This document shows positions 1 to 36,303 of a DNA stretch of 36,303 nucleotides, one piece after another. Under the pieces are notes generated by a model. It had not been told where the DNA came from, did no database searches, and saw nothing but the letters and a program-made list of their open reading frames with translations. This stretch comes from Candidatus Poribacteria bacterium (GTDB lineage Bacteria > Poribacteria > WGA-4E > UBA9662), in the NCBI GenBank assembly GCA_012963885.1, contig DTUY01000037.1, positions 1 through 36,303 of the forward strand, in the 5' to 3' direction. The position numbers and the translations under genes were made by a program. The first letter of the stretch is position 1. Each line of letters starts with the position of its first letter.

Positions 1-188
1 ACGATGGTGTTGTCGAAGAACTTGAAGAAGATAAAGAAGATGAGTTAGAACACGATGAGAATGATACCTTGGGATTAGAGATCATTGAGGAAGTTGATGA
101 TGAAGACGATGGTGTTGTCGAAGAACTTGAAGAAGATAAAGAAGATGAGTTAGAACACGACGAGAATGATGCCTTGGGATTAGAAGAC
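1..188. repeat. 105-bp tandem repeat, nearly two copies
   Basis: The block beginning at 1 recurs at 106 with a period of 105 bp. Over the first roughly 80 bases I count three mismatches. The period is a multiple of three, so the repeat adds whole 35-residue acidic units to the encoded protein. The array may continue to the left of the window. Confidence 0.85.
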
Positions 189-218
189 AAAATTACTGTC
201 GAACAACCTCAAGTCTGA
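3..218 (+). CDS. C-terminal end of an acidic repeat protein (partial)
   Basis: An open frame enters from the left edge and stops with TGA at 216-218, giving 71 visible residues. The product is extremely acidic, with runs of Glu and Asp such as VVEELEEDKEDELEHDEND. Two near-identical 35-residue units can be seen, encoded by a 105-bp tandem DNA repeat. The tail after the repeats is LEDKITVEQPQV. No domain is recognisable, and the N-terminal part lies outside the window, so no function is assigned. The last 10 bp overlap the 3' end of the convergent aminopeptidase gene. Confidence 0.7.
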   Translation, partial: DGVVEELEEDKEDELEHDENDTLGLEIIEEVDDEDDGVVEELEEDKEDELEHDENDALGLEDKITVEQPQV

Positions 219-1507
219 TTCTCTGCACAGACCTGTTCAATTTCGTCAATTGTTTTCGGTATCCTTCCGGTCAAGACTTCATTGCCTGATTCTGTAACCA
301 ATACGTTGTCCTCAATTCGCACACCGATTCCCAGATATCTTGGATCTATGTTTTGGCTGTCAGTACTTACATAGAAGCCTGGTTCAACTGTCATAACCAT
401 CCCCGGCTCAAACTTTCGATATTCATCACCATCTGCTGTTTTGCCTACGTCATGTACATCTAGTCCCAGCATATGTCCCACGCTATGCATGTAAAACTTT
501 TGGTATTTTTTATCTTCGATCAATTTGTTTGTGTCACCTTCTAGTAACCCAAGCTTGATCATCCCTTCTGTTAGCAGTCTGATAGCCCTTTTGTTAACTT
601 TATCGATTGTTATTCTAGGCTTAATCATATTGATTAGTGCTATCTGTGTTTCAAGGACAATCTGGTAAATTTCACGTTGAGCATCGGTGAATTTACCATT
701 AGCTGGAAATGTACGTGTAACATCACCATTATAATATTTATATTCACAACCAGAATCAATTAGCACAAGATCGTTCTCTTCAATCTGCCGGTTATTATCA
801 ATATAGTGTAGAATTGTCGCGTTTTGGCCGCTAGCTAGAATTGTTCTGTAACCTGGATAGCTCTTTTCTGTCTTATGGTAAATTGATTCTATTAATGCTG
901 CGATTTCATATTCATACATCCCAGGACGTGTCATTCGCATTGCTGCTAGGTGAGCATCAGCTGTAATTTCAGTTGCGCGACGAACCCGGCGAATTTCTTC
1001 CTCAATTTTGATAACCCGCATTTCTGCAAAAAACTCAGATGGATCAATGATAGTGTTAGGTCCAATTCCTTTGGCTGAACGAGTTTGACGATTTTGTTTA
1101 ATAAAACCGATGATCTTCTGGTCAAAAGGCCCATTACCAAGAGTGTAATATATCCGATCTGTCTTATTGATATAATCTGGTATTTTTTTGTCGAATTCTG
1201 AGATTGGAAATGCTACATCAGCTCCAAAGTTTTCGATGACGCCATCAACACCAACTCGCTTACCATCCCAAATTTCACGATCGCGATCTCTAGGTTGAAC
1301 AAACATGATGAATTGATGTTTTGGGTGACTCGGGGCAATTACACAAATTGAGTTTGGTTCTTCAAAGCCGGTTAGGTAATAGAAATTACTGTTTTGACGG
1401 TAGGTATACTCCATGTTGTGTGTGCGAATGGTTGGGATTGCAGCTGGAATGATGGCGACACCACCATTGAGCCGTTTCGCAAATCGATCTCGATTTTGTT
1501 TGTGCAT
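209..1507 (-). CDS. pepP: Xaa-Pro aminopeptidase (M24B family)
   Basis: The 432-residue product has the usual PepP size and layout: an N-terminal aminopeptidase-P domain (DRFAKRLNGGVAIIPA, YLTGFEEP) followed by the pita-bread metallopeptidase domain. All five expected dinuclear-metal ligands are visible: D251 (LIDSG) and D262 (GDVTRTFP), H345 (SVGHMLGLDVHD), E375 (VEPGFY) and E399 (VRIEDN). The family removes N-terminal residues that precede proline and acts in the cytoplasm. The ATG at 1507 is chosen because AAGGA lies just upstream of it, while the longer frame to 1534 adds only a poorly supported N-terminal extension. It is transcribed alone, convergent with the acidic protein gene. Confidence 0.93.
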   Translation of the reverse strand: MHKQNRDRFAKRLNGGVAIIPAAIPTIRTHNMEYTYRQNSNFYYLTGFEEPNSICVIAPSHPKHQFIMFVQPRDRDREIWDGKRVGVDGVIENFGADVAFPISEFDKKIPDYINKTDRIYYTLGNGPFDQKIIGFIKQNRQTRSAKGIGPNTIIDPSEFFAEMRVIKIEEEIRRVRRATEITADAHLAAMRMTRPGMYEYEIAALIESIYHKTEKSYPGYRTILASGQNATILHYIDNNRQIEENDLVLIDSGCEYKYYNGDVTRTFPANGKFTDAQREIYQIVLETQIALINMIKPRITIDKVNKRAIRLLTEGMIKLGLLEGDTNKLIEDKKYQKFYMHSVGHMLGLDVHDVGKTADGDEYRKFEPGMVMTVEPGFYVSTDSQNIDPRYLGIGVRIEDNVLVTESGNEVLTGRIPKTIDEIEQVCAENQT

Positions 1508-2105
1508 AAAATTTCTTCCTTTTGATACTTGCATCTTAGCAAAATTAAGGTGTTGTCGTCAATATACTTGTTGATTTATCTAACGCTCAGATAATTAATA
1601 AATTGCAGAAATGCCGTGTGCATGATAAAATTCTCTTCATACGAACAGCTTAAAGTAAACGATGTAATATTACAGATTGACGTAGTGGGAATGAAAGAAA
1701 TTAATAATACAGATGTGGGTGTTTATCGTAATAGTGTAATTTGGTAATCTATATCTTTTATCGATTTTCTATGTAATCCATTCACTAGACGTCATGATGC
1801 ATTAGCTAGATGAGCTAGAAGTGGTGCGTGTGTTCGCCACTAAGATTCTAATAGATGTAACTGAAGTGGTTTGTTGGCTATGAAGTTGCTGTCACGAATG
1901 GACAATTTGTTGTTGATGTTGTGTATGGATAGTTAAGTAGCCACGGCATCTCTCCAAGGTTAGGTTGGGCAATAAATTGTACCACGTTCAAGGTGGTTGT
2001 TTTATGTTACGGCCGTCTATGCAAAGCACATGGAAAGATCAGGTTTTTTATTGAAGAATCCAATCGTTTGTTCTATTCACACGCCCTATGTTGGCAGAGG
2101 CATCT
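1508..2105. other. Intergenic region of about 600 bp without a convincing gene
   Basis: The region is AT-rich and broken by stops in all frames I followed. It should hold the promoter of the minus-strand aminopeptidase and that of the plus-strand zinc-ribbon operon. I see no tRNA, no CRISPR-like array and no strong terminator. A weak inverted repeat, ACCAC with GTGGT, occurs near 1981-1997 but lacks a proper T-tract. A frame from 1993 to 2184 has no recognisable content and overlaps the better-supported zinc-ribbon gene. Confidence 0.5.
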
Positions 2106-2444
2106 ATGTTTTATCATCCAACTAAATGTCCGCGATGCAACCACAGCAATGTATTTGGTAGAATCAGGTGTGGGAAGTGTATGAAAGCTCTTTGTACTGA
2201 AGATCTTAAGCCTCTGAGAGCTAGTGATATTCTTACAAGTTCCCGTTCTCACCAAAGATACAGAGCAGAAAATGAACCACATCGGATACCTAAGATCACG
2301 TATATAAAAACGAATCCGCTTTCTCAGATGGGAGCCTTCGGATTGGATATTATTATTACCATAATTACAGAAACGCAACGCATAATTAAGGATCTTGCCT
2401 ATGTTATTTGTGTAATATTCAAATCTCCACCAGATGAAAGGTGA
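2106..2444 (+). CDS. Small zinc-ribbon protein of unknown function
   Basis: The 112-residue product starts MFYHPTKCPRC and has a CPRC ... CGKC pair near residues 8-28 (CPRCNHSNVFGRIRCGKC), the signature of a zinc ribbon. The middle is basic and polar. The end has a hydrophobic stretch (GLDIIITIITETQ, LAYVICVIF) that could be an amphipathic or membrane-touching helix. The ATG at 2106 is preceded by AGAGG at 2096-2100, a better start than the in-frame ATG 18 bp upstream. The gene ends 12 bp before the polyprenyl synthase, so the two are probably co-transcribed. Zinc ribbons bind nucleic acid or protein in many settings, and nothing here narrows that. Confidence 0.65.
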   Translation: MFYHPTKCPRCNHSNVFGRIRCGKCMKALCTEDLKPLRASDILTSSRSHQRYRAENEPHRIPKITYIKTNPLSQMGAFGLDIIITIITETQRIIKDLAYVICVIFKSPPDER

Positions 2445-2456
2445 AATTTAGTTTGA

Positions 2457-3494
2457 ATGGCTGGAAGTGCGTTTGAATACCTCAATGAGACAAAAAAGCA
2501 AATAGATTCCCATATCCGTAATTTTCTGCCGACGGTTCATAAGAACCCTGAAATTAAATTCTTCTATCAACTCATGCGGGATTATCCGATGCGATCAGGT
2601 AAACGGTTGCGACCCGCCTTTTGCTTTCTCGCTTGTGAGATGTTTGGTGGTAAGATTCAGGATGCAATCCACACCGCGACCGCGCTGGAACTTTTGCAGA
2701 GTTGGCTTCTGATACATGATGACATCGAAGACGAATCTATATTACGGCGTGGTGAACCGTGCCTTCACCATCAACATGGCATCCCTATGGCAGTCAATGT
2801 GGGTGATGCGCTCCATTGTAAAATGTGGGAAATGCTTAACCAAAACGTCAGTCTACTCGGTTATGAACTGAGCTTTAAAATTCTATCTGAGTTCATTCAG
2901 TTGAGTAATCGTGTTGTTGAAGGACAACACATTGAGTTGAGTTGGATGCAGGAAAAACGGTGGGATGTTTCTGATGAAGACTACTGGATGATGTGTGTTC
3001 AGAAAACAGCTTGGTATACTTGTATAACACCTTGTCGTCTAGGGGCATTGATCAGCGGCAGTGTACAGCCTGATCAATTGGAGCAATTCATACATATAGG
3101 AACGGATCTTGGTGTTGCCTTTCAGATCCAAGATGATGTTTTAAATTTAATTGGTGAAGAAGGGGTCTACGGAAAGGAAATTGCAGGTGACATTAGTGAA
3201 GGTAAGCGCACGCTGATGTTAATTCACCTTTTTCGTTCCTGTACCGAGAGTGAGTCCGCAATTCTAACAAGCATTATGGATAAGCAGCGACAAGAAAAAA
3301 CAGAAGTAGAAGTTTTCGATGTGTTGAATTTGATGAAAAAATATAATTCAATCCAGTACGCGGAACAGAAATCAAAGCAATTTGCGAAGCAGGCGAGCGA
3401 TAAATTCGACCAAGTGTCGGGCATCTTGCCGGGGGAAGAAGCAAAGCAGATTTTTAAAAGTTTAATTGATTTTGTTATTGAAAGGCAATATTAG
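2457..3494 (+). CDS. Polyprenyl diphosphate synthase, short-chain type
   Basis: This 345-residue trans-isoprenyl diphosphate synthase condenses isopentenyl diphosphate with allylic diphosphates. Visible motifs are GKRLRP (48-53), the first Asp-rich motif DDIED (88-92) followed by LRRG, and the second Asp-rich motif QDDVLN (226-230), which carries Asn where the last Asp is usual. The first motif has no two-residue insertion, unlike typical bacterial farnesyl synthases (DDxxxxD), and resembles archaeal-type geranylgeranyl synthases. A bulky Trp83 sits five residues before it, where aromatic residues limit chain length, so a C15-C20 product is inferred. It follows the zinc-ribbon gene closely and precedes the aldolase gene by 39 bp. 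Confidence 0.85.
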   Translation: MAGSAFEYLNETKKQIDSHIRNFLPTVHKNPEIKFFYQLMRDYPMRSGKRLRPAFCFLACEMFGGKIQDAIHTATALELLQSWLLIHDDIEDESILRRGEPCLHHQHGIPMAVNVGDALHCKMWEMLNQNVSLLGYELSFKILSEFIQLSNRVVEGQHIELSWMQEKRWDVSDEDYWMMCVQKTAWYTCITPCRLGALISGSVQPDQLEQFIHIGTDLGVAFQIQDDVLNLIGEEGVYGKEIAGDISEGKRTLMLIHLFRSCTESESAILTSIMDKQRQEKTEVEVFDVLNLMKKYNSIQYAEQKSKQFAKQASDKFDQVSGILPGEEAKQIFKSLIDFVIERQY

Positions 3495-3533
3495 ATTTGT
3501 ATTTATTATTGGATGATTTTACGGAGGAATGAT

Positions 3534-4595
3534 ATGCCGGTTACTATTTCCGGTGGTAAATTAAGAAGAATCACACGACTGGCGGGGGAAAATGGTCGAT
3601 TCAGGATGATGGCCGCTGATCAGCGTGGTTCGATGCAGAAGGCTATTGCGAGTGCGACTGGTAAGGAAGCCACTTATGAACAAGTGGCTGAAATGAAAAC
3701 GCTAATTACACGTACACTTTCATCAAATTCAACGGCAGTTTTAACAGACCCGATTTTTGGTTATCCGTATTCGATTATGGATATCCCACGTGATGTAGGA
3801 TTACTGCTTGCGTTTGAAGAATCAGGCTATGTCGATGATGGTGTTGGAGAAAACGAGAGAGCTTCGGTTCAAATCGTAAATTGGGACATTGAAAAGGCTA
3901 TACGGTCAGGTATAGATGCCATTAAGCTATTGATTTATTATCATCCTGATGCATCTCTTAACGCATGTAATCATCAACAGAACTTCACAAAATATGTTGG
4001 TGAACAGTGCGAGAAGTTCGATCTTCCATTTTTGCTTGAGTTTGTCTGTTATTCGCTGGATGGTGAATCAACGAACTCTCTTGAGTTTGCCAAACAGAAG
4101 CCGGATCTCGTCATCCGTAGTGTGGAAGAGTTTACGAAGCCAGAATACAAAGTCGATATTCTCAAAGTGGAGTTCCCAGCCAATCTGAAGTTCACAGAAG
4201 AATATAAAGACTGGGATTTCTATGCGGGAGAATCTGCTTACACCCTAAGTGAAGTTGAAGAATTCTGTCAGGATCTTGACGCAAAATCAACCTTGCCATG
4301 GGTGATACTTAGTGCGGGTGTGGATATTGAAGAATTTATAGAAAACGTCAAGATCTCATCTGCCAATGGGGCAAGTGGGTTCTTGTGTGGCCGGGCGATA
4401 TGGAAAGATGCGGTTCCTCTATATCCTGATAAAGACGCGGTTACTAAGTTCCTGTTGGGAGAAGCCACTGTTAACTTCGAAAATTCAAACGCTGCGGTAT
4501 CTAATGCAACCCCATGGTTTAATCACAAAAGGTTTGGCGGTCTGAAAAATATCGAGCTCGACAAAAAGGGTGAAAATTGGTACGAGATCTATTAG
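3534..4595 (+). CDS. LacD/DeoC-type class I aldolase (tagatose-1,6-bisphosphate aldolase family)
   Basis: The 353-residue protein matches the tagatose-1,6-bisphosphate aldolase (LacD) family. It has MMAADQRGS near 25-33, LTDPIFGYP near 70-78, and DILKVEFP, whose Lys211 is placed as the Schiff-base lysine, plus PWVILSAGV and GASGFLCGRAIW in the last TIM-barrel strands. The family cleaves tagatose 1,6-bisphosphate to dihydroxyacetone phosphate and glyceraldehyde 3-phosphate, and some members accept other ketose phosphates. GGAGG at 3523-3527, six bases before the ATG at 3534, fixes the start and excludes the in-frame ATG at 3513. No other lactose/tagatose pathway gene is nearby, so the substrate is uncertain. 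Confidence 0.82.
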   Translation: MPVTISGGKLRRITRLAGENGRFRMMAADQRGSMQKAIASATGKEATYEQVAEMKTLITRTLSSNSTAVLTDPIFGYPYSIMDIPRDVGLLLAFEESGYVDDGVGENERASVQIVNWDIEKAIRSGIDAIKLLIYYHPDASLNACNHQQNFTKYVGEQCEKFDLPFLLEFVCYSLDGESTNSLEFAKQKPDLVIRSVEEFTKPEYKVDILKVEFPANLKFTEEYKDWDFYAGESAYTLSEVEEFCQDLDAKSTLPWVILSAGVDIEEFIENVKISSANGASGFLCGRAIWKDAVPLYPDKDAVTKFLLGEATVNFENSNAAVSNATPWFNHKRFGGLKNIELDKKGENWYEIY

Positions 4596-4634
4596 GAAGC
4601 TGATTAAACTTATAGTCCGATTAGGTAACCGTTT

Positions 4635-4922
4635 CTAGAGTCCAAAAAAGCCTTGTAATCTGGTGAAAATCCCCTTCACTCCCCTTAATTTATTTCCTTG
4701 GTTATCAACCATATATTGAAATTTTTCAAGTTCTGCTTTAATATTACTGAGCTCATGGGACATTTTTGCCGTTAAGTATTGCCGATCCTCCTCCAGCGAG
4801 AGAACTCGTTTTTCCAGGTTTTTGAGCCGTGCTCGATGCATTAAGTTGGTTGCACGAGTTGATATGTACCGGTTTTCTTGATCTAAAAAGCGTGACTTTT
4901 GGAAATCACGATTCCTCGCCAT
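4635..4922 (-). CDS. Small coiled-coil protein, unknown function
   Basis: The product is 96 residues, starting MARNRDFQKSRFLDQENRY. The middle, from about residue 25 to 75, is a likely coiled coil rich in Leu, Glu, Lys and Arg (RARLKNLEKRVLSLEEDRQY). It ends with GIFTRLQGFFGL, a short hydrophobic, possibly amphipathic tail. The ATG at 4922 has AGGGA seven bases upstream and lies inside the last codons of the amidotransferase gene, a 17-bp overlap that suggests translational coupling. I do not recognise the family. Confidence 0.6.
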   Translation of the reverse strand: MARNRDFQKSRFLDQENRYISTRATNLMHRARLKNLEKRVLSLEEDRQYLTAKMSHELSNIKAELEKFQYMVDNQGNKLRGVKGIFTRLQGFFGL

Positions 4923-5664
4923 AGTAGTCCCTGCTTTGGCAGACTTTAACGAAATGAGCAAATAAGTTTTGGGCAGATGTGTGTTGTTTCCACATCAATT
5001 CAGAATGAAACTGTACACCAATGGCAAATCGGTGTTCCAAGCTTTCGATGGCTTCAATTACGCCGTCCTTGGCTCGGGCTGCGACAACAAAGTTGTGACC
5101 GACCTCGCTAACTGCTTGGTGGTGAAAGGAATTAACGCGGTCGGTTGTTGTTCCAAAGATATTGTGAAGGATAGTATTCGGTTGGATTTCGATTGTGTGA
5201 GATGCGTGCCAGCCCGCGCCTTTTTGTGAATGACAAACTTTTGAATCGGTCATTTCAGAAGCAATATCCTGACATATGTTGCCTCCGCTAGCAACTGCCA
5301 ACATTTGAATTCCTCGGCAGATCCCCAGAATCGGGATATCCTGGCTTAGTGCTTTTCCAAGAAGGCTGAGTTCCATTCTGTCTCGCACAATATCCACGTT
5401 ACCGATTTGAGGATGTGGTTCTTCACCAAACACGAGTGGATCTATGTCACCTCCACCGGATAGTAAAATACCATCGATAGAAGAAAGGTAGTCGTCAGCT
5501 AACTTGAGACTTTCAGTATGAGGGAGAAACATTGGTATACCACCAGAGTGCTCAATTGCTTGCGCGTAGTCGCATGAAATGATGTTATACTGCGAGAAAT
5601 ATGGGGAGTCCTCACCAATTTTACTGGCGGTTAGACTACAGGTTATGCCAATTACAGGACGCAT
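4906..5664 (-). CDS. Class I glutamine amidotransferase-like hydrolase (peptidase C26, PuuD-like)
   Basis: This 252-residue protein belongs to the gamma-glutamyl-GABA hydrolase family, which cleaves gamma-glutamyl amides in the cytoplasm. The oxyanion and nucleophile regions are clear: SGGGDIDP near 69-76, nucleophile Cys116 in GICRGIQ, and His220/Glu222 in VQFHSEL as the rest of the triad. Length is normal for PuuD. No puu genes are near, so the substrate could be another gamma-glutamyl compound. It is divergent from hisA, with 42 bp between the start codons, and overlaps the downstream coiled-coil gene. Confidence 0.85.
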   Translation of the reverse strand: MRPVIGITCSLTASKIGEDSPYFSQYNIISCDYAQAIEHSGGIPMFLPHTESLKLADDYLSSIDGILLSGGGDIDPLVFGEEPHPQIGNVDIVRDRMELSLLGKALSQDIPILGICRGIQMLAVASGGNICQDIASEMTDSKVCHSQKGAGWHASHTIEIQPNTILHNIFGTTTDRVNSFHHQAVSEVGHNFVVAARAKDGVIEAIESLEHRFAIGVQFHSELMWKQHTSAQNLFAHFVKVCQSRDYYGEES

Positions 5665-5706
5665 TCCGATTTTTTGTTTAAATGAGGTTATCAGTGGAGA
5701 TCAAGT

Positions 5707-6423
5707 ATGATAATTTTACCTGCGATTGATCTACGTCATGGAAAATGTGTGAATTTGATTCAGGGGCACGCGGATGAAGAGACCATTTTTTCTGACTATC
5801 CAGTTGATGTTGCCAAACAATGGGAACAGCAGGGCGCAGAATATCTTCATCTAGTTGATCTTGATGGTGCATTTCAAGAACCATCTCAAAATCTTAAAAT
5901 CGTCAAGGAAATTATTGATTCAATTTCAATACCGACTCAGTTAGGCGGAGGTATCCGGGACATTCATCAACTCAATCAGGTTTTTGAAGTTGGTGTATCA
6001 CGTGCGATTATTGGAACAGCCGCGCTAAAAAATCCGGATTTCCTCAGTTTTTCCGGCCAAGAGTATGGCGACCAAATTGCCGTTGGTGTCGATGCCGAGG
6101 ATGGTATGGTTGCGACGGAAGGCTGGCTTGATGTTTCTGAGAAGCCAGCACTTGACTTTGCCGTAGAAATAGAAAAATCTGGAATTAAAACAATAGTTTA
6201 CACCGATATTAAGAGTGATGGAATGCTAAAAGGCCCCAACCTTGAAGCGACCCGCACAATTATCAATGCTGTTGAGATTGATGTTATTGCCTCTGGTGGT
6301 ATTACATTTCCAGACAACATCACAGCACTTCGGGATATCGGTGCCTCTGGAGCTATTATCGGTCGGGCACTGTATACTGGGGCTTTAAGCCTCTCCTATG
6401 TTATCAGTGCAGCGATACCTTGA
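5707..6423 (+). CDS. hisA: HisA, ProFAR isomerase
   Basis: The 238-residue protein is 1-(5-phosphoribosyl)-5-[(5-phosphoribosylamino)methylideneamino]imidazole-4-carboxamide isomerase, the Amadori-rearrangement step of histidine biosynthesis. The TIM barrel begins ILPAIDLRHGK with catalytic Asp8 and continues with VDLDGA, LGGGIRD, GVDAEDG, TDIKSDGML (second catalytic Asp) and ASGGI ... GAIIGRALYTG phosphate-binding loops. It is full length. It stands alone, without hisH, hisF or hisB beside it, so the histidine genes are dispersed in this genome. GGAG lies about eight bases before the ATG. Confidence 0.95.
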   Translation: MIILPAIDLRHGKCVNLIQGHADEETIFSDYPVDVAKQWEQQGAEYLHLVDLDGAFQEPSQNLKIVKEIIDSISIPTQLGGGIRDIHQLNQVFEVGVSRAIIGTAALKNPDFLSFSGQEYGDQIAVGVDAEDGMVATEGWLDVSEKPALDFAVEIEKSGIKTIVYTDIKSDGMLKGPNLEATRTIINAVEIDVIASGGITFPDNITALRDIGASGAIIGRALYTGALSLSYVISAAIP

Positions 6424-6431
6424 AATTCTAT

Positions 6432-6884
6432 TTATTCATCAGGCCGGATCCAACTCACAATGTCTTCCCCATCGCTGGATCCTCCTTCAATCCCATCTGA
6501 ACCAAGAGATATCAGATCATACCCAACACGGTTATGCACACCTGGACGAATGTAGATATAATCCCTGCCCCATGGATCTTTGATAATTGGTATTTCGAGG
6601 TATGGTCCGTTCCAGTTGACTGGCATAGGCGCAATTTCCGGCTTCTCCCAAAGTGCGGTTATGCCTTGATCTGTTGATGGATAGTCACCATTATCTTTAG
6701 CATAGGTATCGAGTGCAATCCCGATTTCCTCAATTTGTTCGGCTGCTTCGGCATTAGACGCTTTTCTAGACTGACTTAACAAGCGGGAGGAAGCAAAAAT
6801 TACACCAACAATGCTAGCAATGACTATAATAACAAGTAAAACTTGTGTTGATGTAAACCCTGAATTATTCTTTTTCTTAGGCAA
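6432..6884 (-). CDS. GspG-like major pseudopilin (type II secretion)
   Basis: The 150-residue product has a short basic leader, a prepilin peptidase site (NSG before FTSTQV) and a hydrophobic helix of about 20 residues. The C-terminal half is typical of GspG: NGDYPSTDQGITAL, WNGPYL, KDPWGRDYIY and a calcium-site-like LGSDGIEGGSSDGEDIVSW. The conserved Glu at +5 of mature type IV pilin-like proteins is Gln here. The start is a TTG at 6884 with GGAG seven bases upstream, the only reasonable start. No other secretion gene lies nearby, so it is either an orphan pseudopilin or part of a dispersed apparatus. It converges on hisA with 8 bp between the stops. Confidence 0.82.
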   Translation of the reverse strand: MPKKKNNSGFTSTQVLLVIIVIASIVGVIFASSRLLSQSRKASNAEAAEQIEEIGIALDTYAKDNGDYPSTDQGITALWEKPEIAPMPVNWNGPYLEIPIIKDPWGRDYIYIRPGVHNRVGYDLISLGSDGIEGGSSDGEDIVSWIRPDE

Positions 6885-6950
6885 CCTTCCACTCCAGTGG
6901 ATTCATAATCAAGTTTGAATTGTAGCATAATCCTTGAATTGCTGCAACAC

Positions 6951-8222
6951 CTAACTCGGTAGGTATTCTTTCGGTGCAAGTTCATGTACTTGTGAAATTA
7001 TTAGTTCTTCAACTTCCGGTCTAAAGTGGGTTGGACGATCGAAGTAAATCATGGCATCTTTTCCTTCATAGCCACCTTCGTTGAGTATGCGAACGGATGG
7101 AATATAGCACGGCAAATCATTAGAATACGCATTGATCCAGAGTCGATTATGGTCTAGTTCGTCTTTCAATCGATGTGAGAAATCAACTACAACTTCACCT
7201 GCAAGAAAAACGATTAATAACTTGTCACTGAATGCCCAAGTTTGTATGGGGTAGGAAATTTTTGTTTGGAGTTTTTTGCCGCCATCCATTTTTTCAAGTT
7301 GAACTTTTGCGTGATACCCGAATGCCCCATTTTGTTCGGCACGTTTTTCCCATTCTCCACGACTTGGGATAGTATCAAACGGAAGAGGAACACGCTTGGT
7401 AGCCCCACTTAATTTCCCTGTAATCGGTTCCATACCAGATTCAACTGAACGATTAATCTCATCAGCTAAGGTGTGACCGTGTTGACGAGCATGTTCAAAC
7501 TCACCTCTTGGATGCGGATTGATATCAGCCGCGCATCCAAGAGATATGAGTGCCATAACGTTTGGGTAATCAGCCTCTATTTTTTCCATTGCATATCCAG
7601 CCCAATCGCCGTTGATACAATTGAGGCCCAGCGTTGTGGTGTGACATGCATAACTTGCCCAAATTGCAATTGGATTTCCATTTTTATTAAGTGCGAACAG
7701 AACTGGCAGGGAATGGTCTACAGGCCCACCTTCAGTACGGCGATTCTTGCCAAAAGCAACGTTTCCAATTGTCCACGCCAAGCGAACTGGAATACGACAG
7801 TCAATGGCGGATATCGCAACACGTTCAAGTTGGTTAACCAATTCGACTGTATACTGATCAATCCTTTGTTGGTGATCTGAGGGGATTGGTTGACCGAATA
7901 AGGTTGCCAACATCCCACTGAGACATGGAGCTGAATGCGTATGGGTTGAGCATATGACAAAACGTTCCCGTGAAACTCTAGCTACTTTGCTCAAACGATT
8001 AGCAACTTCTTTGGTTAAGTGGTCGGGTATCCCAACGTTCTCTACCAAAATCATTACGAATGGATCGTCATCTTGATGGCTAATAGCTAGAGATTTGGCG
8101 TAGATTCTTTGGGCGATTTCACTTGTTTCTTCGCGTCTGGATCCGTAACCACTGAGTCGAATTGGATAGTCCGGTGTAATATCTGTTTTGGCAACACCCA
8201 CTTGATACTGCAAATCTTCCAT
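6951..8222 (-). CDS. Neutral/alkaline ceramidase-like hydrolase domain protein
   Basis: This 423-residue protein matches the N-terminal catalytic domain of neutral/alkaline non-lysosomal ceramidases. It opens VGVAKTDITPDYPIRLSGYG and has the zinc-ligand style motifs STHTHSAP and YACHTTTLG, then GDWAGYA and the late conserved block YSNDLPCYIPS ... EGGYEG. It is much shorter than true ceramidases (about 650-750 residues), lacks their C-terminal domain and has no signal peptide, so a cytoplasmic role on another amide substrate is possible. AGGAAA precedes the ATG. It is the last gene of a four-gene cluster with PhyH, an epimerase and an oxidoreductase, pointing to catabolism of a host- or algae-derived compound. 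Confidence 0.8.
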   Translation of the reverse strand: MEDLQYQVGVAKTDITPDYPIRLSGYGSRREETSEIAQRIYAKSLAISHQDDDPFVMILVENVGIPDHLTKEVANRLSKVARVSRERFVICSTHTHSAPCLSGMLATLFGQPIPSDHQQRIDQYTVELVNQLERVAISAIDCRIPVRLAWTIGNVAFGKNRRTEGGPVDHSLPVLFALNKNGNPIAIWASYACHTTTLGLNCINGDWAGYAMEKIEADYPNVMALISLGCAADINPHPRGEFEHARQHGHTLADEINRSVESGMEPITGKLSGATKRVPLPFDTIPSRGEWEKRAEQNGAFGYHAKVQLEKMDGGKKLQTKISYPIQTWAFSDKLLIVFLAGEVVVDFSHRLKDELDHNRLWINAYSNDLPCYIPSVRILNEGGYEGKDAMIYFDRPTHFRPEVEELIISQVHELAPKEYLPS

Positions 8223-8248
8223 AATTTTTCCTGATTACTGATGCCAAC

Positions 8249-9235
8249 TTATGGTACTGTTGGAATTTGAATTGGTTTCCCTTCGATCGCGGACTGGTTG
8301 GCACATATTGATACAAGTGCTGACCTTAGTCCGTCGGCATAGGAAGACTTTACAATGGATTGGTCATTGGCCTGAATGGCGTTGATAAAAGCCTCATCCA
8401 CCGAAATCTGTGGTGTGTCTGGAACCTCAACTGTGACGGCACCTTCTGGCACAATTGAAAAATTCCCCCAACCTAATTGAAGTACCATATGATTCTCAAG
8501 AATAAAATCGGTTCGCATACTACCTCCGCCGCGAACTAGTGCCGAAGTAGTAGTAATGTAACCAACTGCCCCACTTTCAAATTGAAGTGTTACAACTTCT
8601 GCATCAGGGATGGTGTGATTTTCCTGATCAATATTGATACGCATACTATCAATTTTATAGACTTCGGTTATCTCACCAGCCAGATAGCGGATCATATCGA
8701 CTTGATGTGTCGCTTGCTCGTGCAACATTCCTCCAGATTTGGCCATTACCCTCCACCAATGTTCTGGCCCACCGGCGATACCTCCCCAACGGTGACAAGC
8801 GATCATGCCTATCGTCTTATCGGTGAGAAACTCCTTCAGCGCGTTTTCAGCGTTCTGGTATCGTCCCTGATAGCCAACACCGGAAATTACGCCCGACTTA
8901 TCAGTGGCTTCAACGACCGATAAGCCGTGATCAAGATCTATAGCAACTGGTTTTTCAACGAAGATATGAAGACCGTTTTCAGCTGCAACCTTTTCAATTT
9001 CGGAATGTGCAAACGGCGGTAGACAAAAATAGACTGCATCGAGATCTGTTTCATTTATCATTTTCTTTGCATTGGTATAGGCAACTCCGCCATATGTTGC
9101 CACCGCTGAACTTACACGTTCCTCCGAAATATCGCACAAGGCGATAATTTCCGCATTTTCAAGAGTTGCCAGTCTACTTAGGTGAGAGTTTGCCATTCCT
9201 CCAGTACCAACGCATCCAATTTTCACTTTTTCCAT
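8249..9235 (-). CDS. Gfo/Idh/MocA family NAD(P)-dependent oxidoreductase
   Basis: The 328-residue protein has an N-terminal Rossmann fold with GCVGTGGMANSHL at residues 7-19, the family motif VEKPVAIDLD, and a C-terminal substrate domain with GGMLHEQATHQVDMIRYL, where family members have the catalytic His. Such enzymes oxidise or reduce sugars, inositols or related cyclic alcohols. The gene lies between the epimerase gene (61 bp) and the ceramidase-like gene (26 bp) on the same strand. A GGAAAGGA site occurs upstream of the ATG at a rather long spacing. The substrate cannot be told from sequence. Confidence 0.9.
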   Translation of the reverse strand: MEKVKIGCVGTGGMANSHLSRLATLENAEIIALCDISEERVSSAVATYGGVAYTNAKKMINETDLDAVYFCLPPFAHSEIEKVAAENGLHIFVEKPVAIDLDHGLSVVEATDKSGVISGVGYQGRYQNAENALKEFLTDKTIGMIACHRWGGIAGGPEHWWRVMAKSGGMLHEQATHQVDMIRYLAGEITEVYKIDSMRINIDQENHTIPDAEVVTLQFESGAVGYITTTSALVRGGGSMRTDFILENHMVLQLGWGNFSIVPEGAVTVEVPDTPQISVDEAFINAIQANDQSIVKSSYADGLRSALVSICANQSAIEGKPIQIPTVP

Positions 9236-9296
9236 TATAGCTAATTATCCTTTCCAATATCTGAAGAAGAGGGAATAAACGTTATCGATATTTATT

Positions 9297-10118
9297 TCAG
9301 TTTTGTTTGATCGAGTTAAGGATTTGCATTAATCCTTCATAAGATTTCTTTGTACTTTTAATTCCGTTGTCACCTGGAAAACGAAAGTGTGTTTCAAGTG
9401 CAATGACACCATCATAATTATCGTGTTGCAACGCGCGCATATGTGCTTCGTAATCAATTTGACCAGCCCCAACTGGTAACCAGACACGTTTGTCATCGAT
9501 AAAATCCACATCCTTAACATGTACATGGATGATGTGATCCTTAACATGTTGATAACCGCTAGGCGATGGATCAATATCTCCGGCAGCGTATGCGTTTCCC
9601 GGATCCCAGATTAACTTTAGATTAGGCGAATCAAAATGCTCAAATAGCCGTCCTAGGTCGGCACTCGTTCCAATGTTGCCCGAACTCACATTCTCGAGGC
9701 CTAGGATTACCCCTTCGCGTTCAGCGATCTTGATTGGTAACTCCATCTTGGCAAAGATACGGTCCCATTTGTTGTCATCAATATTCTCTTCCTTCCAAAA
9801 TGAAAACAACCGTACAACATTGCTATTAAATAGTGGCGCAATTTCAATAGATCTCATTAGATGCTGAATATGTTCAGCGTATTCTCCGTCATCATCAAGA
9901 CGACATCGGAGAGTCAAGGAATCGATGTTTGTTACAATCATGCCGCTTTTTTTAACGATGCTGATAACTTGACTGAGCGTTGCATCATCCACATGGCAGA
10001 TATTTTTTCCCCAAACACTATGAAGCTCAATATATTTAAGCCCCCAGGATTTTGCAACCTCAATTGCTTCAATAAGGTTCTGACTGATTTCGTCTGTGAC
10101 CACACCAATTTTGAACAT
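9297..10118 (-). CDS. Sugar phosphate isomerase/epimerase (xylose isomerase-like TIM barrel)
   Basis: The 273-residue protein belongs to the AP-endonuclease-2/xylose isomerase-like family (IolE/IolI type). Metal ligands are recognisable in order: Glu in LGLENVSS, Asp in LIWDPGNA, His in HVHVKDVD and Glu in IALETHF. Family members epimerise, isomerise or dehydrate inositol-like and sugar substrates. AGAGGT lies seven bases before the ATG. It sits 23 bp downstream of the PhyH gene, and pairing with a Gfo/Idh/MocA gene is a frequent arrangement in sugar and inositol catabolic clusters. Confidence 0.88.
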   Translation of the reverse strand: MFKIGVVTDEISQNLIEAIEVAKSWGLKYIELHSVWGKNICHVDDATLSQVISIVKKSGMIVTNIDSLTLRCRLDDDGEYAEHIQHLMRSIEIAPLFNSNVVRLFSFWKEENIDDNKWDRIFAKMELPIKIAEREGVILGLENVSSGNIGTSADLGRLFEHFDSPNLKLIWDPGNAYAAGDIDPSPSGYQHVKDHIIHVHVKDVDFIDDKRVWLPVGAGQIDYEAHMRALQHDNYDGVIALETHFRFPGDNGIKSTKKSYEGLMQILNSIKQN

Positions 10119-10141
10119 CTAATACCTCTTTCTGTATCTGT

Positions 10142-10816
10142 TTACCACTTGGCGTTATAGGCAAAACGTGGGCGGTTACTGGTATTCTTGCTGCCCGTAT
10201 GTGCGCAAAAATAGTGATAAAATAGGATGTCACCCCGTTTAGGCGTCAACTCGACCGGGTTATCAAGGCCGACCGTGTGAATGTCCCGGCCGAGCGCCCA
10301 GACGTATTCGTACTTCTCAATATCATTTTCCAATAACGTGCGGATCTTGTGGTGGGATTCAGGCCATACAACAGTTCCTCCACCATGTTGATCGACATCA
10401 CTAATATAGGTCATAGCGGCAATTCGAAAGGGGCGTGGCAGAGATTTATGTCCGTGTTCTTTGATCGCATGATCGATATGCGGATGGGGCCAATGCCATT
10501 CACCTTCGCTCGGATATGTATTTATAGAAAAAATTCCACTTGGTTTATGAAACGTTGCTGGCTCATCACCGGAAAGTTGGGCTGCGGCAGAGAGAAAATC
10601 ATCCGTATAGCAAGCCGTCAAATCAGCGTCGTCTGAATGGAAAACTGATTCTGTTCCTTCCCAACTTTTTGGGTCATCTGGGTTAAATCCCAATCCTTGC
10701 CACATTTCCTCTTTAGCTTTGGCTGAAATCTGATCAGGAATAAGCTCTGACACCAACAGATAACCGTCTTGGAAATATCGTCCCACTTGTTCATCTGATA
10801 AGATTTTATTTGGCAT
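10142..10816 (-). CDS. Phytanoyl-CoA dioxygenase family protein (Fe(II)/2-oxoglutarate)
   Basis: The 224-residue protein begins LSDEQVGRYFQDGYLLVSELI, the usual PhyH opening. The iron-binding facial triad is intact: HPHID supplies His and Asp, and FYHYFCAHTGSKN supplies the distal His, followed by RPRFAYNAKW with the likely 2-oxoglutarate-binding Arg. Family members hydroxylate small molecules using oxygen and 2-oxoglutarate. It is the first gene of the four-gene cluster, 44 bp below moxR, with AAGGAAA upstream of the ATG. The natural substrate is unknown. Confidence 0.88.
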   Translation of the reverse strand: MPNKILSDEQVGRYFQDGYLLVSELIPDQISAKAKEEMWQGLGFNPDDPKSWEGTESVFHSDDADLTACYTDDFLSAAAQLSGDEPATFHKPSGIFSINTYPSEGEWHWPHPHIDHAIKEHGHKSLPRPFRIAAMTYISDVDQHGGGTVVWPESHHKIRTLLENDIEKYEYVWALGRDIHTVGLDNPVELTPKRGDILFYHYFCAHTGSKNTSNRPRFAYNAKW

Positions 10817-10860
10817 TCATTAGGTTTCCTTACCGTTACAGATCTAATCATTATAATGCG

Positions 10861-11853
10861 CTACGGGATTTCAACACTCTCAAAAATTTTTTGTATAATT
10901 TCTTCAGAAGAGATTTCTTCAGCTTCAGCCTCGTAGCTGACGATGATCCGATGTCTTAATACGTCCTTGCCAATCGCGTGAACATCCTCTGGGGTGACGA
11001 ACCCGCGATGACGCAGAAAAGCATGAGCTTTGGCTGCCATTGCCAGAAAGATTGTTGCACGTGGAGAGGCGCCAAATTCTATCAAATCAACCAGATCCTC
11101 CAATTCATACTCCTGTGGGTTTCGCGTTGCAGAAATCAAGCTGATAATATAATGTTCAATCTTTTCATCTACATAAATTTCACGGACAACGGATCTCAAT
11201 TGAACAATTTGCGAAGGTGAAATAACAGGTTCAATCGGTTTGATATCACCATATGTCATTCTCCGTAGAATGGCGAGTTCTTCTGAACTCGTCGGATAAT
11301 CTACTTTTACTTTGAGCATGAACCGGTCAACTTGGGCTTCGGGCAATGGATAGGTACCTTCTTGCTCAATTGGGTTCTGGGTTGCTAAAACCAGAAATGG
11401 ATCATCCAGAGGATGGGTTTCATCACCAATTGTGACCTGCCGCTCTTGCATTGCTTCAAGAAGCGCGCTCTGTACCTTTGCTGGTGCACGGTTAATTTCA
11501 TCTGCCAAAACTATGTTGGTAAAGATAGGCCCTTTCTTAGTATAAAAGTTTGCTTGCTGAGGATTGTATATTAGAGTTCCGATTAAATCAGCGGGAAGTA
11601 AATCGGGTGTGAATTGGATACGATTGAAGTTAACTGAAAATGTGGATGCTATTGACTGAATAGTTGCTGTTTTAGCCAATCCGGGAACGCCTTCAAGTAA
11701 AACATGTCCATTGCATAGCAACCCGATAATCAGACGTTCGATCATGTACCTTTGACCAACAATGACTTTGCCAACTTCATCAAATATTGCTTCGACAAAC
11801 GTACTCTCTTCTTTTATTCTTACGTTTAGCTTGTCAAGATCAAATTTCTGCAT
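10861..11853 (-). CDS. MoxR-family AAA+ ATPase
   Basis: The 330-residue protein has Walker A GVPGLAKT, Walker B VLADEINRA, sensor 1 LATQNPIEQEGTYPLPEAQVDRF, and the C-terminal lid with GASPRATI (sensor 2 Arg) and DVHAIGKDVLRHRI. MoxR ATPases act as chaperones for metal insertion or complex assembly and usually work with DUF58 and von Willebrand factor A proteins. Here the start codon overlaps by 14 bp the end of an upstream membrane-protein gene, but no DUF58 or VWA gene follows. Confidence 0.93.
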   Translation of the reverse strand: MQKFDLDKLNVRIKEESTFVEAIFDEVGKVIVGQRYMIERLIIGLLCNGHVLLEGVPGLAKTATIQSIASTFSVNFNRIQFTPDLLPADLIGTLIYNPQQANFYTKKGPIFTNIVLADEINRAPAKVQSALLEAMQERQVTIGDETHPLDDPFLVLATQNPIEQEGTYPLPEAQVDRFMLKVKVDYPTSSEELAILRRMTYGDIKPIEPVISPSQIVQLRSVVREIYVDEKIEHYIISLISATRNPQEYELEDLVDLIEFGASPRATIFLAMAAKAHAFLRHRGFVTPEDVHAIGKDVLRHRIIVSYEAEAEEISSEEIIQKIFESVEIP

Positions 11854-12502
11854 CTTTATTCTCTAACTGGTTTGCCAAGAATTCTTTTGTGGATACATAG
11901 ATATTTTTCAGATCGGACCGCAGAGGGCGGTAGTGAGAAAATTCAATCATGTCACAGGCCCGAAGAATTTCGCCGGCGTGATCAGCAACTGAATCTGTCA
12001 GATCGTTCGGCAGGCTTTCCAAGATTTGCGTCGTTGTTAAATACTTCACCTTGATCCCATATTTCTCGGAGACATAATTCTTAATAAGATTAGCAATTAA
12101 AACGTAACTTTGTCGCAAATCATTATCATCCAGACGGAAAACGTGTTCCAAACTGTTAAGAGCGGATGGTTCTAGTTCTTCCAACTGCTGTTCCTGAGTA
12201 TTTTGATCGTTGTCTGGATAAATCGATGCTAGATTACGATTGTACAAGAAGGGTTCATTTAACATTGTAATATCTAGATTCTCTTCGTCATCCATTTTTC
12301 GTCCCGACATTTTTCTTCGTTTTAACCACAAGTATATTCCAATACCAAGACATATCAGAATCAGGGATGGGAACATTATTCCAATTAACGCCCAAATGAG
12401 ATCAAAACGCGTCTCTTCATCTCCCTCAGCAAACAACAATGTTTGAGAAGCAAACAAAAAAATAATTGAAATTGTCCAAACTACTCTTGTATGGGTTTTC
12501 AT
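11840..12502 (-). CDS. MoxR-associated membrane protein (DUF4381/BatD C-terminal-like)
   Basis: The 220-residue product has a signal peptide or first membrane helix (TISIIFLFASQTLLFA), a second helix near 40-62 (LIWALIGIMFPSLILICLGIGIYLW) and then the basic stop-transfer KRRK. The cytoplasmic part from about residue 115 (LDDNDLRQSYVLIANLIKNYVSEKYGI ... LTTTQIL ... DMIEFSHYRP) resembles the helical domain seen in DUF4381 and BatD C-termini, which are commonly encoded next to MoxR. The 14-bp overlap with moxR supports a shared complex. The family assignment is from the pattern only. Confidence 0.65.
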   Translation of the reverse strand: MKTHTRVVWTISIIFLFASQTLLFAEGDEETRFDLIWALIGIMFPSLILICLGIGIYLWLKRRKMSGRKMDDEENLDITMLNEPFLYNRNLASIYPDNDQNTQEQQLEELEPSALNSLEHVFRLDDNDLRQSYVLIANLIKNYVSEKYGIKVKYLTTTQILESLPNDLTDSVADHAGEILRACDMIEFSHYRPLRSDLKNIYVSTKEFLANQLENKDAEI

Positions 12503-12508
12503 AGAAAA

Positions 12509-13921
12509 TTACTCTTTATATAGACTGTATTTTTTGGCTTTTCTAAATATCGTTTGCCTTGAAATGTCCAATATTTCTGCAGCTTTGGTCCGATTGTTGT
12601 TTACATGACTGAGTGTCGCATGAATTGCTTCTCGTTCAATTTGTGACATTTTCATGCCAACTGCAACGTTTATAGTTTTTGAAAGGCAGTCAGTTTTTTC
12701 TGCCAGCATGGGAGCAGAGAGTGTCTCTCCATCCTTATTACTAGACTCTAGAATAGGCGAGGGTAGATCATCCTCGTCGAGTTCATTCCGATCGGATGAA
12801 ATAACGATCCCCTCAATAATGTTACGTAATTCACGGACATTCCCTTTCCATTCGTAGTACATCAAGAGTCGAAGCGTATGCGGTGTCATCATTTTTATCC
12901 CTTCTCGATTTTCCCGACAAAATTCTTCAATAAAGGCTTTGGTGAGTAAAGGAATATCCTCTTTGCGATTGCGAAGCGGAGGTAATTCGATTTTAACCAT
13001 ACTCAATCGGTCATACAAATCCTCCATAAATTTTCCGTCAGACACTTTTTCTTCTAGATTTAAGCTGGTAGAACAAATAATTCGTACATCAATTTTAATC
13101 TTTTGATTATGGTCAGTTTTTTTAAATTCCTGATTCCTCAAAACATGAAGGAGTTTCTCTTGGTTGTTTAGGCTTAACTCACTTACATGTTCGAGAAAAA
13201 GCGTACCGCCATTTGCTATTTCAAATCTCCCTTTACGGACATGGTATGTATCCTCACTTTGCTCATTTCCAAATAGTTCTGATTCTGTCATCGATTCACT
13301 CGACGCAGCACAATTAAGTACAGCGAGCTGTCCTTTTCTCAAGCTCCGATAATGGATTGTACGAGCTGCAAGTTCTTTACCAGTTCCTCGTTCACCACAA
13401 ATCATGATTGTGGCTTTTGTTGGTGCAACTTGACTAATCAGTTGTCGGATTTCCTGAATTTGTGGTGAGTTGCCGGTTATTTGCAACAAACCCACTTTAT
13501 CATCAATTTGTGATTGTAATTTCCTATTCTCAATATGAAGTCGCTGGTTTTCTAGAACTTTATGCAGAAATACACGAAGATGTATGGCGTTAATGGGTTC
13601 AGTTAGAAAATAGCTTGTTTCGTACAATGTCATGGCTTTGATACCAAGGTCCATGGCCAAAACTTTGGGAGAAGAGATAAAGATGATTCCTACATCAGGA
13701 TTTTCCTGCTGAGCGGCTTTCAGCAATTTTAATCCATCAATCCGGTCTGATTTGAGAGGTGTAATTAAAATATCTACCTTGAGACGCTCAATTCTGTCTA
13801 GGGCAGCGTAGAAATTGTGGGCGACAACGACCTCAAGCCGCTCAGCAGCTAATGCTTGACTAACATTATCTATTTGGACTTGATCAGAATTGACAATAAG
13901 ACAAACAGTTAAATTATTCAT
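12509..13921 (-). CDS. Degenerate NtrC-type regulator (pseudo-receiver, AAA+ without GAFTGA, Fis-type HTH)
   Basis: The 470-residue protein has the receiver - AAA+ - Fis HTH order of sigma-54 activators but has lost key residues. The receiver has NSD where the acidic pair should be, Thr54-Pro55 where the phospho-acceptor Asp should be, and Glu108 where the conserved Lys should be. In the AAA+ domain Walker A is intact (GERGTGKE, near 176-183), but the GAFTGA sigma-54 contact loop is replaced by SEDTYH, and Walker B reads LFLEH in place of LFLDE. The C-terminal HTH (NNNRTKAAEILDISRQTIFRKAKKY) is intact. It should still bind DNA but probably neither responds to phosphorylation nor remodels sigma-54 holoenzyme. 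The ATG at 13921 is chosen; the longer frame begins with TTG at 13951, and neither has a clear Shine-Dalgarno. It lies between the ABC permease and the MoxR pair. Confidence 0.85.
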   Translation of the reverse strand: MNNLTVCLIVNSDQVQIDNVSQALAAERLEVVVAHNFYAALDRIERLKVDILITPLKSDRIDGLKLLKAAQQENPDVGIIFISSPKVLAMDLGIKAMTLYETSYFLTEPINAIHLRVFLHKVLENQRLHIENRKLQSQIDDKVGLLQITGNSPQIQEIRQLISQVAPTKATIMICGERGTGKELAARTIHYRSLRKGQLAVLNCAASSESMTESELFGNEQSEDTYHVRKGRFEIANGGTLFLEHVSELSLNNQEKLLHVLRNQEFKKTDHNQKIKIDVRIICSTSLNLEEKVSDGKFMEDLYDRLSMVKIELPPLRNRKEDIPLLTKAFIEEFCRENREGIKMMTPHTLRLLMYYEWKGNVRELRNIIEGIVISSDRNELDEDDLPSPILESSNKDGETLSAPMLAEKTDCLSKTINVAVGMKMSQIEREAIHATLSHVNNNRTKAAEILDISRQTIFRKAKKYSLYKE

Positions 13922-13962
13922 GGCAAAATTTTTTATAAAACTTAGTTTCAAAAACGCTTTTT

Positions 13963-14745
13963 TTATTCCATTCCGATTCGGCTTAGGTACCCTTTTTTAC
14001 GGACTTGACTGAACATCCAACCGAAGAATGTTGCACCAGTTGCCAAGTAAAGAATGTTCAATGAAAAAGCAATTACCAACATTTTCAGATCAAGCCATTC
14101 TCCATTTGCGAGTACTTTTCGCATCCCTTCAAAGACGTACGTAGATGGCATAGTGTAAGCAATAATTTGCAACCAATCTGGTAGCACCTCCACAGGATAG
14201 AACACCGCTGAGAAAGGTTGAATTAAAAAAGGTACTCCCCAAACTAGAGCTTCAGCAGATTTTCCGAACCGAAGAATAAGTGCCATTGTCACCATGCCGA
14301 GAGCCCATCCGAACAGCAACAAACTAATCAGGAAAGGCAATAATAAAATTCCAATTGATACTATGTTAAATGTATAGAGCAGAAAAGCGAGGGAACCTAG
14401 AACAATGGCAGTGATTGCTGCTTTGATTATTCCCATTATACAGGTGGCAACCATTAACTCAAAAATACTGACTGGAGAAACAAACACATTTAGGATGTTT
14501 TTGACCCATATGTCTTCACTAATGGAAAGTGTAATGGCCTGTTGTGACCGATAGAGAACATCCCAGAAAATTACTGAGCCTAGCAGAAAAAGAGCAACTT
14601 TATTCTCTTTGTTTATATAGGCGCTAACAAACCCCCACACTAGTAAATCCATTATTGGCCAGAAAAAAATTTCCCCTGCTCTAGCTAAGCTTCTGCGATA
14701 AAGGTATAGGTAACGCAACACAAGACCGTTAATTCGTGTTAGCAT
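13963..14745 (-). CDS. ABC-2 type exporter permease
   Basis: The 260-residue integral membrane protein has about six hydrophobic segments (for example VALFLLGSVIFWDVLY, AAITAIVLGSLAFLLY and ILLLPFLISLLLFGWALGMV). The typical ABC-2 region QPFSAVFYPVEVLPDWLQIIAYTMPSTYVFEGMR is recognisable. Its ATG overlaps the stop of the ATPase gene as TAATG, so the two are translationally coupled and form one exporter. The substrate is unknown; relatives export polysaccharides, lipids or drugs. Confidence 0.9.
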   Translation of the reverse strand: MLTRINGLVLRYLYLYRRSLARAGEIFFWPIMDLLVWGFVSAYINKENKVALFLLGSVIFWDVLYRSQQAITLSISEDIWVKNILNVFVSPVSIFELMVATCIMGIIKAAITAIVLGSLAFLLYTFNIVSIGILLLPFLISLLLFGWALGMVTMALILRFGKSAEALVWGVPFLIQPFSAVFYPVEVLPDWLQIIAYTMPSTYVFEGMRKVLANGEWLDLKMLVIAFSLNILYLATGATFFGWMFSQVRKKGYLSRIGME

Positions 14746-15512
14746 TACCCTAACTCCGAAAAATCCTTGGGTTTGCTATTCCTGGCCAGTGAAATGAATA
14801 CTTCCTCTAACGATTTAGTTTGATAGTTATCGATGATCTCCTGAGGTGTTCCTTCGGCAACGATATTGCCACATGACAAGAATATGACACGATCACACAT
14901 TAATTCAATTTCTTGCATATTATGCGAAGTATAAAGCATTGTTACGTCACGTTCTCGCTGAACATTTTGGAGAGTTACTCGAACTTTCTCAGCAATGTTA
15001 GGGTCAAGGCTGGCTGTTGGTTCATCAAGAAGCAGGACTTCTGGATCGTTCAGAAATGCTTTACATAGGTTCAGTCGTGTAAGTTGCCCAGAAGAAAGTG
15101 CACCAGTGACCTGGTTAATGACCTCTGGTATCTCGAGTAGATCAAGCAAATCACCAATCTTTCTTCGAGGGGTTCGGTTACCATACAATTTCCCAAATAC
15201 ATTTAGGTTTTCATAGACCGTGAGATTACTTGGCAAAGAAATATAGGCGGAAGCGAAGTTAATGCGTTGGAGAATTTTACGCCGGTTGTGTCGAAGACTA
15301 AGATTGAAAATCCGAATATCACCAGAGGTTGGTTTTGTTAAACCAAGCAGCATATGAATCGTTGTCGTTTTTCCCGCTCCGTTTGGCCCCAGCAACCCAA
15401 CCGTTTCACCTTTAGCAACTGAGAATGCCAGCTTGTTAACTGCTGTAATATCTCCAAAATTTTTGGTTAATTTCTCAACTTTTATAATTTGATCTGACAA
15501 CCACCCCTCCAT
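14745..15512 (-). CDS. ABC transporter ATP-binding protein
   Basis: The 255-residue ATPase has Walker A GPNGAGKTT, the Q-loop region, the signature LSSGQLTRLNLCKA, Walker B VLLLDEPTASLDP and the H-loop in YTSHNM. It is of the ABC-2 exporter (DrrA/CcmA-like) type and powers the permease encoded just downstream. The start may be the TTG at 15500, not the ATG at 15512: the bases after the ATG read GGAGGGGTGG and look like a ribosome binding site for that TTG. The first four residues are therefore uncertain. Confidence 0.92.
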   Translation of the reverse strand: MEGWLSDQIIKVEKLTKNFGDITAVNKLAFSVAKGETVGLLGPNGAGKTTTIHMLLGLTKPTSGDIRIFNLSLRHNRRKILQRINFASAYISLPSNLTVYENLNVFGKLYGNRTPRRKIGDLLDLLEIPEVINQVTGALSSGQLTRLNLCKAFLNDPEVLLLDEPTASLDPNIAEKVRVTLQNVQRERDVTMLYTSHNMQEIELMCDRVIFLSCGNIVAEGTPQEIIDNYQTKSLEEVFISLARNSKPKDFSELG

Positions 15513-15549
15513 AAATTGAGATACTGATCAGATACTTTAGCTAGAGACT

Positions 15550-16281
15550 TCAGATTTCTTCAAGTGGCTGAACGTTGACATTCCTAAGCGTGATATTCGG
15601 CAATTTGCCCGGTTTTGCCCATTTGACGGCATTTCCCAGCACTTTTCGTACGTTTTCGTTGAAGAAAATCGGGTGGGTTTCGTGTCCTGGACGAAAGTAG
15701 AAAATCTTACCTTTCCCACGATAAAAGCAGCAACCGCTTCGGAAAACTTCTCCACCCGGAAACCAACTGATGAAAACAAGTGTATCTGGGGTAGGAATAT
15801 CAAAAAATTCACCATACATCTCAGTCTCTTCAATCTCAAAATATTCATCCAACCCTTCAGCGATAGGGTGTCCAGGAGCAACTACCCACAACCGCTCTTT
15901 CTCACCTGATTCTCGCCATTTTAATGTACCGGTTGTTCCAAGCAGCTTAGTGAAAATTTTGGCCCCCTGCGTTGAGTGTAAAAGGATGATTCCCATTCCA
16001 TCCATAACTCGCGCGTATACGCGATCAACGATTCCATCTTGAACCTCGTTATGAGCTGCGTGAGACCACCATATTAAAACATCAGTTCCATCAAGAGTTG
16101 ATTGCGTTAGTCCCTGTTCTGGCTGATCAAGTGTTGCAACACCAACTTCGACCCCACCTATTTTCCTGAGTCCGTCAGCGATCGCGCCGTGAATGCCATC
16201 GGGGTAAATATCAGCAATAGATTGGTTATGCTTTTCGTGTTTAAATTCGTTCCAGACTGTTACGCGGATTGGATCTCCCAT
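15550..16281 (-). CDS. ThuA-like domain protein
   Basis: The 243-residue protein is a full-length match in pattern to the ThuA family (class I amidotransferase-like fold). It opens [14 protein letters not shown] and has [28 protein letters not shown] and [19 protein letters not shown]. ThuA proteins are linked with trehalose or other disaccharide use, often near Gfo/Idh/MocA enzymes; their chemistry is not settled. AAGGAAC lies seven bases upstream of the ATG. It precedes the ABC exporter on the same strand. Confidence 0.87.
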
Positions 16282-16412
16282 TTTAGTTCCTTTATGCTGA
16301 CATACCCGGATTATTATCCTATCATAGGCTTATATGAAATACAACAGAATTTAACAGTGCGTTTACGAGGTTTCCTGATACAGTTTAGGCGCTAATATCT
16401 ACCCCAAATGCA

Positions 16413-18095
16413 TCAAATTTTTGTATTGAATCTAACAAGATAAACCCCCCAGTTACCATTCTCCCAATCTTGAAATAGGCTGAACATAAAATGCGATCCG
16501 AGTCGCGTTTCATGATCTTCAAGTGATTTTTTGGGGATTAGGAAGACAACGGGACGATTTTCACTCAAAAAAGATCTAATGATTTCCTTTTGTTTTTGGT
16601 TACGTTGCTCTTGATCGAAAGCTGTGTAAAATGCGTTGATTTTTTTCGTTCGAAGCGAATGGCGACGTTCTCCTCCACTCCAGGCGCCGGAAAAACGAGC
16701 AAGATTATAGTACCGAAAGTTTTGAACCGTGTCGAGATAGGCTTCATATGGACTTTGTGAAAAAATTACCACGTGGTCACCAAAATTCTGAGCCAGCATA
16801 CGACCCGCCGCCAGCCTCTTTTCTGATTTTCCGCTTGAAACCATGCGATCCATTTGTGCTTGAGACGGACCATACTGCAAAAACACAATTAAAGCGGTAA
16901 ACAAGCTAATTGGAATGTACTTTACAATTCTTTGTCGTAACCGTTCGTCGGGTGAATTTAGGTTAAGAGTACGTGTCAGCACCATAAAGCCCGATCCGAT
17001 AAGTACGGGGAAAGTACAAATAAGAAATCGTAGAAAAGGCATGCCACTAGCTTGCCAATAGTATGCCGAGTAAATTAGAAAAGTTGGTAAAAACCAACCA
17101 ACCCGCATCAGGCGCTCTGAAATTGTTCCCATGGTAAATAGTCCCACCAAGCCAATCGGAAAAATGAGATAAAGGCAAGTTTCATTTAGGCCTGCGAGAA
17201 CACGACCAAAATTTTTCCACAGAATTTCGAGCTTAAATGCTGCTTGTTCTTGACTGAGTCCATAGCCAGTTCTAATCGGATGTCCAAAATGTGTCCAATT
17301 AAAACTTATTATGACTAAGACAAACGCCAAATATGACAAGACTAGAATTCCAATTGATCGAACGACTGGGTTTCTGGTTAGACCTTGGTTTATCCCTTGA
17401 TTTCTATAATTGTCCCGAAACCTTTTAATGACGGCGATTCCTATGACAACAGCCATCAGGACGCTGGTAGGACGAACTGTAGCAGAAAAACCAAGAATCA
17501 GGCCTGCTAGGATGCCGAACTTGTTCACGCCGCTGCTAACCCACTTCCACAGGAAGTACATGCCCCATGTGATTGCACAGGTGTTGACTCCATGAGTCAA
17601 TAAATATCCTGGATAGGCAAGCCACATTGGGTTAATTGCTAAAACCCAGACCGCTAGAGCTGCCATAAAAGGTTGCATCCATAGTTGGAATAGCAGGAAG
17701 GCCCCAATTAATGTCAGCGTACCCGCAATTGGGCTGACCAAGCACATTGCTTCGTCACCACCGAACCAGTAAGCAACGGCCATTAAAAATGGATAACCCG
17801 GACTATATTTGGGCATAATTCCACCATTTGGGGTTTCAACCCAAAAGTGGAGTTGATGACGAAAGGGATCGGGATCGTCTGCGGCAAGTGGCTGAAAACG
17901 GGCGATGCGTTTAGCCAGAAACAAATATCCATCACAATCATATTCTGGATGGGCAGGTGTGAAGTGTTGAATCTGAATTAAAGCATATGCAAGTATTGCA
18001 GCGACCACAATCAGATGAGGTAAAAAATGGGAAGAAATCCTGTACGGGAAGGGGTTCTTGAGCACAGATTTAATGTAATCTGACCAAAAATTCAT
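16413..18095 (-). CDS. GT-C type membrane glycosyltransferase-like protein
   Basis: The 560-residue polytopic protein has about ten or more hydrophobic helices. After the first helix an outer loop carries EYDCDGYLFLAKRI, with acidic residues where GT-C (PMT/ArnT-like) enzymes hold their catalytic Asp, then KYSPGYPFLMAVAYWFGGDE, which is typical of that superfamily. The C-terminal 150 residues are soluble. Such enzymes move a sugar from a lipid-phosphate carrier to a protein, lipid or glycan on the outer face of the membrane. It starts 62 bp below the beta-propeller gene of the cobalamin-riboswitch operon and may be co-transcribed. The exact family is uncertain. Confidence 0.75.
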   Translation of the reverse strand: MNFWSDYIKSVLKNPFPYRISSHFLPHLIVVAAILAYALIQIQHFTPAHPEYDCDGYLFLAKRIARFQPLAADDPDPFRHQLHFWVETPNGGIMPKYSPGYPFLMAVAYWFGGDEAMCLVSPIAGTLTLIGAFLLFQLWMQPFMAALAVWVLAINPMWLAYPGYLLTHGVNTCAITWGMYFLWKWVSSGVNKFGILAGLILGFSATVRPTSVLMAVVIGIAVIKRFRDNYRNQGINQGLTRNPVVRSIGILVLSYLAFVLVIISFNWTHFGHPIRTGYGLSQEQAAFKLEILWKNFGRVLAGLNETCLYLIFPIGLVGLFTMGTISERLMRVGWFLPTFLIYSAYYWQASGMPFLRFLICTFPVLIGSGFMVLTRTLNLNSPDERLRQRIVKYIPISLFTALIVFLQYGPSQAQMDRMVSSGKSEKRLAAGRMLAQNFGDHVVIFSQSPYEAYLDTVQNFRYYNLARFSGAWSGGERRHSLRTKKINAFYTAFDQEQRNQKQKEIIRSFLSENRPVVFLIPKKSLEDHETRLGSHFMFSLFQDWENGNWGVYLVRFNTKI

Positions 18096-18157
18096 GATTA
18101 CTGATTCTACGGTAAAACAGACACGATGTCAACTTCTGCCATCTGAAAACTGATATC

Positions 18158-19618
18158 TCAGTTTGTGTCTTTTATTTCAGTTGTAATGATATGTACTTGG
18201 TTTTTACCTTGCTGTTCTTCTCCACTAGTGTTGATTACTGTTTCAACCACAGCAATTTGCCGTCCATTTCGATCGATCGCGATCATATCATAGGGAATTT
18301 GGCCTGCCAGACGATAGGTACGGAGATACTTTTCAAGTCCTCCTCCCTCTGTCGTTAGATCAAAAATTGAAACGCCGTTTGGCCTTTCTGTATCGGTTTG
18401 ACCGTACCTTGAGATCGGAATCGCTGCGTATTTTCCAGATAGATCAATACACAGCCCTTGCGGCATATTCTCTAATTTCCACTGCCATGATTTCTGCCCA
18501 TTCCATTGATACCCGAAAAGAGTAAGTCCATTTGGATGTGTGGTTGGTGGGCGTTTGACGCCTTTTTGCAGATGATAGGGTACGAAAGTATCGCCAGTAA
18601 TAAAGATTATAAATTCATTTGTTGTTCCAACCGTTCCTGATGTTGCAGTGATTGGGATGCCACTGATTTCAATGGGTGTAGTTAGATCTTCCTGCCAAAT
18701 CGGTTTTTCCTCTGAGAAAATAAAGGCTCGACCATCATTGGTTGTCACACCAATTGACTTGCCATCAGGTGAGACAGCAACACCACGCCAGAAAGTTACC
18801 TGGTCAAAATAAGGCGTTAGCGCCGTAAAAGTGTGCCCCCATCGAATTTTCCCCGTTTCACCATCGACAATGTAAAGAGATCCCGGTTTTAAATCTCCAA
18901 TCGATTGATCGGCTGAGTGTTTATCACAGACGAAAGCAATCGTTCGGCCATCATGACTGTAATCAAACCAGCGGATAATCATCGGAAGTGGTCTTTCGGA
19001 TGGAAACTTCCATATTGGATTTCCTGTTTTAGCATCGAATCGATAAAGTTGCGATTTGATCAGTGATTGACCATCCTTATACCATGAATGGACAGCTGCA
19101 ACAATTAAGTCTCCCTGACTGGTGGCAGCAATACGATGTGGACCGGGATACTGAATCCAGGCATAATAATCGTCTGGGTTTTCCGGTATGGATGTATCGA
19201 TATCATTAGCAAGACGATATTTCCACAAAAGCTTGGGCTTTCGTGATTTGGAGACATCATAACAGAAAATGAATCCATCGGCTGATTGCTCACCCAGGTA
19301 AAATTGCTTGCCATTCAAAGCAAAAGTTGCGTGTTTGGCATATCCCTGTGAGATTCGAGTCTTCCATATCATTTTTTCAGTGATTGTGCTGATAGTGGCA
19401 AGGTACCCAGAACTTGTTCCCAATACCAGTTGACTACCGTCAGGAGAGAGTGCGATTGTGGTGGGTTGTGCTGGCCTCTGAAGTTTGGAAAACGGTGGCA
19501 GGATAGAATCGATTTCGATCTGGCCACAAACGGCACCATCATAAATGAAAAAGCAAAAGGTAAAAAGAGTAATGTATAACACGCTGGATTTTCTAGCTGT
19601 CAAACTTTGGTTCTTCAT
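18158..19618 (-). CDS. Exported beta-propeller (WD40/PQQ-like) protein
   Basis: The 486-residue product has a signal peptide (SSVLYITLFTFCFFIYDGAVCGQ) and then repeated propeller blades such as TTIALSPDGSQLVLGTSSG, LYRFDAKTGNPIWKF, LYIVDGETGKIRWGH and RGVAVSPDGKSIGVTTNDG. No enzyme motif is seen, and such propellers bind ligands or partners. Its ATG overlaps the stop of the lipoprotein/ECF-S gene as TAATG. It is the third gene downstream of the cobalamin riboswitch, so it is inferred to belong to the same uptake system. Confidence 0.8.
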   Translation of the reverse strand: MKNQSLTARKSSVLYITLFTFCFFIYDGAVCGQIEIDSILPPFSKLQRPAQPTTIALSPDGSQLVLGTSSGYLATISTITEKMIWKTRISQGYAKHATFALNGKQFYLGEQSADGFIFCYDVSKSRKPKLLWKYRLANDIDTSIPENPDDYYAWIQYPGPHRIAATSQGDLIVAAVHSWYKDGQSLIKSQLYRFDAKTGNPIWKFPSERPLPMIIRWFDYSHDGRTIAFVCDKHSADQSIGDLKPGSLYIVDGETGKIRWGHTFTALTPYFDQVTFWRGVAVSPDGKSIGVTTNDGRAFIFSEEKPIWQEDLTTPIEISGIPITATSGTVGTTNEFIIFITGDTFVPYHLQKGVKRPPTTHPNGLTLFGYQWNGQKSWQWKLENMPQGLCIDLSGKYAAIPISRYGQTDTERPNGVSIFDLTTEGGGLEKYLRTYRLAGQIPYDMIAIDRNGRQIAVVETVINTSGEEQQGKNQVHIITTEIKDTN

Positions 19619-21405
19619 TATTCCGCGATTGCCTGTAATCCGAGGCCAATGCGTTTTCCTAACAATACACCGATAACAGTATAAGCAAATCCGGAAATTA
19701 CAATCATGGTCCAGATGTACCAGCTTGCATAGAAAAGGCGATAAAAGGCGATGCTAATCTGAAAGTTGATATAGACACTAAGTGCGTCGCAGACACCAAA
19801 GGTCAAAGCAAGTATAAGTCCATTTCTACCTTGGCCGGACAACAAAAAACCGAGTTCCAATAAAATGGTAGAAATACCAACATAAACAAGGGTAAATGGG
19901 GTGAACGCTCCGAGCAGAATGCCACCAAGCAAAACCCGCACCGCCGATACCAATGTTATTGTCCATGGTTTTTGGATTAGCATGATTAAAGCCGTCAGCA
20001 AAGCATAGTATAGTATTTCATTGATGAATCCAATGACCAGAAAAGAAGCTGGTCCAAGTAGCGCATTGATAATTGTGAAAAATAGTGTTGTCGGTACGCT
20101 TACGGTAACGAAGATTGTGGTGGCGAAAAGCGCGGTAAGAACTAACTCTTTGGTAGAAAAAAAACTGAGGATTTTTTGATGGAATCGAACTAACCCAATC
20201 AGGCCAAAACCAGCGACCACAGTGGCGATCCCCGCCGTAGCCAGCGAATATATATTCGGTTTAATAATTTCAAGCGGGTAGCTTGCAGACAAAACAGGAG
20301 TTTTGTTTCCCCAAACTTTGATCTTAATGTCCCGTTTGTAGTGACCTGTTCTTGGTTTCGAGGAAGGGTTCAGATAAAATGGAAGAACGATATCTGTGAC
20401 ACTTTCGCCTGCTAAACTGATTATGGCAAAGCTTTGATTTGAATTAGGACCGATTTCATTAGGCGGTGTCAGAAACGAAATAGCTTTATTTGTTCTAACG
20501 TCACGGTTAATGGATGACACGACGGCATGAATTGTTTCTGAGTGTTGATTTCGAATTCGTACTGTTTGAAAGGCAATCGGGATGTAAGCATTGTGTCGCT
20601 CACGATTTGCGGGTAGTTTTATCGCATCCGGTCGTTGTCTCAGGTTAGAAGTTCCATTGGCATCGGTCGGCATCAGGATTTCCTCAATTGAAATTTGCTC
20701 GGCAACGGCCTGAATTGAAACTAACCGTAATTCTATTGATGAGGATCTTGTCCATTTTTCACCATCCGGATTTTCAAAGAAAACGCGTCCCACAATTTTT
20801 GTATCAGGTGAAGTAAATTCATCGGGTATCTTCAGCCTAAATTGGTCGTGCCATACTTCAAATCCGGTAACAAAGGATGATTGCCGAATGATAGGTGATG
20901 TGAATGGGGTTTCAATCTCAATCCGAAAATTGATCGGTGCCTCAAAACCGTTTTTAACCATGACTGACACATGTGCTTCAGATCCATACAGAATGAGCGA
21001 ACTTTTGGACGGATTTGCGTCTGGATAGGGAACTCCAATTCGGATTGACCCTCGCGGTTCAAGGTCAGATGCTGTATGAACCTGCCAAGTTTGTTCCCCA
21101 TCTAAACCTTCAAACCTAAATTGGTAATTCTGATCTTTAGACCATCTAAAGTAGACCGACTCAGTTTTATTAGCTAGTCCACCAAGATCGAGCTCAGCCA
21201 AAATTTGATTATTTGCCACGTTGAAGACGCTAACTCGTTGTACCTGTTTTCGGTTGTGATCGGGAAAGTGAATTTTTGCCCCGCGCTGAAAAAACTCGAC
21301 CTTAGCGGTAAAATCAGAAAAATCGGCCTGTTCTATTTTACGGAAGCACCCTAAAAAAAGGAGAAGAAGGATGCACAGAAACCTGATACAAAAACCAGAC
21401 ATCAT
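19618..21405 (-). CDS. Lipoprotein fused to a YkoE/ECF-S-like membrane domain
   Basis: The 595-residue protein starts with a lipoprotein signal (LLLLFLGC, acylated Cys at about residue 20). Residues 25-380 look like extracytoplasmic beta-sandwich domains. After one membrane helix near 387-405, residues 418-595 form a six-helix module with TKELVLTALFA, NALLGPASFLVIGFINEI, QKPWTITLVSAVR and VIGVLLGKRIGLGL, which resembles YkoE and other ECF transporter substrate-binding (S) components. S components bind vitamins and rely on EcfA/EcfT for energy; neither is encoded nearby. Its ATG overlaps the stop of the propeller gene by 4 bases (ATGA). The upstream cobalamin riboswitch suggests a corrinoid substrate. 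The ECF-S call is from the motif pattern and needs a profile test. Confidence 0.7.
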   Translation of the reverse strand: MMSGFCIRFLCILLLLFLGCFRKIEQADFSDFTAKVEFFQRGAKIHFPDHNRKQVQRVSVFNVANNQILAELDLGGLANKTESVYFRWSKDQNYQFRFEGLDGEQTWQVHTASDLEPRGSIRIGVPYPDANPSKSSLILYGSEAHVSVMVKNGFEAPINFRIEIETPFTSPIIRQSSFVTGFEVWHDQFRLKIPDEFTSPDTKIVGRVFFENPDGEKWTRSSSIELRLVSIQAVAEQISIEEILMPTDANGTSNLRQRPDAIKLPANRERHNAYIPIAFQTVRIRNQHSETIHAVVSSINRDVRTNKAISFLTPPNEIGPNSNQSFAIISLAGESVTDIVLPFYLNPSSKPRTGHYKRDIKIKVWGNKTPVLSASYPLEIIKPNIYSLATAGIATVVAGFGLIGLVRFHQKILSFFSTKELVLTALFATTIFVTVSVPTTLFFTIINALLGPASFLVIGFINEILYYALLTALIMLIQKPWTITLVSAVRVLLGGILLGAFTPFTLVYVGISTILLELGFLLSGQGRNGLILALTFGVCDALSVYINFQISIAFYRLFYASWYIWTMIVISGFAYTVIGVLLGKRIGLGLQAIAE

Positions 21406-22535
21406 TTATTAGTTATGCCTACATCATGTTTAACTACTCCCCATGTTGTTTGGTACAGATTTCCAATTTCTGAAACCCCTATCGAATTTTTGCCTTCAAC
21501 TTGGGCAACCGCGACAACAGAGGCCCCCCTCCCAACCTGATAACGCTTGACCAGATTGTACTTTGAGTTGATGACGCGCAGTTCGTCAAGACCTCCCCCG
21601 GTCCAATCCGGAACACAGACATAGTAGGTACTTTTCTCCTGATCGACTGTCATGCCAAATCCACCTAAAAATTCAGCAATCGGGTTGTTTTTGTCACGGA
21701 CAAGTTTGTTATGGACTAAATCGTAAACCATGGCTCCAGTGGCGGTGTTAATTACCACAATCTGTTGCGCGCGATTTACGACTATTGCACCTGGAGTAGT
21801 TTTAAGTTTGACCGTTTTTTCAATTTCGTCAGTATTTACATTTATAATTGTCAATAGTCCTGGTATCATGGCGTAATCGCCCGTTGAGATAACTAACACT
21901 TTGGAGTTTCCATCGGTTGTGATCTCCGTTGCGTTGGTTGCTACCTTAATTGTTTTTATAACTTGATCGGTCGCCGTATCAATAACCGATACGCTGCTCT
22001 CGCCATAGGTTGTTTTAAAAGTAACCCAATTGGTTACCGCAGCTGAATTGGCGACGTAAGCTTTCTTGTTAATTACGGTAATTCCCCAAGGTTTAGATCT
22101 AACCTTGATTGTACTGGTAACAGACCTGGTATTCAGATTAAGAACTGCGACCTGATCTAGGCCATTACAGGTAACATAAGCTTTGGAGAAATCAGCAAAG
22201 GCAATCTTTTCTGGCAACGCACCGGGACCAACCGAAATTTCACCCACGCTGTTTTGCTCAAGTAAATCAATAATCTGAACGTTGTTACTATAAGTGTTGA
22301 CAACATAAGCCAGATTCTGGTGAACCTGTACGTCGTTGGGAGTAGAACCAATAGTAATGATGTCGTTTTTGACTGCTCTTTTGGTGTCCGGTTGGTTGAG
22401 ATCGACGATTGAGATGGATCCGGGATCTTTGAGACCGTTGGCAACTATAGCCAGGTTCTTAACTTGTGCGGAAACACTGAAGCTAACGATAAACATAGCT
22501 GTCGCTGCTTTAGCTATGATTTTTAGCATTTTCAT
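21402..22535 (-). CDS. Exported YVTN-type beta-propeller under cobalamin riboswitch
   Basis: The 377-residue product has a cleavable signal peptide ending SFSVSAQ and then blades of the YVTN type: KNLAIVANGLKDPGSISIVD, NLAYVVNTYSNNVQIIDL, KAYVTCNGLDQVAVLNL, KAYVANSAAV, SVSVIDTATDQVIKTI. Such propellers bind ligands at the extracytoplasmic face. The ATG at 22535 is preceded by GAGGAG at 22542-22547. That binding site lies 12 bases below a terminator hairpin which is itself below a cobalamin riboswitch, so expression should fall when corrinoid is plentiful. BtuG of Bacteroides is also a beta-propeller and captures cobalamin, so a corrinoid-capturing role is inferred. Homology to BtuG itself is not claimed. 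Confidence 0.85.
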   Translation of the reverse strand: MKMLKIIAKAATAMFIVSFSVSAQVKNLAIVANGLKDPGSISIVDLNQPDTKRAVKNDIITIGSTPNDVQVHQNLAYVVNTYSNNVQIIDLLEQNSVGEISVGPGALPEKIAFADFSKAYVTCNGLDQVAVLNLNTRSVTSTIKVRSKPWGITVINKKAYVANSAAVTNWVTFKTTYGESSVSVIDTATDQVIKTIKVATNATEITTDGNSKVLVISTGDYAMIPGLLTIINVNTDEIEKTVKLKTTPGAIVVNRAQQIVVINTATGAMVYDLVHNKLVRDKNNPIAEFLGGFGMTVDQEKSTYYVCVPDWTGGGLDELRVINSKYNLVKRYQVGRGASVVAVAQVEGKNSIGVSEIGNLYQTTWGVVKHDVGITNK

Positions 22536-22559
22536 CAAAATCTCCTCGCTTTTGAATAG

Positions 22560-22588
22560 AAAAAACCAATTTTCGTTAGGAAAATTGG
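22560..22588 (-). terminator. Riboswitch-controlled intrinsic terminator
   Basis: On the minus strand CCAATTTTC, a five-base loop and GAAAATTGG form a perfect 9-bp stem, followed at once by six U residues (A-tract 22560-22565 on the plus strand). It sits between the cobalamin aptamer and the ribosome binding site of the first gene. This is the expected expression platform for ligand-dependent transcription termination. Confidence 0.88.
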
Positions 22589-22667
22589 CTCAAAAGAATC
22601 GACTCGCAGACAGATGAAATGCGGTTCCTTCAACGCAACTTTCCCACGAAAGCTGATGCGTCAATTA

Positions 22668-22863
22668 GTTCAGGCAGGTTTCCTGACTAGCAACGACCTG
22701 TATTCACCTTCCCACTCCAGATTAGGAATAGTGGCATATCGAACACAGGCATATGGACTTGAGTCAAATGGGATCTCAAACCCTGTTGATTACAGTAGCG
22801 GGGCTGCGACGGATTCTCACCGTACTTCCCTATTATCTGGTATTAAATGCCAGCACCTGAACC
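22668..22863 (-). ncRNA. Cobalamin riboswitch aptamer
   Basis: Read on the minus strand, the conserved elements of the cobalamin aptamer follow in order: GGTGC after the 5' arm, AATAGGGAA, CGGTGAGAATCCG, GCAGCCCCGCTACTGTAA, a variable arm, GCCACT, GGGAAGGTG, and the B12 box GTCAGGAAACCTGCC. The closing P1 helix is a perfect 7-bp match, GTTCAGG (22856-22862) with CCTGAAC (22668-22674). It controls the downstream propeller/ECF-S operon through the terminator at 22560-22588. Confidence 0.96.
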
Positions 22864-22878
22864 GAATCAGACACAAAT

Positions 22879-22909
22879 TTTATATGAAAAATTATTTTGG
22901 GTGTGACAA
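22879..22909 (-). promoter_or_regulatory. Possible sigma-70 promoter of the riboswitch operon
   Basis: On the minus strand TTGTCA (22904-22909) and TATAAA (22879-22884) resemble -35 and -10 boxes. The 19-base spacer is longer than ideal. Transcription would start a few bases before the riboswitch, which fits its position. The downstream end of queG lies only about 50 bp upstream. Confidence 0.4.
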
Positions 22910-22955
22910 AAAATGCTGAATACTTAGTGATCCATATTCCGATAGGATTATACAG

Positions 22956-24089
22956 CTAAATTGAGTTGATTGCAAACTCGAGTTCATCAATAATTTCTGG
23001 ATTTTCTTCGACCTCAAGTCGTTCTTTAAGTGCCTGAGTTGCATTATCTCCGCCGATTTGTCCTAGCCCCCATGCGGCATGACCACGTACAAGTGGTTCG
23101 GAGTCATTCAGTGCCTTTCCAAGTACGGTGACGGCTGATTTGTCTTTCGAATTGCCAAGAGCAACCGCCACGTTTCTGAGAAAGCCGCGTCGTTTAGATC
23201 TTTTAACCGGGCTCTCTTTGAAACGTCGATTGAACTCTTCCTGTGTCATGTTCATTAGTGAAGTCAGTTTAGGAAGAAAATTACCTTTTCGCGGCTGGAA
23301 TCCTTTTTCCAAAGATGGTGTGGCCTTGCTGTTCCATGGACAAACTTCCTGACAGATGTCACATCCAAATATTAAGTTGCCCATCTTTGGACGTATTTCT
23401 CTGGGAATTGACTCTTTGAGTTCAATTGTCAAATACGAGATGCAAAGGCGTGAGTCGAGAACGTTAGGCTCAACTATAGCATCCGTCGGGCAAGCCTCAA
23501 TGCAAAGTGTACAGGTGCCACAACTGCCACGAAGTTCAATTTGATCCGGCTGAAGCGGGATGTCAATTAATATCTCTGCCAGAAAATACCACGACCCTTT
23601 TTCCCAGTTGATTAAATTGGTGTTCTTGGCTAGCCAACCTAACCCGGCGTTTTGAGCGTACTCTCGTTCCAAGATCGGGCCTGAATCCACAAAAACGCGA
23701 TTGCTCGTTTCCGTTCGAGCGATTTTTTCGATAATTTTCACCAATTTTTTCAGTTTTGCCCGTATGATATCATGGTAGTCATCCCCCCAGGCGTAACGCG
23801 ATATTTGCCCGCGTAACGGATCAATTTTTCGTGCCGAATCGGGTTCAATCGTGTGGTAATTCATTCCTACGCAGATAACCGACTTGGCCTCAGAGAGTAT
23901 AGTTTTTGGGTCCCTCTTCAAATTCAGATGCCGTTTAAGATACTCCATTTTACCGGCATATCCTTTGTCCAGCCATTTTTGGTAACGATCGATCATTTTA
24001 GGGGGATCTGCCTGAGTGATGCCAACAAGGTCAAATCCCATTTGCTGAGCAATCTCTTTGATTCTTCGACTTAGCTTCTGACTATACAT
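22956..24089 (-). CDS. queG: Epoxyqueuosine reductase QueG with C-terminal HEAT-like repeats
   Basis: The 377-residue enzyme performs the last step of queuosine biosynthesis, reducing epoxyqueuosine in tRNA with cobalamin and two [4Fe-4S] clusters. Motifs: GFDLVGIT near the start, the catalytic region VDSGPILEREYAQNAGLGW, cluster motifs CGTCTLCIEACPTDAI and FGCDICQEVCPWN, and a HEAT-like tail (NDSEPLVRGHAAWGLGQIG). The ATG at 24089 gives MYSQKLSRRIKEIAQQMGF, the normal QueG N-terminus; the longer frame starts with TTG at 24140 and adds 17 unsupported residues. It is divergent from the LarA-like gene and lies directly upstream of the cobalamin riboswitch, matching its cofactor need. Confidence 0.95.
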   Translation of the reverse strand: MYSQKLSRRIKEIAQQMGFDLVGITQADPPKMIDRYQKWLDKGYAGKMEYLKRHLNLKRDPKTILSEAKSVICVGMNYHTIEPDSARKIDPLRGQISRYAWGDDYHDIIRAKLKKLVKIIEKIARTETSNRVFVDSGPILEREYAQNAGLGWLAKNTNLINWEKGSWYFLAEILIDIPLQPDQIELRGSCGTCTLCIEACPTDAIVEPNVLDSRLCISYLTIELKESIPREIRPKMGNLIFGCDICQEVCPWNSKATPSLEKGFQPRKGNFLPKLTSLMNMTQEEFNRRFKESPVKRSKRRGFLRNVAVALGNSKDKSAVTVLGKALNDSEPLVRGHAAWGLGQIGGDNATQALKERLEVEENPEIIDELEFAINSI

Positions 24090-24155
24090 TTCGTTTGCAA
24101 ATAGACCTAATGCTCTGATAACATTTGAGAAATTATACAATAATATGAGGGTGTT

Positions 24156-25409
24156 ATGCTATTACCAAAGATGATTAGAGTGAAGCAAAAATTCCCAACT
24201 GATGTGGTTGAAGATGTCCGATCCACGGTTTTTACCGAACTCGATCAAATCGGCGTGGACTCAATTGTAAAGTCGGGAGATGCTGTAGCAGTTGGTGCCG
24301 GAAGCCGTGGAATCGCTAACATTGATGTCGCTATCAAATCGGTGGTGGACTATTTAAAGGAGATTGGTGCAAAGCCGTTTGTTTTTCCTGCTATGGGCAG
24401 TCATGGTGGAGCAACACCAGAAGGCCAAAAGGATATTTTGGCACATTACGGTATTACCGAAGAGAAAATGAAGGCACCGATCCGAGCAACCATGGAAGTG
24501 GTCGAAGTTGGTAGAACGGCTGACGATTTACCTGTTTTTCTCGACCGCTATGCCTATGAGGCGGATGCGGCTATACCAGTCAATCGCGTCAAATCCCATA
24601 CTGATTTTCACGGATCTATTGAAAGCGGCCTAATGAAGATGCTGGCAATTGGCTTTGGCAAACAAAAAGGCGCCAGTATGTACCATCGCGCATTCTTTCG
24701 TTATGGTTTCGAGCATGTTATCCTTGCCTCCGGACGTCTTTTAATCGAGGCTGATAAGATCGGATTTGGTGTTGCCTTGGTTGAAAATGCCTATCAACAA
24801 ACGGCAAAAGTCTCCGCCATACAATCAAAAGATTTTGTGCGTTGCGAACGCGAATTGTTGGTTGAAGCCAAAGCTTTGTCTGGCAAGTTGCCGTTTGATG
24901 AATTAGACTTTCTGATTTTAGATGAAGTGGGTAAGAATATTTCTGGTACTGGCATGGACACCAATGTCATTGGCCGGTATATGCAGAATTTCGAACCAGA
25001 TCCGGAGAAACCCTCTATTACTCGCATTTTTGCCCGTGATTTAACTGAAGACAGTTTGGGAAATGCGACAGGGATTGGTCTGGCAGATTTCACCACAACA
25101 CGGCTTGTAGAAAAATTTGATAAAAAAGCAACCTACATGAACGGACTTACAGGACTAGGTCCTCAAAAGTCACGAATTCCGTTTCACTATGATACGGATC
25201 TGGAAGTAATTGAAGCCGCACTCAATACAATCGGTCTGACGCCTCCAGAAGAAGCCAGAATCGTAAGGATTCAAAATACCCTTAAACTGGGTGAGGTAGA
25301 TATATCTGAAAACTTAGTTGAAGATGCTGAATTGCGAAGTGATCTTGAAATTATTAGCGAAGCCAAAGCGTTTGCGTTTGATCCATCAGGGAATCTTCTA
25401 CCATTCTAA
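24156..25409 (+). CDS. LarA-like (lactate racemase N-terminal domain, DUF2088) protein
   Basis: The 417-residue protein matches the LarA/DUF2088 family: VAVGAGSRGIANI, FVFPAMGSHGGATPEGQ, VNRVKSHTDFHGSIESGLMKMLAIGFGKQKGA and LDEVGKNISGTGMDTNVIG. Lactate racemase LarA uses a nickel-pincer nucleotide, and many relatives act on other alpha-hydroxy acids. No larB, larC or larE gene is near, so lactate racemase activity is not implied. GAGGGTG lies just before the ATG. A 57-bp gap separates it from ubiX on the same strand. Confidence 0.82.
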   Translation: MLLPKMIRVKQKFPTDVVEDVRSTVFTELDQIGVDSIVKSGDAVAVGAGSRGIANIDVAIKSVVDYLKEIGAKPFVFPAMGSHGGATPEGQKDILAHYGITEEKMKAPIRATMEVVEVGRTADDLPVFLDRYAYEADAAIPVNRVKSHTDFHGSIESGLMKMLAIGFGKQKGASMYHRAFFRYGFEHVILASGRLLIEADKIGFGVALVENAYQQTAKVSAIQSKDFVRCERELLVEAKALSGKLPFDELDFLILDEVGKNISGTGMDTNVIGRYMQNFEPDPEKPSITRIFARDLTEDSLGNATGIGLADFTTTRLVEKFDKKATYMNGLTGLGPQKSRIPFHYDTDLEVIEAALNTIGLTPPEEARIVRIQNTLKLGEVDISENLVEDAELRSDLEIISEAKAFAFDPSGNLLPF

Positions 25410-25466
25410 AAGTTAAAGGTTTCTACTACAAATTTGTTTTGAAGTTGGACTTTTGAAAGGAATACT

Positions 25467-26057
25467 TTGAAACGTTTGATTATAGCTATTACTGGAGCAA
25501 GTGGTGTTGTTTACAGCATCCGGTTACTTGAAACTCTTGCCCAACTTGAGTATGAGGTTCACCTCACTATTTCTGAATCCGGCGTTCGTACACTATGGGA
25601 AGAGATGCAGATTAAGGTTGATCTTAACAATTTCCAGATTGCGTCACTAATTCAGCGCAGTTGTGATAAGATCATATACCACCATCAAAGCGACATTGCG
25701 GCAGCAATCGCAAGCGGTTCATTCCGCACAGAGGGAATGGTTATCGTCCCTTGCAGCATGGGCACACTGGGTTCTATTGCGACAGGCATTTCACGGAATT
25801 TGGTTCACCGAGCAGCTGATGTGTGCATCAAAGAACGTCGTAAACTTGTTCTGGTTGTGCGTGAAACTCCCCTTAGTACAATCCACCTTGAGAATATGTT
25901 GAAACTCTCCCAAGTTGGTGCGGTAATTCTACCGGCAGCACCGGGCTTTTACCACCTGCCCAAGACCCTTGACGATCAGGTCAATTTTATAGTTACTAAA
26001 CTCCTTGATCAATTTGAAATTGATACAAATTTAATTAAGAGATGGGGTGAGTCCTAA
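25467..26057 (+). CDS. ubiX: UbiX-type flavin prenyltransferase
   Basis: The 196-residue protein opens KRLIIAITGASGVVYSIRLLE and contains IASGSFRTEGMVIVPCSMGTLGSIATGISRNLVHRAADV and RRKLVLVVRETPLSTIHLENML, the hallmark UbiX blocks. UbiX makes prenylated FMN for UbiD-type decarboxylases. It starts with TTG at 25467, preceded by GAAAGGA at 25455-25461, and no ATG is in a suitable place. No ubiD-like gene is in the window, so its partner is encoded elsewhere. Confidence 0.93.
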   Translation: MKRLIIAITGASGVVYSIRLLETLAQLEYEVHLTISESGVRTLWEEMQIKVDLNNFQIASLIQRSCDKIIYHHQSDIAAAIASGSFRTEGMVIVPCSMGTLGSIATGISRNLVHRAADVCIKERRKLVLVVRETPLSTIHLENMLKLSQVGAVILPAAPGFYHLPKTLDDQVNFIVTKLLDQFEIDTNLIKRWGES

Positions 26058-26237
26058 GCGTTGCTACTTTTATGTCTCAGTCATCCTGTTTGCAGTGCAA
26101 CATTTTTGTATCGAATACGTTAAATATTATGCTCATATGTCTGCTTTAACTAGCGTTCAGGGCATTGATATTTATGGCGCGATAATTGCTCAGTATATTT
26201 TAGTGAATAGTCAATATTAATAAGAACAAGTGGCTGA

Positions 26238-27662
26238 ATGCAAACCCTCGATTCTATCAGGCAAAAGGTGGAAGATGCTTACGCAAAGCGTGAAGCGCTT
26301 CTAAAAATGCCCGTCTCGGTTCTTCCTGAAAAAGAATTGGCTGATCAGTCCGTTGATTATTTCGAAAAAACCGGGAAATCAAAGAGCCTTTTTGAAAAGG
26401 CAAAGCGTTACTTCCCAGATGGTATCCAGCATCACAATACCTATGTTTCTCCTTATCCGCTTTTTATGAAAGAAGCACGTGGTAGTAAAGTTTTCGATGT
26501 TGAAGGGAATGCATATCTTGATTTCACCATGGGTGCTGGAGCTCAACTGTTTGGGTATGCGTCTGAGCACTATGATCAGGCTTGGCAAACTCTAGCTACA
26601 GATCGGTTTCCTCTGTTTCATCATCAAGAAGAACTAGAGTTAGCGGAAAAAATCAACTCGTTTATGCCGTCAGTCGAATCAATCAAGTTTTTTCAGTCGG
26701 GGACGGAGGCTGTAAAAGCGGCAATTCGATTGGCAAGAGCCTACCAAAAACGAGATCTTGTTGTAAAAATTAGTGGCAGTTATCATGGTTGGATGAGCCC
26801 GATGATACGAGATATCCGGCAACCAGGCGTCGGTGACTTATATGTGTCGGGCGTACCAAAGGCAGAAGCGAATTTATGCTTGACCGTTCCTGCCAACGAT
26901 TTTGGTATGCTTCAAAAGACGATTCAAAAACGGGCTCGAAAGATAGCTGCTGTCATCGTGGAGTTACCGGGCCCTGAATCAGGACGAATACCGATTTACC
27001 CTGATTTCGTCCATGAAATTCAACGATTGTGCCGTAAACATCAAATCCTTTTTATTCTTGATGAGGTTGTTACTGGTTTCCGACTGGCTAAAGGTGGATC
27101 GCAAGCAGTTTACAACTTACAACCTGATTTAACAATACTGGGTAAGATTATCGGTGGCGGTACGTCTCTAAGTGCAGTCGGTGGTCATAGAGATTTTATC
27201 CAATATTTTAGTCGTGATGTTACCCGAACTTTGCGTCGTCGGGCAATCTTTGTTGGCGGAACGATGGCGGCAAATCGGGTGTCAACCATGATGGGACTAG
27301 CGACACTTCAGGCGATCGAAAAGAATGATCCCTACACCATCCTCGACCAGAAGGCGCAAAAAATGGTTAATCGCCTGAATTCACTGTTCGATTCGGCTGG
27401 CTTTCCTTTTTTCGCTTATCATTTCGGTTCGATTGTCCAAATCGAGCTTGTCGCGTGGCCTGCCAAATTTTCGTGGTCGCGAATACTAGATTTTCAAAAG
27501 CGACTCTCCGCAACATACCAATACCAGTTATTCCTGCAATCACAAGGTGTGCTGTCACTATCCGGAACACGTTTTTTTCTATCGACAGCCCATACGGATG
27601 AAGACCTGGATCATCTGACCAACGCATATCAAAAATTGCTCGAATTGATACCAATTAAATAA
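26238..27662 (+). CDS. Class III aminotransferase (glutamate-1-semialdehyde aminotransferase-like)
   Basis: The 474-residue PLP enzyme has the class III pattern: YLDFTMGAGAQLFGY, FFQSGTEAVKAAIRLARAYQ, SGSYHGW, the PLP-contacting FILDEVVTGFR, and the Schiff-base Lys in ILGKIIGGG. Overall order is close to HemL, but there is an extra N-terminal stretch of about 45 residues and the late block reads VGGTMAANRVSTMMG, where HemL has GTLSGNPLAM-like sequence. Therefore a HemL activity is not asserted; other GSAM-like transaminases in secondary metabolism look similar. A 180-bp gap precedes it. Confidence 0.85.
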   Translation: MQTLDSIRQKVEDAYAKREALLKMPVSVLPEKELADQSVDYFEKTGKSKSLFEKAKRYFPDGIQHHNTYVSPYPLFMKEARGSKVFDVEGNAYLDFTMGAGAQLFGYASEHYDQAWQTLATDRFPLFHHQEELELAEKINSFMPSVESIKFFQSGTEAVKAAIRLARAYQKRDLVVKISGSYHGWMSPMIRDIRQPGVGDLYVSGVPKAEANLCLTVPANDFGMLQKTIQKRARKIAAVIVELPGPESGRIPIYPDFVHEIQRLCRKHQILFILDEVVTGFRLAKGGSQAVYNLQPDLTILGKIIGGGTSLSAVGGHRDFIQYFSRDVTRTLRRRAIFVGGTMAANRVSTMMGLATLQAIEKNDPYTILDQKAQKMVNRLNSLFDSAGFPFFAYHFGSIVQIELVAWPAKFSWSRILDFQKRLSATYQYQLFLQSQGVLSLSGTRFFLSTAHTDEDLDHLTNAYQKLLELIPIK

Positions 27663-27675
27663 ATAGTATCTTCAC

Positions 27676-27694
27676 CAGTCTAAGACTGATTTTC
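27676..27694 (+). terminator. Possible weak terminator after the aminotransferase gene
   Basis: CAGTC, TAA and GACTG form a five-base stem and small loop 14 bases after the stop, followed by ATTTTCG. The stem is short and the T-tract brief, so it is only a weak candidate. Confidence 0.3.
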
Positions 27695-27828
27695 GTCTGC
27701 CCCACAATTATTGAAACCCATTCCAGCTCAATTCCAAATTTGTGTTCCAAATTATCTTTGCCTAAATTACGCAGACCTTAAGTTTAGACTAGATCAATTT
27801 CTGATAACATTGCTATTTCAGGTGTCAG

Positions 27829-27857
27829 TTGACAACGGAGACGATTCCACTTAAACT
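27829..27857 (+). promoter_or_regulatory. Possible sigma-70 promoter for the response regulator gene
   Basis: TTGACA (27829-27834), a perfect -35 box, is followed after 17 bases by TAAACT (27852-27857), a four-of-six match to the -10 box. It lies about 97 bases before the start of the regulator gene, inside the 291-bp gap that follows the aminotransferase. Confidence 0.45.
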
Positions 27858-27953
27858 ATGGGCTGGTAGTAAACTGTGCCAATACTTTATCTTGCTGGAT
27901 CTCCAAAAAGTTCAGGTATCATCTCACCGAAATATTAGAATCACAGGCCAAAG

Positions 27954-29390
27954 ATGTCAACGGCAACAATTTTAATTATTGAAGATGAATTGTCTTACTG
28001 GTCGCACTATAAGCGTAAGCTAGCCCCTCTGGGATTCTTGTTTGAAACTGTGCGCCACCCCAAAGAAGCTGAAGCGGTAATGAAGAGTTTTCGACCGAAC
28101 CTGATATTGTTAGATCTGAGTTTCAATGGAAGTTCTCCAGATACAGGTCTCAATTTCCTCTCCAAGGTACGAGAAGATTTCCCTGATATCAAAGTGATTG
28201 TGATTACTGCTTTCACTGACCGGCAAGTTGCGCTTGAAGCCATACAACGGGGTGCCAGCGATTTTCTTGAAAAAGGTAGCGGGTTTCTGGATGCGCTTCG
28301 ATTCCGAGTACAGGCAGTGTTTGAGCGTCTGCAACTTGAACAGCAAATTGGAGCCAAAAACGAATGGGAAATCGATCGCGTTGGTGGTTACCCTTATGGT
28401 GCTGGAAAAGTCATGGTGGGTACATCACAGGAGATGCGAGCAACTTACGAGTTTATCGATAAAGTGGCCAAAGTGGATGAAACGATATTAATTATGGGTG
28501 AAAGTGGAACTGGTAAAGAGTTAGTCGCCCAAGCTGTCCACTACCATAGTCAGCGATCTGATAAAGTTTTTTTGCCGCTTAACTGTGCTGCCTTCCCGGT
28601 CGAGTTGATTGAAGATGAACTTTTTGGTCATCAGCATGGTGCATTTAGTGGTGCCACAAGTGATCGGACTGGTGCCTTTGAAGCGGCTGATGGCGGCATT
28701 ATTTTCTTAGATGAAATCGGCGAGATGCCAATCTCTATGCAACCTCGGCTTTTGCGTGTACTACAGGAGAAAAAAATTAAGCGAATCGGTGAGAATGTGG
28801 AACGAACAGTGGATGTACGTGTGATTGCAGCAACCAATCGTGATCTCACGGAAGAGGTTAGGCGCGGAAATTTCAGAGAAGATCTCTTTTATCGACTGAA
28901 TTCGCTACCGATTCACCTGCCTCCTTTGCGACATCGCAGGCAGGATTTACCGCTGTTGATCCGCTATTTTTCGGATCTGTTTTGTCAACAGTATGGTGTT
29001 CAACGGCGCTTTACTTCTGAAGCGATGGAGCATATGCAAAAGCTCGATTGGCCAGGCAATATCCGTCAGTTACGGGACCTCATTCAACGTTCAATTCTGA
29101 TGTCAGATCGGGAAGAAATTCCAGTCCAGGATTTGGATTTCTCAAGTCATACAGAGTTGGAAACGATTGTTACTGATCTGAGTTCGATGTCGCTGAGTAC
29201 TGAATCGGACGTTCAACCCTATGTCGATGTGCGTCGGGCTTTCGAAGCATGGTATGTCAATGAAGTTCTTCGGATTACTGATGGGAACCAGACACGTGCC
29301 GCCCAACTTTTAGATATAGACCGAAACTCTATTCGGCGGATCCTGAAACGCGCTATGGGCTCAAAGATAGATCTGGGAGTTAGCTCCTAA
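27954..29390 (+). CDS. Sigma-54-dependent response regulator (NtrC family, intact)
   Basis: The 478-residue protein has a complete receiver domain (E10-D11 acidic pair, phospho-acceptor Asp54 in ILLDLS, T85, Lys107), a complete AAA+ domain (Walker A GESGTGKE at 182-189, sigma-54 loop GAFSGA at 229-234, Walker B FLDE near 251-254) and a Fis-type HTH ([25 protein letters not shown]). It should activate sigma-54 promoters on phosphorylation by an unlinked histidine kinase, as none is in the window. It is a useful internal contrast to the degenerate homologue at 12509-13921. Confidence 0.95.
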
Positions 29391-29500
29391 TATGTCTATC
29401 CACTGTTATTCCTTGCTAATCCGCGGATTCAGAGGGATAAAGAACATCGTATTTCACCGTATCAGGGAAATAATGGAAAAAGATTAATATAAGGATCCTT

Positions 29501-30754
29501 ATGTCAGATTTCTTACCGGCAAAACCAAATTTCTTGCCGCCCAAACTGACTCCATTTCTGATTAAACTGGGTAAATGGCTTGAACCCGCACTAACACGAA
29601 TTTTGCATAAAGTCTCAAAAATCGATCTCGACGCAGAATCAAAAGCGCGTGTTGAGGCTATTGAAGGATTCTCAACGGTATTTTTGCCAAACCACTCTGA
29701 TTATGCGGACGCTTACGTCATTATGGGTTTCTCTCGTGAAATTGGACGCCACTTGTATTATGTCACTGGACGCGAGCTTTTTGATGAGGGCCCTCCATTT
29801 TTTCGCAGTATTCGAACTTTCTTTATGCAGCACCTCGGTGGCTATTCAATTCTGCGTGGATCTCCGGATCGCAATTCATTTCGTGCCACACGCGAAATAC
29901 TGAGTCAGACCAAGGGGTCGATCCTTGTCTTCGCTGAAGGTGGTGTTTCAAGGCAAACACAGACGGTGATGCCGTTTGAAAACGGGGTCTTACAGCTATG
30001 TTTCTGGGCACTTGATGATATGAGGAAAGCAGACAATTTGCAGCCGATCTATGCTGTCCCCATGGGTACGAAATATTTTTATGATCAGGATATGACCATC
30101 GAAATTGAGGAATCAACCGCCCAACTGGAGGACGCAATTCTACCAACCAACCAACAAAAAGGACAAACCATAATTGATCGGCTGCAGATACTTACGACAA
30201 TTATAGTTTCAGTACTGGAGAAGGAACACAAGATTGAACCAGTTGAAGGTGCGTCGCTTTATCTGCGGGTAGATCGCGTACGGGAACATGTCTTGTCTCA
30301 ATTTGAGAATTTAGCGGGTGTTACCAAATCCCAAGGTGATCATTTCCGCAAGCGAATTCGCGCCTTAAAGTACACTGTTGATTCGCAATATTTTCTAGAT
30401 ACGGATCAAATGACCAATTATCAAAAAAGGCGGCATCAAAACCAGATCCAAAAGTTTATCCAGTTTTATGCAGATATCAATAGATTGTTTAATGTGGTTG
30501 CGGTTTCAGAGCAAACCTTAACCCAGACGGCAACTCAAGAAAATATCCTTCAAGTTATCGAATGCTTGGAAGTTGAAGTGTTTGGTAAAGCAAAACCCAA
30601 GGGATTGCGGACAGCTAAAGTTCGGGTAGGAGAACCAGTTAATTTGCGCGATCTATATGAAACCTATAAAGCTGACAAGAAAAGGACTGTCATTGACGTT
30701 ACGCAACAACTGGAAAATACCGTTCAACAAATAGTTAACGGCATTACAGATTGA
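29501..30754 (+). CDS. PlsC-like 1-acylglycerol-3-phosphate acyltransferase family protein
   Basis: The 417-residue protein carries the acyltransferase HX4D motif in NHSDYAD (His65, Asp70) and the glycerolipid-binding block FAEGGVSRQ (near residue 148). These define the PlsC family, which acylates lysophosphatidate or related lipids at the membrane. The protein is long for PlsC (about 240), with an additional C-terminal region of about 180 residues rich in charged helices and no known domain. It has no strong membrane helix. AAGGATCC lies about seven bases before the ATG. It follows the response regulator by 110 bp. Confidence 0.8.
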   Translation: MSDFLPAKPNFLPPKLTPFLIKLGKWLEPALTRILHKVSKIDLDAESKARVEAIEGFSTVFLPNHSDYADAYVIMGFSREIGRHLYYVTGRELFDEGPPFFRSIRTFFMQHLGGYSILRGSPDRNSFRATREILSQTKGSILVFAEGGVSRQTQTVMPFENGVLQLCFWALDDMRKADNLQPIYAVPMGTKYFYDQDMTIEIEESTAQLEDAILPTNQQKGQTIIDRLQILTTIIVSVLEKEHKIEPVEGASLYLRVDRVREHVLSQFENLAGVTKSQGDHFRKRIRALKYTVDSQYFLDTDQMTNYQKRRHQNQIQKFIQFYADINRLFNVVAVSEQTLTQTATQENILQVIECLEVEVFGKAKPKGLRTAKVRVGEPVNLRDLYETYKADKKRTVIDVTQQLENTVQQIVNGITD

Positions 30755-30883
30755 TTAAGTAAGTATGTCAGCCGTCAGACCGCATCAGTGCCATCTGTAA
30801 GTCGATATTGGCTGGGAATCACTGCTGAATGGTATTGATATAATCATCCTTTACTGTCTATTGCGGGGAAAACTGAGAGATTT

Positions 30884-32941
30884 ATGCGATCATCAAACAA
30901 CATACACACCAACAGTCTCGGCATACAGTTCGTCAGAATTGAATCGGGTACATTCAGAATGGGCATTGGGAAAACACCACTACCCTCAGAACTGACAGAT
31001 AACACTTCACAACAGCAATCATGGAAGCCGGATCAACGCCCATATCTCCGTAATGGGGACTTTGATGAACATCCGTCTCATACGGTAAAAATCACGCAAC
31101 CTTTTCAGATCTCGAGTTATCAAGTGACTAACATACAATATGAACAATTTGATCCGACGCATAGAGAACTGCGTGATAAGCTGGGTTTCTCACAAGAGGA
31201 TGATGAAGCCGTGGTGTTCATCAGCTGGTATGATGCTGTTAACTTTTGTCAATGGCTATCAAAAAAAGAGGGAGTAACCTATCGTTTGCCGACGGAGGCT
31301 GAATGGGAATATGCTTGTCGTGCCGGAACCACCACTTATTATCATACTGGAGATTCTTTACCGGAAGAATTTTATAAGAATGCTAACGAGAGTTGGTATC
31401 CGTCTGTTGGCCGAGGTGGAGGACCTGAAGAAGAAGTGGTTCCTTTGACCGTCGGCCAGACACCGCCAAATTCGTGGGGGGTGTCTGATATGCACGGAAA
31501 CGTAGAGGAATGGTGTTATGATTGGTATGGTCCCTACGAAGAAGTTGATCAGGTTGATCCAGTGGGACGGGAAAATGGTCTGTTTCGAGTGACCAGAGGA
31601 GGGAGTCATTCTACACCTATCTATTATTTGCGATCTTCCAATCGACTTGGCACCTTACCGGAAGATAAATCCTGGTTAATCGGGTTTCGCTTAGTGATGG
31701 GTGAACTCCCCCAATCTGACCCGTTACCCAGCACGACATCCGAATTATGGGCTCAAGAGGTTTCTCAAACCCAGTTTGATTGGTCCGAAAAGCCAACCGG
31801 AGATCAGCCATGTTTTACTGACCCTAAACCCTTTATTCATGTTCCCGATCCAGATCAAGTGCCAACCTTTGGTAAACACAATCATCAACCGTCCATCACT
31901 TGGTGTCCTAATGGGGATCTCCTGGCCATCTGGTTCTCTACCTATTCTGAACGAGGGCGGGAAATGACGGTGATGGCTAGCCGATTGCGATGTGGCCATG
32001 ATGAATGGGATCGACCATCCGAGTTCTTTAATGCACCGGATCGAAACCTGACCGGAGCCGCTCTTTACAATGATGGGCAAGGCCAATTGCACCATTTCAA
32101 TGGACTGGCTGCTGCTGGTACCTGGGGGCCATTGGCACTGGTGATGCGTACCAGTACTGACAATGGATATACTTGGTCGGTCCCACGCTTAATTGGTCCT
32201 GAACATCAGAATAGGCATCAGGTTATAAGTGGTACCAGCCGAACCCAAGAAGGCTATCTGATCCAACCATGTGACGCTGTTCCCGGCGGTAGTGGCGGTA
32301 CTGCCATCCATATCAGCCGTGATGGTGGACAGACTTGGAATGATCCCGGTGTTGGCAAACCCAAACCTGAATTTGCTAATGGTCAAACGGGTGCTTGGAT
32401 TGCCGGTATACATGCCGGCGTGGTGCAACTTCGAGATGGCCGTCTGCTTGCTTTTGGACGTGGCGATACCATTGATGACAGGATGCCGATGAGCGTTTCT
32501 AAGGATATGGGTGAAACATGGATCTATTCCCCCAGTCCATTTTTACCAATTGGTGGAGGTCAACGGCTTGTCCTACTTCGATTACGGGAGGGTCCTCTTT
32601 TCTTGGCCAGTTTTACCGGGGATCGTAAAGATCAACCACCAATGGAAGTGACAGACACGACTGGACAAAAGCGATCAGTGACAGGATTGTTCGCAGCAGT
32701 CTCCCTAGATGAAGGTCAAACTTGGTCTAACATCCGCTTGATTAGCCATGATGGACCGGATCGTCAGCTGGAGACGACCAACGGAACTCCATTCACCATG
32801 GGCATTAGCACCGCTGAACCTGGTGGTTATCTGGCAGGTTGCCAGTGTCCTGACGGTCTAATCCATCTAATCAGCAGTAAACAACATTATACCTTTAATC
32901 TGGCTTGGTTAACCACACCTCCACCTGCGGTTGAGGATTAA
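30884..32941 (+). CDS. SUMF1/FGE-like domain fused to a BNR sialidase-like domain
   Basis: The 685-residue protein joins two domains. Residues 10-270 are a formylglycine-generating-enzyme-like fold: IQFVRIESGTFRMG, YRLPTEAEWEYACRAGT, MHGNVEEWCYDWYGPY, RVTRGGSH ... LIGFRLVM. The two catalytic Cys of true FGE are missing (GFRLV stands where GFRCA is usual), so it is a ligand-binding relative. Residues 300-680 form a sialidase-like beta-propeller with four Asp-box repeats: STDNGYTW, SRDGGQTW, SKDMGETW and SLDEGQTW. No signal peptide is seen. A role in glycan binding or hydrolysis is inferred. It lies 28 bp upstream of the PhyH gene, probably one transcript. Confidence 0.88.
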   Translation: MRSSNNIHTNSLGIQFVRIESGTFRMGIGKTPLPSELTDNTSQQQSWKPDQRPYLRNGDFDEHPSHTVKITQPFQISSYQVTNIQYEQFDPTHRELRDKLGFSQEDDEAVVFISWYDAVNFCQWLSKKEGVTYRLPTEAEWEYACRAGTTTYYHTGDSLPEEFYKNANESWYPSVGRGGGPEEEVVPLTVGQTPPNSWGVSDMHGNVEEWCYDWYGPYEEVDQVDPVGRENGLFRVTRGGSHSTPIYYLRSSNRLGTLPEDKSWLIGFRLVMGELPQSDPLPSTTSELWAQEVSQTQFDWSEKPTGDQPCFTDPKPFIHVPDPDQVPTFGKHNHQPSITWCPNGDLLAIWFSTYSERGREMTVMASRLRCGHDEWDRPSEFFNAPDRNLTGAALYNDGQGQLHHFNGLAAAGTWGPLALVMRTSTDNGYTWSVPRLIGPEHQNRHQVISGTSRTQEGYLIQPCDAVPGGSGGTAIHISRDGGQTWNDPGVGKPKPEFANGQTGAWIAGIHAGVVQLRDGRLLAFGRGDTIDDRMPMSVSKDMGETWIYSPSPFLPIGGGQRLVLLRLREGPLFLASFTGDRKDQPPMEVTDTTGQKRSVTGLFAAVSLDEGQTWSNIRLISHDGPDRQLETTNGTPFTMGISTAEPGGYLAGCQCPDGLIHLISSKQHYTFNLAWLTTPPPAVED

Positions 32942-32969
32942 GATCTCAACATCAAAATGTGGGAAGAAA

Positions 32970-33791
32970 ATGACACCTGAGCAACGTTATCGATTTGATG
33001 TCACGGGTTATCTGCATCTAGAAAATGTGCTTAGTGAAGAAGAACTGAGCGTAGCACAGGACGCAGTCAAGCGGTGTATTGATACGCCTACAGACGAACT
33101 GCCGGCTGGCATAAAAAGTTCGTATCCGGGAACAAATGAAAGTGTAGCGGGTATTTCCAACGGTTTTTCGTTCCATAAATCACTTGAAGCCTTAACTGTC
33201 CATCCTACAACCTGGCCAATTATTAAGGAATTCACTGATAATAAACCTCGTTTTGATCGAGGGACTTTAGCCGTCAATACCCACCAAACCACTCGAATGA
33301 CACCACTCCATTGTGCCCGAGAAGATTTTGGTTGGCCCAGCACCCGTTATGAATGTCGGGACGGTCGGATTTTCTGTGATACTTTTGTTGTTTTCGTTTA
33401 CTTGAGTGATGTCTTCCCCGGTGATGGTGGTTTAATTGCCTTACCGGGATCTCACAAAACCACCTTCGATAGACCTGCGGATTACTTCTTCCCTAATCCT
33501 CACGTCCCCAATTCTGAATTGCATCCAGCTATTGTCAATATTACACCGCGTGCTGGAGACGTGGTTATCATCTCCGAATTGCTGACGCATGGTGCCTTAG
33601 TGTGGAAGCCGACAGATCGGGAACGTTGGTTTCTTATTCTTCGATATAATCCGCAATATTTTTACTACCGCCATGGTGTTTCAGACGAAGTTTTACCCCG
33701 ATTATCTCCAGAAGTCCGTGAGTTAATTGAATTTGCTTCTTTTACTCATACCAAAGAAATAGCCAAACAGGATGTTATCACCTTAAGTTAG
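32970..33791 (+). CDS. Phytanoyl-CoA dioxygenase family protein with altered iron site
   Basis: The 273-residue product starts MTPEQRYRFDVTGYLHLENVL, typical for PhyH. It shows IFCDTFVVFVYLSDVFPGDGGLIALPGSHK, AGDVVIISELLTHGALVW (distal His) and RERWFLILRYNPQY (2-oxoglutarate Arg). Where the HxD motif is expected it reads LHCARED, so the carboxylate ligand is not in the usual place. Activity therefore needs a test. The start at 32970 has GGGAAG shortly upstream; the longer frame begins at a TTG inside the preceding gene. Confidence 0.85.
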   Translation: MTPEQRYRFDVTGYLHLENVLSEEELSVAQDAVKRCIDTPTDELPAGIKSSYPGTNESVAGISNGFSFHKSLEALTVHPTTWPIIKEFTDNKPRFDRGTLAVNTHQTTRMTPLHCAREDFGWPSTRYECRDGRIFCDTFVVFVYLSDVFPGDGGLIALPGSHKTTFDRPADYFFPNPHVPNSELHPAIVNITPRAGDVVIISELLTHGALVWKPTDRERWFLILRYNPQYFYYRHGVSDEVLPRLSPEVRELIEFASFTHTKEIAKQDVITLS

Positions 33792-33921
33792 AATTAGACA
33801 GCGTCTATCAGCATTACTTTGATCATAGCCATTCGGAAATAATTTGTCTGGCATTTGGAATGCGTAAAAATCCTGGAACCTCGTGTAGGTTGTCGGGCAA
33901 AGAAAAAGGAATTTTAAACAA

Positions 33922-35388
33922 GTGAAACGGTTCTGCTATCTCTTGATTGGTATTATCATTGTCCTGAGTTTAGCGGTTCAAGGGTTCTTGTCAGCAAAAG
34001 TGTATCAAGCTAACGGCATGAAAATTGGTGAGGTCACTTCATCAACCGCTATCATTTGGACACGCCTGACGAAGTTTCCAGAAAGAAATACCGGTGGCAT
34101 ACCCTTTCCTGAAGTTCCTTGGCAGAAAGTCGCGACTGATGATGGCAAAGAAACATATCTGTACCAAAAACCACAGATTCCTCAGGGATACACGCTTGAT
34201 CAGATGCAGGATGTTGCTTTGGGAATAGTCGGAGAAATCCGGATTGCGTACTGGCCAAAAGAACGTCCACAAGACAAAGTGTTTTCACCTTGGATCAAGG
34301 TTGAACCCAACCATGATTTCACGCATCAATTTCAGCTAACTGGTTTAGAAGCGGGTACCACGTATCAATTGGAATCACAGTGTCGGTCAGATTCAGTTTT
34401 GGGGCAAGTAATATTTGGCAACTTCACAACCTCCCCGGCGGTGTCGGTATCTGCTTCGGTAACCTTCACTGTCGTTACAGGTCAGGGCTTCCATCGAAGG
34501 GACGATTCAGATAAAGGACATCAAATTTATCCGGTGATGCAAGGACTGAATCCTGATTTTTTCGTGCATACGGGCGATATTGTTTACTATGACAAACGGG
34601 CACCTGTTGCCCTCACCGTCGATTTAGCTCGGCTGAAGTGGAATCGTATTTATGCTTTGCCTTTTCAACGTGACTTCCATAATCATGTTGCCAGCTATTT
34701 CATCAAGGATGATCATGATGTTTGGCAGAATGATTGCTGGCCAACCAAGCAGAACAAGCGTATGGGGGATTTTACTTTTAAACAGGGACAGCAGGTTTTT
34801 CTGGAGCAAGTGCCAATGGGAATGCAAACCTATCGAACCATGCGATGGGGTAAAGACCTGCAAATTTGGCTGGTCGAAGGTCGGGATTTTCGCAGCCCAA
34901 ATTCAATGCCGGATGGCCCAGACAAAACCATCTGGGGTGACCAACAGAAGACTTGGTTCAAACGCACGGTCGTAGATTCTGACGCGACCTTCCGGATTTT
35001 AATCAGCCCAACACCAGTTGTAGGACCGGATCGGGAGAAAAAGAATGATAACCATGCCAATAAAGGATTTAAGCATGAAGGGGATGAGTTGAGACGTTTT
35101 ATGGGTCAGCAAAAAAATATGGTGGTCATTTGCGGTGACCGACACTGGCAATATGTTTCAGTCGATCCCGTAACTGGATTGCGGGAATATTCCTGCGGTC
35201 CCACCAGTAATCAGCATGCTGGCGGATTTAAGCAAGAATATCAACAACCGATGCACCGGTATTTGAATATCTGTGGTGGTTTCCTGTCAGCAACAGTTGA
35301 ACGTGTCAATGAGCAACCGCTGTTAACAATTCGGCATCATAGCGTAACGGGCGAAATTCTTAATCAAGACCAGTTAACTGCTGAATAG
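33922..35388 (+). CDS. PhoD-like alkaline phosphatase/phosphodiesterase, exported
   Basis: The 488-residue protein has a signal peptide (LLIGIIIVLSLAVQGFLSA), an N-terminal fibronectin-like PhoD domain (GEVTSSTAIIWTRL ... GLEAGTTYQLE) and a metallophosphatase domain: FFVHTGDIVYYD, FIKDDHDVWQND, WGDQQKTWFKRTV and VICGDRHWQYVS. These residues bind the metal pair, and PhoD hydrolyses phosphomono- and diesters. The start is GTG at 33922, with AAAAGGA upstream at a longish spacing. Expression in phosphate limitation would be expected, but no Pho box was recognised. Confidence 0.88.
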   Translation: MKRFCYLLIGIIIVLSLAVQGFLSAKVYQANGMKIGEVTSSTAIIWTRLTKFPERNTGGIPFPEVPWQKVATDDGKETYLYQKPQIPQGYTLDQMQDVALGIVGEIRIAYWPKERPQDKVFSPWIKVEPNHDFTHQFQLTGLEAGTTYQLESQCRSDSVLGQVIFGNFTTSPAVSVSASVTFTVVTGQGFHRRDDSDKGHQIYPVMQGLNPDFFVHTGDIVYYDKRAPVALTVDLARLKWNRIYALPFQRDFHNHVASYFIKDDHDVWQNDCWPTKQNKRMGDFTFKQGQQVFLEQVPMGMQTYRTMRWGKDLQIWLVEGRDFRSPNSMPDGPDKTIWGDQQKTWFKRTVVDSDATFRILISPTPVVGPDREKKNDNHANKGFKHEGDELRRFMGQQKNMVVICGDRHWQYVSVDPVTGLREYSCGPTSNQHAGGFKQEYQQPMHRYLNICGGFLSATVERVNEQPLLTIRHHSVTGEILNQDQLTAE

Positions 35389-35401
35389 AAGAATAGCAGT
35401 T

Positions 35402-35418
35402 GGGCTTTAGCTTAGCCC
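35402..35418. terminator. Possible hairpin after the phoD-like gene
   Basis: GGGCT (35402-35406) pairs with AGCCC (35414-35418) with a seven-base loop, located 13 bases after the stop. No T-tract follows on either strand, so it is a weak candidate. Confidence 0.25.
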
Positions 35419-35424
35419 GTTAGG

Positions 35425-35756
35425 TTACTGAAAATAATAAGGGAATTGGCCGGATTTTGCTACACAGTCTCTACAGATTTTCTTGGCTAAGAATTTGTTA
35501 ATCTCTCAGTGTTGGGGAATCGCAGATACTCTCTAATTTTTCCGATTGGCGTATATTAGACCTCTTGCATAAGTCAAAGAAATAGAAGTTTGGAGATTTT
35601 TGAGCCCACGTATTCAATGAATTTAGGTGCCTCTCAGCTATAGAATTTTGATGAGTATAACTACTTATGCAAGAGGTCTATTGTGTAATTACTACCTTCT
35701 CTGAGGATCTCACAGCCATGTTTTTCCAGGTGTGCGATGAGATTGCGCCTTTTCAT
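35425..35756 (-). pseudogene. hicA: hicA toxin gene, disrupted by a MITE and two stop codons
   Basis: The minus-strand frame starts MKRRNLIAHLEKHGCEILRE and continues GSNYTI, a clear HicA N-terminus (mRNA interferase toxin). It then runs into the MITE-like element and ends at a TAG in the element's inverted repeat. Beyond the element the same gene resumes as IYANRKN-stop-RVSAIPQH-stop-EINKFLAKKICRD, matching the HicA C-terminus but with in-frame TAG and TGA. Removing the element and one TA joins the halves in frame. The ATG overlaps the hicB stop by four bases (ATGA). The toxin is therefore inactive. Confidence 0.88.
35557..35680. mobile_element. MITE-like element with 18-bp perfect inverted repeats, TA target duplication
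   Basis: The 18 bases at 35557-35574 are the exact reverse complement of 35663-35680. The outermost TA on each side is read as the duplicated target, leaving a 120-bp element with 16-bp terminal inverted repeats and no transposase. It sits inside hicA, and excision with one TA restores the hicA reading frame across the junction, which fixes both the ends and the TA duplication. TA targeting is typical of Tc1/mariner-IS630 and some IS5-type relatives. Confidence 0.88.
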
Positions 35757-35971
35757 ACATGTAACAAAACAGGCTCACGGATTACATTCTGCATTTCAGC
35801 TATTGATTCCTCTGCTAGCAAACGGTTCGCTTCAAGGGTCATCTCGATAGCCTGTTGCAGATTCTCTCTTGCTTCCTCAAGGGTTTCCCCTTGTGTGTTG
35901 GCACCTGGGAGTTCTTCGGCAAACCCAATATATCCCTCAGGAACTTCGATAAAAACAGCTGTTAATTCCAT
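35753..35971 (-). CDS. hicB: HicB-family antitoxin
   Basis: The 72-residue product reads TAVFIEVPEGYIGFAEELPG, then TLEEARENLQQAIEMTLEAN, the partial RNase H-like fold of HicB antitoxins (UPF0150). HicB neutralises HicA. There is no C-terminal DNA-binding domain visible, so this is a short HicB. GAGGAG is upstream of the ATG at a nine-base spacing. The downstream hicA is broken, leaving an orphan antitoxin that looks intact. Confidence 0.88.
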   Translation of the reverse strand: MELTAVFIEVPEGYIGFAEELPGANTQGETLEEARENLQQAIEMTLEANRLLAEESIAEMQNVIREPVLLHV

Positions 35972-36303
35972 TGATTTAATCTCCTCAGTTATTTTATGGG
36001 GATCTATATCAGCTACGTATTAACAAAATCACTGTTAAGATGAAGATCCGACGAAACTCAACGAATATTATTATACTCTAGCAGACTATTTAGATGAAAA
36101 AGGTATACTACAACCTAACACTATTGTACAGGTGCATTTCAGTGTACAGATAGAAAACTAGTTTCAATGGGGCAGCCTTTTCTGCTAGAAGAAAAGTGGC
36201 CTTGAGTTAGTCGTGGTTCGTATCCCATCACGTCTTGATTCTCATCGGCTTCTCGCTCTTGAAAACGAGATAGGATTGGATGAGATGCTGACATATTATA
36301 CTT
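35972..36303. other. Right-end region: hicB upstream DNA and a possible degraded reading frame
   Basis: The plus strand has one protein-like frame from 36039 to the window edge, interrupted by TAG at 36159-36161 and 36186-36188. It reads KLNEYYYTLADYLDEKGILQ at the start and SRLDSHRLLALENEIGLDEM near the edge. I do not recognise it and cannot tell a decayed gene from chance. A 50-residue minus-strand frame overlaps it and has no recognised content. hicB's promoter must lie near 35990-36060. Confidence 0.25.

What the first reader, a model, noticed from the sequence alone, without database searches (positions are those of the whole stretch)
18158..22909. Candidate undescribed corrinoid-uptake operon: cobalamin riboswitch, YVTN propeller, lipoprotein-ECF-S fusion, second propeller
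Seen: a complete cobalamin aptamer with a terminator is followed by three genes joined by 4-base and 1-base start/stop overlaps: an exported YVTN beta-propeller, a lipoprotein with a C-terminal six-helix YkoE/ECF-S-like domain, and another exported beta-propeller. Known: cobalamin riboswitches control B12 synthesis and uptake genes, ECF S components bind vitamins, and BtuG in Bacteroides is a beta-propeller that captures cobalamin with very high affinity. Inferred: the three proteins capture corrinoids outside the inner membrane and pass them to the S domain, replacing the usual BtuB/BtuCDF set, of which nothing is seen here.
Basis: partly seen in the sequence, partly recalled or inferred. Interest (0 to 1): 0.9.

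Follow-up and report, generated by a model that had tools for sequence, protein, structure and literature searches.

The report
Poribacterial ECF vitamin B12 importer operon
In bacteria called Poribacteria, an RNA switch of the vitamin-B12-sensing family sits in front of three genes whose products likely capture vitamin B12 and feed it to an unusual membrane importer; no copy of a gene needed to build the vitamin was found in these bacteria and no clear channel of the usual importer in this genome, so the operon would explain how they get it.

The parts
22656..22875 (-). cobalamin riboswitch aptamer (RF00174)
   Evidence: 96.9 bits, E 3.7e-23, full model; sole match in the genome
22563..22591 (-). 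intrinsic terminator of the riboswitch expression platform
   Evidence: 12-pair stem followed by a T run
22636..22655 (-). predicted anti-terminator strand (pairs with the terminator 5' arm)
   Evidence: unconstrained RNA fold of 22655-22545, z -2.43
21402..22538 (-). gene A: exported YVTN beta-propeller, BtuG-like (likely ATG at 22535; signal peptide without lipobox)
   Evidence: TIGR02276; profile matches BtuG1, BtuG2, BtuG3 chains, and 1l0q more strongly
19618..21405 (-). gene P2: lipoprotein-type signal, three beta (Ig-like) domains (residues ~35-381), one TM helix (385-407), ECF S-component-like domain (418-595)
19621..20157 (-). S-component-like membrane domain of P2 (residues ~417-595)
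18158..19618 (-). gene B: second exported beta-propeller (PQQ_2/WD40-like)
   Evidence: kept in synteny; B-like matches beside the ECF genes of L063 and L064

Best explanation
A cobalamin-riboswitch-headed gene set encodes two beta-propellers and a predicted ECF-type S-component that together likely form the capture and membrane-binding part of a corrinoid importer, which would be powered by a double-ATPase protein (A1A2) and an EcfT protein encoded elsewhere in the same genome. Shown: riboswitch, terminator, gene order, S-component fold of the model, one A1A2 and one EcfT gene in the genome, no CbiC match, no FecCD permease match over the cut-off. Predicted: when adenosylcobalamin is scarce the anti-terminator helix forms and the operon is read; when it is plentiful the terminator stops transcription. 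Inferred: propeller A (BtuG-like) binds corrinoid outside the inner membrane; P2, lipid-anchored with its three Ig-like domains as a periplasmic arm, receives it; the periplasmic end of the membrane domain, where the invariant YRLF-x-A-x-WY loop should lie, holds it; the S-domain topples against EcfT, driven by A1A2. B's role is unknown, most likely docking or delivery. Passage through the outer membrane is left to an unlinked TonB receptor.
For: Sole riboswitch of the genome in front of the operon. Riboswitch 172-2131 nt upstream of P2, same strand, in 64 of 72 genomes of the order; A-P2-B order in 57 of 60 Poribacteria loci, while of the flanking genes (tblastn > 150 bits) QueG, LarA-like, GT and ABC are found in 1 of 60 and ThuA in 0. 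In G016 the operon is split and both halves, P2-B and A, have their own riboswitch. Membrane-domain model: best PDB match 5edl 'S-component of ECF transporter', then RibU, and among the top 18 rows metal-S, FolT, ThiT, biotin-S, PanT and BtuM chains. All 5 distant P2 relatives (L062-L066) are followed by double ATPases and 4 of 5 also by EcfT-like proteins (Pfam-tested in L063, by reading in L064-L066; L062 is cut by its contig end). L062's operon begins with a cobalamin riboswitch (98.1 bits), then TonB receptor, a lipoprotein with a weak propeller-type match, CobN, BchD/BchI-like, P2 relative, A1A2, on one strand. EcfT: one match each in 68 of 72 order genomes; A1A2 at E<=1e-70 in 67 of 72 and 0 of 12 outside the order; own copies G000:C150 and G000:C363. 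BioY 0/72, CbiM 0/72, PF12822 0/72 above cut-off. CbiC 0/72. Strong FecCD matches (E<1e-40) in only 28/72; none in own genome nor in 5 of 6 single-contig genomes. A1A2 stands right after a B12-binding radical-SAM-type gene in 12 of 16 neighbourhoods read (of 67 genomes with A1A2).
Confidence: 0.75

Rival explanations
1. P2 works alone, as BtuM is proposed to do, without the ECF ATPases; the unlinked A1A2-T serves another, unrecognised S protein.
For: No EcfT and no A1A2-grade ATPase match in the window or in the 60 Poribacteria loci (up to 10 kb each side); solitary S-components BtuM and BioY are on record (passages of PMC11109136 and PMC6072759).
Against: One T in 68 and an A1A2 in 67 of the 72 genomes of the order that also has P2 (69); BioY, CbiM and PF12822 absent above cut-off; all 5 distant P2 relatives stand next to ECF-type ATPases; BtuM's cobalt-ligating Cys sits in loop L3, whereas the only Cys of the P2 membrane domain is residue 539, in the fifth predicted membrane helix.
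Confidence: 0.12
2. The P2 family carries a metal or another tetrapyrrole (cobalt, heme), not corrinoids, and the riboswitch merely senses B12 sufficiency.
For: CobN in L062 and BchD/BchI-like genes in L062 and L063 beside P2 relatives; an ECF heme importer is known in Staphylococcus lugdunensis (abstract start in search listing); hmu-like operons can carry cobalamin riboswitches (passages of PMC10100974).
Against: The order has no CbiC match (0/72), so cobalt would not serve ring synthesis by the known routes; the operon's A propeller is the BtuG-like type; cobalamin riboswitches head both split halves in G016.
Confidence: 0.08
3. The operon only captures or senses corrinoid at the envelope (a receptor-like use of the S fold) and another system does the inner-membrane transport.
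For: The S-component fold is also found in receptors (PMC11109136, abstract start and passages); 28 of 72 order genomes hold a strong FecCD permease match.
Against: The other 44 of 72, this genome included, have only weak partial FecCD matches (at most 35 bits) or none; P2 relatives stand beside full ECF gene sets.
Confidence: 0.05

Closest known systems
ECF-CbrT (Lactobacillus delbrueckii ECF cobalamin importer)
   Same: ECF-type import of corrinoids; S-component gene apart from the energizing module; no BtuCDF homologue in Lactobacillales genomes (passages of PMC5997447)
   Different: P2 is a fusion with a lipoprotein signal and three periplasmic Ig-like domains, accompanied by two propellers, in bacteria with TonB receptors; no family or PDB sequence match; [quoted passage not shown] delbrueckii
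BtuM (solitary S-type B12 transporter of Gram-negatives)
   Different: this genome has EcfT and ATPases; no Cys in the corresponding loop; large periplasmic extension, whereas BtuM is ~22 kDa
BtuG-BtuB of Bacteroides
   Same: YVTN-type propeller under a cobalamin riboswitch; sister-class relatives are lipoproteins by eye and two stand beside Pfam-tested TonB receptors
   Different: no TonB receptor in the window's operon, A has no lipobox here; 11 of 12 relatives read add dockerin-like repeats and two of them type IX-like tails
YkoEDC-type ECF (5edl is, from memory, YkoE of Bacillus subtilis)
   Same: nearest fold; S, double ATPase, T arrangement in distant P2 relatives
   Different: no sequence match, other predicted substrate, periplasmic arm and propellers

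Membership tests
ECF transporter S-component (fold class) | six-helix S-component fold | tested here: met
ECF transporter S-component (fold class) | cognate EcfT and paired ATPases in the genome | tested here: met
   one T and one A1A2 in own genome; distant relatives have them adjacent
ECF transporter S-component (fold class) | physical coupling to EcfT and substrate transport | not testable with these tools
   needs complex purification or an uptake assay
Described S-component families (curated models) | sequence match to a curated family | tested here: not met
   no Pfam/NCBIfam match at E<=0.1 for P2; profile A2 finds no S-component in the PDB
BtuM | no ECF module in the genome (solitary) | tested here: not met
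BtuM | cobalt-ligating Cys in loop L3 | tested here: not met
   only Cys of the P2 membrane domain is C539, in the fifth predicted membrane helix; Cys80 in L3 from a passage of PMC6072759; no structural superposition was made
CbrT | sequence homology to CbrT | tested here: inconclusive
   no CbrT sequence was compared directly; only library searches without a match
BtuG | YVTN-type propeller similar to BtuG sequences | tested here: inconclusive
   profile A3 matches BtuG1 (8blw) 1.1e-21, BtuG2 (8bmx) 3.1e-14, BtuG3 (8okv) 4e-14, but 1l0q 2.1e-29 scores higher; chain identities from PMC10404256
BtuG | surface lipoprotein | tested here: not met
   no Cys in the window A signal region; 4 of 5 sister-class relatives show one by eye
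BtuG | operon partner BtuB | tested here: not met
   four TonB-receptor queries find none in the window, and in L002-L061 one match only, L033 1.2-1.7 kb, outside the operon; met in sister-class L107 and L114
BtuG | corrinoid-contacting residues | not tested
   pocket residues were read for BtuG2 but no residue-level alignment to BtuG2 was evaluated
BtuCDF | FecCD permease | tested here: not met
   own genome best 26.2 bits, below the curated cut-off of 26.5
Cobalamin riboswitch | RF00174 above gathering score | tested here: met

The most novel reading that the evidence does not exclude
Poribacteria carry a diderm class of ECF importer that works as a relay: a BtuG-type propeller, no longer capping BtuB, hands corrinoid to a lipid-anchored three-Ig-domain arm fused to the S-component, with a second propeller as docking partner. 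It would be the first ECF transporter with its own binding-protein-like delivery line, shared with operons in Deltaproteobacteria and Negativicutes that add TonB receptors and CobN or BchD/BchI-like chelatases.
Probability: 0.35. Interest if true: 0.85.

Novelty: new variant of a known kind. Interest (0 to 1): 0.72.

Why it matters
A passage of PMC6072759 states that many cobalamin-auxotrophic Gram-negative bacteria encode BtuB but not BtuCDF, so for many of them the inner-membrane importer is unidentified. This family supplies a concrete, testable candidate for a whole bacterial order and for relatives in other phyla, extends the S-component fold to lipid-anchored periplasmic fusions, and suggests that BtuG-type propellers can exist apart from BtuB.

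Tried and rejected
Full-length P2 fold searches listed only Ig-like and other beta domains and said nothing of the membrane part; it was refolded alone. A viral-contig scan found no relatives. Sequence libraries gave no family for P2; the PDB sequence search gave one chance-level row. The profile of the membrane domain against PDB sequences found only IrtA chains, best E 0.001; not followed, since the fold match is to another class. Literature: searches listed no paper that describes this operon; lists were capped at 8-20 titles and only open-licence PMC text is held, so earlier subscription papers (the 2003 and 2009 comparative-genomics papers on B12 and ECF regulons, recalled) were not seen. 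Papers PMC10404256, PMC11109136, PMC5997447, PMC6072759, PMC8620254, PMC10100974 and PMC3766115 were read as passages found by term (PMC10404256 also one section); all others as listings only.

The eight order genomes of 72 that break the riboswitch-P2 rule: G015, G020 and G076 have both on different contigs, G022 at 5.9 kb, G018 and G024 have the riboswitch but no P2 match, G067 has P2 but no riboswitch match, G017 has neither. One search used stricter filters that lose weak matches. Of the three loci that break A-P2-B, L009 and L057 are cut by contig ends; L004 has its A on another contig (L103 of the same genome G020, by equal contig length and coordinates). Some A1A2 matches carry one or more in-frame stops; they were counted as they stand and not examined.

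Considered and dropped: an ordinary YVTN surface-protein operon (does not explain the riboswitch or the ECF neighbours of the relatives); QueG, the upstream same-strand gene, as part of the system (found beside the operon in L002 only of 60).

Full report
What is there. On the minus strand a full cobalamin aptamer (22875-22656) is followed by a terminator (22591-22563), and the intervening RNA can instead pair with the terminator's 5' arm. Then come A (22538-21402), P2 (21405-19618) and B (19618-18158) with 4- and 1-base overlaps. This is the only cobalamin riboswitch found in the genome.

Which organism. The P2 relatives L002-L061 in the genome collection are all titled Candidatus or uncultured Poribacteria; L002 (isolate SP142) is 79% identical and keeps four of the five flanking genes tested. 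G000 itself is unnamed, so 'Poribacteria' for the window is an inference from these relatives.

Conservation. P2 occurs in 69 of 84 genomes of the phylum sample, all 69 among the 72 of the window's order. RF00174 occurs in 80 of 84; in the order in 70 of 72, once each except twice in G016. Set side by side, the riboswitch lies 172-2131 nt (median 1674) upstream of P2 on the same strand in 64 of 72. A-P2-B order holds in 57 of 60 loci; the flanks are not kept. In G016 the operon is split and both halves have a riboswitch. That combination is far beyond chance and ties the genes to cobalamin control.

Gene context settles it better. Five distant relatives outside Poribacteria (L062-L066: two Deltaproteobacteria, a Proteobacteria MAG, a Planctomycetota MAG, a Phascolarctobacterium MAG) are each followed by a double ABC ATPase, and in four by an EcfT-like protein (PF02361 2.4e-20 in L063; the others by reading translations); L062's contig ends inside the ATPase. 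L063 and L064 also carry a B-like propeller (24-25% identity). L062's contig (G084:C183) opens this operon with a cobalamin riboswitch (98.1 bits), 117 nt before a TonB receptor, then a lipoprotein with a weak propeller-type match (PF05096, 1.1e-4), CobN (PF02514, 2.2e-275), BchD- and BchI-like proteins, the P2 relative and A1A2, all on one strand. L063-L066 show no cobalamin riboswitch in the stretches read, though each genome has one or two elsewhere. A further 261 proteins match the L063 relative, 120 listed; the few named ones are Phascolarctobacterium or Acidaminococcaceae.

Where the motor is. In the window's order EcfT is present once in 68 of 72 genomes and the A1A2 ATPase in 67 of 72, against 0 of 12 outside the order at E<=1e-70. 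Neither a T nor an A1A2-grade match lies in the window or in L002-L061; only weak cross-matches (25-30%, at most 84 bits) to other ABC ATPases appear in the window, L002 and L024. Of 17 T neighbourhoods of the order read, 8 hold A1A2 next to T or one gene away; no P2-like gene is there (same tblastn), and none of the other genes in the maps of L126, L129 and L130 looks like an S-component. In this genome they are apart (G000:C150 and G000:C363). In 12 of 16 A1A2 neighbourhoods read, A1A2 follows a B12-binding radical-SAM-type gene (by motif; domains tested on one example); not in this genome. Other S-component families: BioY 0 of 72, CbiM 0 of 72, PF12822 0 of 72 above cut-off with one weak match holding an in-frame stop. 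So P2 is the only S candidate found, though unrecognised ones cannot be excluded.

Need for import. CbiC/CobH, used in both known routes to the corrin ring (recalled), has no match in 72 of 72, while B12-using proteins are present: QueG upstream in this window (TIGR00276, 400 bits; its B12 dependence is recalled) and, in relatives, the B12-binding radical-SAM protein. Strong FecCD permease matches (E<1e-40) exist in 28 of 72. This genome's best is 26.2 bits, under the 26.5 cut-off; in the other 43 without a strong match there is none or a weak partial one of at most 35 bits, many of them over the cut-off. Of six single-contig genomes G045 has a strong match, G023 none at all, and G079, G081, G082 and G083 only 29-34 bits. 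TonB receptor plugs exist in 84 of 84 genomes, 8 in this one, so the outer-membrane step is open.

Propeller A. Its profile matches BtuG1, BtuG2 and BtuG3 chains (chain identities from PMC10404256), but archaeal 1l0q scores higher, so similarity alone does not prove orthology. In sister classes, 5 of 11 riboswitch loci read (of 20 riboswitches found there) hold an A-like propeller (L106, L107, L111, L113, L114), 4 of them lipoproteins by eye; TonB receptors stand in front in L107 and L114 by Pfam and in L111 and L113 by weak tblastn matches; L114 adds a BtuR adenosyltransferase. In the 60 order loci the four TonB queries find one match, in L033, outside the operon. A has an ordinary signal peptide here; of 12 relatives read, 11 add dockerin-like repeats, and L020 and L097 also a type IX-like tail (Pfam-tested in those two), which points outwards, so A may act at the surface in those families.

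Verdict. A dispersed ECF corrinoid importer with an undescribed, lipid-anchored S-component and a BtuG-like capture propeller is the best reading (0.75). What is shown is anatomy, conservation and co-occurrence; binding, coupling and transport are inferred.

Noticed in passing
window 22956-24140 (-): QueG-type epoxyqueuosine reductase with C-terminal HEAT repeats directly upstream of the riboswitch on the same strand; of 60 loci found there only in L002.
   Followed up: partly
window 24156-25409 (+): nickel-pincer cofactor-dependent isomerase group 22 (NF052515, 514 bits), a LarA relative.
   Followed up: no
window 13963-15512 (-): ABC-2 type exporter pair (ATPase and permease), only weakly similar to the ECF ATPase.
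   Followed up: no
L106 605-3979: class III ribonucleotide reductase NrdD with LAGLIDADG/intein matches inside, after a cobalamin riboswitch and before an A-like propeller lipoprotein.
   Followed up: no
L104 6009-9412: gene B is matched twice in tandem in this genome (G020).
   Followed up: no
L100 2994-8255: in G024 (same family) riboswitch and A are followed by a 1753-aa leucine-rich-repeat protein with weak dockerin and type IX-like tail matches instead of P2.
   Followed up: no
L101 1263-1456: in G015 a cobalamin riboswitch lies on a contig without A, P2 or B, before a 430-aa ORF of unexamined type, while A-P2-B sit on another contig.
   Followed up: no
L171: three cobalamin riboswitch matches within 3 kb of one Deltaproteobacterial contig (98.1, 63.1 and a cut 52.3 bits), one on the opposite strand.
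   Followed up: no
L126, L128, L129, L130, L133, L140, L149-L154: B12-binding radical-SAM-type protein (DUF4070 type, Pfam-tested in L126) immediately before the A1A2 ATPase.
   Followed up: partly
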